Source: Ignavibacteria bacterium
Lineage (GTDB): Bacteria; Bacteroidota; Ignavibacteria; Ignavibacteriales; Melioribacteraceae
Direction of reading: 5' to 3'
Length of the DNA stretch: 59,115 bases
NCBI GenBank assembly: GCA_012719345.1
Contig: JAAYAN010000031.1
Coordinates: forward strand, 1 to 59,115
Each line of letters starts with the position of its first letter. The stretch's first letter is position 1. The notes under the pieces were generated by a model. It had not been told where the DNA came from and ran no database searches. It saw only the letters and a list, made by a program, of their open reading frames with translations. Position numbers and translations under genes: made by a program. This document shows positions 1 to 59,115 of this stretch, one piece after another.

Positions 1-9
1 AAAAATATC

Positions 10-38
10 TTGACAAAATACCCCATATGGTGTATCTT
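10..38 (+). promoter_or_regulatory. Promoter and probable autoregulatory operator of the RelB/YafQ-like module
   Basis: A sigma70-like promoter is visible: TTGACA at 10-15, a 17-base spacer, and TATCTT at 33-38. The spacer holds a near-palindrome, ACCCCATATGGTGT at 20-33, with 12 of 14 positions symmetric. The octamer TATCTTGA occurs twice, at 6-13 and 33-40, flanking it. Type II antitoxins usually repress their own promoter by binding such sites, so this is a plausible operator. That role is inferred. Confidence 0.6.
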
Positions 39-63
39 GAGATAAAGAAAAAGGTGAAATATT

Positions 64-318
64 ATGAAAATTCAAACAAGTGTTAGAGTTGAAGATAATT
101 TATATAATGAAGCAAAAGCTGTTTTTTCAAAATTCGGTCTGAGTTTTGGAGATGCTGTAAATATTTTTCTAGCAAAAGTTGCAATGGAAAAGGGAATTCC
201 ATTTGATTTGAGCTTGCCTTCAGAAGAACTGGAAAAAAGAATTGAGAATATAAATTCAAACAAAAACACAAAAATATATAATACCGCAAATGAATTATTT
301 AAAGATTTGGGAATATAG
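64..318 (+). CDS. RelB/DinJ-family antitoxin
   Basis: This 84-residue protein starts with a short beta strand (IQTSVRVEDNL) followed by two helices. That is the ribbon-helix-helix dimer and DNA-binding layout of RelB/DinJ antitoxins. The C-terminal half (about residues 50-84) is charged and probably wraps the toxin. It is followed after 2 bases by a YafQ-like toxin gene, the standard antitoxin-first order. It should neutralise the toxin and, with it, repress the promoter at 10-38. The family call rests on the N-terminal pattern, the size and the partner. Confidence 0.85.
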   Translation: MKIQTSVRVEDNLYNEAKAVFSKFGLSFGDAVNIFLAKVAMEKGIPFDLSLPSEELEKRIENINSNKNTKIYNTANELFKDLGI

Positions 319-320
319 TA

Positions 321-611
321 TTGTTAGAAATAAGAATTGAAAAATCTTTTAAAAAAGATATTCAAAGAGACAAACTAAGCGGTAAATATTCAGAGAAAGA
401 CTTTGAATTATTAAAATCAATAATTACTTCTTTACAACATAAAAAGAAAATCCAACCTCAATATAAAAGACATCCACTTAAAGGAGATATGAAAAGTTTT
501 GAATCAATTCATTTCAAAAATGATTGGTTACTAATTTTTAGTGTTGATGAAAAATATTTAAATCTTGTAATGTTAGGTAAACATTCCCAAGTATATAAAA
601 AGTTTAAGTAG
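321..611 (+). CDS. YafQ-family mRNA interferase toxin
   Basis: This 96-residue protein belongs to the RelE/ParE fold and most resembles YafQ. Visible family features are an early basic helix (KSFKKDIQRDK), the 'YKRHPLKGDMKSFESIHFKNDWLLIF' type core at about residues 48-75, and a C-terminal 'LGKHSQVY' segment where YafQ has its catalytic His near the end. YafQ proteins cut mRNA on the ribosome. The start is TTG, 2 bases after the antitoxin stop, and no ATG is available nearby, so translation is probably coupled to the antitoxin. The core residues look intact, so an active toxin is expected. Confidence 0.85.
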   Translation: MLEIRIEKSFKKDIQRDKLSGKYSEKDFELLKSIITSLQHKKKIQPQYKRHPLKGDMKSFESIHFKNDWLLIFSVDEKYLNLVMLGKHSQVYKKFK

Positions 612-636
612 AAACGGTATAAAAAATCAATCCGAA

Positions 637-662
637 TGCCGTTTCGCACTCGGCAGTTTTTA
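637..662 (+). terminator. Weak hairpin terminator after the first toxin-antitoxin pair
   Basis: TGCCG at 637-641 pairs with CGGCA at 651-655 across a 9-base loop, and the stem is followed by GTTTTT. The stem is short, so this is a tentative call. The rest of the 612-796 gap shows no other clear structure. Confidence 0.35.
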
Positions 663-808
663 AATTATTGGCTTTGTCGTTTTAATCTGTATTGCTATTC
701 TGGGCAGGGGGTTAAAAACCAAGGCGTAATATTGCTAAAAATTGTATTGATGTTAAAATTAATTGTACGTATCTTTAAAGCAAATAAATACGTAAAATGA
801 GGTTGGCA

Positions 809-1057
809 ATGAATACAAAGTTAACGCTAAAATTAAATAAACGGTCAATTGAGCGAGCAAAAAAATACGCGAAGAAAAACAAACAAAGTCTTTCAGGCAT
901 TGTGGAAAATTATTTTAATCTAATAGCAAACAGCGAATCTTTGGATGAAATTGAAATTACCCCGAATGTTCTGGAATTATCCGGAATTATAAATTTGCCG
1001 GAAACTGCAGATTTAAAAGAAACATACGGGAAACATCTCGAGGAGAAATACTCGTGA
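809..1057 (+). CDS. Small RHH-like antitoxin (DUF6364-type) of a PIN toxin
   Basis: Translation most likely begins at the ATG at 809, giving MNTKLTLKL and 82 residues. AGGTTGG lies just upstream of it, and the in-frame ATG at 797 would add only MRLA. The sequence has a beta strand (TKLTLKL) followed by a basic helix and 'SLSGIVENYF', the pattern of short ribbon-helix-helix antitoxins annotated as DUF6364. The C-terminal half is acidic and ends in a toxin-binding-like tail. It overlaps the PIN-domain gene by 4 bases (GTGA), which supports the pairing. The exact family is from memory of similar sequences. Confidence 0.75.
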   Translation: MNTKLTLKLNKRSIERAKKYAKKNKQSLSGIVENYFNLIANSESLDEIEITPNVLELSGIINLPETADLKETYGKHLEEKYS

Positions 1058-1485
1058 TTCAAAAGGTGTTTGTCGATTCGGATATAATACTAGATTTGCT
1101 TGCAAAACGAGAACCGAATTATATTTTTGCAGCAAAATTATTTACATTGATAGACCAGCAAAAAATTACGGGTTTTACATCGCCGATAGTATTTGCCAAT
1201 TTGCATTACCTTCTTAAAAAAAACACTTCCAATTTATCGGCGCTTAAAAGTTTGCGCAAATTAAAATCTTTAATAAATATTCTACCGGTTGACGAAAGGG
1301 TTATTGAACAGGCATTAAATTCAGATTTTACGGATTTTGAAGATGCAATTCAATACTTCACCGCAGCAAATAATGGAATTAACATATTATTAACCAGAAA
1401 TAAATCAGATTTTAAGAAAAGCAAAATCCCGATTGCTACAGCAGAAGAATTTTTAAAAAGCTTCCCGTTACAACAAAAATTATGA
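1054..1485 (+). CDS. PIN-domain (VapC-like) ribonuclease toxin
   Basis: This 143-residue PIN-fold protein begins at a GTG inside the antitoxin stop region. The N-terminal 'VFVDSDIILDLL' carries the first metal-binding Asp (residue 8). The middle 'FTDFEDAIQYFTA' carries the second acidic cluster, and 'LLTRNKSDF' near the C-terminus carries the last conserved Asp. These acidic residues bind Mg2+ or Mn2+ in PIN nucleases that cut tRNA, rRNA or mRNA. The set looks complete, so the toxin should be active. Its target cannot be told from sequence. Confidence 0.85.
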   Translation: MIQKVFVDSDIILDLLAKREPNYIFAAKLFTLIDQQKITGFTSPIVFANLHYLLKKNTSNLSALKSLRKLKSLINILPVDERVIEQALNSDFTDFEDAIQYFTAANNGINILLTRNKSDFKKSKIPIATAEEFLKSFPLQQKL

Positions 1486-1646
1486 GATTAGTGCAGTATT
1501 AATTATTGTAAACCAAATCCTTGCCTTTACATTATGCCAAATTATTTATAACTTCTTTCTGCTTTTAACTTGTTAAGGATTAACTTACTGAATAATCCGA
1601 TGCTCACATAATTAAGCCAATTTTCAAACATCTTAGCAAGGCATTT

Positions 1647-2867
1647 ATGATTAAGACCGAATTTTTTGATTCAGCGGTAAAACTTGGATTTTATGGCAGC
1701 GAATCAGGAAGTCTTTTCGGGAAAAAAGATTATGTGCGGAAGTATTGGGAAGATTTTTCGATAAAGGATTTATTAAAACCAGTAATAATTGAAATACTTA
1801 CGCGCAAGGAAAAGATTAGAATTACCGATTTCGGCTGCGGAAGCGGCGAAGCATACGAGCTTATTACACATATTTCCAGTATTGAAAGACCATCAATAAA
1901 AGATTTTCTTTTATCCGCCGATGAAATTGAATTTTATTTGGGGCTGGATATTTCTAAGGAAATGATTAAACAGGGCACGGAAATATATAAGCAAAAGAAA
2001 AATATAAGATTTACAGAGGCAGATCTTTCAAAAGAATATCCTTTTTTAGAAGAAAAACCATTTGATATTTACATGTCAACTTATTCATCTCCATCGCACT
2101 TAACCAGCGATGAGCTTAAAAATTTGATTGAAAAAGTTCTTCGCCATTCTTCGGGTAAAACTTATCTTGTTTTAGATTTATTTGGAAAATACTCACCCGA
2201 ATGGCCATGTTACTGGGCGGATTCAAAAGAAGAATTGCTGCCCTATAATATGTTGTGGCTGCAACTGCCGGCAAAACTGGAAAATGATAATGTTGAATCG
2301 TATTTTGTAAAATATTGGGATGGAAAATCAATAACCTGTTTAATTAATCAAACAGCAGAAAAACAAGGCAAAAATGTGAAAATAAAAATTAAAGATCGTT
2401 CACTTTTTACCGGAAGACATATTGATACTGGATTTTTTAATCATCATCCGCTGCCGTTACGTTACCAGGTTAACAGACTTTTCGACAGAGAATATGAGGG
2501 AAAGATAAACGAATTATTTACTGATTTTACTTTTCTGGAAAATTACACGACAGAATTTCCTGAAGTTTGGGAAAGATTAAATTCTTATCAAACCAGTTGG
2601 AATATTGCTGTAAGTCTTTGCGGAGCCCTAATTGATAATAATAACGCGATGATAAAGGAATTAATTGAAACAACTGAAGAAGTTCTTGCAGAAGAATTAA
2701 AAATGCTTACTTGGCTATTCAGAAACCAGCAGCGGTTTCCGGTTGATAATTTTTGGGCAAGTATTATGGGTCCTCAATTAGCTTGTGTTTTAAGAAATCT
2801 TGAACTTAACTTGCCGGATGGTTTGGGCTGCGGACATGGTTTGTTTTGCATTGTTGAAATTGAATGA
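1647..2867 (+). CDS. Class I SAM-dependent methyltransferase
   Basis: This 406-residue protein has a Rossmann-type methyltransferase domain. Motif I (DFGCGSGEA) is at residues 61-69, and an acidic post-II motif ('LGLDISKEMI') is near 99-108, followed by 'FDIYMSTYSSPSHL'. The C-terminal 200 residues are specific to this protein and end in a Cys/Gly/His-rich stretch ('GLGCGHGLFCIVEIE'). No DNA-methyltransferase NPPY or DPPY motif is present, so a role in restriction-modification is not supported. A small molecule, lipid or protein substrate is more likely. The ATG at 1647 has AAGG a few bases upstream. The gene stands alone. Confidence 0.75.
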   Translation: MIKTEFFDSAVKLGFYGSESGSLFGKKDYVRKYWEDFSIKDLLKPVIIEILTRKEKIRITDFGCGSGEAYELITHISSIERPSIKDFLLSADEIEFYLGLDISKEMIKQGTEIYKQKKNIRFTEADLSKEYPFLEEKPFDIYMSTYSSPSHLTSDELKNLIEKVLRHSSGKTYLVLDLFGKYSPEWPCYWADSKEELLPYNMLWLQLPAKLENDNVESYFVKYWDGKSITCLINQTAEKQGKNVKIKIKDRSLFTGRHIDTGFFNHHPLPLRYQVNRLFDREYEGKINELFTDFTFLENYTTEFPEVWERLNSYQTSWNIAVSLCGALIDNNNAMIKELIETTEEVLAEELKMLTWLFRNQQRFPVDNFWASIMGPQLACVLRNLELNLPDGLGCGHGLFCIVEIE

Positions 2868-2905
2868 TAATTACTTCTTAACTTGTAAGAAAATAAGTTT
2901 ATATA

Positions 2906-2969
2906 GTTCAATCCGACCGAAACGGACAACAAACAAGTAATTTAAATGTATCTTTCTATCGGATTGAAC
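2906..2969. repeat. 11-bp perfect inverted repeat upstream of the TonB-dependent receptor
   Basis: GTTCAATCCGA at 2906-2916 is the exact reverse complement of TCGGATTGAAC at 2959-2969, with 42 bases between. It lies between the methyltransferase stop and the receptor leader hairpin. It could be a transcription factor site, an RNA stem or a terminator for the upstream gene, but no T-run follows it directly. Confidence 0.6.
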
Positions 2970-2975
2970 GACAAA

Positions 2976-3030
2976 AGCTCCTTAAACTTATAATTTTACG
3001 GCAGTTAAAATTAAAAACAATAAAGGAGCT
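2976..3030 (+). promoter_or_regulatory. Potential Shine-Dalgarno-sequestering hairpin in the receptor leader
   Basis: AGCTCCTT at 2976-2983 is a perfect complement of AAGGAGCT at 3023-3030, which contains the ribosome binding site for the ATG at 3034. Pairing across the 39-base loop would hide the Shine-Dalgarno sequence. This suggests translational control of the outer-membrane receptor, but only the complementarity is directly visible. Confidence 0.5.
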
Positions 3031-3033
3031 AAA

Positions 3034-5316
3034 ATGTATCGAAAATTATTATTATTCTTTTTAATTATTTTTTCGGCAGTGCTGTGTGCAAATCCGGGCA
3101 GCGAAATTACGGGAAAAGTAATTGACGGAGAAATTAAGCAGCCTCTGACGGGTGTAAACATTTACATTAAAGATACGCAAACTGGAACCACAACTGATGA
3201 AAACGGAAATTTTTATATTGCTGAGATGGAGTCGGGTACATACCAAATAGTTTTCAGTTATGTAGGATATCAAAAAGTTACAAAAACGGATATTATTGTC
3301 CGTCCCGGAAGACCAACTCAATTAAATGTTGAAATGTTTCCTTCGGCTATGGAAATTGACAATGTTGTAGTTAAAGCGGGATATTTTTCGGAAACTGAAA
3401 ACAAACCGCTAAGCACCGTAAGTTTTTCGGCGGAAGAAGTGCGGCGGGCACCGGGTTCGGCAGGAGATGTAAGCAGGATATTATCCACTTTACCTTCGTT
3501 GGCAAAAGGAAACGACCAGCAGAACAGTCTTATTGTGCGCGGAGGCAGCCCGGTAGAAAATCTTTATCTTGTTGACGGAATCGAAGTTCCCAACATTAAC
3601 CATTATCCTTCGCAAGGTTCTTCGGAAGGACCGATTGGCATAATTAACATCGATTTTATTGAAGATGTATCTTTCAGCTCGGGCGGATTTTCTGTGGAAA
3701 ACGGCGACAGACTTTCTTCCGTGATGGGTATTAAATTCCGCGAAGGCGATATGCACAATTTTTATCCTCAGCTGAACGTAAGTATGGCGGGCGCGGGATT
3801 GTCGCTGGAAGGACCGATTGCCGAAGACAAAGTATCGTATCTGCTTTCTGCAAATAAAAGCTATTTGGATTTGATTGCAAATGCAATTCAGCTCGAAGGA
3901 GCCGTTCCGAATTACGGAGATGTGCAGGGGAAAATAACCTGGAAACTTGGCGACAATGATAAAATTACATTTCTGGAAATCTTTGCAAAAGACTATATAA
4001 AATTTACGTACGATAAATCGCTTGAAGATGAAGAAAATATTTTCGGAAAAACACAAATATGGTCGAACGTTGCAGGGTTAAGTTATCAGCACATCTGGGA
4101 TAAAAAAGGTTATTCAGTATTTTCAGTTTCGCACAGCGTACAAAATTTTGACGAAGATTTTAACCTTACCCGTACAAAAGGAAAGCTGATGCTGAATAAA
4201 TCGGACGAGCAGAATATTTCAATAAATAATATGAACTTTTTTAAAATAAGCGATGCCGTAAAACTGAACTTTGGCGGCGGACTAAAAATCGGGTTAAATA
4301 AGTTTGATATTGAATACGGTTCGGAATTAAATTTTTACGGGGAAAATGAAGACGAAGCTTTTGTAAACAAAAAGCTGAATACAATAAAAGCCGGAATTTT
4401 TGCCGAAGTTGACTGGATGCCTGTAAACAAACTGGTATTTAAAACGGGTTTGCGCGCCGATTATTTTGATTACAACAACAAAGTGTTGTATTCGCCCAGA
4501 ATATCTGCAATCTATACAATCAATCCCGAAAACACTATTTCTGCATCTGCCGGAATTTACTATCAGAATATGCCGAACAATGTGCTTGTTCAATCGGATT
4601 TATTCAAAAATATTAAAACTCCCGAAGCATATCATTTTGTTCTCGGTTACTCAACAATGATTTCAACTGATACAAAACTTACAGTTGAATTGTATGATAA
4701 GGAATACCGAAAATTCCCAATCGATCCCGAAAAGCCGCAATTCTTCCTTTTTGATGAAGCCGTATCGGATAACGTATTCAGATATCATAAAAATCTTGTT
4801 GATGCAGGAAAAGCTTATTCAAGAGGAGTAGAAATTGTAGTTCAAAAGAAACTTGCAAAAGATATTTACGGACTTGCAAGCGGTTCTTATTCTATTTCGA
4901 AATACAAAGCATTAGATAATAAATGGCGTAACAGGATTTACGATAATCCTTTGCGCTTTGCAATAGAAGGCGGATATATTCTGGATGAAAACTGGGAATT
5001 TTCAGCAAGGTGGATATACGCGCAGGGTCGTCCTTATACACCTTTTGATGTTGCAGCCTCAACAAATCTGCACTCGGGAGTAATTGATATAAACAGAATA
5101 AATGATGATAGAGTGCCTGATTATCATTCATTAAACCTGAGGGTTGACAGAAGATTTCATTTCGGAAATTCATCGCTTGTAGTTTTTCTTGATATTTGGA
5201 ATGCATACAGCCGTGCAAATGTAGCTGCATACAGCTGGAATGAAATTTCAAATAAGCAGACAGAAATAAAAGGCTGGACGCTAATGCCGATTTTAGGTAT
5301 TGAGTGGGAATTTTAA
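3034..5316 (+). CDS. TonB-dependent outer-membrane receptor with carboxypeptidase-like regulatory domain
   Basis: This 760-residue protein has a signal peptide (residues 1-19, ending 'AVLCA'). A CarboxypepD_reg-like beta sandwich follows ('GKVIDGEIKQPLTGVNIYIKDTQTGTTTDENGNF', about 25-105). Then comes a plug domain with the 'VRGGSPVENLYLVDGIEVPN' signature (about 165-185), and a long beta-barrel ending in a C-terminal aromatic residue (EWEF). Such receptors import bulky nutrients or metal chelates using TonB energy. The substrate cannot be told, and no SusD-like partner lies next to it. The SD AAGGAG sits 6 bases before the ATG. A strong terminator follows the gene. Confidence 0.85.
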   Translation: MYRKLLLFFLIIFSAVLCANPGSEITGKVIDGEIKQPLTGVNIYIKDTQTGTTTDENGNFYIAEMESGTYQIVFSYVGYQKVTKTDIIVRPGRPTQLNVEMFPSAMEIDNVVVKAGYFSETENKPLSTVSFSAEEVRRAPGSAGDVSRILSTLPSLAKGNDQQNSLIVRGGSPVENLYLVDGIEVPNINHYPSQGSSEGPIGIINIDFIEDVSFSSGGFSVENGDRLSSVMGIKFREGDMHNFYPQLNVSMAGAGLSLEGPIAEDKVSYLLSANKSYLDLIANAIQLEGAVPNYGDVQGKITWKLGDNDKITFLEIFAKDYIKFTYDKSLEDEENIFGKTQIWSNVAGLSYQHIWDKKGYSVFSVSHSVQNFDEDFNLTRTKGKLMLNKSDEQNISINNMNFFKISDAVKLNFGGGLKIGLNKFDIEYGSELNFYGENEDEAFVNKKLNTIKAGIFAEVDWMPVNKLVFKTGLRADYFDYNNKVLYSPRISAIYTINPENTISASAGIYYQNMPNNVLVQSDLFKNIKTPEAYHFVLGYSTMISTDTKLTVELYDKEYRKFPIDPEKPQFFLFDEAVSDNVFRYHKNLVDAGKAYSRGVEIVVQKKLAKDIYGLASGSYSISKYKALDNKWRNRIYDNPLRFAIEGGYILDENWEFSARWIYAQGRPYTPFDVAASTNLHSGVIDINRINDDRVPDYHSLNLRVDRRFHFGNSSLVVFLDIWNAYSRANVAAYSWNEISNKQTEIKGWTLMPILGIEWEF

Positions 5317-5333
5317 CAGTTGACCTTTATGCT

Positions 5334-5367
5334 GCCGGCGGAGCGGAAACGCTTCCCGGCTTTATTT
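5334..5367 (+). terminator. Rho-independent terminator of the TonB-dependent receptor gene
   Basis: A GC-rich stem runs from 5334-5345 to 5350-5360, with one bulged C and one G-U pair. It is capped by a GAAA tetraloop at 5346-5349 and followed by TTTATTT. It lies in the short convergent gap with the AraC-family gene and favours the plus strand. Confidence 0.85.
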
Positions 5368-6504
5368 AGCTTTTAAAACAGCTCTGTATTCCGAAGGAGT
5401 AAGATTTGTATATTTCTTAAAGAGGTTATTAAAAGTTGTTTTCGAGCTGAATCCGGCATCGTAAGCTAAAGCAATAATATTGAATTTAGCGTCTTTGTCC
5501 TCTTCAATCAGTCTTTTAACTTCTTCAATCCGGTAGCCATTAATCAAATCGTAAAAATTTTTATTAAGCTTTGTATTTATAATTTCGGATAAAAGATGAG
5601 TGGAAATTCCAAGCTTATCCGAAAGATTGCGCAAACTTAAATTATTTGTTGTGTAAAGTTTTTCATTTTCGAGCAATTCGAGCAGTTGCGAAATATATTG
5701 CTGTGCAGATTCTTCGCTGAGAGTGGATTTTTTATAGCTTTCATCAGTTTTTTCTGGCTCGTCTCCCTGAATTTGCCTCTGCGTTTGTTTATAACTGTTA
5801 TAACTTAATATAAATACAAACACAGAAAGCGAACTATAAATAATTACATCGCCCCAAAAATCTTGTACAACCATCATATTCAGCGAATAAGCAATAATTA
5901 CAGATACCCACACGGCAGCACTGCCGTAAACAATAATGTGCATCCATTTTTTTTCAAAATCGTCAATTATTGAATACGAAGTTTTAAGCTTATAATTAAT
6001 ATGATTCAGGTTCTTAAATGTAAGAAACATATAAAACACTCCGTGGAACGGTATAGTATAACCAACAATCGTATAGAAAAACGGATGATCAAGGGTTCCT
6101 TCAATTACACCAAGAAAAAATTCCGAAGGGGTAGTTATCAAATTAACTGTGTGAATGATTGTTAAAAAGACAAAAGGTAAAAAGTGAAGTAAATCGGTTA
6201 AAACAACTTTTTTACTGTTATTTCGGATAGCTTTTGTATATAGGTAAACTTCCGGACCGTAAACAAAAGGAAAGGCAAGATTTATACCGATAAGAAACGG
6301 GAAAGATAAATAAAATTTTTCGATGTATAAAACAAGCATAAGCAAATCGCAAGCGAATATGATGTTTCCGAAAATAAGAAATTTATTTGCAACCGGACTT
6401 TCTTTTTTACTGCTTAATAAATAAGCAATAATTACCGATTGACCTGCAGCCAGTACAAAAATGTATTTTAGGATTTCTTTCATAAACATTAAAATTGATT
6501 GCAC
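5362..6504 (-). CDS. Membrane-bound AraC-family transcriptional regulator
   Basis: The 380-residue product (GTG start at 6504; ATGs at 6489 and 6483 are also possible) has about seven hydrophobic segments in residues 10-250. A soluble linker follows. The C-terminal AraC-type double helix-turn-helix is at about 275-378 ('LSDKLGISTHLLSEIINTKLNKNFYDLINGYRI' and 'FNIIALAYDAGFSSKTTFNNLFKKYTNLTPSEYR'). The pattern 'AYDAGFSS...F...FKK..G/N.TPSEYR' is diagnostic. It should sense a signal in or across the membrane and act on nearby DNA. It is convergent with the TonB-dependent receptor gene, but no regulatory link is shown. No clear SD decides the start. Confidence 0.8.
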   Translation of the reverse strand: MQSILMFMKEILKYIFVLAAGQSVIIAYLLSSKKESPVANKFLIFGNIIFACDLLMLVLYIEKFYLSFPFLIGINLAFPFVYGPEVYLYTKAIRNNSKKVVLTDLLHFLPFVFLTIIHTVNLITTPSEFFLGVIEGTLDHPFFYTIVGYTIPFHGVFYMFLTFKNLNHINYKLKTSYSIIDDFEKKWMHIIVYGSAAVWVSVIIAYSLNMMVVQDFWGDVIIYSSLSVFVFILSYNSYKQTQRQIQGDEPEKTDESYKKSTLSEESAQQYISQLLELLENEKLYTTNNLSLRNLSDKLGISTHLLSEIINTKLNKNFYDLINGYRIEEVKRLIEEDKDAKFNIIALAYDAGFSSKTTFNNLFKKYTNLTPSEYRAVLKAK

Positions 6505-6678
6505 AAAGATACAAAATTGATTGTCATTAATATATTTGCAGAAAATTATTGTTGGATAAAAATAAGTATCCTAAATGGAATTTACTTTTGAATACTATTT
6601 AATTGGCGCAATATATTTTTATTGATTTTACTTCTTAAAAGAATAAATTTATGTATTTAAATAAATTATGGAATTTAA

Positions 6679-7122
6679 ATGACAAAAATTGGTATAATAA
6701 TTTGCGGACGCTATATTAACTGCGGCGGTGGAAAATGCTTAAAGTCAATGAAAGAGCATGTTGGAGGATTTGCACGGTATCCGGAAGATGAAGAATTGGA
6801 ACTTGTTGGGTTTGCAAACTGCGGAGGATGTCCCGGAGGAAATATTGAATATGTTCCGGAAGAAATGATTAAAAACGGTGCGGAAGTAATTCATTTATCA
6901 ACCGGATTGGTCGTTGGGTATCCTCCTTGTCCCCGAATCAAACAGTTTAAAGAATATATCGAAACCCGATATAAAATTCCTGTCGTAATAGGAACGCATC
7001 CAATACCTTTAAAATACTACAACACACATAACGAATTGTCCTTTTGGAATTCTTCATTCAGAGAAAAAATAATACCTCATTTGCTTAACGAAGATAAATC
7101 TATAATGGAACTATATAACTGA
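6679..7122 (+). CDS. CGGC-domain protein
   Basis: This 147-residue protein matches the CGGC-domain family. It has a Cys-rich N-terminal segment ('CGRYINCGGGKC', residues 9-20), the name-giving 'NCGGCPGG' at about 48-55, and a later 'GYPPCPRIKQF' motif. The pattern suggests metal or iron-sulfur binding, or redox-active cysteines. The family has no established function. It is followed after 36 bases by a small cupin gene on the same strand, so the two are probably co-transcribed. Confidence 0.8.
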   Translation: MTKIGIIICGRYINCGGGKCLKSMKEHVGGFARYPEDEELELVGFANCGGCPGGNIEYVPEEMIKNGAEVIHLSTGLVVGYPPCPRIKQFKEYIETRYKIPVVIGTHPIPLKYYNTHNELSFWNSSFREKIIPHLLNEDKSIMELYN

Positions 7123-7158
7123 ATCAGATATAATTTTATAACTTATACGGATTAAAAA

Positions 7159-7518
7159 ATGAATAAAAGAAACATTCCGTTTCAAACAATTAACTGGGCG
7201 AAAATTCCAAAAACCGAGCATAAAGGCGATAGCGGTACTGCCTTTTGGCAAACGGTTCAGTTTGAGGGATTACGGATAAGATTAGTTGAATACTCGAAAG
7301 GTTATTTAGCAGACCATTGGTGTAAAAAAGGACATATTGTGCATTGTTTGGATGGAGATTTTACAAGTGAACTTATCGATGGTGAAAAATCTGTTTTAAC
7401 CAAAGGTATGACTTATGTTGTTACGGATGAATTAAGTTCGCACCGCTCATCAACCGAAAATGGTGTTAAGCTATTAATTATTGACGGAGACTTTCTGAAA
7501 TTTGCAGAGAATGAATAA
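7159..7518 (+). CDS. Small single-domain cupin (DHCW-motif type)
   Basis: This 119-residue cupin-fold protein has 'YLADHWCKKGHIVHCLDGDF' at about residues 50-69, which holds the likely metal-binding His residues. A second half 'GMTYVVTDELSSHRSSTENGVKLLIIDGDF' follows. It resembles the family annotated as 'DHCW motif cupin fold protein', although here the order is DHWC. The substrate is unknown. It sits between the CGGC protein and a beta-lactamase-like lipoprotein with short gaps (36 and 37 bases), which suggests one transcript. Confidence 0.75.
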   Translation: MNKRNIPFQTINWAKIPKTEHKGDSGTAFWQTVQFEGLRIRLVEYSKGYLADHWCKKGHIVHCLDGDFTSELIDGEKSVLTKGMTYVVTDELSSHRSSTENGVKLLIIDGDFLKFAENE

Positions 7519-7555
7519 TTAAAGTTGCTTCAATGGCTGAGGATAGTAATTATAT

Positions 7556-8713
7556 ATGAATTTAATTCACAAAAAAACGAAGAAAATCTCAATATATATT
7601 TTAATAATATTTACTGTTTTTGGCTGTAAAAATGCTTCAATCTCTTCAGCAAAAAATGGACTAGTTTTTAACGACAGCCTAAGAACTTCTGAACAGATTG
7701 AATTGATTTATGAAAATGCTAAATTCTTCCCGGATAAAACTCAATTATCGCTGGCATTTATTGAAAAAAATGATGTTAGTTATTACGGAGTCAAACGGGA
7801 AAGCGATACTTTGTTTTTTACAAATAATTCGGATAGAGTATTTGAGATAGGCTCGCTTACAAAAACATTTACTTCAACTTTGCTTGCGGGTTTTGCAATT
7901 TCCGGTGAAATAAAAATAGAAGAAAAAATTAATGACTATTTGCAGTTTCGGATAAAAGATAATATTCCAATTACATTCAAAGAGCTTGCAAACCACACAT
8001 CGGGCTTGCCGCGAGAACCATCAAATATGTTTTGGAGTGCAATTTTAAACCCGGATGATCCTTTTAAAACGTACGACGAGAAAAAGCTGAAAGAATATTT
8101 GATGAAAAAAATAATTAAGCCGGATGATTCAGCCCGGCGTTTCAAATACTCAAACTTAGGTGCCGGTATTCTCGGATATGTATTATGCCAGATTAAAAGA
8201 ACAACATACGAAGACCTTTTAAATCGCAATATATTTTCAAAGTATAAAATGTTAAGTTCTACTACACAAATAAAAATGGTTAAGCAAAAAATAGTAAATG
8301 GACTTGATGAAAACGGAAATGAAAGTCCTAATTGGATTTGGGATTCTTCTGCGCTGGTTTCGGCAGGCGGAATTCTTTCAAATGCAGAAGATTTATCAAA
8401 ATTTATATCAGCCCAGTTTGATGATACGAACGAAGAACTTAAACTGACACAGAAAATGACTTTTACCGCCAGTCTTTCGGGTGTAAAAAAAATGAAAGGA
8501 ATAGGATTGGGCTGGATTATACTTGAAGGGGCAGATAAAAATAATTGGCATTGGCATAACGGCGGAACATACGGTTATAAAGCATCGGCAGTTTTTGATG
8601 TAAAAGAGAGAATAGGAATAATAATCCTTTCGAACGTTTCTGCTAAAAACAAGTATAACGAAAATATTGATCAATTATCTTTGGAGTTATTAGAAACCCT
8701 GTGTAAAAAATAA
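7556..8713 (+). CDS. Beta-lactamase-fold serine hydrolase lipoprotein
   Basis: This 385-residue protein has a lipoprotein signal peptide with lipobox VFGC (Cys 24). The body is a class C beta-lactamase/penicillin-binding fold. The nucleophile motif SLTK is at residues 100-103 ('EIGSLTKTFTS'), the Tyr motif YSN is near 198 ('FKYSNLGAG'), and HNGG is near 334 in place of KTG. This family includes AmpC-like lactamases, D-amino-acid peptidases and esterases. HNGG rather than KTG points to an esterase or peptidase as easily as a lactamase. It should be membrane-anchored in the periplasm. Confidence 0.8.
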   Translation: MNLIHKKTKKISIYILIIFTVFGCKNASISSAKNGLVFNDSLRTSEQIELIYENAKFFPDKTQLSLAFIEKNDVSYYGVKRESDTLFFTNNSDRVFEIGSLTKTFTSTLLAGFAISGEIKIEEKINDYLQFRIKDNIPITFKELANHTSGLPREPSNMFWSAILNPDDPFKTYDEKKLKEYLMKKIIKPDDSARRFKYSNLGAGILGYVLCQIKRTTYEDLLNRNIFSKYKMLSSTTQIKMVKQKIVNGLDENGNESPNWIWDSSALVSAGGILSNAEDLSKFISAQFDDTNEELKLTQKMTFTASLSGVKKMKGIGLGWIILEGADKNNWHWHNGGTYGYKASAVFDVKERIGIIILSNVSAKNKYNENIDQLSLELLETLCKK

Positions 8714-8759
8714 ATGACCAAAATTTGTATAAATAAAAATAAAACTAACTGGAGATGAG

Positions 8760-9209
8760 ATGGAAAGAATTGATGTTAACTACATTAAAAAGGGTATAAT
8801 TGATACCTATATAGCATTTGGGGTGTTTTTTCTTATTGTTAGTTCAATATCCCTAATAAGTGATATTAATATAGGATTCGACACTCGTTTATTTGGAGGT
8901 GATTGGGAAAATGTTTTTTTCTTCATACAAGGCATTGGTTTTGTTTTTTTTGGATTAAATATAAGAAACAAAAATTATTTTTTTGAAAAAGATGAAAAAG
9001 AAATCAGATATTTCCTTACAAACAACAAGAAAGTTCAGCATATTGAAATTTCGAGTATAGAATCAATCAAAATAAATACAAACACAATAATTATCATATC
9101 AAACGCAAGCAAAGATGAAATTAAACTTGATTTGAAATTTTTTAATTATGATGAACTGAAAAGAATAAAATCTATTTTTGAAGAAATAAAAACTGGAATT
9201 AACAAATAA
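8760..9209 (+). CDS. Small membrane protein with two TM segments and a cytoplasmic tail
   Basis: I do not recognise this 149-residue protein. It has two hydrophobic segments (about residues 15-36 and 52-68) and then a charged C-terminal region of alternating strands and a final helix. This resembles the PH-like tail of small bacterial membrane proteins ('IEISSIESIKINTNTIIIISNASKDEIKLDL'). The SD GGAG at 8751-8754 fits the ATG. It follows the serine hydrolase by 46 bases and converges with the ABC exporter genes. Confidence 0.6.
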   Translation: MERIDVNYIKKGIIDTYIAFGVFFLIVSSISLISDINIGFDTRLFGGDWENVFFFIQGIGFVFFGLNIRNKNYFFEKDEKEIRYFLTNNKKVQHIEISSIESIKINTNTIIIISNASKDEIKLDLKFFNYDELKRIKSIFEEIKTGINK

Positions 9210-9295
9210 TTTACAGTCTCAAATAATTAAATAAATCGTTTCGCTGCATAGAAATTTTGTGTTCCTTTAATAAGCTGATTTTATTTAAAAACTTT

Positions 9296-11122
9296 TCAGG
9301 AAGTTTTTATTTCCTGATCTTTATATTGAAGCTGATAAAGTTTGTAGTAAATTCCCTTTTTCGAAAGAAGTTCCTGATGAGTTCCCATTTCGCGCAATTC
9401 GCCTTTATGCATTACAATAATTTTATCGGCATTCTGTATTGTGGAAAGTCTATGGGCAATTACAATTGAAGTTCTGTTTACAAGCAGTTTTTCAATCGCT
9501 TTCTGAATAAGAATTTCAGTTTCGGTATCTACGCTCGATGTTGCTTCATCAAGAATTAAAATGCTGGGATTGTAAGCCATTGCACGGGCAAACGAGATAA
9601 GCTGTTTTTGCCCTACGCTTAAAGTTGCGCCTTTTTCTTTTACTTCTTCTTCGTACATACCCGGAAGCTCCGAAATAAAATTGTGCGCCCCGACAATCTT
9701 CGAAGCTTCAATTGCCATTTCATCAGTTATTTCAGATGAATTAAGGCTTATGTTCGATTTAATTGTGCCCGAAAACAAGAAAACATCCTGCAGAACAATT
9801 GAAACCCGGCGGCGTAATTCATCAATATTTATATTCCGAATATCAGTCCCGTCTATTGTTATACTGCCCTTTTCAATATCGTAAAACCGTGTAAGAATAT
9901 TTATAAGAGTTGTTTTTCCTGCTCCGGTGGCGCCTACAATTGCAACAGTTTCACCAGGATTTATTTTAAATGAAACATCTTTAAGAACATATTCGCCGGG
10001 GTTATAAGCGTGATAAACATTTTTAAATTCAATTTCGCCTTTAATGTTTTGCAGACTTACAGGATTTTCGGGACTAGGAATAATTGTATTATTATCCATT
10101 AATTTAAAAATTCTTTCGGAAGACGCCATTGCTGTCTGCATTATATTATACTTTTCAGCAAGATCGCGTATCGGCCGGAAAAACATTTCCACATACTGAA
10201 TAAATGCAAAAAGTACCCCAACCGTCATCAAACCCTGAATAACATTTCCGCCGCCGTACCAGATAATAAGAGCAATTGCAAGCGAACTTAAAAATTCAAC
10301 AACAGGAAAAAACACTGCGTGGTAAAAAATTGATACGATATTGCTTTTTTTATGATCGGCATTAATTTCCGAAAATTTGCGGAGTTCGTCTTTGTCTTTT
10401 GCAAAAAGCTGCACAATGCTCATTCCGGTGATGTGTTCCTGCATATAAGTGTTAAGCCGTGCAAGATGCAGCCTCACATCGCGGTACGATTCGCGCACTT
10501 TTTTTCGGAAAAGAAATGTTGCATAAACAAGAAGAGGAAGAACAGATAAGGTTACCAGCGAAAGATCCCACGACATTGCAAACATAAAAGCAAAAATCCA
10601 AACTATTATAAATACATCGCTGAAAACCATTACAATTCCCGAAGAAAAAAGCTCGTTTAATGCTTCAACATCGTTTGTAACGCGCGTTACAATTCTTCCG
10701 TTAGGAGTTTTATCGAAATATTTCAAAGCAAGCCGCTGAACATGGGAAAATATTTTTATTCTTAAATCGTAAATTATTTTTTGCCCCATATATTCGGTGT
10801 AAAATGTAAGATAATACTGAATAACCGATTGAAATATCAAGGAGAGCAGAAGCATAACTGAAATAAGCAGAAGTCCATGATAATCGCCGTTTGTAATTTT
10901 ATCGTCGATGGCAATTTTTGTAAGATACGGACGTAAGGGACCGAAACCTGCAACAAGCACATTTAAAAATATAGCCAGCACAACATATTTGCGGTATGGT
11001 TTTACATATCCCAAAAGACGTTTCATCAATCGGGCATCGTAAGCTTTACCTAAAACTTCGTCGTCTTTTTCGTAAGGCGTATTACCGCCTTTCCCGCTGT
11101 TTCCAGCTCCGCCGCCTCTCAT
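9296..11122 (-). CDS. ABC exporter half-transporter with a catalytic Walker B (heterodimer subunit 2)
   Basis: This 608-residue protein has six membrane helices (about residues 40-330) and a C-terminal ATPase. Walker A is 'GATGAGKTT' (near 400) and Walker B is 'ILILDEATSSVD', with the catalytic Glu. The signature is LSVGQ rather than LSGGQ, and the switch His is in 'IVIAHRLSTI'. A Gly-rich N-terminal tail precedes the membrane domain. It overlaps the upstream partner gene by 4 bases. With the partner it should form an MsbA/LmrA-like exporter with one full and one degenerate ATP site. The substrate is unknown (lipids or drugs are typical). Confidence 0.85.
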   Translation of the reverse strand: MRGGGAGNSGKGGNTPYEKDDEVLGKAYDARLMKRLLGYVKPYRKYVVLAIFLNVLVAGFGPLRPYLTKIAIDDKITNGDYHGLLLISVMLLLSLIFQSVIQYYLTFYTEYMGQKIIYDLRIKIFSHVQRLALKYFDKTPNGRIVTRVTNDVEALNELFSSGIVMVFSDVFIIVWIFAFMFAMSWDLSLVTLSVLPLLVYATFLFRKKVRESYRDVRLHLARLNTYMQEHITGMSIVQLFAKDKDELRKFSEINADHKKSNIVSIFYHAVFFPVVEFLSSLAIALIIWYGGGNVIQGLMTVGVLFAFIQYVEMFFRPIRDLAEKYNIMQTAMASSERIFKLMDNNTIIPSPENPVSLQNIKGEIEFKNVYHAYNPGEYVLKDVSFKINPGETVAIVGATGAGKTTLINILTRFYDIEKGSITIDGTDIRNINIDELRRRVSIVLQDVFLFSGTIKSNISLNSSEITDEMAIEASKIVGAHNFISELPGMYEEEVKEKGATLSVGQKQLISFARAMAYNPSILILDEATSSVDTETEILIQKAIEKLLVNRTSIVIAHRLSTIQNADKIIVMHKGELREMGTHQELLSKKGIYYKLYQLQYKDQEIKTS

Positions 11123-12858
11123 ATAGTTTTCAACTCTTCTTCAAGCATTTGTTTATAATTGATGTCCGCATAAATTCCTTTCAGTTCAACAAGTTCGCTG
11201 TGCGTACCCTGCTCTTTAATAATTCCTTCATCTAAAACGTAAATTCTGTCGGCTTCTTTTACTGTGGAAATCCGGTGGCTTATTATTATGCTTGTCCGGT
11301 TTATCATATACTCTTTCAGTCTTTTAAGAATTTCCTCCTCGGTATGAGTATCCACAGCCGAAAAGGAATCGTCAAGTATAAGAATTTTAGGATCGACAGC
11401 CAAAGCGCGGGCAAGGCAGGTTCTTTGCTTTTGTCCTCCCGAAAGAGTAATGCCCTTTTCACCAAGTATAGTTTCGTATTTTTTAGGAAACGATTCAACG
11501 TCTTTTGAAAGCTGCGATATATGGGCAACTTTATTTAAAAGCGATTCATCAGCGTCTTTAATTCCGTAAAGAATATTATTTTTAAGCGTTTCCGAAAACA
11601 GGAAAGTCTCTTGAGGGACGTATCCTATTGCTTTCCGGAGATGATTTAACGGCATATTTTTAACATTTACGCCGTCAATAAGTATTTCACCGGAAGTTGC
11701 ATCATACATTCTTGGAATTAGATTAACAAGTGAGGTTTTCCCTACACCGGTTTTACCGATAATTGCAACGGTTTCTCCTTTGCTAATTTTAAAACTGACG
11801 TTTTTAAGTACTTCGGGCAGACCCGGACTATAACTGAAAGTAACATTTTTAAATTCAATTTCACCAGACAAATCTTTTATTTCGGGTTTTTCAGGATCGG
11901 TTATTTCATATTCTTCATCAAGAATATTTTTAAGCCGGCGCATACTTGCATCTGCCTGCTGAATAATATTAGCAACCCAGCCGAAAGCAATTACAGGCCA
12001 TATCAGCATTCCTAAATACGCAATAAAAGCAGAAATTTCCCCAATGGTCATTTCGCCGTTTATTATCATTCCGCCGCCAAGCCAGATAACAACAATACCC
12101 GAAATTCCGGTTATAAAAAAAAGCACCGGATGAAACAAAGCCTGAATTCGAACCTTGTTCATATTTTTATTCAAATACTCGTTGCTTAAAATGGTAAAGT
12201 CTTTTATTTCGCTGTTGCTGCGGACGTACGATTTTATAACTCGTATTCCGGCAAAACTTTCCTGGGCGCGTGTTGTCAATTCCGAAAATTTTTCTTGAAT
12301 CTGCGTGTACATTTTATGAATTTTTTTGCTGATTCTGTAAATAGCATAAGAAAGAAACGGCAGAGGAAGAAGCGAATAAACTGTAAGCAAAGGATTTATA
12401 CTCAGCATAATAATGATTATTATAATAAATTTAGTTCCTGTATCAATTGAATACATTATTGCCGGACCAATAAACATACGTACCGCACTGATGTCGTTAG
12501 TTGCGTGCGCCATCAAATTTCCGGTAGAATTATTTTGAAAATACCTTAGCGAAAGTTTTTGTAAATGCGCCCAGAAATCCTGCCGTAAATCGTATTCAAT
12601 TTCGCGGGAAACAACAATAATAGTCTGCCTGATAAGAAACCGGAAAAATCCGCTTACAATTGCCACACCGACAATTATAAAAGCATATCTTGCAAGAAGT
12701 TCATAATTTACTTCTTCCATTAAAAGATTAATACTGTCTTTAAGCAACAACGGAATAGCAACCTGACCGGCATTTGAAATAAGAATAAATAAAACGCCGG
12801 CAGCAAGTGATTTTTTGTAACGGGCAAAATACTTTTTGAGATGCCTTAAACTGCCCAT
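11119..12858 (-). CDS. ABC exporter half-transporter with a degenerate Walker B (heterodimer subunit 1)
   Basis: This 579-residue protein has six membrane helices and a nucleotide-binding domain. Walker A is 'GKTGVGKTS' and the signature is the canonical LSGGQKQR. Walker B is 'ILILDDSFSAVD', where the catalytic Glu is replaced by Asp. This is the mirror image of the downstream partner (LSVGQ with a catalytic Glu). Their dimer would therefore build one consensus and one degenerate ATP site, as in TM287/288 and BmrCD-type exporters. It is transcribed first, and its stop overlaps the partner start by 4 bases. Confidence 0.85.
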   Translation of the reverse strand: MGSLRHLKKYFARYKKSLAAGVLFILISNAGQVAIPLLLKDSINLLMEEVNYELLARYAFIIVGVAIVSGFFRFLIRQTIIVVSREIEYDLRQDFWAHLQKLSLRYFQNNSTGNLMAHATNDISAVRMFIGPAIMYSIDTGTKFIIIIIIMLSINPLLTVYSLLPLPFLSYAIYRISKKIHKMYTQIQEKFSELTTRAQESFAGIRVIKSYVRSNSEIKDFTILSNEYLNKNMNKVRIQALFHPVLFFITGISGIVVIWLGGGMIINGEMTIGEISAFIAYLGMLIWPVIAFGWVANIIQQADASMRRLKNILDEEYEITDPEKPEIKDLSGEIEFKNVTFSYSPGLPEVLKNVSFKISKGETVAIIGKTGVGKTSLVNLIPRMYDATSGEILIDGVNVKNMPLNHLRKAIGYVPQETFLFSETLKNNILYGIKDADESLLNKVAHISQLSKDVESFPKKYETILGEKGITLSGGQKQRTCLARALAVDPKILILDDSFSAVDTHTEEEILKRLKEYMINRTSIIISHRISTVKEADRIYVLDEGIIKEQGTHSELVELKGIYADINYKQMLEEELKTI

Positions 12859-12921
12859 ATTTCCTTTCTGTAAAATATTTTAATAAGTTAGCTGGAACTT
12901 TATCCGATAACTCAAATAAAA

Positions 12922-14193
12922 TTAAATCAGTTCAAAACCTGTATATTTTCTTAAAACTTCCGGAACAACAATATGACCGTCGGAAGTTTGATAATTTTCC
13001 AATATTGAAACCATCAAGCGGCTTGTTGCAAGTCCCGAACCGTTAAGAGTGTGCACAAATTCCAGTTTTTTATCTTCTTTTTTGCGGAAACGAATATTTG
13101 CTCTCCGCGCCTGAAAATTCCAGAATGTGCTGCAGGAAGAAGCTTCGAGCCACTTGTTTTCGGCAGGCGACCAAGTTTCGAGATCGTAACATTTTGCAGC
13201 GGCAAAGCTGAGATCGCCGGTACAAAGAGCTAAAACTCTGTAAGGAATTTTAAGATTTTCGAGTATTTCGGTAGCATCCGAAACAAGGTTTTCCAACTCG
13301 GCAAGCGAATTTTCGGGTTTAACAAATTTTACCATTTCAACCTTGTTGAATTGATGTACGCGCAAAAATCCTTTCGAGTCTTTGCCGTAGGAACCTGCTT
13401 CCCGGCGGAAACAAGCCGAATAGCCTACATAATTAACAGGCAATTGATCTTCTTCGAATATTTCATTCCGGTGAAGATTTGTAATCGGCACTTCGGCGGT
13501 GGGTATAGGATAAAGTCCGTCGCGTTCAATTGTGTACATATCGTCTGCCATTTTAGGAAGCTGTCCTGTTCCGCGCATCGAATCGGCGTTCACCATAAAC
13601 GGCGGGAAAATTTCTGTATATCCGTGTTTATTAATATGAAGATCGAGCATATAATTTATAAGCGCCCGTTCAAGGGTTGCGCCCTTTCCTTTGTATACAG
13701 GAAAACCTGAGCCGGTTATTTTAGCACCGCGTTCAAAATCGAGGATATTCAGTTTTGTTCCTAAAGCAAGATGATCCTGCGGAGTGAAATTAAATTCTTC
13801 GTAACCGGAGGGATACCAATTGCGTGCTTCTACATTATCAGTGCTGCTTTTTCCAAATGGAACGCTTTCGTGCGGAAGGTTAGGTATCCACATTAAAATA
13901 TCATTTAACGAACTGTCAATTTCGGCAAGTTTATCGTCGCGAAGTTTAATATCATCGCCAAGCTGTTTCATTTCGGCAATTATTGCATCGGCATTCTGTC
14001 CGGCCTTTTTAAGTTTACCCACTTCCTGCGAAACAGAATTTTTACGGGCTTTTAAATCTTCAACCTTTGTTATTATGCTTCTTCTTTCTGTATCAAGAGC
14101 AATAATTTCGTCAACTCTGTTTTTTTCGTTTTTGCTTTCAATTCCTTTTTTTACAGTGTCAGGATTTTCGCGTATAAATTTTAAATCTAGCAT
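12922..14193 (-). CDS. serS: Seryl-tRNA synthetase
   Basis: This 423-residue class II synthetase charges tRNA-Ser. The N-terminal 110 residues form the long antiparallel coiled-coil arm that grips the tRNA long variable arm ('VEDLKARKNSVSQEVGKLKKAG'). The catalytic core has motif 2 ('CFRREAGSYGKDSKGFLRVHQF') and motif 3 ('GSGLATSRLMVSILE', near residue 388). The length is normal for the family. The gene lies downstream of leuS on the same strand, separated by 109 bases that hold an inverted hexamer repeat. Confidence 0.97.
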   Translation of the reverse strand: MLDLKFIRENPDTVKKGIESKNEKNRVDEIIALDTERRSIITKVEDLKARKNSVSQEVGKLKKAGQNADAIIAEMKQLGDDIKLRDDKLAEIDSSLNDILMWIPNLPHESVPFGKSSTDNVEARNWYPSGYEEFNFTPQDHLALGTKLNILDFERGAKITGSGFPVYKGKGATLERALINYMLDLHINKHGYTEIFPPFMVNADSMRGTGQLPKMADDMYTIERDGLYPIPTAEVPITNLHRNEIFEEDQLPVNYVGYSACFRREAGSYGKDSKGFLRVHQFNKVEMVKFVKPENSLAELENLVSDATEILENLKIPYRVLALCTGDLSFAAAKCYDLETWSPAENKWLEASSCSTFWNFQARRANIRFRKKEDKKLEFVHTLNGSGLATSRLMVSILENYQTSDGHIVVPEVLRKYTGFELI

Positions 14194-14213
14194 ATATTTA
14201 TCTCTTTTCCTTG

Positions 14214-14292
14214 ATCTTATTCTTAATCATAATCTTAATTTTGTTTTAACTCTTAATCATATAAAGAGTAAGATTAGGAGTATGAGTAAGAT
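14214..14292. repeat. Inverted arrays of a degenerate hexamer between leuS and serS
   Basis: The left arm (14214-14239) is built from hexamers such as CTTATT, CTTAAT, CATAAT and CTTAAT. The right arm (14265-14292) is the approximate reverse complement (AGAGTA, AGATTA, GGAGTA, TGAGTA). The arms can fold into a long imperfect hairpin. A smaller inner stem is ACTCTT (14249-14254) with AAGAGT (14264-14269). It may be a dispersed repeat or an mRNA stabilising or attenuating element. Confidence 0.65.
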
Positions 14293-14302
14293 TTTGTGCA
14301 TT

Positions 14303-16771
14303 CTATTTTACTACAATATTATAAATTTTATTAGGAACATAAATTTCTTTAACAATCTGCTTTCCTTCGGTATGCACCAAAACCTTTTTATCAGAAAAAA
14401 CAGCATTTTTAACATCGTTTTGAGCGCTGTTTACGGGCACAACAACTGTAGCGCGAAGTTTACCGTTAACCTGCACAGCTATAGTAACTTCATCAACGGT
14501 TAACGCATCCGGGTCAGCTTCAAACCATACAGGTTTTTCAAAAAGCATGGTCTCGTTTCCTAAAATATTCCAGCATTCCTCGGCAAGATGAGGCGCAAGC
14601 GGACCAAGCATCACTGCAAATCTTTCAAAAACATAAGCTGCTATTTCTTTTCGGCAGCCGGATATATTTTTAGATAATTCGTTAACAAGTTCCATAAGGA
14701 AAGCTACAGCAGTGTTAAACCGGAAATTTTCTACTTCGCCTGCAAACTTTGCAACAGTCTGGTTTACCTTTCGATAAACGCTTTTTTCAGCATCATTCAT
14801 TTCGGAAACAGCATATTTTGCTGCCGGAGCTGATAATTTTAGAATGTCTTTTGCTCCTTCAAAAAGCGAATAAGTACGCTGAACAAATCTGTCCACTCCA
14901 ACAATTCCCTTATCGCTCCAGTCGCCGCCTAACTCGTAAGGACCCATAAACATAAGGTACATTCTGAAAACGTCGGTGCCGTATTCTTTAATAAATCCAT
15001 CGGGATTTACTACATTTCCGCGGGATTTAGACATTTTTGCGCCCTGATTTGTAATTGTTCCCTGATGAATCAACTTTGTAAAAGGTTCATCGCTGTTTAC
15101 AAGATTTATATCGCGCAGGAATTTGTGCAAAAATCTTGCATAAAGAAGGTGCATTGTAGCGTGTTCGGCTCCGCCGACGTACATATCAACGGGAGTCCAT
15201 TCATTTCCAAGCTTTGTATCAAAAATTCCTTCGGAAAATCTAGGATTTAAATACCGCAAATAATACCACGAAGAATCCATAAAAGTATCCATTGTATCAA
15301 CATCGCGGGTTGCGTGACCGCCGCATTTCGGGCAGACTGTATTCACAAAATCCTTGTTCCCTGCAAGAGGCGAACCTCCGTCAGGTTTAAAATCAACATC
15401 ATAAGGCAGTTCAACCGGAAGCTGGTTTTCGGGAACAGGCAATTCGCCGCATTTTTCGCAATAAACTATCGGGATTGGTGTTCCCCAATATCTTTGCCGC
15501 GAAATAAGCCAATCGCGCAGACGGTAATTTATTTTCTTCTTTCCTTGATTTTTCGATTCCAGAAAGTCTGTAACTTTTTCAATTCCGGTATCCGATGGAA
15601 GACCGTTAAACTGTTCGGAATTTATCATCGTCCCTACTTCAGTAAATGCTTCAAGCAATTCGTCGTTTTCGCCGGTTCCGTCTTTTAAAATCACTTTGCG
15701 GATAGGAAGATTGAATTTTTTTGCAAACGCAAAATCTCTTTCGTCGTGAGCCGGTACAGCCATAACGCATCCGGTTCCGTAACTTGCCAAAACGTAATCG
15801 GCAATCCATATCGGCACTTTTTCGCCATTCACAGGATTAATAGCAAATGCGCCTGTGGGTACGCCCGTTTTTTCTTTAACGGTAGAAGTTCTTTCTATTT
15901 CGGAAAGAGATTTAACCGAGTTTCGGTATTCTTCAACCGCTTTTTTGAATTCGGGTTTTGTTATTCTGTCAACTAATTCATTTTCGGGGGCAATAACTGC
16001 ATAAGTTACTCCAAAAAGAGTATCGGGACGGGTTGTAAAGACTGTAAAAGTCTCGTTGCTTCCTTCAATGCCGAAAACTACTTCACTGCCGGTACTTTTC
16101 CCAATCCAGTTAGTCTGCATCAGCTTTGTTTTCTCCGGCCAGTCAATTTTATTTAAACCTTCTAACAGTTCTTCGGCATAATTTGTAATTTTATAAAACC
16201 ACTGGGTAAGATTTTTTTGCTCTACCATAGCTCCGCATCTTTCGCACGAACCGTCGTTTTCAACCTGCTCGTTTGCCAAAACTGTCTGACATGAAGGGCA
16301 CCAGTTAACCGGAGCTTTTTTTCTGTAAGCCAGACCTTTATTATAAAGCTGTATAAACAGCCATTGATTCCATTTATAATATTCAGGAACGCAAGTCATC
16401 AACTCGGCATCCCAGTCGTACATGCAGCCCATAGTTTTAAGTTGTTCGCGAATATCTTCAATATTTTTAAATGTACTGTCCTGCGGGTGAACACCTGTTT
16501 TTATTGCATAATTTTCCGCAGGAAGTCCGAAGGCATCGTACCCCATTGGTTCAAAAACATTATAACCCTGCAGCTTTTTCAACCTTGCCCAGCTGTCGGT
16601 AGGACCGTAGTTATACCAGTGTCCGCAATGCAGTTTTGCACCTGAAGGATAAATAAACATTACAAGGCAGTACAATTTTTTGGCTAAATCCGAAAGGTCT
16701 GTCTTATAGACTTTGCTATCTTCCCAATTTTTTTGCCATTTTTCTTCAACTTCTTTAAAAGGATATTTCAT
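14303..16771 (-). CDS. leuS: Leucyl-tRNA synthetase
   Basis: This 822-residue class I synthetase charges tRNA-Leu. The HIGH-type motif is HCGH ('YPSGAKLHCGHWYNYGPTD', near residue 52), and KMSKS lies near residue 578 ('GAKMSKSRGNVVNPDG'). The CP1 editing domain is present: 'TTRPDTLFGVTY' and 'GTGCVMAVPAHDERDFAFA', including the Asp that discriminates mischarged amino acids. Zinc-like Cys pairs occur in two places ('CPSCQTVLANEQVENDGSCERC' and 'CEKCGELP...CPKCGGH'). The C-terminal anticodon and tail domains are complete. Confidence 0.97.
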   Translation of the reverse strand: MKYPFKEVEEKWQKNWEDSKVYKTDLSDLAKKLYCLVMFIYPSGAKLHCGHWYNYGPTDSWARLKKLQGYNVFEPMGYDAFGLPAENYAIKTGVHPQDSTFKNIEDIREQLKTMGCMYDWDAELMTCVPEYYKWNQWLFIQLYNKGLAYRKKAPVNWCPSCQTVLANEQVENDGSCERCGAMVEQKNLTQWFYKITNYAEELLEGLNKIDWPEKTKLMQTNWIGKSTGSEVVFGIEGSNETFTVFTTRPDTLFGVTYAVIAPENELVDRITKPEFKKAVEEYRNSVKSLSEIERTSTVKEKTGVPTGAFAINPVNGEKVPIWIADYVLASYGTGCVMAVPAHDERDFAFAKKFNLPIRKVILKDGTGENDELLEAFTEVGTMINSEQFNGLPSDTGIEKVTDFLESKNQGKKKINYRLRDWLISRQRYWGTPIPIVYCEKCGELPVPENQLPVELPYDVDFKPDGGSPLAGNKDFVNTVCPKCGGHATRDVDTMDTFMDSSWYYLRYLNPRFSEGIFDTKLGNEWTPVDMYVGGAEHATMHLLYARFLHKFLRDINLVNSDEPFTKLIHQGTITNQGAKMSKSRGNVVNPDGFIKEYGTDVFRMYLMFMGPYELGGDWSDKGIVGVDRFVQRTYSLFEGAKDILKLSAPAAKYAVSEMNDAEKSVYRKVNQTVAKFAGEVENFRFNTAVAFLMELVNELSKNISGCRKEIAAYVFERFAVMLGPLAPHLAEECWNILGNETMLFEKPVWFEADPDALTVDEVTIAVQVNGKLRATVVVPVNSAQNDVKNAVFSDKKVLVHTEGKQIVKEIYVPNKIYNIVVK

Positions 16772-16918
16772 AAAAAACTATAATTTAATTAATAATGATC
16801 AGTGAATAATTCGGACTTATAAAAATTCTGCAACATTTTCAAAAACAAACATCGTAAAAATAACAGAATTAATTATAATATTTCACATCAAATTAAGGGT
16901 TTAAGGCAAAATATTAAT

Positions 16919-19168
16919 TCATTTCCTTGCAGAAGCTTCTAAAACAGCAATTGTTGCCAGATTTACAACCTCTTCCACCGTTGCTTTATATTGTATAAGA
17001 TGAGCGGGCAAGCGTGTTCCCATCAAAACCGGACCGATTGAAACAGCATTTCCCAAAAATTGAAGCGCCTGCATTGTAATATTTGCCGATTGCAAATCAG
17101 GAAATATCAGCACATTTGCATCACTGCTGAAATTGATGAAAGGGAAATATTCCTGGCGGATAAATTTATTGCGTGCCGTTGCAAGCTGCATTTCACCTTC
17201 TATAATCAACTCCGGATCAGATTTCTTGGCAATTTCTACAGCTTTTCTCATTTTTGCTGTTTCTCTGTTTTCGGCGCTTCCGAAATTTGAATAAGAAAGA
17301 AGTGCTGCTTTCGGTTCGAAGCCGAGATTCTTAACCATTCGTGCTGTAAGTAAAGCTATTTCAGCAATATCGTTTTCATCGGGATTTATATTTACTGCGC
17401 AATCTGCTAAAAATACGGTTTCCTTTGGTAAAACCATAAGATGATGACTTGAAACTTTTCGTACTCCCGGAGCCGGACCAATAATTTCAAGTATAATCCG
17501 TAAAGTTTCGGTATAGTGTGTTGATACTCCTCCTATCATTATGTCCGCTTCGCCGCTATGCACCATCATGGATGCAAAATAATCCCGTTTCCGCATCCTG
17601 TATTCAGCTTCGGGCTTTATTACTCCTTTGCGCTGCCGCATTTTAAAATATTCTTCGGCAAACGATTTATAGTGAATACTGTGTTCGGGATCCTCAGTTT
17701 TTATTCCGGTAAGATCAAGATTAAGCGTGTTTGCAATTTTTTTAATCTCGGTTTCGGAACCGAGTATTATGGGATGCGCAACACCTTCATCTGCTAAAAT
17801 CCTGCAGGCTTTTAAAACAACATCGCTGGTTCCTTCCGAAAAAACAATTCTTAAGGGCTGATGAGGAATACTGGCAGCAATATCTCTTATAACATTTTGC
17901 GTTAATCCGGCTGATATTTTTAATTTTTCGCGGTAAACGGTTTGTTCAAAGTTTTCTGAAGCCAAATCTTCTATTGATGCCTGATTCGCAACAGCTTCGG
18001 CAATACAGGACAAAATTCGCGGATCATCGGGTTTGGGTATAAAATAATCGGGACCGAAGCTTATATTGTTCCTGCTGTATGGTTGGATTTTTGTATCGGT
18101 TTTTTCTTCTCGTGCAAGATATGCTAAAGCTTTTATTGCGGCTGTTAACATTTCATCCGAAATGATTTTTGCTCCGCAATCGAGCGCTGCCCTTATTATA
18201 TATGGAAAGCTTAAAAAATTTAGAGCCGCGTTAGGAAATTCTCCCATCGAGGTAGAAATAAGTATGTCCTTACGGACTGCCTTCGCTTCTTCGTAAGTTA
18301 TTTCGGGGTCGGGCAAAGCCAAAGCAAAAACTATCGGGAACCTGTTCATTTTCAGAATATCTTCGGGGGTGATGTTAATTCCGGTTAGGTTTCCGATATA
18401 AACATCTGCTCCTTCAAAAGCATCTTTCAAGTTTTCTTTTCCGGGATTATCATTCGCATATTCAAGCCAAAAATCATTGATCACGCTGCGTTTACCGGAA
18501 ATCAATCCTGCTTTATCATAAACAAAAATATTATTTTTTACTGCGCCTATTTGTGAAAGCATTCGGGCAATTCCTATTCCCGAAACATTATCGGACGATA
18601 ATACGATTTTAACTTCGCTTATTTTTTTGTTGGCAAGATCAACTGCATTCAGCAATCCGGCCACTACGGCAACTGCTTCCGAGTAAAGATCAAGATTAAA
18701 AACCGGAATGCCGAGAATATTTTTTACTTTTTCGTAAATAATTATCCCATCGGGAAATTTTATATTTTGCAACGTTAAAGCTCCGAATGCCGGAGAAAGC
18801 GATTTGATAATTTCAACTGTTTTTTCGGGATCAGTTTCATTTATTTCAATATCAAAAGCATCAACATCAGCAAGTCTTTTAAACAGGACTGAAGTTCCTT
18901 CTAAAAAGGGTTTAACTGCATACGGACCGGCATTTCCTAAACCGGGAATGTAAGTTCCGTTTGAAATTACAGCAGCAAGATTTGCCCGTGATGTGTATTT
19001 AGCAGCCTCAACGCTGTTTTTAATAATTTCCATTGCCGGAAATGCTGCCCCGGGAATATATGCCATCTGCATTTCTCTTACAGAAGAACAGCTTTTAGTC
19101 GGTTTTATTTCAATTTTTCCGGCTTTAATATCGGAATGATATTTCAAGGCTTCTTCACGGCGTATCAT
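16919..19168 (-). CDS. Malic enzyme-phosphotransacetylase hybrid with a degenerate malic-enzyme domain
   Basis: This 749-residue protein has the MaeB layout, with an N-terminal malic-enzyme fold (1-about 405) and a C-terminal phosphotransacetylase-like domain (about 420-749). The fold aligns well ('MAYIPGAA', 'AAVISNGTYIPGLGNAG', 'VLFKRLADVD', 'FALALPDPEI'). However, the catalytic Lys is Thr 92, the metal-binding Glu-Asp is Gln 134-Asn 135, and the 'FHDDQHGTA' motif is 'FNLDLYSEA' (157-165). The nucleotide-binding GAGAAG is 'SDNVSG' (192-197), and 'PNQVNN' is 'PNAALN' (312-317). Tyr 37 and Asp 160 remain. Oxidative decarboxylation is therefore unlikely. The phosphotransacetylase half keeps 'LLSYSNFGSAEN' and in MaeB binds acetyl-CoA as an allosteric signal. 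The start is GGAG-supported and lies 14 bases inside the dikinase gene. Confidence 0.85.
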   Translation of the reverse strand: MIRREEALKYHSDIKAGKIEIKPTKSCSSVREMQMAYIPGAAFPAMEIIKNSVEAAKYTSRANLAAVISNGTYIPGLGNAGPYAVKPFLEGTSVLFKRLADVDAFDIEINETDPEKTVEIIKSLSPAFGALTLQNIKFPDGIIIYEKVKNILGIPVFNLDLYSEAVAVVAGLLNAVDLANKKISEVKIVLSSDNVSGIGIARMLSQIGAVKNNIFVYDKAGLISGKRSVINDFWLEYANDNPGKENLKDAFEGADVYIGNLTGINITPEDILKMNRFPIVFALALPDPEITYEEAKAVRKDILISTSMGEFPNAALNFLSFPYIIRAALDCGAKIISDEMLTAAIKALAYLAREEKTDTKIQPYSRNNISFGPDYFIPKPDDPRILSCIAEAVANQASIEDLASENFEQTVYREKLKISAGLTQNVIRDIAASIPHQPLRIVFSEGTSDVVLKACRILADEGVAHPIILGSETEIKKIANTLNLDLTGIKTEDPEHSIHYKSFAEEYFKMRQRKGVIKPEAEYRMRKRDYFASMMVHSGEADIMIGGVSTHYTETLRIILEIIGPAPGVRKVSSHHLMVLPKETVFLADCAVNINPDENDIAEIALLTARMVKNLGFEPKAALLSYSNFGSAENRETAKMRKAVEIAKKSDPELIIEGEMQLATARNKFIRQEYFPFINFSSDANVLIFPDLQSANITMQALQFLGNAVSIGPVLMGTRLPAHLIQYKATVEEVVNLATIAVLEASARK

Positions 19169-22100
19169 ATTTTTTCTCCATAATTTTATTTAGCGGAAAT
19201 TGCGATGCTGCTTCTTTCAAAGTATTAAAAAAAAGCGGAATGGGACGCACCTGCAAAATTTTTATTTCATATTCATCAAAAGCAAATTCAATATCAAGCG
19301 GATAACCGAATGTTTGTTCAAGTTTAAATGATAGGCTGCATAAATCGCAAAGTTCGGTATATTCAATTGCTGCACGGAAACGCTGGTGATAAAGTGTTTC
19401 AACTAATTTTACGCCGAAACCTTTTTCCGAATCGAAAACCATTTGTTCCTTTTTATCGCCTGTGAGATAATTAAATTTTAAATCGCCGTTTTCAATTCCG
19501 GCATCTTTAATAATTGTTATCTGATCAGCGGCAACAACCCCCGATACAATTCCCTCGCCAAGTCCCAGCCCCACGTTTACAATTATTTCATCGGGATTTC
19601 CGGAAGCAGTATTCATTGTCTGTATTACTCCCGAAATACGCGAATTTATCATCTGTTGTACTATAACTCCGCCATTTGTGTAATCTGCTGCTTCACCTAA
19701 AATCTGGCGGTTGTGTATTGCCCTTTCTGTCCACAACCCGCACCAGGTTTTTTTTAGATATTTTACAATTTGCTCTGCACCTTTAACATAAAGATAGGTT
19801 TCAAATTCTCCTGCATGTGCAGCAAATTCCGAATCTTCTTCATCGGACGAAGACCTTATTGCAAGATACGGTTCGGAATCCTTTTCCTTCCTTGTCCGCT
19901 TAAGTAAATCTTCGTAAGCATCAATTATTAAAAGTGTTATTTCCGGTGGAAGAATTATTGAATCCCATAATCTGCTTATAAATAAAGATTTTTCTTTGAA
20001 GCTTAATCCTTTCTCTTTAATTATCAAGTCTATGGCATTTTGAACAGTTCCTGCTTTAAAATCAATTTGGGAAATACTTAAAAGTGCCGGACTTATTTCT
20101 GTATTAAGAACATCCTTAAATACTTTATTTGTAATTACAAACCAATCGGGGGTTATGTTTGGTCCGAAATATTTTTGTATTTCCGCAAGATTTGCCGCTT
20201 TAAGTCCGATAAAGTCTCTAATTTCTAACCCGCCGCATTCGGGTGTTATTATGTAATTATCGGTAAATCTGTTTTTTTGTTCTTTTTCGGCAATCGTAAA
20301 TTTCTCGTTTAATCCTTTCACTTCGAGGCTTGAACAATCGAGCATCAGTTCGATGTTGTTTAATTGTTTTAAAATATACCGTGTCATTAAAAATTCCTTA
20401 GGCGGTAAAAATTTATCAATTTGGCTGGTTATTTTGGATTTAAGAGCAATCAGTCCGGAAGAAAAAAGTTCTTCTATTTCTTTAATTTTTTCTGCAGGAA
20501 AAACCGGAAGATCGTCTTTTTGCGGGATTATTTCCATTAAACCGTTTATAAACTTATATTTACGGAAAAATGAAGCGCGTGCAAACAGAATTTGCGAAAG
20601 GGTATCGAGCCCGGTTAAATGGTTTAATATTTCTTCGGCCTCACAAAATAGTTCTGCTGCTTCTGCTTTTGTTATTTCGGCAATATAATTTAAAGCTTCG
20701 TTTCCGCAAAAAGGATTACTGATAAGTTCATTTAATAAAAGAGATTTTTCTTCGGCAGGAAAACCGGATTTTAAAAGTGTATCTGAAACTAATATTTCAT
20801 AAACGGCATATCGTAAAATATTGTTCTGCTCAATTTTGCTGAACTCTTTTATAAGCGAATGTTTATATTTTATTATTTTGCCTCTTAACTGAAGAATATC
20901 GGAAGAATCTTCAAGCAAATATAATTCGGAATAAGCTTCGGCAAGTTTTCGGAGATTATCGTAAATACTTGTAACAGTTTCTTTCTTAAAAATTACTGCC
21001 GCACCTTCGCTGCCATTTAGTATTATTATATCTTCATCATTTAAAATATTTTCCTTTTCGCGTATTTGTGTTCTTTTCAAAATGTTCAATCCGTAACGGA
21101 TATCATTTTCCTCTTTAAACTTAAGTGTTTTGTACACGAGACTTCGGGTGCCGCTTTTGTAATAATCCCATATTCCGCTGATAATAATTGCCGGTTTATT
21201 AAATTGATTTGCTATAATTCCGGCGTGGCTTAAAATTCCGCCGCTTGTAGAAATTATTCCCGATGAATTAAAAATATACGCGCTGTCTTCGGGGGTAATT
21301 CTGTCCGTTACAAGAATGCTGTTTTTAAAATCCTCGGGATTTCTGGATTCAATACCCAGAACGGCTTTTGCCACCGTTTTCCCAGGAGATGCTTTCAATC
21401 CGGAAACAATTATATTATCGGAAAAATGCTTTGTTCGTTTACGATGATTGATTTCGAAAAAGCTTTCAGTTATTTGAATAATCTCTTTTTCAAGTTCGGC
21501 TGGCAAAGGTTCTTTAAATGGAATTACATAGTTATTTTGCCTGAGCATTATGGCAAGATGATGAACATTGAGAATAATATTATTCTTCCAATCGTCCGAA
21601 ATATATTTTCGGTATCTGTAAATGCCGTTTCCTTCGGAAACAAGCGCAAGACGTATTATACCGAGATAATCGCGAAGGACAAACACGTTTAGTTTTCCGC
21701 CGAGAAGCGGAAGTTCGGCTTTTTGGATTTCGCAGTTTTCAATATATCCAGTTGTAATAAAACTTAGTGTCTTTTCAAAAAGGATAAGAAGTTTTGCAAT
21801 AAGCACAAAATGTTTAACCGAATCCGTATTGCTTCCTAAAATATCGGCAAAAAATTCTGCTTCGTGAATTCTCTGAAAAAGTTCGGGATGAGCGGTTTCG
21901 AACAAATTGCCGGTAAATATTATTTCGCCGCTTTCAATTCCTTCGTTAAGTTTGGCAAAAACTTTTTTCTCGAGATCAAGCTGTCCTATTGTGCCGTTTT
22001 TATTACTATCGTTGGTTATCAGTTCTATTCCCAGCTCATCAAAACATCTGTTTATCAAAGTACTTATTTCGTAATTAAAAATCCGCGTTTTGCAATCTCT

Positions 22101-24203
22101 ATATTCTCCTTTTCCGTCCCAAAAATCCTTTTCCGAAGATTTGGCAAGATAACCGGAATTCAGCAGAATATTTCTTCTATCCCTCGATAAAATATAATTT
22201 AATGGCAGCGTGCCCCAATCCGTAAACAATTTAGCCCACTCGGCAGTTGCTTTGCCGATTGCCTCTTTATCAAGAATAAGCGAGCCGGTAATCCAATCCA
22301 AATCCATCATATAAGGCAGAAGACAAAACAGCAATTCTATCTTTTCGCACAAAACGCCTAAATCAACAGTCCTTTCCTTGTCGAACCGGGCGTGTATGCG
22401 TGTCCCCTTTAAATTCACAGCAAAATCCATTTTACTTAAAAAATGACGGACCGAATCGAGATTTAAATTAGGATGCGAATTGATTTCGTAATTGCTGATT
22501 CCGAAATATTCAAGATCAATCATCCCACCCTGAAGCGGGGGCGAGTAATCGATGCGTATAAAGAGCGGATGATTTCTGAAAAAAACGTAATAATGAACTT
22601 CATTGCCGTATAAAAAGATATTAACAATCGGAAAGGATTTTTGTCCGTAAAGAATCTGGCGTTTGAATGAATCCCGTAAAATTTTTACCGGATAAGGAAT
22701 TTCGTTCGGGTTTGCGGATTCGGGTTCAAAATCGGCATAACGGATATTTTTCAATTCGAACTGGATTTTTCCGTTTCCGAAAAGAATTAAATCAATTGTG
22801 CGGTTCGGCGACCGGGTTTTATCCACAAGTTTGAACCCGAATTTTAAACCCTTTTGATGAAGATACCTTTTAAGTCCGTGAATAGTTGTAACTTTTTCAA
22901 TATCCGGAGGATCTTCAAAAGTCTGTAAAAGTCTTGTAAGCGCGGCGGAAATTCCTTTGCCGGAGCATAATTCAAGTTCGTTCAAAGTTTTCGATTTCAA
23001 ATCGTCGTATTTTTGCTTTATTTGGCTGCACTCTTCAGAAAGATTTTCGAACAGCAGGATGTACCACTCAACAATTTTATCCAATCTGTTTAATATCGCA
23101 CGGATTTTTTCTTCGTTAAGCGGAGCAATATCAAGTATAAGCTTAAGCGCTTCGGCGTGCTCGAGGTTGTATTCTTTAAATAACGAAATTTGCGAAGATT
23201 TATCTGTACTGCCGTAACCGAAAGAAACGTTTCCGCGAAGTTCAAAAATAAGCAACGGGTTTCCGATATCGGCATTAAGGCATTGTTGAAGAAAAAAAGC
23301 TTCGGTTTCATCGAGAAAGAAAGGAAGAGAATTTTTAATTTCTGCCGGGCATTTCTTTTCGCAGAATATTCCTTCGTTAATTCTGCTCCAGCCGGAAAAG
23401 GCAATAATGTTTTTAAGAATTTTTTCGCCGCAGATTTTTTCTGCATTCACAACAGAGTCCGCAAAATCAGTAATTTTTCCGGAGGAAATAAGACTGAAAA
23501 TATCCGAATAACCCGCGCAGGTAAATTTAAGATATTTTTCCAGTTTTTCGTATTCCGAAAATCCCAGCAGTTTCCTGGCGTTTTCGGGTGGCAGTTTTCT
23601 GTTTTCTAAATCCAGTAATCGTGATGCAAAGTATTTAAGCTTTAAATCGTCATTCTGCAAAAAGAAAAACAAAAGCGGATCTATAACTGGTTTTGCTGCC
23701 GTAATTGCCGCACCCGAAAAAATTGCAGCGGCAAGTTTAATATTTTCTTCGGCAAACAGCAGATTTTTATCATCTGTAATTTCTTCGGTTATTGTTTTAA
23801 TTAATTGCATATCCGGACGTATTCTTTCACTGCCCATTTTTTGCAGGTACAACTGAAGCGTAAGATTTAATACTTTTTTGCTGTTTAATTTCAAAACGCT
23901 TCGGAATAGAGCGCTGGCCATATCGGAATTATACAAGAAATTTTCTAAAAATGAGTTTAATATCACCGCTTTATCAAGATCGGCATTTTTAATATTTGCC
24001 AAATATCTGCTCAAAAACTGCCGTGTTATATCTATGCTGTTTTTGTTTTGAAGAGGCTGAAATGAACTTGCAAGATTATAAAACGCTGCGCTGCTGAAGT
24101 TTTTGGCGGAAGATATTTCAATTATTTTTTCTAAAATTAATTCAGCATTTTGTGAACTGTTTATTCTTTCCGAAACACTACCCTGTAATTCATTATTTTC
24201 CAT
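19155..24203 (-). CDS. Giant PEP-synthase-like dikinase (PEP/pyruvate-binding domain protein)
   Basis: This protein has 1682 residues. About residues 1-960 are unlike any family I can name and are mostly helical, with a beta-rich middle part. A phosphohistidine swivelling domain follows ('ISTSGGILSHAGIIANQF', His near 993). Next is a helical linker (about 1050-1320). A C-terminal ATP-grasp domain of the PPDK N-terminal type has 'IGLKAANLAEI' (near 1333), 'IRSSSDEEDSEFAAHAGEFET' (near 1454), 'GLGLGEGIVSG' and 'LQVRPIP' (near 1651). The ATP and His machinery looks intact, but the PEP/pyruvate TIM barrel is missing. The order His domain then ATP-grasp is that of glucan/phosphoglucan water dikinases, and the reverse of PEP synthase. 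The acceptor is unknown. It is co-transcribed with the malic-enzyme-like gene. Confidence 0.8.
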   Translation of the reverse strand: MENNELQGSVSERINSSQNAELILEKIIEISSAKNFSSAAFYNLASSFQPLQNKNSIDITRQFLSRYLANIKNADLDKAVILNSFLENFLYNSDMASALFRSVLKLNSKKVLNLTLQLYLQKMGSERIRPDMQLIKTITEEITDDKNLLFAEENIKLAAAIFSGAAITAAKPVIDPLLFFFLQNDDLKLKYFASRLLDLENRKLPPENARKLLGFSEYEKLEKYLKFTCAGYSDIFSLISSGKITDFADSVVNAEKICGEKILKNIIAFSGWSRINEGIFCEKKCPAEIKNSLPFFLDETEAFFLQQCLNADIGNPLLIFELRGNVSFGYGSTDKSSQISLFKEYNLEHAEALKLILDIAPLNEEKIRAILNRLDKIVEWYILLFENLSEECSQIKQKYDDLKSKTLNELELCSGKGISAALTRLLQTFEDPPDIEKVTTIHGLKRYLHQKGLKFGFKLVDKTRSPNRTIDLILFGNGKIQFELKNIRYADFEPESANPNEIPYPVKILRDSFKRQILYGQKSFPIVNIFLYGNEVHYYVFFRNHPLFIRIDYSPPLQGGMIDLEYFGISNYEINSHPNLNLDSVRHFLSKMDFAVNLKGTRIHARFDKERTVDLGVLCEKIELLFCLLPYMMDLDWITGSLILDKEAIGKATAEWAKLFTDWGTLPLNYILSRDRRNILLNSGYLAKSSEKDFWDGKGEYRDCKTRIFNYEISTLINRCFDELGIELITNDSNKNGTIGQLDLEKKVFAKLNEGIESGEIIFTGNLFETAHPELFQRIHEAEFFADILGSNTDSVKHFVLIAKLLILFEKTLSFITTGYIENCEIQKAELPLLGGKLNVFVLRDYLGIIRLALVSEGNGIYRYRKYISDDWKNNIILNVHHLAIMLRQNNYVIPFKEPLPAELEKEIIQITESFFEINHRKRTKHFSDNIIVSGLKASPGKTVAKAVLGIESRNPEDFKNSILVTDRITPEDSAYIFNSSGIISTSGGILSHAGIIANQFNKPAIIISGIWDYYKSGTRSLVYKTLKFKEENDIRYGLNILKRTQIREKENILNDEDIIILNGSEGAAVIFKKETVTSIYDNLRKLAEAYSELYLLEDSSDILQLRGKIIKYKHSLIKEFSKIEQNNILRYAVYEILVSDTLLKSGFPAEEKSLLLNELISNPFCGNEALNYIAEITKAEAAELFCEAEEILNHLTGLDTLSQILFARASFFRKYKFINGLMEIIPQKDDLPVFPAEKIKEIEELFSSGLIALKSKITSQIDKFLPPKEFLMTRYILKQLNNIELMLDCSSLEVKGLNEKFTIAEKEQKNRFTDNYIITPECGGLEIRDFIGLKAANLAEIQKYFGPNITPDWFVITNKVFKDVLNTEISPALLSISQIDFKAGTVQNAIDLIIKEKGLSFKEKSLFISRLWDSIILPPEITLLIIDAYEDLLKRTRKEKDSEPYLAIRSSSDEEDSEFAAHAGEFETYLYVKGAEQIVKYLKKTWCGLWTERAIHNRQILGEAADYTNGGVIVQQMINSRISGVIQTMNTASGNPDEIIVNVGLGLGEGIVSGVVAADQITIIKDAGIENGDLKFNYLTGDKKEQMVFDSEKGFGVKLVETLYHQRFRAAIEYTELCDLCSLSFKLEQTFGYPLDIEFAFDEYEIKILQVRPIPLFFNTLKEAASQFPLNKIMEKKYDTP

Positions 24204-24282
24204 TCCAGTGTACTGCCGAATTTGTTTACTGCAATCATAATAAATATCTTGTTAAAGCAAAACTGTAAAATAAAATAAAAAA

Positions 24283-24300
24283 GCCCGGCAGCTGCCGGGC
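24283..24300 (-). terminator. Rho-independent terminator of the T9SS cargo gene
   Basis: A perfect 18-base palindrome, GCCCGGCAGCTGCCGGGC, is followed on the minus strand by TTTTTTATTTTATTTTA (24300 down to about 24266). It sits 31-48 bases after the T9SS protein stop and also insulates the downstream dikinase operon. Confidence 0.9.
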
Positions 24301-24330
24301 AAACAATAATTTTTAATTATTTATTCTTCA

Positions 24331-25629
24331 TTACTTCATCAAAATCAGCTTCTTCACCGAAGAAAAAACTCCTGCCTGCAATTTGTATAAATAAACGCCT
24401 GAAGCAAGTTTTGAAGCATCAAATTTTACTTCGTAATTTCCTGCAGGCTGTTGCTGGTTTACAAGGGTTGCTACTTCCTGACCGAGAAGGTTGTAGACTT
24501 TTAATGTTGCCAACACACCCCGTCCTTCGGATACCCCTCTCGAGAGGGGACTTTCAGGGATTGAATATTTAATTGTTGTTACCGGGTTGAACGGATTCGG
24601 ATAGTTTTGCGAAAGTAAAAGTTCTGTTGGAAGAACTGCAGCATCAACGGTAATTTCATTTGAATAAGTGAATGAACCGTCGAGATCGATTTGTTTCAAT
24701 CTATAAGAGTAAGAGTATGAAGCTTGAGTAAGATTATCAGTGAACGAATATTCTTTTGGAGCATTAGAATTCCCTGCTCCTTCAATAAAACCAATTGTTT
24801 CCCACTTTGCGCTTTGCTCTATGCCCTTTGCTTGTTTTTGTACCTCAAATCCATAATTATTAATCTCAGTTATGGTTTGCCAAAAAAGTTCAACACTTTG
24901 TCCGTTTAAACTTCCGCGGAAAAGATTTAATTCAACCGGTGTCGGGTTTTCATTTGCACTAACTCTGATATCATCCAAAGCAAATTCATCCATTGAACCG
25001 CTTCCTGTAATTTCATTCCCTTTCCAGCGTAAATATATTATAGAATTTGGCGCAATGTTTACCGGAATGCTTATTGTCCTGTCGTTGCGTACCCAGACCG
25101 GAGTTGGGTCAGCTTCCAAAGGAGAAGTAAAATCTAAAGCCGGCATAGGACTAAAGTCGCTTCCATCTGATGAATATTCGAAATTAAATGAATTTGATTT
25201 CCCCTGATCGTTTAAACACCATATTTCGTATTCGATGTTAATTGTATTTATTATGCCGCCGGTGCTATTAATCAGTCTTAAAGTAATAGAACCGGGCGTA
25301 AAGTCGGTACCTACAGGCTGGATTCCCAAAGCATGATTATCAGTATCAACAATAAAAGAATAAATTCCTCCGGGAGTAACTCCACCTGGTTTTAATCCTC
25401 TGGCAAAATCACCTGTAGTTAAAGAATAACCATAATTAAGCGTACTGTCGGAAAGACCTATAATTTCCCAGTTATCAGAATCGAGCTGTCCTGCAAGAGG
25501 TTCCGGTGCGAATCCAGAACCGTTAAAGTCATCGAATGTGATGTGAGCAAAACCTGTTGCCGGTATTTGTACTTGAGAGAAGATGCAGACAGAAAACAAC
25601 AGGAGAAAGAATGTTGAAAAACACTTCAT
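24331..25629 (-). CDS. Secreted protein with type IX secretion C-terminal sorting domain
   Basis: This 432-residue protein has a signal peptide (1-19, 'LLFSVCIFS') and a beta-sandwich-like region of unknown role ('DEFALDDIRVS' near 220). A short fibronectin-like segment follows ('GQSVELFWQTITEINNYGFEVQ'). The C-terminal sorting domain starts at 'LSQNYPNPFNPVTTIKYSIPE' and ends in 'GVYLYKLQAGVFSSVKKLILMK', the type A T9SS pattern. The protein should be exported through the Sec and type IX systems. Two repeat elements lie inside the gene in frame. One is a CCCCTCTCGAGAGGGG palindrome that adds about 15 residues ('SPLSRGVSEGRGVLA') to the sorting domain, and the other is a heptamer array encoding 'QAKGIEQSAKW'. 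A GGAGG ribosome site fits the start. Confidence 0.85.
   Translation of the reverse strand: MKCFSTFFLLLFSVCIFSQVQIPATGFAHITFDDFNGSGFAPEPLAGQLDSDNWEIIGLSDSTLNYGYSLTTGDFARGLKPGGVTPGGIYSFIVDTDNHALGIQPVGTDFTPGSITLRLINSTGGIINTINIEYEIWCLNDQGKSNSFNFEYSSDGSDFSPMPALDFTSPLEADPTPVWVRNDRTISIPVNIAPNSIIYLRWKGNEITGSGSMDEFALDDIRVSANENPTPVELNLFRGSLNGQSVELFWQTITEINNYGFEVQKQAKGIEQSAKWETIGFIEGAGNSNAPKEYSFTDNLTQASYSYSYRLKQIDLDGSFTYSNEITVDAAVLPTELLLSQNYPNPFNPVTTIKYSIPESPLSRGVSEGRGVLATLKVYNLLGQEVATLVNQQQPAGNYEVKFDASKLASGVYLYKLQAGVFSSVKKLILMK
24511..24556. repeat. Palindromic repeat element inserted in frame
   Basis: CCCCTCTCGAGAGGGG (24534-24549) is a perfect 16-base palindrome. It is followed on the minus strand by TATCCGAAGGACGGGGTGTG, with a second mini-stem TCC-GAA-GGA. 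I recognise this shape as a dispersed intergenic repeat of Bacteroidota-like genomes, but I could not count copies here. Only this copy was noticed in the window. Confidence 0.7.
24805..24832. repeat. Four-unit heptamer repeat in the T9SS protein gene
   Basis: The consecutive units are CTTTGCG, CTTTGCT, CTATGCC and CTTTGCT. A 7-base period cannot keep codon phase, so each unit is read in a different frame, giving 'QAKGIEQSAKW' on the minus strand. The overall gene stays open. Confidence 0.65.
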
Positions 25630-25661
25630 TTTACCTCCGTATTTTAAGTTATATATTAAAT

Positions 25662-25678
25662 GTTCAGTTTGTCTGAAC
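25662..25678. promoter_or_regulatory. Short inverted repeat upstream of the T9SS cargo gene
   Basis: GTTCAG (25662-25667) and CTGAAC (25673-25678) form a perfect 6-bp stem around TTTGT. It lies 33-49 bases before the T9SS protein start and 23 bases after the sugar transferase stop. It could be an operator or a weak hairpin, and there is no T-run long enough for a confident terminator. Confidence 0.35.
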
Positions 25679-25700
25679 TTTCAAAATATACCACTCCCTA

Positions 25701-26441
25701 TTAACAACTTTTCAGCTTAATCCTCATTACGGCTTCTTTATTTTCTATACCAAGAAATTTAATAACCGCATTGCGGATTTTCGCTCGGTTTTCTTTGCTT
25801 ACGACGTTCCCAAAAAATGAACGTCTGCCCTTAATAATTGAATCCGAATTATAAGCAAAAAAACTGTATGGCAAAGTTACAAAAATAATTTTAATATCTA
25901 AAATAAAAGATTTTGATTGATCGTAAAGATTATCGTAAAGCAGTAAATCGTAAATGCCGTTTTCGCGCTTTCCCAAAAGCTGCCACAAGCCTGTTAATCC
26001 GGGTTTGCAGTTCAATTCATTTCTTAAATTATAAAGAATGCTGAAGTCGCTCTTCATAATTTCAAGATCATCTTTCATAAATGGGCGCGGTCCTACAAAT
26101 GCCATTTCCCCTTTTGCAATATTTATAAGTTGCGGAAGCTCATCAAAACCAGTTCTTCTTAAAAGAGAAGTAAATCGGTTAACTCCGCCGGAAAGTTCGT
26201 CTTTGTAAAAAATATTGTTATTCTTTTTTCTGCTTTGTGTAAACTTGCTTTCAAGGGTTTTAAACTTAATTATTTTAACTTTTCCTTTGCTTAATGTGAG
26301 CCCTCGATCCTGAAGAAAAAACGGATTTTCGCGCAGAATAACGAAAAGGATAAAAGCAATTAACGCGGTAAACGGAAGCAAAACTGCAAATAAAACAGAT
26401 GCCGTTATTTGCTGGAAAATATTTTTAAAAAAAGTATTCAA
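25701..26441 (-). CDS. Bacterial sugar transferase (polyprenyl-phosphate glycosyl-1-phosphate transferase)
   Basis: This 246-residue protein has one N-terminal membrane segment (about 12-35). The conserved catalytic domain has 'KFKTLESKF', 'GFDELPQLINIAKGEMAFVGPRPFM' and 'CKPGLTGLWQLLGK'. These enzymes move a sugar-1-phosphate onto undecaprenyl phosphate to begin an exopolysaccharide or O-antigen unit. No other glycan assembly genes lie nearby. The gene starts 10 bases after the MlaE-like gene ends, so the two are probably co-transcribed. Confidence 0.85.
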   Translation of the reverse strand: MNTFFKNIFQQITASVLFAVLLPFTALIAFILFVILRENPFFLQDRGLTLSKGKVKIIKFKTLESKFTQSRKKNNNIFYKDELSGGVNRFTSLLRRTGFDELPQLINIAKGEMAFVGPRPFMKDDLEIMKSDFSILYNLRNELNCKPGLTGLWQLLGKRENGIYDLLLYDNLYDQSKSFILDIKIIFVTLPYSFFAYNSDSIIKGRRSFFGNVVSKENRAKIRNAVIKFLGIENKEAVMRIKLKSC

Positions 26442-26451
26442 AGAGAATTCC

Positions 26452-27222
26452 TTAAAATAAAAGCGACCAAAGTATATAGTCGAGTATCAGAATCATAGCC
26501 GAAGAAAGCACAAACGAGCGTATTGTTGAAAGTCCTACACCTTCAGCGCCTCCTTCGGTTGCAAATCCGATGTGGCATCCTAAAAGCGATGTCATTCCCC
26601 CAAAAACAATTCCTTTTATCAAACCGAAGAAAAAATCCTGTAAAAAGAAAAATCTTTTAACCGAATCGAAGAAAACCTGAAAAGACACGCCAAGGAAATA
26701 ATTCGAAATAAGATAAGCACCAAAAACTGCAATTATATTTGCAAAAACAATAAGTACAGGCATCATAAATACAGCGGCATAAAAACGGGGAGCGGCTAGA
26801 TAGCGTATCGGGCTTATTCCCATTGTTTCGAGTGCATCAATCTGTTCGGTAACTTTCATCGAGCCGAGTTCGGCGGCAATTGATGCACCTACTCTACCAG
26901 CAATTACAATAGCAGTAAGCACAGGTCCAAGTTCAGTTATTATAGCTCGGCTTGTAGCAGTACCCAAAAACGAAAGGGGGGCAATACCATCAAGCTGGTA
27001 AGCTGCCTGCCAAGCAGCTACCGCGCCAGTAAAAACGGCAATTACAATCACTAAAGGGAGCGAGTTTACACCAATGTGTTCCATTTGGAAAAATAATAAA
27101 GCTCTATCCTTAATAAGTCTGGATGAATATTTTAAAATATCCAGAAACAATAAAGTTATCTGCCCGATTTCCTCAAGGAAATTCAAAGTTTTTATTCCGA
27201 GTTTTCCTAAAAATTCATTCAT
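26452..27222 (-). CDS. MlaE/YrbE-family lipid ABC transporter permease
   Basis: This 256-residue inner-membrane permease has about five to six hydrophobic segments. The signature region is 'ELGPVLTAIVIAGRVGASIAAELGSMKVTEQIDALETMGISPIRYLAAPR' (about 95-145), a hallmark of the MlaE family. MlaE works with an MlaF ATPase and an MCE-domain MlaD to move phospholipids across the envelope. Neither partner is next to this gene in the window, so they are probably encoded elsewhere. Confidence 0.9.
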   Translation of the reverse strand: MNEFLGKLGIKTLNFLEEIGQITLLFLDILKYSSRLIKDRALLFFQMEHIGVNSLPLVIVIAVFTGAVAAWQAAYQLDGIAPLSFLGTATSRAIITELGPVLTAIVIAGRVGASIAAELGSMKVTEQIDALETMGISPIRYLAAPRFYAAVFMMPVLIVFANIIAVFGAYLISNYFLGVSFQVFFDSVKRFFFLQDFFFGLIKGIVFGGMTSLLGCHIGFATEGGAEGVGLSTIRSFVLSSAMILILDYILWSLLF

Positions 27223-27339
27223 CTTTTTTTATTTAAGGAAAGAATTAAAAATTATTGCCGAAAAATATATGAATAAATTCTGCAATTTTGAAGTTATGAG
27301 TTAAACTTTTATTTAAAAACTCCGTCTTTATTGTGGAAC

Positions 27340-27368
27340 TTAAGTAATTTTTAGTTTAAATTACTTAA
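27340..27368. promoter_or_regulatory. 11-bp perfect inverted repeat upstream of ilvE (candidate operator)
   Basis: TTAAGTAATTT at 27340-27350 is the exact reverse complement of AAATTACTTAA at 27358-27368, spaced by TTAGTTT. It sits 30 bases before the ilvE ATG in the divergent gap with the MlaE-like gene, where a dimeric regulator of branched-chain amino acid metabolism would fit. Confidence 0.55.
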
Positions 27369-27397
27369 AATTATAGTTAAAAAAATATGGAATTTTT

Positions 27398-28465
27398 ATG
27401 ATTACAATTAATTACCAAACTATCAAGCGGGAAGACCCAGTAAAACTTCCCGAAAATCTTTTATTCGGAAGAATGTTTACCGATCATATGTTTGATATTA
27501 CTTACGAAAACGGTAAAGGCTGGATTAATCCTGAAATTAAGAAAAATGAGGAAATGAGTATCAGTCCCGCAGCTATGGTATTTCATTACGGGCAGGCTAT
27601 TTTTGAAGGATTAAAAGCATATTTATGGGATGATGGAAGAATAGCATTATTCCGTGCTGATCAGAATATTGAAAGATTCAACAAAAGTGCAAAAAGATTA
27701 TGTATGCCCGAAATTGATCCTGAACTGATGTTGGAAGCTATTAAAGCAGTTGTAAAAACCGACAAAGATTGGATACCTAAAAAGCCGGGATATTCTCTTT
27801 ACATTCGTCCTTTTATGGTTGCTACCGATCCTTATATAGGAGTACGACCGTCGGAACTGTATAAAATGATGATTATTTTAAGTCCTGTTGGTCCTTATTA
27901 TTCTCAGGGATTTAAGCCGGTTCCAATATTAGTAACTGAAAAGTTTGCCCGTGCGGTAAAAAAAGGAATTGGAGAATGCAAGGCAGCCGCAAACTATGCT
28001 GCTTCTCTTATGGGACAGGTTGAAGCATATAAGGAAGGATATACGCAGGTTTTATGGCTCGATGCAATTGAACAGAAATATATTGAAGAAGTCGGGACCA
28101 TGAATATTTTCATACAATTTAAAGATGAAGTGGCAACCCCCCGTTTATCAGGCACAATTCTGCCGGGAGTAACACGTTCTTCAGTTATCCGAATTTTAAA
28201 GGATTGGGGATACAATGTTACTGAAAGAGATATAAGCATTGTGGAAATAATTGAACGGTATAAAAAAGGAGAAGTTGTAGAGATCTTCGGAACAGGAACC
28301 GCTGCCGTAATATCTTCCGTAAGCAGATTGAAATATACCGATTTCGAAATGAAGTTCAACGATGAAGAAGCTGGAGAATTAGGAACAAAACTATATAACG
28401 AAATCAGCGGAATTCAAAATGGGAAAATTGAAGACCGGTATGGATGGATAACATTTATTGATTAA
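27398..28465 (+). CDS. ilvE: Branched-chain-amino-acid aminotransferase
   Basis: This 355-residue class IV PLP aminotransferase makes Val, Leu and Ile from their 2-oxo acids. The PLP Lys is Lys 195 in 'GECKAAANYAAS'. Other signatures are 'FHYGQAIFEGLKAYLWDDGRI', 'RLCMPEID', 'YIRPFM' and 'EVGTMNIFI', with 'GTGTAAVIS' near the C-terminus. The length matches the long (eukaryote/BCAT2-like) subfamily. It stands alone and has a terminator right after it. Confidence 0.95.
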   Translation: MITINYQTIKREDPVKLPENLLFGRMFTDHMFDITYENGKGWINPEIKKNEEMSISPAAMVFHYGQAIFEGLKAYLWDDGRIALFRADQNIERFNKSAKRLCMPEIDPELMLEAIKAVVKTDKDWIPKKPGYSLYIRPFMVATDPYIGVRPSELYKMMIILSPVGPYYSQGFKPVPILVTEKFARAVKKGIGECKAAANYAASLMGQVEAYKEGYTQVLWLDAIEQKYIEEVGTMNIFIQFKDEVATPRLSGTILPGVTRSSVIRILKDWGYNVTERDISIVEIIERYKKGEVVEIFGTGTAAVISSVSRLKYTDFEMKFNDEEAGELGTKLYNEISGIQNGKIEDRYGWITFID

Positions 28466-28473
28466 CTTGAAAT

Positions 28474-28500
28474 GGGGAGCTTAATGCTTCCCTTTTTTTT
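28474..28500 (+). terminator. Rho-independent terminator of ilvE
   Basis: GGGGAGC (28474-28480) pairs with GCTTCCC (28486-28492) over the loop TTAAT, with one G-U pair. A run of eight T follows. Confidence 0.9.
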
Positions 28501-28532
28501 AGCAAATAATATAAAAAATAATTATAACCCTC

Positions 28533-28561
28533 TTGACAAGTGTACGCTTGTTTACTATATT
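28533..28561 (+). promoter_or_regulatory. lexA promoter with internal palindromic operator candidate
   Basis: TTGACA (28533-28538), a 17-base spacer and TATATT (28556-28561) form a near-consensus promoter. ACAAGTGTACGCTTGT (28536-28551) overlaps the -35 box and spacer and is symmetric except for two central pairs. A second, wider pair, GTTTAC (28550-28555) and GTGAAC (28566-28571), overlaps the -10. LexA autorepression is typical, but neither site matches the textbook SOS boxes of Proteobacteria (CTGT-N8-ACAG) or Firmicutes (CGAAC-N4-GTTCG). Confidence 0.7.
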
Positions 28562-28584
28562 TGTAGTGAACATTGGAACACTAT

Positions 28585-29214
28585 ATGCATAATAACCTGA
28601 CAGATAGACAAAAAGAAATTCTTGAATTTATCGAAAATACGATATACGAAAAAGGATATGCTCCAACTTACAGAGAAATAGGGCAGCATTTCGGAATAGC
28701 TTCAACATTCGGGGTAAAAAGGCATTTAGATGCTTTGGTAAAAAAAGGATATGTTCTTTACGAAGAAAATTCAAGCCGCACGCTTACTTTAACAAAAAAT
28801 AAAGAAACATCAAATTCAGAGCAGTTAACAATTCAAATTCCAGTTGTTGGAAGAGTGGCTGCCGGATATCCAATTTTTTCAGAAGAAAATATCGAGGATT
28901 CTCTTACTATTGATAAAAATTTGATAAAGTATAACAGTAAATGTTTTGCACTTAAAGTTAAAGGCGACAGTATGATAAATGCCGGAATTCTTGAGAATGA
29001 TATTGTAATAATTTTCCAGCAGCCAACAGCTAATTCCGGTGAAATTGTTGTTGCTTTGTTAAATGAAGAATCGACGCTTAAAAGATTTATTAAGGAAGGT
29101 AACAGCGCATACTTGAAACCAGAAAATATCAGCTACCCTTTAATTCCAGTTACAGGAAGAGAGGATTTTTCGATTGTAGGCAAAGTTATAGGTTTAATAA
29201 GAAAATATAATTAA
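28585..29214 (+). CDS. lexA: LexA repressor
   Basis: The ATG at 28585 (with GGAA 7 bases upstream) is preferred over the TTG at 28573, giving 209 residues. The winged helix-turn-helix (1-65) reads 'TDRQKEILEFI', 'YAPTYREIGQHFGIAS' and the recognition helix 'TFGVKRHLDALVKKGYV'. The C-terminal S24 peptidase domain has the self-cleavage site Ala 93-Gly 94 ('RVAAGYP'), the nucleophile Ser 129 ('KGDSMI') and the general base Lys 166 ('STLKRFIK'). It should repress DNA-damage genes and cleave itself with RecA. The promoter carries a palindrome that is probably its own operator. Two small genes follow in the same direction. Confidence 0.93.
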   Translation: MHNNLTDRQKEILEFIENTIYEKGYAPTYREIGQHFGIASTFGVKRHLDALVKKGYVLYEENSSRTLTLTKNKETSNSEQLTIQIPVVGRVAAGYPIFSEENIEDSLTIDKNLIKYNSKCFALKVKGDSMINAGILENDIVIIFQQPTANSGEIVVALLNEESTLKRFIKEGNSAYLKPENISYPLIPVTGREDFSIVGKVIGLIRKYN

Positions 29215-29225
29215 GGAATAAAAAA

Positions 29226-29474
29226 ATGAAATCTGTAATATTTCAGAAAGCTATAAAAAACAGAAATAAAATAAGAATGCTTTATAAATTAAATGAAATT
29301 GTTGTTGAACCTTACTATGTAACAATGAACAGAAATGGCAAAAAAGTTGTATACGGAAGAATATGCAATTCTAATAAAGTAGAAATGCTTGAATTCGACA
29401 AAATACTTAATATCAAAATGCTGGAAAAATTGAAATTCTATCCGTTAATTCCGATAATTTCTCAATATAACTGA
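29226..29474 (+). CDS. WYL-like mini-protein in the lexA operon
   Basis: This 82-residue protein resembles a stand-alone WYL domain. The N-terminal helix 'VIFQKAIKNRNKIRMLYKLNEIVVEPYYV' matches the WYL opening (helix, then 'hxYxx...hxPhxh'), and 'GRICNSNKVEMLEFDKILNIKML' matches its closing strand-helix. There is no helix-turn-helix. WYL domains bind single-stranded nucleic acid or nucleotides in DNA-damage and defence regulators. It begins 11 bases after lexA and ends 16 bases before the next gene. The assignment is by pattern only, so moderate confidence. Confidence 0.55.
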   Translation: MKSVIFQKAIKNRNKIRMLYKLNEIVVEPYYVTMNRNGKKVVYGRICNSNKVEMLEFDKILNIKMLEKLKFYPLIPIISQYN

Positions 29475-29490
29475 CTTGAAGGAGGACTTT

Positions 29491-29880
29491 ATGGAAAGCA
29501 TAAATAAACAAGAAAGAGTTGATGAACTTATTCAGCAATTTTGGAAACTTGGTTATCTAACCGTAAGCCGTAAATATGGTACTTATCTGCCGGAACCTCC
29601 TAAAATGGGACATTACGATATAGATGCTCTGGGGAAAATTAAAAATCAATATGCAATTGGTATTTCGCTTACATCGGAAGAAATTCATACTGAAAACATA
29701 GGAGAGAAATTACTATATTTAGCAACGCGGCATACAAAAAATACAAACAGAAGCGTTCAATTATTTATTACTGTTCCAAAAAAAGATTTATTTAAAGTAA
29801 AAGATCTTGTGTCAAAATTTGAAGACGAGATTAAAAGGAATATTAAGGTTGTAGCTGTTGATACCGAAGGTATAAATTAG
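29491..29880 (+). CDS. Uncharacterised protein with nuclease-fold-like layout, third gene of the lexA operon
   Basis: The ATG at 29491 with AAGGAGG upstream is preferred over the TTG at 29476, giving 129 residues. I do not recognise the family. The predicted order helix, three strands, helix, strand, helix, strand ('SRKYGTYL', 'YDIDALGKIKNQYAIGISLT', 'IGEKLLYLATRHTK', 'SVQLFITVP', 'VKDLVSKFEDE', 'IKVVAVD') recalls PD-(D/E)XK nucleases. Asp 42 or Asp 44 of 'YDID' would sit at the acidic position, but the usual ExK is replaced by 'GIS'. It may bind DNA without cutting it. Position after lexA suggests a DNA-damage role. That is inference. Confidence 0.5.
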   Translation: MESINKQERVDELIQQFWKLGYLTVSRKYGTYLPEPPKMGHYDIDALGKIKNQYAIGISLTSEEIHTENIGEKLLYLATRHTKNTNRSVQLFITVPKKDLFKVKDLVSKFEDEIKRNIKVVAVDTEGIN

Positions 29881-29954
29881 AAGATATTATGTTTTTTTGA
29901 TGTTCAGGAAACTTTTTAACGGAGATTTAGTATAACGCCTGCACTTAATATACC

Positions 29955-29983
29955 TTGACATTTAAGGTACGCAGCTTTATTTT
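29955..29983 (+). promoter_or_regulatory. Probable promoter of the uppS-bamA envelope operon
   Basis: TTGACA at 29955-29960, a 17-base spacer and TATTTT at 29978-29983 give a fair promoter about 40 bases before the uppS start. TACCTT (29951-29956) and AAGGTA (29964-29969) form a small inverted repeat around the -35 box. Confidence 0.5.
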
Positions 29984-30020
29984 CGAAAGTTAAATTAATT
30001 TTTTTCTGGACAGGTTTTTA

Positions 30021-30836
30021 TTGGCAAAGTCTTCAAATATTTCAGTAAAAGAAAAACTCATAAGCGATATCAAAGCAAATGGGCAAATTCCTAACCATGT
30101 TGCAATTATAATGGACGGGAATGGAAGATGGGCAAAAAAAAGAAGCCTGCCGAGAGTTGCCGGTCATAAAAAAGGTGTTGAAACTGTAAGAGAAATAGTT
30201 AAAACCTGCGTTGATGTAGGGGTGAATTATCTTACAATTTACACATTTTCTACCGAAAACTGGAAACGTCCTAAAGATGAAGTTTCTACACTTATGCGAC
30301 TGATTGTTAAAAGTCTGCAGAACGAAACAGACGAACTTCACTCCAACGGAGTAAAATTAACTGCAACCGGAGATATAAACTCGTTACCCTTTATTGTTCA
30401 AAAGGAATTACGGGATGCATTCATAAAAACACAAGATAACAGCAAATTGGTATTAAATCTTGCCTTAAGTTACAGCGGCCGTTGGGAATTGGTTGAAGCA
30501 ATAAAGAAAATTGCCGGGAAAATCAGCAGTAAAGAATTGTTGCCTGAAGATATATCCGAAAATATTATTTCGGAAAATCTTTTAACCAATAATTTTCCCG
30601 ATCCCGATCTTTTAATAAGAAGCGGAGGCGAATACCGAATCAGTAATTTCCTATTATGGCAGATTGCTTATTCGGAATTATATTTTACTGAAACACTTTG
30701 GCCGGATTTTAAAGCTGTGGATTTCTTGGAAGCTATTAACGATTATCAAAGCAGAGAGAGAAGATTTGGACTTGTCAGCGAGCAAATATCAAAAAAAAAT
30801 GAAAGAAAAAGAGAGAAAAACACTGTTAAGATTTAG
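30021..30836 (+). CDS. uppS: Isoprenyl transferase (undecaprenyl diphosphate synthase)
   Basis: This 271-residue cis-prenyltransferase makes the C55 carrier lipid for peptidoglycan and LPS. Signatures are 'VAIIMDGNGRWAKKR' (catalytic Asp near residue 32), 'RVAGHKKGVE', 'TIYTFSTENWKRP' and 'DLLIRSGGEYRISNFLLWQIAYSELYF'. The start is TTG with an AGG site upstream. It is the first gene of the envelope run and overlaps the bamA start. Confidence 0.95.
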   Translation: MAKSSNISVKEKLISDIKANGQIPNHVAIIMDGNGRWAKKRSLPRVAGHKKGVETVREIVKTCVDVGVNYLTIYTFSTENWKRPKDEVSTLMRLIVKSLQNETDELHSNGVKLTATGDINSLPFIVQKELRDAFIKTQDNSKLVLNLALSYSGRWELVEAIKKIAGKISSKELLPEDISENIISENLLTNNFPDPDLLIRSGGEYRISNFLLWQIAYSELYFTETLWPDFKAVDFLEAINDYQSRERRFGLVSEQISKKNERKREKNTVKI

Positions 30837-33300
30837 TCTGTTTATTTTAATACTGTTATCCATTTCAAGTTATGCACAAACTAATCGTGCAAATTATAAA
30901 ATACTGGGTATTACTGTCGAAGGCAATAAATCTGCAGATGCTTCAATTATTATTGCAAACAGCGGTCTGAAAAATGGCGATGAAATTGAAATACCCGGTG
31001 ACCAGACAAACGGTGCAATCAGCAAATTATGGAAGCTTAACATATTTTCGGATATAAAAATACTAGCTGATAAAATAATCGGCGATGGAATATTTCTTCT
31101 TATTAAAGTAGAAGAATATCCTCGGCTTGAAGATGTTGTTTTAGAGGACAATGATGAACTTGATGAAGACGATATAATGAAAGAAGTGAATATTGTTAAA
31201 GGACAGATACTTAAAACTTTTGAAATATACAAAATAAAAAGCCGTCTTAAAAAAGCCTACGATAAAGAAGGATATTTGAATGCAAAGATCGATCATAAAT
31301 TTTACAGTTTTGTAAAAGCAGATACAACTGATGACGATGAAATCATAGTTACTTGGAGAAATAATGACGATTATTCTGATGAATATGAAAAAGAATACGA
31401 AATTGATCCTGATTCTAAAAGCGATATCGTAACAAAAATGAAAGACCGCGTTTTACTTAAATTTACTTTTAAAGAAGGTGACGAAGTTGTTGTAAGAAAC
31501 ATATACTTCACAGGAAATACAGCATTCGATAATTCAGATTTAAAAGGTCAATTGGAAGAAACAACCGAAGCAAGATGGTGGCGTTTTTGGTCAAGTTCGA
31601 ATTTGAATTTGGATGATTTAAAAAAAGATAAAGAAGTACTTACAAACTTTTACAGAAAAAACGGTTACCGCGATTTTGAAATAGTTAAAGACTCGCTCGA
31701 ATATTCCAAAGACAAAACCGATGTTAATCTTAATTTCAGTGTTTACGAAGGTCCGCAGTATAAAATCCGGAACATAGATTGGATAGGAAACACAGTATAT
31801 TCTGATACTGTTTTATCGACGCAGCTTAATTTTTCGAAAGGCGATGTTTACGATTATGAAAGGTTTACACAGAATCTTCGCGGAAACGAAGCTCAGACAG
31901 ACGTTTCTTCATTGTATTATGATACCGGGTATCTTACTTTTTCGTTAATACCGAAAGAAATGCGTGTCGGGCAGGATTCTATTGATGTTGAAATAAGAGT
32001 TACTGAAAATAACAGGTTTAAAATAGGGAAAGTTGATATTACCGGAAACGATAAAACTAAAGATAAAGTAATAAGAAGAGAACTTTATTCTATCCCGGGA
32101 GATTATTTTAGCAGAAGTTATATTTTTCGCAGTCTTCAACAGCTAGCAAATCTGCAGTTTTTTAATGTTGAAAAATTATATAAAGAAGGTGTGGATTACA
32201 AACCTGTAAACGACAGTACAGTTGGATTGGCATATAAAGTTGAAGAAAAGTCGAGCGATTATCTTAACGCTTCGGTAGGTTACAGCGGAGCTTTCGGTTT
32301 CAGCGGAGCAATAGGCGTAACATTGACTAATTTTTCAATTGCAGAACCGTTTTCGCTTGGCGGAGGACAAATACTTAATTTCAACTGGCAGTTCGGTGTC
32401 GGCAATTATTATCGTACTTTCAGTCTTGGTTTTACTGAACCTTGGTTTAACGATACTCCAACTATGGTTGGTTTTGATCTCTACGATACAAGACAAAATT
32501 ATATTTATTCGCTGCATCAGGCAGGAATTACATTAAAAGTAGGAAGACGTTTAACCTGGCCGGATGATTATTTTTCAGTACAAGGAAAGCTCGGTTTTCA
32601 GTATAATGACGTTAAAGATGGTCAGGGCTATTATCATGAAGGAGTGTCTAGACAGTTTACTCTGGGTGCAACTATAAGCAGAATTGATATTGATAATCCT
32701 GTATTCCCTTCCAAAGGTTCTAAAGTTGCTTTATCGGCAGAACTTTCAGGCGGACCTTTTTTACCAGGAAATGTTGATTATTACAAGTTTGATTTCTCAG
32801 CAGAATGGTATAAACCATTATTTAAAACAAATCGTGTAGTTTTTTACGCAAGTACAAATTTGGGATATATGGATGAATTAAAAAGCGGAACACCAATTGA
32901 ACCTTTTGAATTTTATTATATGGGCGGTAACGGTATGGTTATTTCTACAACACCGTTAAGAGGTTATGAAGATAGGACAGTTGGACCGATAAATCCATAT
33001 TCGGATGATGCTCTTGGATCAAGAGTAATGACAAAATATACATCCGAGTTAAGGGTAGCGTTAGCATTAGAACCAATTCCAATTTATATATTGGCATTTG
33101 CTGAAGCCGGCAATACATTTTTTAATTTAAAAGAAACAGATCTTTTCAATTTGAAAAAGTCAGCAGGTTTTGGTGCAAGATTATTAATTAACCCTGTAGG
33201 TTTGGTAGGGTTTGATTACGGTTATGGATTTGACAGGAAAAGTGTTGACGGGAACGATCCTTCGTGGATGTTCCATTTTCAATTTGGTAAAGGATTTTAA
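30799..33300 (+). CDS. bamA: Outer membrane protein assembly factor BamA
   Basis: The start at 30799 (MKEKERKTLLRF...) gives a clear signal peptide ending 'SISSYA' and 833 residues. An upstream start at 30664 would read through uppS in another frame. POTRA-type repeats fill about residues 25-440 ('YKILGITVEGNKSAD', 'VVRNIYFTGNTAFDNSDL', 'KIRNIDWIGNTVYSDTVL', 'KIGKVDITGNDKTKDKVI'). The Omp85 barrel follows, with the RGY motif in 'TPLRGYEDR' (Arg near 721) and a C-terminal Phe. It inserts barrels into the outer membrane. It overlaps uppS by 38 bases and is followed by two Skp-like chaperones. Confidence 0.95.
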   Translation: MKEKERKTLLRFSLFILILLSISSYAQTNRANYKILGITVEGNKSADASIIIANSGLKNGDEIEIPGDQTNGAISKLWKLNIFSDIKILADKIIGDGIFLLIKVEEYPRLEDVVLEDNDELDEDDIMKEVNIVKGQILKTFEIYKIKSRLKKAYDKEGYLNAKIDHKFYSFVKADTTDDDEIIVTWRNNDDYSDEYEKEYEIDPDSKSDIVTKMKDRVLLKFTFKEGDEVVVRNIYFTGNTAFDNSDLKGQLEETTEARWWRFWSSSNLNLDDLKKDKEVLTNFYRKNGYRDFEIVKDSLEYSKDKTDVNLNFSVYEGPQYKIRNIDWIGNTVYSDTVLSTQLNFSKGDVYDYERFTQNLRGNEAQTDVSSLYYDTGYLTFSLIPKEMRVGQDSIDVEIRVTENNRFKIGKVDITGNDKTKDKVIRRELYSIPGDYFSRSYIFRSLQQLANLQFFNVEKLYKEGVDYKPVNDSTVGLAYKVEEKSSDYLNASVGYSGAFGFSGAIGVTLTNFSIAEPFSLGGGQILNFNWQFGVGNYYRTFSLGFTEPWFNDTPTMVGFDLYDTRQNYIYSLHQAGITLKVGRRLTWPDDYFSVQGKLGFQYNDVKDGQGYYHEGVSRQFTLGATISRIDIDNPVFPSKGSKVALSAELSGGPFLPGNVDYYKFDFSAEWYKPLFKTNRVVFYASTNLGYMDELKSGTPIEPFEFYYMGGNGMVISTTPLRGYEDRTVGPINPYSDDALGSRVMTKYTSELRVALALEPIPIYILAFAEAGNTFFNLKETDLFNLKKSAGFGARLLINPVGLVGFDYGYGFDRKSVDGNDPSWMFHFQFGKGF

Positions 33301-33323
33301 CAATAATAAAAAACGAGGTAATT

Positions 33324-33851
33324 GTGAAAAAGACATTAGTATTTTTTTTCTTGATAGCAGCAACGACTTTAACGTTTGCTCAAACAGTACAGCAAAAAAC
33401 AGGCTGGGTAAATTTCCAGTCAATTATGCAGCAATATCCTTTAGCAATAAAGGCACAGAGCGATCTTGATGTTTATGTTTCGAAAAAGACAAGAGAACTT
33501 GACAGCATGAAAGTTGCACTTCAAAATGATTATGCAAATTATCAGAAACAAGCTGCATCAATGACACCTGAAGCCAAAAAAACAATGGAACAGGATATTA
33601 CTACAAAAAGCCAGGCTTTAGAACAATATCAGCAGAAAATATTTGCTCAGCCAAATGGTGAAGTTTATTTAAAAAATGAAGAACTGTTCGCTCCAATTAA
33701 AGAAAAAATATTTGCAGCTATAGAAGCTATTGCAAAAGAAGAAGGAATGAAGTATGTTTTAGATAGAAGTACAGAAGCAATTGTAATTTATGCAGACTCT
33801 GAATTTGATATAACTTACAAGGTACTTGACAGATTGAACAGAAAGAAATAA
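33324..33851 (+). CDS. OmpH/Skp-family periplasmic chaperone (first copy)
   Basis: This 175-residue protein starts at GTG and has a signal peptide (1-20, 'TTLTFAQ'). A long coiled-coil region (about 50-130, 'KTRELDSMKVALQNDYANYQKQA') is flanked by short strands that trimerise in Skp ('GWVNFQSIMQQYP' and 'YVLDRS'). Skp carries unfolded outer-membrane proteins to BamA. It lies 23 bases after bamA and is followed by a paralogue. Confidence 0.9.
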   Translation: MKKTLVFFFLIAATTLTFAQTVQQKTGWVNFQSIMQQYPLAIKAQSDLDVYVSKKTRELDSMKVALQNDYANYQKQAASMTPEAKKTMEQDITTKSQALEQYQQKIFAQPNGEVYLKNEELFAPIKEKIFAAIEAIAKEEGMKYVLDRSTEAIVIYADSEFDITYKVLDRLNRKK

Positions 33852-33869
33852 AAATTAAAAGGCGTTTTA

Positions 33870-34373
33870 ATGAAAAAGCTCATTTTTGTTTTATCATTTT
33901 TAATAGCACAACCGGTTCTTGCACAACTAAAAATAGGATATGTTGATTCGGACGCAATATTATCGCAATTAGCCGATGCGCAAGATGCACAGAAAAAACT
34001 CGATCAAATAGTTCAGGAATGGCAGGAAGAATTGAGTAAATTAGAAAAAGAATGGAAACTTAAATATGATGATTATGAAAAAAGAAAACTAATTATGAGC
34101 GATCAAAAAAGAGCTTTAGTTGAAAGCGAATTATATCAAATGGAAAAAGATATTGAAAAATTCAGGCAAGATAAATTCGGCGTGAATGGAGAGCTTTTCC
34201 AGCAGCAGGAAGAATTAATGAAACCGGTGCAAAATAGAATCTTCAATGCTATAAAACTTGTGGCTGATGATGAAGAATTGGATTTCGTTTTTGACAGAAG
34301 CGGGGATATTGTATTTTTGTACGCAAAACCTGATTATGATATAACTAATAAAGTTCTTGAAAAATTGAAATGA
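33870..34373 (+). CDS. OmpH/Skp-family periplasmic chaperone (second copy)
   Basis: This 167-residue paralogue of the preceding gene has a signal peptide (1-18, 'LIAQPVLAQ'). A start strand 'KIGYVDSDAILSQL', a coiled coil rich in 'KLEKEWKLKYDDYEKRK', and the end 'LDFVFDRSGDIVFLYAKPDYDITNKVLEKL' follow. Its C-terminus resembles the first copy's 'VIYADSEFDITYKVLDRL'. It lies directly before lpxD, as skp does in many Gram-negatives. Confidence 0.9.
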   Translation: MKKLIFVLSFLIAQPVLAQLKIGYVDSDAILSQLADAQDAQKKLDQIVQEWQEELSKLEKEWKLKYDDYEKRKLIMSDQKRALVESELYQMEKDIEKFRQDKFGVNGELFQQQEELMKPVQNRIFNAIKLVADDEELDFVFDRSGDIVFLYAKPDYDITNKVLEKLK

Positions 34374-34379
34374 TTTTGA

Positions 34380-35426
34380 ATGAAAATAAAAGCAAAAGAA
34401 GCCGCCGACTTAGTCGGCGGTACTATAATAGGCAATCAGGATGTAAGTTTTTCGCAGATTGCCAAAATTGAAACTGCCGGTCGCGATGACCTGACACTTC
34501 TTTACCTGCCTGCTTATATAAAGTATCTGGAAACAACAAAAGCTTCAATAGTAATAATTAAACCGGATATCGAAAGAACAAATAAAAATGCAACATATAT
34601 TATTTGTGATAATCCCGGGAAGGCTATACAAACAATAATTTCGAAATACTTCAATCCCGAATTCAAACTATCCGGAATAGATAATTCTGCATTTATTCAT
34701 CCTGAAGCAGAGGTGGATAGTTCCGCGGCTATCGGGAAAAATGTAATTATCTCGGCAGGATGTAAAATTGGAGCTCGAACAAAAATCTTCCACAATACAG
34801 TTATAATGGATAATTGCAAAATAGGTAATGATTGTCTGATCCATTCTAATGTTTCCATTCGCGAAAATTGTAAAATGGGCAATAATGTAATTATTCATTG
34901 CAACACTGTGATTGGTTCCGATGGTTTCGGGTATAAAACAGATGAAAAAGGTATTTATAGAAAAGTACCTCAGATTGGTAATGTAATAATTGAGGATGAT
35001 GTAGAACTCGGTTCGAATATGTCTGTTGATAGAGCTGCATTCGGTTCTACAATAATAAAAAAAGGGGCAAAAATTGATAATCTGGTGCAAATAGGGCACA
35101 ATGTTGTTGTGGGTGAAAATACAGTTGTTTCCGGTCAGGCTGGAATTTCGGGAAGTACAAAAGTCGGAAACAACTGTATTTTAGCAGGACAAGTAGGGCT
35201 TGCCGGACATATCGAAATTACTGACGGCGTTATTATCGGTGCGCAATCAGGTACGGCAAAATCAATTGAAAAGCCTGGAATGTATTTCGGTTCTCCGGCA
35301 AAGGAGGCATCAACAGCATTCCGGATTGAAGCGCATATAAAAAATCTGCCGAAATACGCCGAACGTATTAAAAATCTAGAACAAAAAATAGCCGAACTAG
35401 AAAAAGAAAAATCAAAGGAAATATAA
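34380..35426 (+). CDS. lpxD: UDP-3-O-acylglucosamine N-acyltransferase
   Basis: This 348-residue protein carries out the third step of lipid A synthesis. The N-terminal uridine-binding domain (1-100) precedes a left-handed beta-helix of hexapeptide repeats ('[25 protein letters not shown]', '[15 protein letters not shown]'). The catalytic His lies in '[18 protein letters not shown]'. A C-terminal helix '[22 protein letters not shown]' completes the trimer. The gene is shared with lpxC-fabZ by a one-base TAATG overlap. Confidence 0.95.
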
Positions 35427-36844
35427 TGTTAGAATCACAGAGAACGATAAAAAAATCAATATCGATGACCGGTTACGGACTTCATACGGGCACTTCTTGC
35501 AAGATGACATTTAAGCCAGCACCCGAAAATTACGGAATTAAATTTGTCCGCACCGACTTACCGGATAAACCGGAAATTCCGGCAAATGCAGATTTTGTTG
35601 TTGATATATCGCGCGGAACAACTTTAGGAATCGGGGATATTAAAGTCCACACAGTTGAACACGTATTAGCTGCAATTGTTGGTTTGCAAATAGATAATAT
35701 AGTAATTGAGCTTGAAGGAATTGAGCCGCCGATAGGCGACGGCAGCGCAATGCCTTATGTAGAAAAATTGTTAAAAGTAGGATTTGAAGAACAAGCTGCT
35801 CCTAAAGACTATTTGATAATTGATGAAACAATAATGCACCATAACGAAGAAGAACAGGTTGATATTGTTGCTCTTCCGTTAAACGATTACAGAATTACAG
35901 TTATGGTTGATTATCAAAATCCAGCTCTCGGAAGCCAGCATACAGGGTTGTTTAATCTGGAAAAAGAGTTTGTAAACGAATTTGCTCCGGCAAGAACCTT
36001 TTGTTTTTTAAGCGAAGTTGAAAAGCTTGCAGATGCCGGACTTATTAGAGGCGGCAGCTTTGATAATGCAGTTGTAATTATAGATCGTGATCTGGATGAA
36101 AAAGGAATTAAAAATCTTCAAAAAAAGCTGAAACTGAAAGAAGATATTTCTCTTGGAACAACCGGCTTTCTGAACAACAAATCCTTGCGTTTCAGAAATG
36201 AGCCGGTACGTCATAAATTACTTGACCTTTTAGGTGACCTTGCATTAATCGGTACACCTATAAAAGCACAAATATTAGCTGCCCGTCCGGGACATAAAGC
36301 TAACGTTGAGTTTGCAAAAAAAGTAAGAAAATTGTATCATCAGAAAAAAATTGAAAAGAAATATCAATTAGTTAAAAAAGAAGGAATTGTATTTGATCAA
36401 GAGGCAATTCAGCGGATACTTCCTCACAGATATCCATTTTTAATGGTTGATAAAATAATTGATCTAGAATTTGATAAAAAAGTTATAGGAGTTAAAAATG
36501 TTTCGGGAAACGAACCGTTTTTTCAAGGTCACTTTCCCGGAAGACCTGTTATGCCTGGTGTTTTGATTCTTGAAGCAATGGGACAAACCGGCGGCATTCT
36601 GCTTTTAAACTCACTTCCCGAGCCCGAAAAAAAACTTGTTATGTTTATGGGAATTAACAATGCTAAATTCCGTAAACCGGTTGTTCCGGGTGACCAATTA
36701 ATTATTGAAGTTGAACAAGTAAGTGTTAAACGAAAAATAGTAATGATGTCTGCAAAAGCCTTTGTTGACGATAAACTTGTTGCAGAAGCTGATTTTGTTG
36801 CTGCAATAGTTGATAAAGAAATATCCGAACAGGAAAATAAATGA
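35426..36844 (+). CDS. lpxC-fabZ: Bifunctional LpxC deacetylase / FabZ dehydratase fusion
   Basis: This 472-residue fusion joins UDP-3-O-acyl-N-acetylglucosamine deacetylase (1-about 310) to beta-hydroxyacyl-ACP dehydratase (about 322-472). The LpxC half has Zn ligands His 79 ('TVEHVLAA'), His 263 and Asp 267 ('VRHKLLDLLGD') and catalytic His 290 ('RPGHKAN'). The FabZ half has His 334 ('LPHRYPFLMVDKI') and Glu 383 ('GVLILEAMGQ'). The fusion is typical of the Bacteroidota/Chlorobi/Ignavibacteria lineage. It commits UDP-GlcNAc to lipid A and supplies acyl chains from the same polypeptide. Confidence 0.96.
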   Translation: MLESQRTIKKSISMTGYGLHTGTSCKMTFKPAPENYGIKFVRTDLPDKPEIPANADFVVDISRGTTLGIGDIKVHTVEHVLAAIVGLQIDNIVIELEGIEPPIGDGSAMPYVEKLLKVGFEEQAAPKDYLIIDETIMHHNEEEQVDIVALPLNDYRITVMVDYQNPALGSQHTGLFNLEKEFVNEFAPARTFCFLSEVEKLADAGLIRGGSFDNAVVIIDRDLDEKGIKNLQKKLKLKEDISLGTTGFLNNKSLRFRNEPVRHKLLDLLGDLALIGTPIKAQILAARPGHKANVEFAKKVRKLYHQKKIEKKYQLVKKEGIVFDQEAIQRILPHRYPFLMVDKIIDLEFDKKVIGVKNVSGNEPFFQGHFPGRPVMPGVLILEAMGQTGGILLLNSLPEPEKKLVMFMGINNAKFRKPVVPGDQLIIEVEQVSVKRKIVMMSAKAFVDDKLVAEADFVAAIVDKEISEQENK

Positions 36845-37617
36845 TAAATATTCATCCAACAGCAATTGTAAGTAATAATGCAAAAATTGGGAATAATGTT
36901 GAAATCGGACCGTTTACCATAATTCACGATGACGTTGAAATTGGGGATGATTGCCAAATCGATTCCTCTGTTGTAATTTATAACGGAGCAAGAATAGGAA
37001 ACAGAGTTAAAATATTTCAGGGATCATCTATTGCTAACATTCCGCAGGATTTAAAATTCAATAATTGCGAATCCTATTTTTATATTGGAGACGATACAGT
37101 TATACGGGAATTTGTAACGTTGCACAGGGGTACCGAAGCAACAGGTTTTTCGAGAATAGGAAAAAATTGTTTGTTGATGGCATATGTGCATGTTGCTCAC
37201 GATTGTGTTGTAGGGGATAATTGCATTATTGCAAATGCTGTGCAGCTTGCCGGACACGTAACTTTAGAAGATTGGGTAATTGTTGGCGGTGTTACACCGG
37301 TGCATCAGTTCTGTAAAGTCGGTCAGCATTCTATGATAGGCGGAGGATTTAAAATTGCTACCGATATACCTCCTTATATTCTTGGCGGCGGTTATCCCTT
37401 AAGATTTGCCGGAGTTAATATTATCGGCTTAAAAAGGCGCGGATTTGCCACTGAAGATATTGAAACTATCAAGAAAATATACAGAATAATGTACAATTCT
37501 GGTTTAAACTTTTCGCAATCGCGCGAACGAATAAAGAATGAATATTCGGAAAATAAATACGGAAAAATAATTCTGGATTTTATCGGGAAAGGCGAAAGGA
37601 GTATGTTAAGAAGATGA
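36841..37617 (+). CDS. lpxA: Acyl-ACP--UDP-N-acetylglucosamine O-acyltransferase
   Basis: This 258-residue enzyme does the first step of lipid A synthesis. Hexapeptide beta-helix repeats fill the N-terminal two thirds ('IVSNNAKIGNNVEIGPFTIIHDDVEIGDD'). The catalytic His lies in 'MAYVHVAHDCVVGDNCIIANAVQLAGHV'. The C-terminal helical part 'FATEDIETIKKIYRIMYNSGLNFSQSRERI' is family-typical. ATGA overlap with lpxC-fabZ shows coupling. Confidence 0.95.
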   Translation: MINIHPTAIVSNNAKIGNNVEIGPFTIIHDDVEIGDDCQIDSSVVIYNGARIGNRVKIFQGSSIANIPQDLKFNNCESYFYIGDDTVIREFVTLHRGTEATGFSRIGKNCLLMAYVHVAHDCVVGDNCIIANAVQLAGHVTLEDWVIVGGVTPVHQFCKVGQHSMIGGGFKIATDIPPYILGGGYPLRFAGVNIIGLKRRGFATEDIETIKKIYRIMYNSGLNFSQSRERIKNEYSENKYGKIILDFIGKGERSMLRR

Positions 37618-38342
37618 AATGGAAGCTTATAAGATTTGATTCATATTCAGGACAGTATAATATGGATTATGATATTAATCTTGCAAAAAATTGTGAGTCA
37701 GATTCAGCATATCTTCGTTTTTACAGATGGGAACCCTATTGCATTTCATTAGGAGCAAATCAAAAGGAAGAAGAGTTGGATTTAAGAAAAATTAAGAACG
37801 ATAAATTAGATTTTGTTAAAAGACCGACCGGCGGAAGAGCAATACTTCATGCAGAAGAATTAACATATTCGGTTATATTGCCAACTTCCTCGGGTTTAGG
37901 TTCAAAAGAAGTTTACCGGAACATTTCAGAAGGCCTGGTTAAAGGACTTATATTATATAATGAAAAACTTTTGGGGGTTGAACTGGAAGATGAACAACCC
38001 GATTTTTTGAATCTTTTGGGACAATCATCCGGCAGCCTTTGCTTTGCAAGCACAGCAAAAAGCGAAGTAAAATATAAAGGAAAGAAACTGATAGGCAGCG
38101 CTCAAAGAAAACTGAACAATGCGCTTTTACAACATGGTTCGGTTCTTTGCGGAAAATTTCATAACAAACTGCCTGAATATCTAAATATTTCTTATTCTGA
38201 AAAAGAAGCATTAAAAAAAGAGCTTAAAGAAAAGACAATTGAATTGGAAACAATAATCGGCAGTAAAACAGATTACCAAAAATTGGAAGAATGTTTGATT
38301 TCAGGGTTGGAAAACCAAATGAACATAAAGTTTAAATATTAA
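37614..38342 (+). CDS. LipM-like octanoyltransferase / lipoate-protein ligase A family
   Basis: This 242-residue protein has the biotin/lipoate ligase fold. It has '[15 protein letters not shown]' and '[21 protein letters not shown]' (67-87), then Cys 143 in '[37 protein letters not shown]'. The Cys-Phe-x-Ser and Lys-Leu-Ile-Gly-Ser-Ala-Gln layout matches LipM octanoyltransferases, which move octanoate from ACP to GcvH, better than ATP-dependent LplA. It overlaps lpxA by 4 bases, which ties lipoate synthesis to the lipid A cluster, both drawing on acyl-ACP. Confidence 0.8.
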
Positions 38343-38356
38343 AGAAGAGTGGTATT

Positions 38357-39172
38357 ATGAGTGTGAATAACGAATTCAGAAGAGTAACCACGCAATCGCT
38401 GATTTTAATGAAAAACCATGGCAAAAGGATTTCTGCTTTAACTGCCTACGATTTTATTACCGCAAAGCTGATTGATCAAGCAGGTATAGATGTTATTCTT
38501 ATTGGAGATTCTTTAAGTAATGTTTTTCAGGGAAACGAAACAACTTTGCCTGTAACAATGGACGAAATGATTTATCATACAAAAGCCGTTACAAAAGGTG
38601 TGGAACGTGCAATGATAATTGTTGATATGCCGTTTATGTCGTATCAGACCAATGTTGAAGATGCTTTCAGAAATGCCGGAAGAATTATGAAAGAAACTTC
38701 TGCCGGCGGTGTAAAACTTGAAGGCGGAGTTCGTGTTGCTAAAACGGTAGAACACATTACCTCTGCTGGAATTCCTGTTATGGGGCACATTGGTCTTACA
38801 CCTCAAAGCATACACCAATTTGGAAGCTACAAAGCAAGGGGCAAGGAAGAAGAAGAAGCTAAGCAATTGGTCTTGGATGCAAAAGCTTTGGCTGATGCAG
38901 GGGCTTTTTCAATCGTCCTCGAAAAAATTCCTGCTGCTTTGGCGAAAGAAATTACAGACTCAGTTAATATCCCGACTATTGGAATAGGAGCCGGAATACA
39001 TTGTGACGGACAGATACTTGTAACTCCCGATATGCTTGGATTAAACCAAAATTTTCATCCGCGTTTTGTTAGAAATTATAACAATCTTGCCGAGCAGATT
39101 ATTGCCTCTGTGGGGAAATATGTATCCGATGTGCAGCAGAAAAATTTTCCTTCTGAACAAGAAAGTTATTAA
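38357..39172 (+). CDS. panB: 3-methyl-2-oxobutanoate hydroxymethyltransferase
   Basis: This 271-residue protein has the PanB TIM barrel of pantothenate synthesis. It contains '[32 protein letters not shown]' (metal and substrate site), '[16 protein letters not shown]', 'GGVKLEGG' and '[21 protein letters not shown]'. The late '[21 protein letters not shown]' is strongly conserved. It uses methylenetetrahydrofolate to add a hydroxymethyl group. No panC or panD lies nearby. It sits 14 bases after the lipM-like gene. Confidence 0.95.
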
Positions 39173-39184
39173 TTGGTGTATGGT

Positions 39185-40255
39185 ATGAAAATATATATTT
39201 TAGTATATACTTTTATATCGGGACTGCTGCTATCTTCTTTTGCACAGGATGATTTTACTATCGAACACTATCTGAAAGGTGTTTCGGTGGCAGATATAAC
39301 TGGGAAACCTGATGATTTATGGATTGCCACGCATAATGACGGAATATATAATTTTGATTCGGGAAAGTTAAAGTGGGAACATCATTCGTCCGCCAATAAA
39401 AGCATCGATCAGGATTTCTTTTATACAATCGATAAAAATGATAAATTTGTATGGGCAGGTTCGGCTGACGGACTTTTTACTTTTAATATCCGAAGGAAAA
39501 GCTGGCAGAAAAGAAAATTCGGGAAAGGCGGCCAGCTGGGAAATTGGATAAGGGCAGTTAAATACGATAAGTATGATGACTGCCTGTGGATAGGACGTTT
39601 TCAGTATCTTACAAAATATGATCTATCAAAAAGACGATTTACAGATTACGATTTAACCATAAAAAAGGATACTAAAAGCAATTCGGTTAAAGCCATAGAA
39701 TTAGAAGGAAGAAATCTTGTTTGGTTCGGTACCGAAGGCGGATTGCATAAATACGATAAAAGGAAAAATCTTGAAAATAAATCATCCCGAAAGTTTTATG
39801 ATAACAGTCTGAATTACTTTAAAGGTGAAGGCGACAAAGTATCTGTAAATTCATTGTTCAGCGGCAACGCTCATTTATGGATAGGGCTCGAAGAATTTAA
39901 AACAACCGAAAACCCGAATTATAATTTAGGGGGTTTGTATAAATTCGACAGAAATTTTACTTGGGAAAAAATTGATCAATCGGACGGTTTAACAGGAAAC
40001 GGAATTAATTGTATTACAAATACAGGAAAATATCTTTGGGTATCGGTATATTCTTTTGCAAATATCGGAACACAAAAATACGGAAAGGGACTTGCAATTA
40101 TAGATTTATCCGATTACAAAGTTATTAAGGTTACCGACGAAAGAATTCCCCTTAACATAAACAAAATATTTTATGACTCCGAGAATATTTGGATTGGAGC
40201 TGAAACGGGTTTATATAAAATTAATGTAACAAATAAATTTGCCAAGTTTGAATAA
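39185..40255 (+). CDS. Secreted beta-propeller protein (regulator-propeller type)
   Basis: Translation probably starts at 39185 (MKIYILVYTFIS...), giving a signal peptide to about residue 20 ('LLLSSFAQ') and 356 residues. An upstream TTG at 39173 would add only MVYG. At least six blades repeat an 'hWhG...GLh.hd' pattern: 'LWIATHNDGIYNFD', 'VWAGSADGLFTFN', 'LWIGRFQYLTKYD', 'VWFGTEGGLHKYD', 'LWIGLEEF' and 'IWIGAETGLYKIN'. These match two-component-regulator propeller repeats, but no sensor or DNA-binding part follows. It is probably periplasmic or surface-exposed. Confidence 0.75.
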   Translation: MKIYILVYTFISGLLLSSFAQDDFTIEHYLKGVSVADITGKPDDLWIATHNDGIYNFDSGKLKWEHHSSANKSIDQDFFYTIDKNDKFVWAGSADGLFTFNIRRKSWQKRKFGKGGQLGNWIRAVKYDKYDDCLWIGRFQYLTKYDLSKRRFTDYDLTIKKDTKSNSVKAIELEGRNLVWFGTEGGLHKYDKRKNLENKSSRKFYDNSLNYFKGEGDKVSVNSLFSGNAHLWIGLEEFKTTENPNYNLGGLYKFDRNFTWEKIDQSDGLTGNGINCITNTGKYLWVSVYSFANIGTQKYGKGLAIIDLSDYKVIKVTDERIPLNINKIFYDSENIWIGAETGLYKINVTNKFAKFE

Positions 40256-40263
40256 AGGTTTAT

Positions 40264-41259
40264 ATGCGGTTTAATAAAAAACGATTAAATGAAATAAAAG
40301 AAAAGCTTACCGGAAAAAGAATTGCCGTTATTGGCGATATGATGATTGATAATTATTTTTGGGGAATTGTAAAAAGAATATCTCCCGAAGCTCCTGTTCC
40401 TGTTGTGGAAATTGATAATGAGTTTTCGCGTTTCGGAGGAGCGGCAAACGTTGTTCTTAATATTTCAAGTTTAGGCGGCATTCCTTTTCCTATTGGTGTT
40501 ATAGGAGATGATGCGGACGGTAAATTATTCTGCCAGTTGTTAAAAGATGCCGGAATAAGCAGCGAAGGAATTTTAATTGATAAAAAAAGACCCACAACAG
40601 CAAAAACAAGGGTTATAGCTTCGCATCAGCATATTGTTAGAATTGATAAAGAAAGCAAGGAATATATTGATGTTGAAACAGAAAACCGGATACTTGAGCT
40701 TTTAAAATTAAATATAGTCAGCATCGATGCAATAATTCTTCAGGATTACAACAAAGGCGTTATTTCAAAGAGAATTATCAGCGAGTGCATAAAACTTGCA
40801 AATGATAATAATAAAATAATTACAGTTGATCCCAAATATTTAAATTTTTGTGAATATAAAAATGTTACCTTATTCAAACCGAACAGAAAAGAAACAGAAG
40901 ATGCCTTGGGAATAAGAATAAATAGCGAAATCGATCTGGAATCAGCCGGCAGACTTCTGTTTGAAAAACTAGAGGCAAAATATATACTTCTTACAATGGG
41001 AGAAAAAGGAGTTGCTCTTTTCGAAAAAGGAAAAGATATATTCAGGTTGCCTACACAGGCGCGCAAAGCTGCAGATGTTTCGGGTGCAGGCGATACAGTA
41101 ATTTCTACAATAACAATGGCTCTTTGCGCTGGTGCCGAAATTAAAGAAGCAGCATATCTTGCTAACTATGCCGGAGGTTTGGTATGCGAAGTAACAGGTA
41201 TCATCCCAATAGATAAAGATTTGTTATTTAAAACAATTGAAGATAAAAACGATGGATAA
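40264..41259 (+). CDS. rfaE1: D-glycero-beta-D-manno-heptose-7-phosphate kinase (RfaE1/HldE N-terminal type)
   Basis: This 331-residue PfkB-family sugar kinase has 'VIGDMMIDNYFWG', 'FGGAANVVLNISSLGG' and the catalytic 'DVSGAGDTVISTITMAL' with the Asp base. These features fit the kinase half of HldE, which makes heptose-1,7-bisphosphate for the LPS core. It overlaps the adenylyltransferase gene by 8 bases. In E. coli both activities are one protein, so here they are split. Confidence 0.92.
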   Translation: MRFNKKRLNEIKEKLTGKRIAVIGDMMIDNYFWGIVKRISPEAPVPVVEIDNEFSRFGGAANVVLNISSLGGIPFPIGVIGDDADGKLFCQLLKDAGISSEGILIDKKRPTTAKTRVIASHQHIVRIDKESKEYIDVETENRILELLKLNIVSIDAIILQDYNKGVISKRIISECIKLANDNNKIITVDPKYLNFCEYKNVTLFKPNRKETEDALGIRINSEIDLESAGRLLFEKLEAKYILLTMGEKGVALFEKGKDIFRLPTQARKAADVSGAGDTVISTITMALCAGAEIKEAAYLANYAGGLVCEVTGIIPIDKDLLFKTIEDKNDG

Positions 41260-41740
41260 ATATATTTTTGATGATTGGAACGAATTTTCGGGAATTATTG
41301 AAAAATTAAAAAGAAACGGTAAAAAAATAGTATTTACAAACGGCTGTTTTGATATTTTACATGCCGGACACGTTGACTATCTGAATAAAGCCAAGCAGTT
41401 CGGCGATGTTCTTGTTGTAGGGCTAAACAGCGATGTTTCGGTAAGAAGCATAAAAGGCGAAAAGCGCCCGATTGTAAATCAAACTGAACGCGCGTTTATT
41501 TTATCGAACCTGAAATGTGTAGATTTTGTTGTTTTTTTTAACGAAGATACGCCATATAATATTATCTCGGAAATAATTCCTGGTGTATTGGTAAAAGGTG
41601 CCGATTGGTCTGTAGATAAAATTATAGGAAGCGATGTAGTTTTAAAAAATGGCGGTGAAATAAAAACTATTGAATTTGTGAATTTTCAATCAACGTCAAA
41701 TATTATCAAATCAGTATTAGACAGATATTGCAGTGGTTAA
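41252..41740 (+). CDS. rfaE2: D-glycero-beta-D-manno-heptose 1-phosphate adenylyltransferase (RfaE2)
   Basis: The ATG at 41252 gives 162 residues, and the TTG at 41237 would add five unsupported residues. The nucleotidyltransferase fold is shown by 'VFTNGCFDILHAGHVDYLNKAK' (the HxGH-type motif, HAGH), 'VGLNSDVSVRSIKG' and 'ILSNLKCVDFVVFFNEDTP'. The late 'STSNIIKSVL' replaces the usual ISST(S)xxR. It activates heptose-1-phosphate with ATP for LPS core synthesis, together with the preceding kinase. Confidence 0.93.
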   Translation: MDKYIFDDWNEFSGIIEKLKRNGKKIVFTNGCFDILHAGHVDYLNKAKQFGDVLVVGLNSDVSVRSIKGEKRPIVNQTERAFILSNLKCVDFVVFFNEDTPYNIISEIIPGVLVKGADWSVDKIIGSDVVLKNGGEIKTIEFVNFQSTSNIIKSVLDRYCSG

Positions 41741-44700
41741 AGAAAAAAAAAATAAAACGAAGCGGACTTTATTTCATAAAGTGGTGAATGTTTTCATCAG
41801 CTTTTTTATTTTTTTGATAGTTCTTATTCTCATATTTATAGGGGTTTCTCAAACTAAATTTTTCAGAGATTATTTACGCGACCAAATTGTTTCAATTGCA
41901 AATGAATCAATTAATGGAACTTTATCAATCGGAGCTATCGAGGGTTCAATTTTCTCATCTCTTTCGATAAAAGATATTTCGCTTGAAACGGAAGGAGATA
42001 CTTTAGCAAAAATTCAGTCGGTAGATATTGAAACAAGTTTTCTTGAAATATTTTTCCGGAAAATATACTTCCGGAAAATTGCATTAAATTCTCCCCAATT
42101 TAAACTTATACAAAACGATAACGGTAAGTGGAATCTCGATAATCTGATTGTCCCGAAGGAAGAGGAAGAAACCGATTCAAGCCGTTTCCCTTTTATAATT
42201 CAAGTCAATAAACTTCAAATTCAGGATATGTATTTCCTTCGAAAGGCATATCAATATAGTAATTCATCGGAAACATATACTACAATTAATCCTGAAGATC
42301 TGGAGATTAAAAATTTTAATATTGACGTAAAAGCTGCAATTGATAATAAAAATTCGGTTTACCTATTGCATCTCGATAATCTTGCATTTACTCCCAATCT
42401 AAAAAGTTTCAATCTGAAAAAATTCAGCGCCGATTTTCATATAACAAATGATTTTACAGAAATTAATAATTTTACATTTATAACTGACAGTTCGGATATC
42501 AATTTAAGTTTGCGTCTGGACAGTGTTAACTTTTTAGAGAATCCCGATATTGCACAATTGAAAGAATATCCTGTATCGCTTGAGCTGAATGTAAATAATT
42601 TCAATTTCGATGATCTTACTTCGTATGTTGAAGGCACTAGCCTTCTTAAAGGAAATTCATCCTTATATTTAAATGCTTCGGGAAAATTCGGGAATATCGA
42701 AATAAAACGGCTTGTGCTGGATTTTCTTAAAACGCATCTTGAAGTAAGCGGAAATATTAAAAACCTCGATCATCCTGAAAATTTAGTTATAGATGCATAC
42801 ATTTCTAATTCGCAAATATCCGCATCAAATGCTCAATACTTACTTCATAACATTGAACTTCCCTTCCGCCGCGATTTACTTGTTGAAAATATTGAAGCTT
42901 CATTCCAAGGGAAACCGACAAATTTTAAGTCTTTTTTTAAGGCGGAAGCCGAAGGAGGTTCGTTAAATTTAAACGCCGAAATGAACCTCGATGTTAATCC
43001 GATGAATTATAAAATATCAGCAGAATCTGAGAACTTGGATATTTCATCAGTAAGCGGACTAAATACAAATCTAAATTCAATAATTAATATTCAAGGAAAA
43101 GGAACATCTCCTGAAGATTTGAATTCTGACTTTATGGTATTGATTGACAGAAGCACAATTGAAGGAATTTCGGTAGATTCATTAAAGTTTGATATTGCAG
43201 CCCGGAATAAAATCATTGAAATCCTTTCATCATTTAAAATTGAAAATTCTTCCAATAATTTGCAGGCATTATTTGATTTTGCGGATGATTCGTCAACAGC
43301 ATTCAATGCATCGCTTAAATCGCAGAATTTCGATCTTTCCGAAATAATCAGCGATACATCAAAATCCACATCGCTTAATTTTCTATTGAGCGCCTCCGGT
43401 AAAAATATTAACTTAGATAAAATGAATGCCGGAATAAAACTTCAAATTGACAGTTCAGATTTTATGGGTGAATTTATAGCTGATTCGGAAATGGAACTTA
43501 AACTGAGCTCAAATAAGAATAACGAAAGAAGAATAGAATTTACTTCGCCAATTATTGATATGAATGTTTTTGGCGATTTTTCAATTAACGAAGCAATAGA
43601 ACTAATTCAATATGAATCTTCTGTTATTACGGAAATTATCCGGGAAAAAGTTGATGAACTGAATCCGATAAGCATGGTTTTGGATACAGCTGCTGCTGAT
43701 TTGAAAAATGGGACAGACGAAGAAATACCGGACATAGTAAATAAAGAAATGGAAATTGAATACGATTTTACATTAAAGGATTTGTCTTTAATTGCATTGT
43801 TTATTGGAAGCGGTAAATTCGATGTGTCTGGAAAAGGCGAAGGTAAAATTGCAAACAGCGGGAACAACTTTTCGGTGAATAACCAGCTCGATATAGATCA
43901 TATGTTAAATGTAACCGAAGAAAATGTTTTGTATCTTTCCAATTTTGAAACAAGTCTGAATTTTATAAGGGATAACACAACAAGAGATTTTGATAACCTT
44001 TTCGGGTCGGTTTCTCTTACAGGAACAAGAGCTTTCAGCAATGTTGTTCTTGATGATTTAAACGCCGATTTAATTTTTAACCAAAGCAAACTGTTTTTTA
44101 ATATTTCGGGAATTGTTGATACTGTATTAAATGCTGAGACCGAAGGTATTCTTGAAATGACCAAAGGAAAACAATTAATTAAATTCAGCGGACTTTCGCT
44201 CGATTTTAAAGGAGTAAACTGGAGCAGCAAGGATACTATCGAAGCTGTTTTTACTCCGCAGGATTTTACGGTAACTAACTTTAATTTGCATCATAATTTA
44301 TCTCAATTAAATGTTTCCGGTTTTCTCGACAGTTTGGGAAATCAAAATTTTGTTATAAAGGCAAACGGCTTGGAAGGAAATACCATCAACAGATATATCC
44401 CGGGATTTGAATACAGCGATATTGATTACGGTTTAAATCTTCAAGCTGAAATTGCTGGAAGTTTAGAAGAACCGCATATGAATCTCAGTATGGATGTGAA
44501 TAAGATTAAGTACGAAAAAGTTAATCTGGGTTATTTATTATGTAACATTTCATACGAAAAAGAAATGCTGTACTCCCGTATTAATTTTATAGATTCTACC
44601 TACAACACCGGGAACCCGACGCTTTCTTTTTCCGGGATAGTTCCGGTAAATTTATCGTTTACACCTGTTGAGGAACGTTTCCCTGAAGATAAAAATCTTG

Positions 44701-46226
44701 ACCTCAAAATCAGATCAAAGGATTTTAATTTAAGCACATTCGGAAACTCAATACCAAATATAAAAGATCAGAGAGGAATTGTTAGTGGGGAAGTATATAT
44801 TTGCGGAACCGCATTAAATCCTGAATTCAGCGGAAATATAAATGTGAGTGAAGGCGAATTCCGGGCAAATCTCAATAATTTGATTTATTCTTACGAGGCT
44901 GATCTCGATTTTCGAAATAACGATTTGGCGATAAATAATTTAAAAGTGCAAAACCTTGAAGGCTCTCTGCGGAAGGGAACAATAAACGGAAACGGTTTAA
45001 TCGAGTTTAACGAATTTCAAGTATCGGTTGTAAACCTGAATATGAAAGGAGATATTGCGCTGCTTGGAAAAACTTCCAAGTCAACAAATCCTTTTCTTTA
45101 CGGAGACCTTTTTATTGCAACAAACGGTGATTTGAATTTTAAATATGAAAAAGGACAATCATCAGTAAAGGGCTCGGTAGATTTAGTTGAAACAGATCTT
45201 GTTTTTGCTACCGAAGAAGCAAACTTCAGTAATACAGGAAAAGGAATTATTTATGAATTTGCGGTTGATTCAACAAAAATTGATTACGAGCAAATAAAGT
45301 TTAATAAACTTGTATCAGTTCAAGGGAAAAATAAAAACGGAAGAAAGAACGGCGGCAGTGCCGATTCCGAAATAAATTATGATTTAGAATTAAAAATAGA
45401 GAATAATGCAAAAATAGTATTTGTTTTTTCGGCTGTTGCCAACCAAAAACTTGTTGTGGAAGCAGCCGGCAATCTTAAATATGCTACAGATAACGGGTTA
45501 ACAAGAGCGCAGGGTTCATTTGTTTTGCTGGATGGTTCGTATCTCGATTTTTTTAAGAAATTTGATGCTGCCGGAAAAATCCGCTTCGAATCCTCACTTA
45601 TTGATCCATTTCTGGATGTTACAGCAACTTATTTAAGCGATTGGGAAGATAAATCCCAAAGTACCCCGGTAACAACGCCTGTGGCAGTTAAAATGAAACT
45701 GGAAGGATTAAACAGCCAGATAGGTAAACTTATTGTAGAAAATCCTCATAACCTAAAAATATACATCGGCGAGAACAACATTTCATCGAATACGCCCGAT
45801 AACAGATACGATATGAGCAATATTCTCACGTTTATTCTAATTGGAAGTCTGCCCGATCCGAATACAGGACAGCTTTCGGCAAGCGACAGAAATCTTTTAG
45901 GAAATTTCAGCAATACTGCTACTTCATTTTTGGGACCTATTTTAACAAATGTTTTAAATTCTGCGGGAGTTAATGCAATAAGTAATATTCAGATAGAAAA
46001 AACATATGAAGGAACAAAGTTTAATATTGCAGGAAGATATAAAAAATTGCGTTACAGTCTTGGTGGTACAGCAGAAGTGTTTAATCCGGAAAATGCAGAT
46101 ATAAAAGTTGAATACATTTTTAATCCTAACTTTTCTAGTAGTTTACATAGAAAAAGACCCGTAAATTCGTTAGGCTCAAACGAATCGATGGTTGAATTTG
46201 GCTTAAAATTTAAGGTGGAGTTTTAA
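41733..46226 (+). CDS. tamB: TamB-like translocation and assembly module protein
   Basis: This 1497-residue AsmA/TamB-type protein starts at GTG (8-base overlap with rfaE2). One N-terminal membrane helix (about 15-37, 'VFISFFIFLIVLILIFIGVS') anchors it in the inner membrane. A very long beta-rich body follows. The C-terminal DUF490 domain (about 1100-1497) includes 'RAQGSFVLLDGSYLDFFKKFDAAGKIRFES' and 'IDPFLDVTATYL'. TamB forms a hydrophobic-groove bridge to the outer membrane that moves lipids or supports barrel assembly with TamA. No TamA-like gene with POTRA repeats is adjacent, but an Omp85-type barrel fusion lies two genes on. Confidence 0.85.
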   Translation: MVKEKKNKTKRTLFHKVVNVFISFFIFLIVLILIFIGVSQTKFFRDYLRDQIVSIANESINGTLSIGAIEGSIFSSLSIKDISLETEGDTLAKIQSVDIETSFLEIFFRKIYFRKIALNSPQFKLIQNDNGKWNLDNLIVPKEEEETDSSRFPFIIQVNKLQIQDMYFLRKAYQYSNSSETYTTINPEDLEIKNFNIDVKAAIDNKNSVYLLHLDNLAFTPNLKSFNLKKFSADFHITNDFTEINNFTFITDSSDINLSLRLDSVNFLENPDIAQLKEYPVSLELNVNNFNFDDLTSYVEGTSLLKGNSSLYLNASGKFGNIEIKRLVLDFLKTHLEVSGNIKNLDHPENLVIDAYISNSQISASNAQYLLHNIELPFRRDLLVENIEASFQGKPTNFKSFFKAEAEGGSLNLNAEMNLDVNPMNYKISAESENLDISSVSGLNTNLNSIINIQGKGTSPEDLNSDFMVLIDRSTIEGISVDSLKFDIAARNKIIEILSSFKIENSSNNLQALFDFADDSSTAFNASLKSQNFDLSEIISDTSKSTSLNFLLSASGKNINLDKMNAGIKLQIDSSDFMGEFIADSEMELKLSSNKNNERRIEFTSPIIDMNVFGDFSINEAIELIQYESSVITEIIREKVDELNPISMVLDTAAADLKNGTDEEIPDIVNKEMEIEYDFTLKDLSLIALFIGSGKFDVSGKGEGKIANSGNNFSVNNQLDIDHMLNVTEENVLYLSNFETSLNFIRDNTTRDFDNLFGSVSLTGTRAFSNVVLDDLNADLIFNQSKLFFNISGIVDTVLNAETEGILEMTKGKQLIKFSGLSLDFKGVNWSSKDTIEAVFTPQDFTVTNFNLHHNLSQLNVSGFLDSLGNQNFVIKANGLEGNTINRYIPGFEYSDIDYGLNLQAEIAGSLEEPHMNLSMDVNKIKYEKVNLGYLLCNISYEKEMLYSRINFIDSTYNTGNPTLSFSGIVPVNLSFTPVEERFPEDKNLDLKIRSKDFNLSTFGNSIPNIKDQRGIVSGEVYICGTALNPEFSGNINVSEGEFRANLNNLIYSYEADLDFRNNDLAINNLKVQNLEGSLRKGTINGNGLIEFNEFQVSVVNLNMKGDIALLGKTSKSTNPFLYGDLFIATNGDLNFKYEKGQSSVKGSVDLVETDLVFATEEANFSNTGKGIIYEFAVDSTKIDYEQIKFNKLVSVQGKNKNGRKNGGSADSEINYDLELKIENNAKIVFVFSAVANQKLVVEAAGNLKYATDNGLTRAQGSFVLLDGSYLDFFKKFDAAGKIRFESSLIDPFLDVTATYLSDWEDKSQSTPVTTPVAVKMKLEGLNSQIGKLIVENPHNLKIYIGENNISSNTPDNRYDMSNILTFILIGSLPDPNTGQLSASDRNLLGNFSNTATSFLGPILTNVLNSAGVNAISNIQIEKTYEGTKFNIAGRYKKLRYSLGGTAEVFNPENADIKVEYIFNPNFSSSLHRKRPVNSLGSNESMVEFGLKFKVEF

Positions 46227-48322
46227 TGAAAAAGAAAATCAAAGCTTTTTTTAAAAACAATTCTTCGGTTAAAATTAAATCAAAAGAACTTGCAGAAAAA
46301 CTAAAAATTAAATCGTTAAGCGATTATGAGAGTATGAAGCATTTTCTTCATCAACTGGAAAAAGAAGGATTTATTGTTAAAATAGGTAAAAGATACAGTT
46401 ATTGTAAACTTGGCAGCGGGAGAATAACCGGAACTCTTAATTTAATAAAGGACGGAAGTTACGGTTTTGTAATTTGCGACGATAAAGACCAAAACGATAT
46501 TTTTATTGCTCAGCGAAATTTAGGAACTGCTATTGAAGGCGATAAAGTTGAAATAAATCTGCTTGCCAAACAAAAAGGCAAAAGTTTGGAAGGCGAAATA
46601 ATAAGTGTCCTTTCGCGGCAAAAAAATGAATTCATCGGCACCCTTAAAAAAACACGTTCATTTTATTTTGTGCAGCCAAATCTGGGCGAATTCCATAGGG
46701 ATATTTATATTTCCGAAAAATATCTTAACGGAGCTATGCCGGGTGATAAAGTGGTTGTTAATTCCTTCGAATGGAATTCTTTACAGCAGAATCCGGAAGG
46801 AAAGATTAAAGAAATATTAGGCAAAGCGGGTTCATACCAAACAGAAATTGCTTCCATTGCGCGCGAATTCGAACTGCCATATAAATTCCCCGATGAGGTT
46901 ATTGCGGAAGCAGAAAAAATTCCGCTTGAAATACCTGATGCCGAAATTAAAAAAAGGCTGGATTATCGGCAAAAACCGGTATTCACTATCGATCCTGAAG
47001 ATGCAAAGGATTTTGACGATGCTGTTTCGATAGAAAAACTTGATAACGGTAATTTCAATATTGGAATTCATATTGCAGATGTTAGCCATTATATTGCAAA
47101 CGATTCGGCTTTGTACCGTGAAGCTTTACTGAGAGGAAACAGCGTTTATTTTGTTGGTAAAGTTATACCTATGCTGCCCGAAAGACTTTCCAACAATATC
47201 TGCTCGCTTGTTCCTAACGAAGAAAGACTTACATTTTCGGTTGTTGCGGAAATTACGCCCAGAGGAAAAGTAGAAAAATACACTATTTCTAAATCTGTTA
47301 TTAATAGTAAGCGCCGTTTCACATACGAAGAAGCGCAGGAAATAATTGATACCAAAAAAGGTGATTTCAGCAGCGAGCTTTTGCAGCTTAACAAAATCGC
47401 AAAAATTCTTCGGGATAAAAGAATGAAAGCCGGAAGTATAAATTTTAATACTCCGGAAGTAAAATTTGAACTTGATGCTAATGGAATTCCGTTAAATGTA
47501 AAAATAAAAAAATTACTCGAAGCAAATAACCTGATTGAAGAATATATGCTGCTTGCAAATCAAATTGTTGCAAAACATATTAACCTCCCGTCCGAAGGAA
47601 TTTTCCCGTTTGTTTACCGGGTTCACGATCTTCCGGATACTGAAAAAATAGGCGAGTTTGCATTATTTGTAAAATCATTAGGTTATTCATTCGATCCTGC
47701 TGCAGCAAATAAATCGATGCAATTCCAGATTTTATTCGATACGGTTAAAGGAAAAGAAGAAGAAGCTATAATAAATGAAGTTGCTATCCGATCGATGGCA
47801 AAAGCTGTTTATTCAACACAAAATATAGGGCATTACGGACTCGGTTTCCGGTATTATGCTCACTTTACATCTCCAATCCGCCGTTTTGCCGATTTAGCTG
47901 TGCATAAACTTTTATTCGATTTTATTAAGAAAAAAAAGCCATTTGCCGATGAAAACAAGCTCGAAAAAATTTCGGCTCATATTTCGGCTCAGGAACGAAA
48001 GGCCGTAAATGCCGAAAGATATTCTGTTAAGTTAAAGCAGCTTGAGTATCTGCAAGATAAAACAGGATACGAATTTTTAGGAGTTATTTCCGGTGTTACA
48101 AACTTTGGATTTTTTGTTCAGCTTAATCATAGTCTGGCAGAGGGATTGATTAGGCTTTCGGATCTTGATGATGATTATTATATTTATGACGAAAAAAAAT
48201 ATTCGCTCATAGGAAAAAGAACGAAAAAAGTTTTCCGGCTGGGCGATAAAGTAAATGTAAAGATTGCACGTGTAGATGCCGAAAAAATGGAAATTGACTT
48301 CATTTTATTGGAAAAACTCTAA
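46226..48322 (+). CDS. rnr: Ribonuclease R
   Basis: This 698-residue RNase II/R family 3'-5' exonuclease has an N-terminal winged helix (1-60) and cold-shock domains ('GTLNLIKDGSYGFVICDD'). The RNB catalytic core has 'TIDPEDAKDFDDAVSIEK' (near 255, the metal-binding Asp cluster) and 'YYAHFTSPIRRFADLAVHKLL'. A C-terminal S1 domain ('GVISGVTNFGFFVQLNHSLAEGLIRLSDL') ends the protein. It degrades structured RNA. A TAATG overlap links it to tamB. Confidence 0.95.
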   Translation: MKKKIKAFFKNNSSVKIKSKELAEKLKIKSLSDYESMKHFLHQLEKEGFIVKIGKRYSYCKLGSGRITGTLNLIKDGSYGFVICDDKDQNDIFIAQRNLGTAIEGDKVEINLLAKQKGKSLEGEIISVLSRQKNEFIGTLKKTRSFYFVQPNLGEFHRDIYISEKYLNGAMPGDKVVVNSFEWNSLQQNPEGKIKEILGKAGSYQTEIASIAREFELPYKFPDEVIAEAEKIPLEIPDAEIKKRLDYRQKPVFTIDPEDAKDFDDAVSIEKLDNGNFNIGIHIADVSHYIANDSALYREALLRGNSVYFVGKVIPMLPERLSNNICSLVPNEERLTFSVVAEITPRGKVEKYTISKSVINSKRRFTYEEAQEIIDTKKGDFSSELLQLNKIAKILRDKRMKAGSINFNTPEVKFELDANGIPLNVKIKKLLEANNLIEEYMLLANQIVAKHINLPSEGIFPFVYRVHDLPDTEKIGEFALFVKSLGYSFDPAAANKSMQFQILFDTVKGKEEEAIINEVAIRSMAKAVYSTQNIGHYGLGFRYYAHFTSPIRRFADLAVHKLLFDFIKKKKPFADENKLEKISAHISAQERKAVNAERYSVKLKQLEYLQDKTGYEFLGVISGVTNFGFFVQLNHSLAEGLIRLSDLDDDYYIYDEKKYSLIGKRTKKVFRLGDKVNVKIARVDAEKMEIDFILLEKL

Positions 48323-48334
48323 TGAGGTTTATTT

Positions 48335-51300
48335 ATGAAGCAGCTATTTTATATCTTTTTATTTTTTGGTTTGTTAACGCAAAGTGTTTTCAGCCAGTTC
48401 GGTCAGAATAAAGTTCAGTATAAAGTTTTCGACTGGTACTATATTCAGACTAAACATTTTGATATATATTTTACCGATAATTCGAATACAATTACCGAAT
48501 TTACTGCTAAAGCAGCTGAGGAGGCTTTAGCGCATATAGAAAACGAACTGAATTATAAATTAAATAACAGGCTTAGTCTGGTTGTTTATAATTCGCATAA
48601 TGATTTTCAGGAAACAAATACAACTGATTCATACCTAAGCCGAGGAGTTGGCGGATTTACCGAGCCTTTTAAAAACAGAATTGTATTCCCTTTTGAAGGT
48701 AATTACAAAAAATTCAGACACGTTATTCATCACGAATTAGTTCATGGCGTAATGCGCGATATGCTCTATGGCGGAACTGTACAAAACATAGTTTCTAAAG
48801 GAATTACACTTGATCTTCCTCATTGGTATCACGAAGGCATGGCAGAATATATTTCGTCGGGCTGGGAAACTAATACCGATATGTTTATCCGGGATGCTAT
48901 TATTAATGATTATTTACCGGATATAGATGAGTTAACCGGATATTTCGGTTACAGAGGCGGACAAGCAGTTATGAAATTTATTGCAGAAAAATACGGCGAA
49001 GGCAAAATAGGAGAAATACTTTCGAAAGCCAAAGGATTAAGCAATTTAAACGAGGCAGTAAAGGCTTCGCTGGGAATATCTTTAAAGGAATTAAACGAAA
49101 AATGGAAAAAAGAACTAAAAATAACATTTTGGCCGGATATTGCTCAAAGGGACGATCCGGATGTTTTTGCAAAGAGGCTTACAAATAACAAAGAGGATGG
49201 CGGGTTTTATAACTCGAGTCCGGCAATTTCACCTCAGGGTGATAAAATTGCGTTTATTTCCGACCGAGATGTTTTTTTTAATATTTACATAATGGATGCA
49301 TTCGACGGAAAAATTATTAAAGAAATTGTTGAAACCGGAAGAACAAACGATTTTGAAGAACTGAATGTTTTAACACCTGCAATTACTTGGGCGCCGGATA
49401 ATAAAAAAATTGCTTTTTCCATTAAATCCGGCGGTTACGATGTAATTTATATTGTAGATACCGAAGATGAAGAAAAAGAAATTCTGCCAGTACAATTAGA
49501 AGGTATTTCATCAGTAAGCTGGTCACCAGACGGAAAGTATATAGCCTTTGTAGGGCATTCACAACACCAATCGGATATTTATATTTATAACCTGCACCAA
49601 AAAGAATTGCTTAATATTACAAACGATTTATATTCCGAAACTGACCCGTCTTGGTCTTGGGACGGTCAGAATATTTTTTATGCATCTGATAATGAAGAAT
49701 CTTTCGGTCCGGATAGAATTATAGAAGAAAATGTAAATGAAATTAAAATCAGCGAAACAGATATTTTCAGCGTAAATATTGAAACCAGAATTATTACCCG
49801 CTATACCGATAATAAATACAGCGATGAATCTTCTCCTGTTTTATCGCCCGATGGCAAATATCTGTTTTTTATTTCAGATATCAATGGAATCAGTAACATT
49901 TATAAAAAAGAAATTGATCTTAATGAGGGTTTTTATGATTATTCATCTGACTATACTGTCCCTATAACAAATTCTCTTAACGGGTTAAATCAGCTTTCTA
50001 TTTCGAAAGACGGAAAAAAACTTGTCTTCAGTTCCTTATATAATTCAGGTTATAACATATTTTTAATTAACAATCCTTTAAATTTGAATATCCAAAAAGA
50101 AGAATTAGAGCCGACTTCTTATATGCAGCAATACAAATTATATAAAGAAGAAGATGCTGCTAATCCGAATTTCCTTTCATTTAATTTCCGCGAAAATATT
50201 TATGACTATACCGATTCAGCAGGGGAAGTTTACGTAGATTCCGTACACGAAAATGGAAATAATATTTTTATTGGGAATTACGAAGAAAAAGATACTCTCT
50301 ATTCGGTGCAAACCCAGGACTACCGCAATTATGTTTTTGGGAAAGATATCCAAACAAATTCAACCGATTCGCTGGAAAATATAAATCTATTTAATGAAAA
50401 ACTTGACCGTAACGGAAATTTTCTGGTTCACAAATACAAAATAAATTTTTCTGCTGATTTAATATATGCAAATGCCGGCTATAGCACTTTTTACGGTCTG
50501 CTTGGAACAACAGTAATGTCATTCAGTGATGTTCTGGGAAATCATAGGCTGATTGGAATTACAAGTATGCAGATTGATCTTAAAAACAGCGATTACGGGA
50601 TTGCCTACCAATATCTTCCTAAAAAAATAGATTTGGGATTTGAAGCTTTCCACACTGCAAGATTTGTATATCTCTCAGGAATCAGGGATTCCGAATTGCA
50701 TCGTTTCCGCAATGTAGGATTTGTTGCCTCGGCAAGTTATCCTACAAGCAGATTTTACAGATGGGATGCAAGCATTGGCATGTTAAACCTTACATCCGAC
50801 AATTTAGACAACCCTCTTTCAAAAACAGAAAAAGTAACTTATTTTATCCCGTCAATAAGTTTTGTACACGATAATACGCTGTATGGTTATATTTCTCCTA
50901 TTGAAGGAACGCGTTACAACCTTACTTTGTTCGGAAATCCGGGACTTAACGGAAAGAGAAGAAGTTTTTATTCTATGAATTGGGATTACAGAAAATATTT
51001 CAGATTTTTATACGACAATTCATTTGTATTCCGCATTTCGGGGGGCTATTCCGGAGGTGCAAATCCACAAAGGTATTTTCTCGGGGGAACGGATAATTGG
51101 ATAAACAGGAAATTTGCTACAGGCGAAATTCCGCTTAGCAATGCATCCGATTTTGCGTTTTTAAGTCCTGCCCTGCCGATGCGCGGTTACGATTATGCCG
51201 AAAGAATAGGAACTAAATATTCATTAATGAATCTTGAATTAAGAATGCCTTTGCTAAGATATTTATTTAACAATCCGTTTCCGCTTTTAGGACAAAGCAT

Positions 51301-51535
51301 TCTCAATACAATCTTTATAGATGCAGGTTCCGCCTGGGATAATAATAAAAAGCTGCAGTTTTTTGAAAAAAATGAAAATGGTAAATTAATAACTAAAGAT
51401 TTGCTTCTGGGAACTGGAGTAGGCGCACGATTATACCTCCTTTATTTTCTTGTCCGTTTTGATGTTGCCTGGTCATTTGATATGAATAAGTTTTCCAGAC
51501 CGAAATACTATTTTTCTTTAGGAACAGATTTTTAA
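48335..51535 (+). CDS. Metalloprotease-propeller-Omp85 barrel fusion
   Basis: This 1066-residue protein has a signal peptide (1-20) and three parts. First is a gluzincin-like domain with HExxH at 133-137 ('HHELVHGVMRD') and the likely third ligand Glu 167 in 'WYHEGMAEYIS', as in the peptidase MA family. Second is a TolB-like PD40 propeller, about 290-600 ('SPAISPQGDKIAFISDRD', 'VSWSPDGKYIAFVG', 'SPVLSPDGKYLFFISD'). Third is a C-terminal barrel, about 690-1066, with the Omp85 RGY motif at 950-952 ('PMRGYDYAERIG') and the strand 'NLELRMPLL'. The barrel ends in an aromatic residue. The likely place is the outer membrane. A plausible role is a surface or periplasmic protease, or an assembly factor. 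Confidence 0.75.
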   Translation: MKQLFYIFLFFGLLTQSVFSQFGQNKVQYKVFDWYYIQTKHFDIYFTDNSNTITEFTAKAAEEALAHIENELNYKLNNRLSLVVYNSHNDFQETNTTDSYLSRGVGGFTEPFKNRIVFPFEGNYKKFRHVIHHELVHGVMRDMLYGGTVQNIVSKGITLDLPHWYHEGMAEYISSGWETNTDMFIRDAIINDYLPDIDELTGYFGYRGGQAVMKFIAEKYGEGKIGEILSKAKGLSNLNEAVKASLGISLKELNEKWKKELKITFWPDIAQRDDPDVFAKRLTNNKEDGGFYNSSPAISPQGDKIAFISDRDVFFNIYIMDAFDGKIIKEIVETGRTNDFEELNVLTPAITWAPDNKKIAFSIKSGGYDVIYIVDTEDEEKEILPVQLEGISSVSWSPDGKYIAFVGHSQHQSDIYIYNLHQKELLNITNDLYSETDPSWSWDGQNIFYASDNEESFGPDRIIEENVNEIKISETDIFSVNIETRIITRYTDNKYSDESSPVLSPDGKYLFFISDINGISNIYKKEIDLNEGFYDYSSDYTVPITNSLNGLNQLSISKDGKKLVFSSLYNSGYNIFLINNPLNLNIQKEELEPTSYMQQYKLYKEEDAANPNFLSFNFRENIYDYTDSAGEVYVDSVHENGNNIFIGNYEEKDTLYSVQTQDYRNYVFGKDIQTNSTDSLENINLFNEKLDRNGNFLVHKYKINFSADLIYANAGYSTFYGLLGTTVMSFSDVLGNHRLIGITSMQIDLKNSDYGIAYQYLPKKIDLGFEAFHTARFVYLSGIRDSELHRFRNVGFVASASYPTSRFYRWDASIGMLNLTSDNLDNPLSKTEKVTYFIPSISFVHDNTLYGYISPIEGTRYNLTLFGNPGLNGKRRSFYSMNWDYRKYFRFLYDNSFVFRISGGYSGGANPQRYFLGGTDNWINRKFATGEIPLSNASDFAFLSPALPMRGYDYAERIGTKYSLMNLELRMPLLRYLFNNPFPLLGQSILNTIFIDAGSAWDNNKKLQFFEKNENGKLITKDLLLGTGVGARLYLLYFLVRFDVAWSFDMNKFSRPKYYFSLGTDF

Positions 51536-51538
51536 AGA

Positions 51539-51559
51539 AAAAGCCCGTAGAGGGCTTTT
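51539..51559. terminator. Bidirectional hairpin terminator
   Basis: AAAAGCCC (51539-51546) pairs with GGGCTTTT (51552-51559) over the loop GTAGA. A/T runs on both sides let it end the barrel-fusion gene on the plus strand. On the minus strand it overlaps the FmdB-like stop. Confidence 0.75.
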
Positions 51560-51770
51560 AATGTTTTTCTTCTTTCTTTTTCGCTGGTTTCTTATAATCG
51601 GTTTGATAAAATCCAGTACCTTTAAAAATTGGTCCGGCACCCGCACCGATAAGCCTTTTCAAAGTTCCTTTGCATTTAGGACATTCTGTTAAAGGATTAT
51701 CAGAAATCTTTTGGAATTCCTCAAATTGATAATTACAAACCGTACACTTGTAGTCGTAAGTCGGCATCAT
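51558..51770 (-). CDS. FmdB-family zinc ribbon protein
   Basis: This 70-residue protein has one zinc ribbon with two Cys pairs ('YKCTVCNYQFEEFQ' and 'ECPKCKGTLKRLIG'), followed by 'GPIFKGTGFYQTDY' and a Lys-rich tail. The FmdB family is a putative regulator with no firm function. It is encoded alone on the minus strand, divergent from the lipoprotein gene. Confidence 0.9.
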   Translation of the reverse strand: MMPTYDYKCTVCNYQFEEFQKISDNPLTECPKCKGTLKRLIGAGAGPIFKGTGFYQTDYKKPAKKKEEKH

Positions 51771-51877
51771 TTCTCCACATCTTTTTCATTCAACTTGTAA
51801 AAATATGAGTTTTATTTAAAATAATAAATACTATTGCCTTAATATTTTATAAATTACGTATTAAAAAAAACAATCTT

Positions 51878-52546
51878 ATGCGAATATTTAAAATTGCCTC
51901 ATTAATAATTGCAGGCACATTATTTCTATCTGGATGCCTTAATTATGACCAGAATACCATAGTAAAAGCAGATGGTTCCGGTGAAATGTATCTTCATTGC
52001 TGGATTAAAGTTACAGAACAGTACGATTCAGCAAGTTTAACTAAATTTGCGTTATTTAATAAAGATTCTCTCGGCAATATTTTCACATCACGGTTTACCG
52101 AAGTTGAAAAAATATATGTTTACAAAATGAATCAAGACAGTGTATTTCATTCGAAAGTACATCTTTCATTTACACATTTCGATTCTTTGGGACTTGTAAG
52201 GGGCTTTAAAAATTTCAATTTTTCTTTTTCAAGAGGACCGGGAAATACTATTATTTTTTCACATGTTATTAATCCTTTTCCAAGTGTTTTTGGAATAGGC
52301 AGAGGTGATGAGGAAATATCTTATACCTATTCTCTTCCTGGTGAAATTGTAAAACATAACGCAACCGGGCAGAAAAAGAATAATCTTTATTGGAAATTTA
52401 AAAGCAGCGATGTTGAAAGATTTCAGACGCTTACAGCAACATACCGGCCATTTAAACTTGAAGAAACCCCTAAGTGGATTTATTATATAGCTTTGTCAGT
52501 TCTGCTCATTGTTACAATTTTTCTGTTGAGAAGCAAACGCCGATAA
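51878..52546 (+). CDS. Lipoprotein with C-terminal membrane segment
   Basis: This 222-residue protein has a lipobox LSGC (Cys 20) after a short hydrophobic signal. The remainder is a beta-rich domain of unknown family ('NYDQNTIVKADGSGEMYLHCWIKV'). A C-terminal hydrophobic helix ('WIYYIALSVLLIVTIFLL', about 200-217) and a basic tail end it. The two anchors suggest a periplasm-facing protein held at both ends of its fold. LppM-like proteins have a similar layout, but the identity is not certain. Confidence 0.65.
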   Translation: MRIFKIASLIIAGTLFLSGCLNYDQNTIVKADGSGEMYLHCWIKVTEQYDSASLTKFALFNKDSLGNIFTSRFTEVEKIYVYKMNQDSVFHSKVHLSFTHFDSLGLVRGFKNFNFSFSRGPGNTIIFSHVINPFPSVFGIGRGDEEISYTYSLPGEIVKHNATGQKKNNLYWKFKSSDVERFQTLTATYRPFKLEETPKWIYYIALSVLLIVTIFLLRSKRR

Positions 52547-52578
52547 ATCAGTTAGAATACTTATTAAAAATGTAATAA

Positions 52579-52607
52579 TTGACAAGGCAGATAGAATTCT
52601 GTATATT
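52579..52607 (+). promoter_or_regulatory. Near-consensus promoter of prs with flanking inverted repeat
   Basis: TTGACA (52579-52584), a 17-base spacer and TATATT (52602-52607) form a strong promoter 33 bases before the prs ATG. AAGGCAGATA (52584-52593) and TATCTGTCTT (52611-52620) are complementary at 9 of 10 positions and straddle the -10, as an operator would. Confidence 0.65.
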
Positions 52608-52639
52608 TTGTATCTGTCTTTAAATGACTTTTAAATTTT

Positions 52640-53587
52640 ATGATTGATAAAAAACCAATAATTTTTTCCGGCAGATCTAATCCTGTTATTGCCCGAAAGA
52701 TCAATGAGTATCTTAATTTAATTCCCGGAGAAATAGAATTCCAGAATTTCAGTGATGGAGAAATATGGGTTAAGTATAAAGAAAATATCCGTGGAAGGGA
52801 TGTTTTTCTAATACAATCTACTCCTCCTCCGTCAGATAATCTTATGGAATTGCTGATAATGATTGATGCAGCAAGAAGATCATCAGCAAAAAGAATTACT
52901 GCTGTAATTCCATATTTCGGCTATGCACGGCAAGACAGAAAAGATCAGCCGAGGGTTTCAATAACAGCAAAATTGGTAACTAATATTATTACAACAGCCG
53001 GTGCCGACAGAGTAATTGCTATGGATCTTCACGCTGCTCAGCTTCAAGGCTTTTTTGATATACCTATGGACCATTTGTATGCTTCCCCTATTTTTACAGG
53101 TCTTTTTAATGAAATAGAAAAAGACCTTGTTGTTTGTTCTCCTGATGTGGGCAGCATTAAATTAGCCAGATCGTACGCTAAACGTCTTCATGCGGGTATT
53201 GCCGTAATTGATAAAAGAAGACCAAGAGCCAATGTTGTAGAAGTTATGAATGTGATTGGTGATATTGAAGGAAAGGATATACTGCTTGTAGATGATCTAA
53301 TTGATACGGGGGGTACTTTTGTAAATGCTGTAAAAGCACTTAAAGAAAAAGGGGCTAATAAAATTTACGGAGCAGTTACACACGCTTTATTTTCGGGAAA
53401 CGCTGTTGAAATAATTGAAAAATCGGAAGTTACAAAATTATATGTTTCAGACAGTATCCCTTTGAGACCAGACTATGAATATAAGAAAATTGTACAAAAA
53501 ACCGCATCAGCAATTCTTGCAGAAGCAATAATAAGAACATACAGAAACGAATCTATAAGTTCGTTGTTTGAAATAGATAAAGGATGA
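52640..53587 (+). CDS. prs: Ribose-phosphate pyrophosphokinase
   Basis: This 315-residue PRPP synthase has 'GEIEFQNFSDGEIWVKYKENIRGRDVFLIQST', 'ELLIMIDAARRSSAKRITAVIPYFGYARQDRK' and 'VIAMDLHAAQLQGFFDIPMDHLYASP'. The PRPP-binding loop is 'DILLVDDLIDTGGTFVNA'. The His of 'MDLHAAQ' and the Arg of 'GYARQDRK' are kept. It makes PRPP for nucleotides, His and Trp. It leads a run with rplY and pth. Confidence 0.96.
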   Translation: MIDKKPIIFSGRSNPVIARKINEYLNLIPGEIEFQNFSDGEIWVKYKENIRGRDVFLIQSTPPPSDNLMELLIMIDAARRSSAKRITAVIPYFGYARQDRKDQPRVSITAKLVTNIITTAGADRVIAMDLHAAQLQGFFDIPMDHLYASPIFTGLFNEIEKDLVVCSPDVGSIKLARSYAKRLHAGIAVIDKRRPRANVVEVMNVIGDIEGKDILLVDDLIDTGGTFVNAVKALKEKGANKIYGAVTHALFSGNAVEIIEKSEVTKLYVSDSIPLRPDYEYKKIVQKTASAILAEAIIRTYRNESISSLFEIDKG

Positions 53588-53617
53588 TTTAAGAATTTAT
53601 TTTGGAGAAAAGATAAA

Positions 53618-54238
53618 ATGGCAGATTATGTATTGAATGCTAAAAAAAGAGCCCTTTCAACAAAAGGAGCTTTAACAACTTTACGTAAAGAAGGTAAAGT
53701 ACCAGGAGTTTATTATATCAAAGGTTCAGATACAATTTCCTTAGAAGTGAACGAAACTGCAATTAATGCTTTTGTTTTTACTTCCGAAACTCATATCATA
53801 AAACTGAAAATTGAAGGCGAAAATGATGCTGATTGTATTGTAAAAGATGTTCAATTTGATCCGGTAACAGATAAAGTTGTACACTTCGATTTACAGGGAA
53901 TTAAAACTGACGAGTTAATGCAAGTTGAAATTCCTATTGTTATTAAAGGCAGTTCAGCAGGTGTTAAGGCTGGTGGTAAATTACAGTCCGATGTACACAA
54001 ACTTGAAATATCGGTTCTTCCTATCAATATACCTGAACATATCGAAATAGATATAACAAATTTAAATATTGGTGATGCAATACACGTTAAAGATTTGAAA
54101 TATGAAAAGTTCAAGATTCTGAATCGTCCCGATTTGACCGTTGTAACTGTTGTTGCCCCTCGTGCTGAAGCTGAAGCTTCAGAAGAAGCTGCAAGTGCCG
54201 AACCTGAAGTAATCAAGAAAGGCAAGAAAGAAGAATAA
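53618..54238 (+). CDS. rplY: Ribosomal protein bL25 (general stress protein Ctc type)
   Basis: This 206-residue long-form L25 has the N-terminal 5S-rRNA-binding domain (1-95, 'KRALSTKGALTTLRKEGKVPGVYYI') and the C-terminal TL5-like domain. It ends in an Ala/Glu then Lys-rich tail. A position directly before pth is a conserved arrangement. GGAG precedes the ATG. Confidence 0.95.
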   Translation: MADYVLNAKKRALSTKGALTTLRKEGKVPGVYYIKGSDTISLEVNETAINAFVFTSETHIIKLKIEGENDADCIVKDVQFDPVTDKVVHFDLQGIKTDELMQVEIPIVIKGSSAGVKAGGKLQSDVHKLEISVLPINIPEHIEIDITNLNIGDAIHVKDLKYEKFKILNRPDLTVVTVVAPRAEAEASEEAASAEPEVIKKGKKEE

Positions 54239-54256
54239 AAAGGAGATTGATTTTTT

Positions 54257-54862
54257 TTGCGAGCAGTTTTTGGAATTGGAAATCCTGGCAGCAGGTATGA
54301 AAATACAAGGCACAATGCCGGATTTATAATTCTTGATAGCTTTGCAGGAAAAATAAATCTTGAATTCAGTTTTAAAACAAAAAATTACTATTATTGCAGA
54401 GGAGAACTAAACTCCTCTGTTTTTATTTTAGCAAAACCTGTTACTTATGTAAATTTAAGCGGTATTGCGGCTTTTGAAATTATTAATGAGTATAACATAT
54501 TACCTGAAGATTTACTGGTTGTATACGATGACATTAATCTTGAGACCGGCAGAATCAGATTACGAAAATCGGGCGGCGATGGCGGACATAATGGAATGAA
54601 TTCGATAATTCAACATTTACAGACAGATAACTTTCCACGTCTGCGTTTTGGAATAGGGAATAATTTTAAAGATGGTGAAATGTCCGATTATGTGCTTGGA
54701 ACATTTGATAAAAGCGAAAAGGAAAAAGTAAAAGACAGCTTAAAATATTCCGATTTAATTATTGAGGAATTCGTAAACAGCGGTTATCTTTCTGCATTAA
54801 ATATTTTTAGTAAAATAATGAGTAAAAATACGCCTGACAACGAGAATTTAAAATATTCTTAA
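54257..54862 (+). CDS. pth: Peptidyl-tRNA hydrolase
   Basis: This 201-residue enzyme frees tRNA from peptidyl-tRNAs that drop off the ribosome. Signatures are 'FGIGNPGSRYENTRHNAGF' with catalytic His near residue 19, 'VYDDINLETGRIRLRKSGGDGGHNGMNSI' and 'FPRLRFGIGN'. The start is TTG at 54257 with AGGAG about 11 bases upstream, since no ATG is available there. It follows rplY by 18 bases. Confidence 0.95.
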   Translation: MRAVFGIGNPGSRYENTRHNAGFIILDSFAGKINLEFSFKTKNYYYCRGELNSSVFILAKPVTYVNLSGIAAFEIINEYNILPEDLLVVYDDINLETGRIRLRKSGGDGGHNGMNSIIQHLQTDNFPRLRFGIGNNFKDGEMSDYVLGTFDKSEKEKVKDSLKYSDLIIEEFVNSGYLSALNIFSKIMSKNTPDNENLKYS

Positions 54863-54946
54863 CAATTAATGATTTCTTTTAATAAGATTTAATATTTATA
54901 TTTAAAAGTTATAAAATTTTAAATAAATTGTATTTTTTAAACCCTG

Positions 54947-54970
54947 CTTCCTTTTAATGATAAAAGGGGG
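54947..54970 (+). promoter_or_regulatory. Leader hairpin upstream of rpsF
   Basis: CTTCCTTTT (54947-54955) pairs with AAAAGGGGG (54962-54970), with two G-U pairs, across the loop AATGAT. It ends 23 bases before the rpsF ATG, beside a strong GGGAGG. A role in feedback control by S6 and S18 is possible but unproven. Confidence 0.4.
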
Positions 54971-54993
54971 CCATTAGACCAAAGGGAGGTATA

Positions 54994-55395
54994 ATGAAAA
55001 CTAGCCACTATGAGAGCGTGGTAATTATTAATGCTGCACTCGAAGAATCACAAATCGAAGAAACCATTTCAAAAGCAGAAGAAACCATCAAACTTAATGG
55101 AGGGGAACTTTCTGAAACTGAAAAATGGGGACGCAAACGTTTAGCTTATCCTATACAAAAAGCCAAAAGCGGATATTATGCAATTTTCCGGTTCTCGGCA
55201 CCAACCGATTTAATTTCAAAGCTCGAAAGGTTTTACAGACTGGATGAAAATATCATTCGTTACCTTACGGTTGCACTTGATAAAGTAGCTCTTCAGTATA
55301 TTGCAGATGCAAAATTACGTAAAGATTCTGATGTTGAGCAAATTGTGGGAACTGATAGCGCAAAAGAAACTGAAACTCAAGTAGCTGCTGAATAA
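54994..55395 (+). CDS. rpsF: Ribosomal protein bS6
   Basis: This 133-residue small-subunit protein has 'YESVVIINAALEESQIE' at the start and 'WGRKRLAYPIQKAKSGYYAIFRFSA' in the middle. It binds S18 and central-domain 16S rRNA. A strong GGGAGG site precedes the start. It leads the rpsF-ssb-rpsR-rplI operon. The acidic C-terminal extension is longer than usual. Confidence 0.95.
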   Translation: MKTSHYESVVIINAALEESQIEETISKAEETIKLNGGELSETEKWGRKRLAYPIQKAKSGYYAIFRFSAPTDLISKLERFYRLDENIIRYLTVALDKVALQYIADAKLRKDSDVEQIVGTDSAKETETQVAAE

Positions 55396-55424
55396 TATTA
55401 TTTTAGATCAGATGGAGGAATTCT

Positions 55425-55889
55425 ATGGCCGATTTGAAGATGCCTGAATTAAATCATGTTGTTGTAGCCGGTAATTTAACTAAAGATCCGATTTTTAGAG
55501 AAACTTCTAATAAGACTCCAGTTGTAAATTTTTCTATTGCAGCAAACCGAAGATATAAAGATAGTGCAAATCAATGGCAGGAAGATGTATGCTATGTTGG
55601 CGTTGTTGCTTGGAACAAGCTTGCAGAAAGTTGCAGAGAAAGATTAAAAAAAGGAAGTGCAGTTCTTATTGACGGAGAACTTCAAAGCAGAAGTTGGAAA
55701 ACAGAAGATGGTCATAACCGAACAATCGTTGAAATTAAAGCAAAAAGAATTCAGTTCTTAAATAAGTTTAATAAAAATAATTCCGATTTGGACGATGCAA
55801 GCGTATTTGAAGAAAATGACGAAGCAGAATTTGAAGACAATGCCTTCGATAAGTTTCTTACAGATGAAGAATCGGATTTGATAAAATAG
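55425..55889 (+). CDS. ssb: Single-stranded DNA-binding protein
   Basis: This 154-residue SSB has the OB fold (1-115, '[35 protein letters not shown]'). An acidic C-terminal tail follows, but the tip is 'EESDLIK' instead of the usual DDDIPF. The position between rpsF and rpsR is common. The altered tip may change contacts with repair proteins. Confidence 0.93.
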
Positions 55890-55899
55890 GAGATTAAAA

Positions 55900-56109
55900 A
55901 TGAAAAATAAAAAAGCCAGAAGAGTAATTGATGGCTATATCGATTACAAAGATGTTAAGATGCTGCAAAAATTCATTACCGATCAAGGTAAAATTATTCC
56001 AAGAAGAATTACAGGTTTAAGCGCAAAACAGCACCGCGAACTTGTTATTGCTATTAAAAGAGCCAGACAGATTGCGATTATGCCATTTGTATCTGAAGCA
56101 ATTAAATAA
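55900..56109 (+). CDS. rpsR: Ribosomal protein bS18
   Basis: This 69-residue S18 has '[50 protein letters not shown]'. It pairs with S6 on the ribosome. The Cys residues of zinc-binding S18 forms are absent, as in the C-minus type. GGAG precedes the ATG. Confidence 0.95.
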
Positions 56110-56123
56110 GGAGTGATAAGAAT

Positions 56124-56567
56124 ATGAAAGTTATTTTGAGAAAGAATTTTGAACAATTAGGAAAAATTGGAGATATTGTTGATGTTAAAGACGGATTTGC
56201 AAATAATTTCCTGATTCCGCGGGCTATTGCTTTTATTGCCACCGAAGGAAATACACGCGCCCTTGAAGAAGAAAAAAAGCAAATGGCAAAAAAATTAACT
56301 AAGGAATTGAATGAAGCTAAAAATTTAGCTGCAGAACTTGAAAAAGTATCTGTTACTATTAATGTTAAGGTTGGCGAAGAAGATAAACTTTTCGGTACGG
56401 TTACTTCCCAAATGGTTTCAGATGCATTAAAAGAAAAGGGTTATGATCTTGATAAACGCAAGATTGACATAACAGATCCTATTAAAGCTCTTGGTATTTA
56501 TAATGTGAATATCAAATTACACCCCGATGTTTCGGCAGTTGTAAAAACTTGGGTTGTAAGAGAATAA
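56124..56567 (+). CDS. rplI: Ribosomal protein bL9
   Basis: This 147-residue L9 has the N-terminal 'MKVILRKNFEQLGKIGDIVDVKDGFANNFLIPRAIA', a long central helix ('ALEEEKKQMAKKLTKELNEAKNL') and a C-terminal domain. It is the last gene of the operon and is followed by a terminator. Confidence 0.96.
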   Translation: MKVILRKNFEQLGKIGDIVDVKDGFANNFLIPRAIAFIATEGNTRALEEEKKQMAKKLTKELNEAKNLAAELEKVSVTINVKVGEEDKLFGTVTSQMVSDALKEKGYDLDKRKIDITDPIKALGIYNVNIKLHPDVSAVVKTWVVRE

Positions 56568-56571
56568 ATTT

Positions 56572-56597
56572 AAGCCGGATTAAACCGGCTTTTTATT
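56572..56597 (+). terminator. Rho-independent terminator of the rpsF-rplI operon
   Basis: AAGCCGG (56572-56578) pairs with CCGGCTT (56585-56591) over the loop ATTAAA, followed by TTTATTT. Confidence 0.9.
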
Positions 56598-56669
56598 TCT
56601 ATTTGAAAATTTTCGGATTTTCTGAATAACTAAATAAAGTATTCCATTAACTAAATTAGAAGCAAGTCC

Positions 56670-58187
56670 ATGAAAGAAGTAAGATTTAGATTATTTATAA
56701 TTGCGCTTATAGTTCTTGGCGGATTATGGGCTTTATACCCTACATATCAGGATTATCAGAATACAAAAGAACTTAAGGAAATAGTTGCTGCTGCAGAAGA
56801 CAGTATTAAAAAAGCAAATCCTAAAATAACTGAAAGAGAACTTCAGGATAACATAAACAGGATTGAAGATAACTTTCTTGTTGGCAACGAAAGTGTAAGA
56901 GAAGCCAGAGATAAAAGGATTAAACTCGGTCTCGATCTTCAAGGCGGAATGTATCTTGTATTGGAAGTAAATACTACAAAACTTCTGGAAAAATTAGCAA
57001 AACAGCCAGATGAAGTTTATAACAAACTTTTAGCTGAAGCTGATGCAGAAGCAAGACAAGGTTCAGAAAATGTATTTTCAATTCTTGCCCGCAAATTGCA
57101 GGAAAACAATATAAGACTAAGCCGGTATTTTGGAAATATAACACAAGAAGATTCTGAAATTATATCTGAAATAGAAGAACAAGAATCGGATGCAGTTAGC
57201 CGTGCTATGGAAATTATCCGAAACAGAGTTGACCAGTACGGAGTTTCGGAACCGATTATCCAAAAACAAGGTTCACGCCGTGTTGTTGTTCAGCTTCCGG
57301 GTGTTTCTAAAGAAGAAGAAGCCAAAAGACTTTTACAAGGAAGAGCTCTTCTGGAATTCAAACTTGTAAAAGATCCTGAATTTGCTTTCCCGGTTGTAGA
57401 TATGATCAACCAGACATTATTAAGTAAAGATTCCACAAAGAATATAGCAGATTCACTACTAGCAAATTTACCGGAAGATCAACAAATAAAAGCAATTCAG
57501 GAAAAGTATCCTTTCTTCTTTTATACAGGAATTGATAGAAGAAACGGAATTGCGGACGGACTTGTTCTGGAGCGTAATAAAGAAATTGTAGAAAATTTGC
57601 TTAAAAAACCGGAAGTTCAAAAAGTAATACCCGAAAACGTAGAGTTTGTTTTCAGCGCAAAAGCTGATAGAAAAGGAGCAGAAGGTCAGTCTGCATATAC
57701 TTTATATCTTGTAAATAAAGCTCCCGAGCTTACCGGCGGAGTGGTTGTAGATGCACAGGCAACCCGCGATCCCGGAACTGGCGAACCGGTTGTTTCGATG
57801 CAGATGAATGCTGAAGGTGCTCTTGAGTGGGCTAGAATTACAGGAGCAAATGTTCAAAAAAGATGTGCTGTAATTCTTGACGGAAAAGTTTATACTGCAC
57901 CTGTGATAAACGAGAAAATACCCTCCGGAAGTTCTCAGATATCAGGAAGTGATTCTTTTGAAGAAGCCAAACTTTTGCAGATTGTATTGAAAGCAGGTGC
58001 ACTTCCTGCTCCAGTTGATATTATAGAAGAAAGAACTGTCGGACCATCATTGGGCGAGGACTCTATCAGATCGGGACTTAATGCTTCGTGGATAGGTTTT
58101 TTGCTTATCGCAATTTTTATGATATTTTATTACAAATTATCCGGTGCTGTTGCCGATATATCGCTTATCTTTAACGTGATTTTTTGA
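56670..58187 (+). CDS. secD: Protein translocase subunit SecD (interrupted before its last membrane helices)
   Basis: The 505-residue reading frame has the N-terminal membrane helix (8-25), the SecD head and P1 base ('GLDLQGGMYLVLEV', 'VSRAMEIIRNRVDQYGVSEPIIQKQGSRRVVVQLPGV'), and 'LTGGVVVDAQATRD'. It then enters the membrane region ('GPSLGEDSIRSGLNASWIGFLLIAIFMIFYYKLSGAVADISLIFNVIF'). It stops at UGA (58185-58187), where SecD normally continues. The missing helices continue in the -1 frame. SecD and SecF use the proton gradient to help SecA export proteins. Confidence 0.9.
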   Translation: MKEVRFRLFIIALIVLGGLWALYPTYQDYQNTKELKEIVAAAEDSIKKANPKITERELQDNINRIEDNFLVGNESVREARDKRIKLGLDLQGGMYLVLEVNTTKLLEKLAKQPDEVYNKLLAEADAEARQGSENVFSILARKLQENNIRLSRYFGNITQEDSEIISEIEEQESDAVSRAMEIIRNRVDQYGVSEPIIQKQGSRRVVVQLPGVSKEEEAKRLLQGRALLEFKLVKDPEFAFPVVDMINQTLLSKDSTKNIADSLLANLPEDQQIKAIQEKYPFFFYTGIDRRNGIADGLVLERNKEIVENLLKKPEVQKVIPENVEFVFSAKADRKGAEGQSAYTLYLVNKAPELTGGVVVDAQATRDPGTGEPVVSMQMNAEGALEWARITGANVQKRCAVILDGKVYTAPVINEKIPSGSSQISGSDSFEEAKLLQIVLKAGALPAPVDIIEERTVGPSLGEDSIRSGLNASWIGFLLIAIFMIFYYKLSGAVADISLIFNVIF

Positions 58188-58189
58188 TG
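58180..58189 (+). other. T6 run with UGA stop and overlapping ATG: possible frameshift or restart
   Basis: The codons ATT TTT TGA (58179-58187) contain six T. A -1 slip on TTT gives Phe-Leu-Met-Ala and joins the two reading frames exactly where SecD continues. The ATG at 58187-58189 also overlaps the stop (TGATG) and could serve for restart. A missing T from a 7-T homopolymer would explain it equally well. Confidence 0.6.
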
Positions 58190-59115
58190 GCGATTTTATC
58201 ATTATTTAATGCAACACTTACTTTGCCGGGTATTGCTGGTATTATTCTAACAATTGGTATGGCTGTGGATGCCAATGTTCTTATTTACGAGAGAATTTAC
58301 GAAGAATATTCAACTGGTAAGACTCTTAAAGCGGCAGTTGACAGCGGATTTAAGAATTCTTATTCGGCTATTTTAGATAGTCAGTTGACTACTTTAGTGA
58401 TGGGAATTATTCTTTACAATTTCGGAAGCGGTCCTATTCAGGGTTTTGCTCTTACACTTATTATTGGTATTGTTACATCTTTATTTGGTGCCTTTTTATT
58501 CACAAAAGTGTTATTCGAAATTATAGTGACAAAAGGATGGAATATTTCAATTGGAAACAGAAAGGGCTGGATTGATTCTATAAATTTCGATTGGATTGCT
58601 AACAGGAAATATTTCTATATTGTTTCCGGTTGTTTAGTATTAATTTCGATTATCAGTTTTACAATCCGCGGATTAGAACTTGGTGTTGACTTCTTAGGCG
58701 GATCTGAAATAGGTATTAAATTCGAAAAACCTGTAGACATTTCGAATATCAGAACACATGTTGGAGAATTCGGATTAAAAAATGCCGAGGTTAAATCTTT
58801 TGGAGGAGACGATGGAGTTTTAATTAAAACAGAACTTCAGGAAATTCCTAAGGATATTTATCCAAAAGTGCTTCTATCTATTGAAGAAGCAATTAAAAAA
58901 GCAGATCCTCAATCTAACCCTATTATTGTAGATTCAACAGGCAACTCGGTTACTTTTGAATTTGCATCTTTTGAAGAAGCTCAGAATATGGCAAATAAAC
59001 TTTTCCAAGATGGTTTTCAATCTGCTCTTGTTTCGTTGGAAAACGATAATAAGCTTGTTCAGATAAGAGTTGGAATTGCCGACTGGATAAAGGAAAATCT
59101 GCGTAAAATGTATAA
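58187..59115 (+). CDS. SecD C-terminal part joined to SecF (partial, runs off the window)
   Basis: An open frame of 309 codons continues to the last base. The first part supplies the missing SecD membrane helices, with 'GIAGIILTIGMAVDANVLIYERIYEEY' and 'GPIQGFALTLIIGIVTSLFGAFLFTKVL'. A SecF portion follows with 'LELGVDFLGGSEIGIKFEKPVDI'. The order fits a SecDF fusion in which the two subunits are one protein. The 3' end is missing. Confidence 0.85.
   Translation, partial: MAILSLFNATLTLPGIAGIILTIGMAVDANVLIYERIYEEYSTGKTLKAAVDSGFKNSYSAILDSQLTTLVMGIILYNFGSGPIQGFALTLIIGIVTSLFGAFLFTKVLFEIIVTKGWNISIGNRKGWIDSINFDWIANRKYFYIVSGCLVLISIISFTIRGLELGVDFLGGSEIGIKFEKPVDISNIRTHVGEFGLKNAEVKSFGGDDGVLIKTELQEIPKDIYPKVLLSIEEAIKKADPQSNPIIVDSTGNSVTFEFASFEEAQNMANKLFQDGFQSALVSLENDNKLVQIRVGIADWIKENLRKMY

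Follow-up and report, generated by a model that had tools for sequence, protein, structure and literature searches.

The window, by which we mean the whole 59,115-nucleotide stretch of DNA that was analyzed, carries on its minus strand an open reading frame (16919–19168) with an ATG start and 749 codons, uninterrupted by an internal stop or frameshift. It encodes a 749-aa hybrid malic enzyme that is probably non-catalytic, here termed MaeB2. Pfam assigned malic (residues 17–115), Malic_M (165–362), and PTA_PTB (429–742) domains, and a phmmer search against PDB gave the MaeB proteins of Bdellovibrio and E. coli as full-length matches (E ≤ 1e-157). Structure alignment with Bdellovibrio MaeB gave 39–40% identity over the full length. 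These results bear out the full MaeB layout that the initial annotation had claimed, with a malic enzyme (ME) half (residues 1–410; 17939–19168, minus strand) fused to a PTA-like half (residues 429–742; 16943–17884, minus strand). The start of MaeB2 is overlapped by 14 nt by the gene for a dikinase-like protein of 1682 aa (19155–24203, minus strand). A GC hairpin with a T run, a candidate terminator-like element based on a consensus match, lies just upstream of this two-gene unit (24283–24300, minus strand). The minus-strand gene at 24331–25629 encodes a protein with an LSQNYPNPFNP-type C-terminal region, as is typical of a secretion sorting signal.

The window residues were mapped onto Bdellovibrio MaeB, in which Y52, K107, E149, and D174 are the catalytic residues and 207-GAGASA-212 is the NADP motif (PMC7902834). 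The catalytic Y52 was kept as Tyr 37 (19058–19060). The general acid/base K107 was replaced by Thr 92 (18893–18895), E149-D150 by Gln 134-Asn 135 (18764–18769), HDDQHGT by NLDLYSE (residues 158–164; 18677–18697), the NADP-binding GAGASA by SDNVSG (192–197; 18578–18595), and PNQVNN by PNAALN (312–317; 18218–18235; all on the minus strand). Within NLDLYSE, D160 corresponds to D175 and was kept, and L159 stands where the Lys-orienting D174 was. G207, A208, and G209 of the NADP motif became S192, D193, and N194, and further losses were observed at K250 (W234), N300 (L285), and N331 (L316). Of the catalytic set, the window protein therefore retains Y52 only, with T, Q, and L at the positions of K107, E149, and D174. 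In a 125-row alignment, the six residues Y, K, E, D, D, and D were intact in all 111 ordinary MaeBs, and the exceptions were confined to the window protein and its clade described below.

The residue list of the initial annotation was thus reproduced in full by the mapping, and its claim that the ME half is dead is strongly supported. The alignment with Bdellovibrio MaeB contained no gaps through the catalytic motifs, indicating that the residues were lost rather than shifted. We rejected an alignment slip as the source of the losses, because the motifs align without gaps and the losses are common to the clade. That MaeB2 is still an active malic enzyme using displaced residues is highly improbable; Tyr 37 and D160 remain, but the aligned places lack the Lys, the Glu, and the nucleotide-binding glycines, and the motifs are ungapped. 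Judged by its sequence, the ME half very probably has no malic enzyme activity left. A search of one literature library gave no relevant paper on malic enzyme pseudoenzymes or catalytically inactive malic enzyme paralogs.

A search for relatives found a 55% match to the window MaeB2 in genome G012, next to a counterpart of the gene that precedes MaeB2 in the window. A profile search of 164 genomes of the order returned exactly seven MaeB2s at 1334–1513 bits, and the next best match scored 928 bits; MaeB2 is thus a second MaeB found in 7 of the 164 genomes. In the tree, the seven proteins grouped as a single clade with an SH-aLRT of 100, separate from the order's 33 ordinary MaeBs. The other MaeB2s were 49–55% identical to the window protein, and the ordinary MaeBs 40–43%. 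Genome contigs were also scanned widely with the ME half as query, which retrieved ordinary MaeBs only. Phylogeny and sequence identity indicate that MaeB2 is a distinct clade of hybrid malic-enzyme paralogues.

The catalytic Lys and Glu were absent in all seven MaeB2s. In the six other than the window protein, K107 was replaced by M or I, E149 by K, D174 by E, and D175 by N, with D150 remaining D. These six keep GAGTVG at the NADP motif as well as D233 and R242, and have Q at K250. All seven proteins have thus lost Lys and Glu, and only the window copy lacks the Rossmann motif and D150 as well. The MaeB2 of G087 (L143:1845-4109) has a 4-residue insertion right after the conserved catalytic Tyr that resembles a tandem duplication (LPGA).

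When the ordinary MaeBs were compared with these six MaeB2s, 33 positions in the ME half and 5 in the PTA half were invariant within each group but carried a different residue in the two groups (Fisher p = 0.03, a guide only because sites are not independent), indicating that the ME half was rebuilt and has been maintained since. The replacements fixed in these six proteins (K at E149, E at D174, and N at D175), together with the intact Rossmann motif, could be a new active site. MaeB2 would then be a retooled enzyme whose metal-independent site (Lys 149, Glu 174, Asn 175, and bound NAD(H)) catalyzes a different reaction, with a related acid as substrate, and perhaps supplies the dikinase; the window copy would have lost even that. 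The excess of ME switches and the retention of GAGTVG, D233, and R242 argue for such an enzyme. However, position 107 has no general acid/base, the loss of E149 and D175 should remove Mg binding, and the window copy, with Q, L, and a broken Rossmann motif, nevertheless keeps its partner. We consider this explanation unlikely overall and, for the six relatives, a serious rival to a regulatory role.

Selection was estimated from one congeneric pair (G085/G087), which does not include the window copy. MaeB2 gave a dN of 0.055 and a dS of 1.18, with values of 0.073 and 1.27 for the ME half and 0.036 and 1.02 for the PTA half. The resulting dN/dS of about 0.05 is rough, because a dS of about 1.2 is near saturation, yet it is far from neutral, and MaeB2 is under purifying selection in this pair. 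The window protein was 46–52% identical to the other MaeB2s in the ME half and 54–60% in the PTA half; in pairs among the others, the ME half was better conserved than the PTA half, except in the close pair G085/G087. The window protein kept 143 of 219 clade-invariant sites (65%) in the ME half versus 119 of 145 (82%) in the PTA half (Fisher p = 5e-4, again to be read as a guide). Among residues invariant in all 23 others, it lost 21 of 118 ME sites and kept 48 of 51 PTA sites. Its end branch was 1.11, versus 0.28 for G012. These comparisons indicate further degeneration of the ME half in the window copy, alongside continued constraint on its PTA half. The long end branch and the lost ME sites would also be expected of a decaying duplicate en route to a pseudogene. 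We find this improbable, since the reading frame is open over 749 codons, the PTA half retains nearly all of those invariant sites, the partner is intact, the Lys and Glu losses are common to the relatives, and the one testable pair is under purifying selection.

An AlphaFold2 model of the window MaeB2, built from a 24-sequence alignment, had a mean pLDDT of 84.7. Its ME half overlaid the Bdellovibrio ME domain at 1.7–1.9 Å with a target TM of 0.94–0.95, and the best match of the whole modelled chain was MaeB. This result is expected because the input alignment is homologous; the model shows that the sequence is compatible with the MaeB fold, in accord with the proposal that the fold is kept.

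In the PTA half, the CoA contacts R535, Y576, R581, Q683, N718, P735, and Q748 (Bdellovibrio numbering) were kept in the window protein, and R535, the CoA 3'-phosphate Arg, was kept in all seven MaeB2s. Mutation of R535 in Bdellovibrio MaeB abolishes acetyl-CoA binding (PMC7902834). The acetyl-pocket residues T614, Y721, and K722 were replaced by A591, M699, and Q700 in the window protein. Across the seven MaeB2s these positions are A/V, M/L, and Q/H, compared with T/S, Y, and K in the order's ordinary MaeBs. The view that this half looks normal therefore holds for the seven CoA contacts but not for the acetyl pocket. From these residues, acetyl-CoA sensing is plausible, and CoA itself or some other acyl-CoA may be what binds.

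In all seven genomes, MaeB2 lies directly behind the gene of the partner, a protein of about 1,700 aa. Besides the 14-nt overlap in the window, the two genes overlap by 4 nt in two genomes and are separated by 1–29 nt in the rest. The partner was found in the same 7 of the 164 genomes as MaeB2; outside the order, none was found in samples of approximately 390 genomes from the class and again from the phylum, or in plasmids. The initial annotation had read MaeB2 as an acetyl-CoA-sensing pseudoenzyme, which is supported in part; it had missed that MaeB2 belongs to a conserved clade always encoded behind a dikinase-like protein.

The partner has a phosphohistidine (PEP-utilizers) domain at residues 961–1008 (21180–21323, minus strand) with the motif GGILSHAG and an invariant His 993, and a C-terminal ATP-grasp (PPDK_N) domain at residues 1331–1655 (19239–20213, minus strand) with invariant K1335, R1450, E1639, Q1651, and R1653. 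The motifs of both domains were intact in all six aligned sequences. PEP synthase and pyruvate phosphate dikinase share these two domains and their catalytic motifs. Unlike them, the partner has its His domain before the ATP-grasp, an N-terminal region of about 900 aa, and no PEP/pyruvate barrel (PF02896 had no match in the 1682-aa sequence at E up to 1). PF02896 proteins the size of PTS-EI or PPDK are encoded separately in the seven genomes. We rejected the possibility that the partner is the only PEP-forming dikinase of the cell, because a PPDK-size PF02896 protein is encoded elsewhere in six of the seven genomes and a fragment of one in the seventh.

In glucan, water dikinase, an N-terminal substrate part is followed by the His domain and then by a C-terminal ATP domain. 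The domain order of the partner is alike, but no CBM45 or GWD1-type domain was matched by Pfam in the partner of the window or of the relatives, and there was no sign of a glucan substrate. The N-terminal part ahead of the His domain had no convincing Pfam or PDB match. Residues of approximately 430–640 form a highly conserved block (HGLKRYLHQ, YGNEVHYYV, and PPLQGGMIDL). A six-sequence model of this region had a mean pLDDT of 56, without a Foldseek match at E 0.001 or better, and VIA-align returned only generic helical bundles. By its domain content, the partner is a large, new kind of putative phosphate-transferring protein.

In G085, G115, and G087 (L139, L140, and L143), the tail-to-tail neighbor of MaeB2 is a gene for a sodium-pump decarboxylase beta subunit. 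That gene is accompanied by an OadA-like gene in G085 and G115, both of the genomes where this was tested. In one genome, a pyruvate kinase gene is located a few genes upstream of the pair. These flanks hint at the pyruvate/oxaloacetate node; the flanks otherwise differ among genomes, and OadB is present in all seven anyway.

An ordinary MaeB was present in five of the seven MaeB2 genomes. The window genome (rated 100% complete, 323 contigs) had no PF00390 match besides MaeB2, and no ordinary MaeB was found in G115 (76% complete). In the order-wide profile search, the near-complete genomes G037, G062, G041, and G017 also had no full MaeB match. Ordinary MaeB may have been lost now and then within the order. 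The co-occurrence in five genomes would suit a model in which MaeB2 joins the ordinary MaeB of the same cell in mixed hexamers and tunes it, and the active site of Bdellovibrio MaeB is built from both protomers (PMC7902834). This model would also accommodate the drift of the ME half in the window genome, where no ordinary MaeB was found, but that correlation rests on one genome. Moreover, most of the order has ordinary MaeB without MaeB2, and MaeB2 is linked to the dikinase gene rather than to maeB. We therefore regard mixed hexamers as quite unlikely.

For MaeB2, a regulatory role is more likely than one in malate breakdown. The protein has the ME and PTA layout and the same predicted fold as the MaeBs of Bdellovibrio (6zng) and E. 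coli (8jzo/9krw) and keeps most CoA-site-1 residues of the Bdellovibrio type. Unlike these enzymes, it lacks the catalytic Lys, Glu, and Asp, has three acetyl-pocket residues replaced, and has a dikinase-like partner gene; the window copy lacks the NADP motif as well. We propose, with about even confidence, that MaeB2 responds to CoA or an acyl-CoA and serves the dikinase-like protein as a non-catalytic partner. The two proteins would be made from one two-gene unit and would form a complex, in which the PTA half would still bind CoA or acyl-CoA and the ME half would act as a dimerising or docking module. A ligand-driven rotation like that of MaeB would be relayed to the dikinase partner instead of a malic-enzyme site, so that control would run from MaeB2 to the partner. 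The latter would use ATP to phosphorylate its own histidine and then transfer the phosphate to some acceptor. The three replaced acetyl-pocket residues and the occurrence in only seven genomes count against a regulator. More tentatively, the pair may be a so far undescribed two-part system in which a dead malic enzyme, as an (acyl-)CoA sensor, gates ATP-driven phosphohistidine transfer near the pyruvate/oxaloacetate node.

Ordinary annotation would name MaeB2 a malic enzyme. Malate-to-pyruvate flux would then be wrongly attributed to the organism, in which the search turned up no other such enzyme. The finding also points to a dikinase family without a known substrate. Long-range allostery has hybrid malic enzymes as one of its models, and if the regulatory reading is true, a natural clade that keeps the sensor without the chemistry would show that such a module can be redeployed to govern a different protein.
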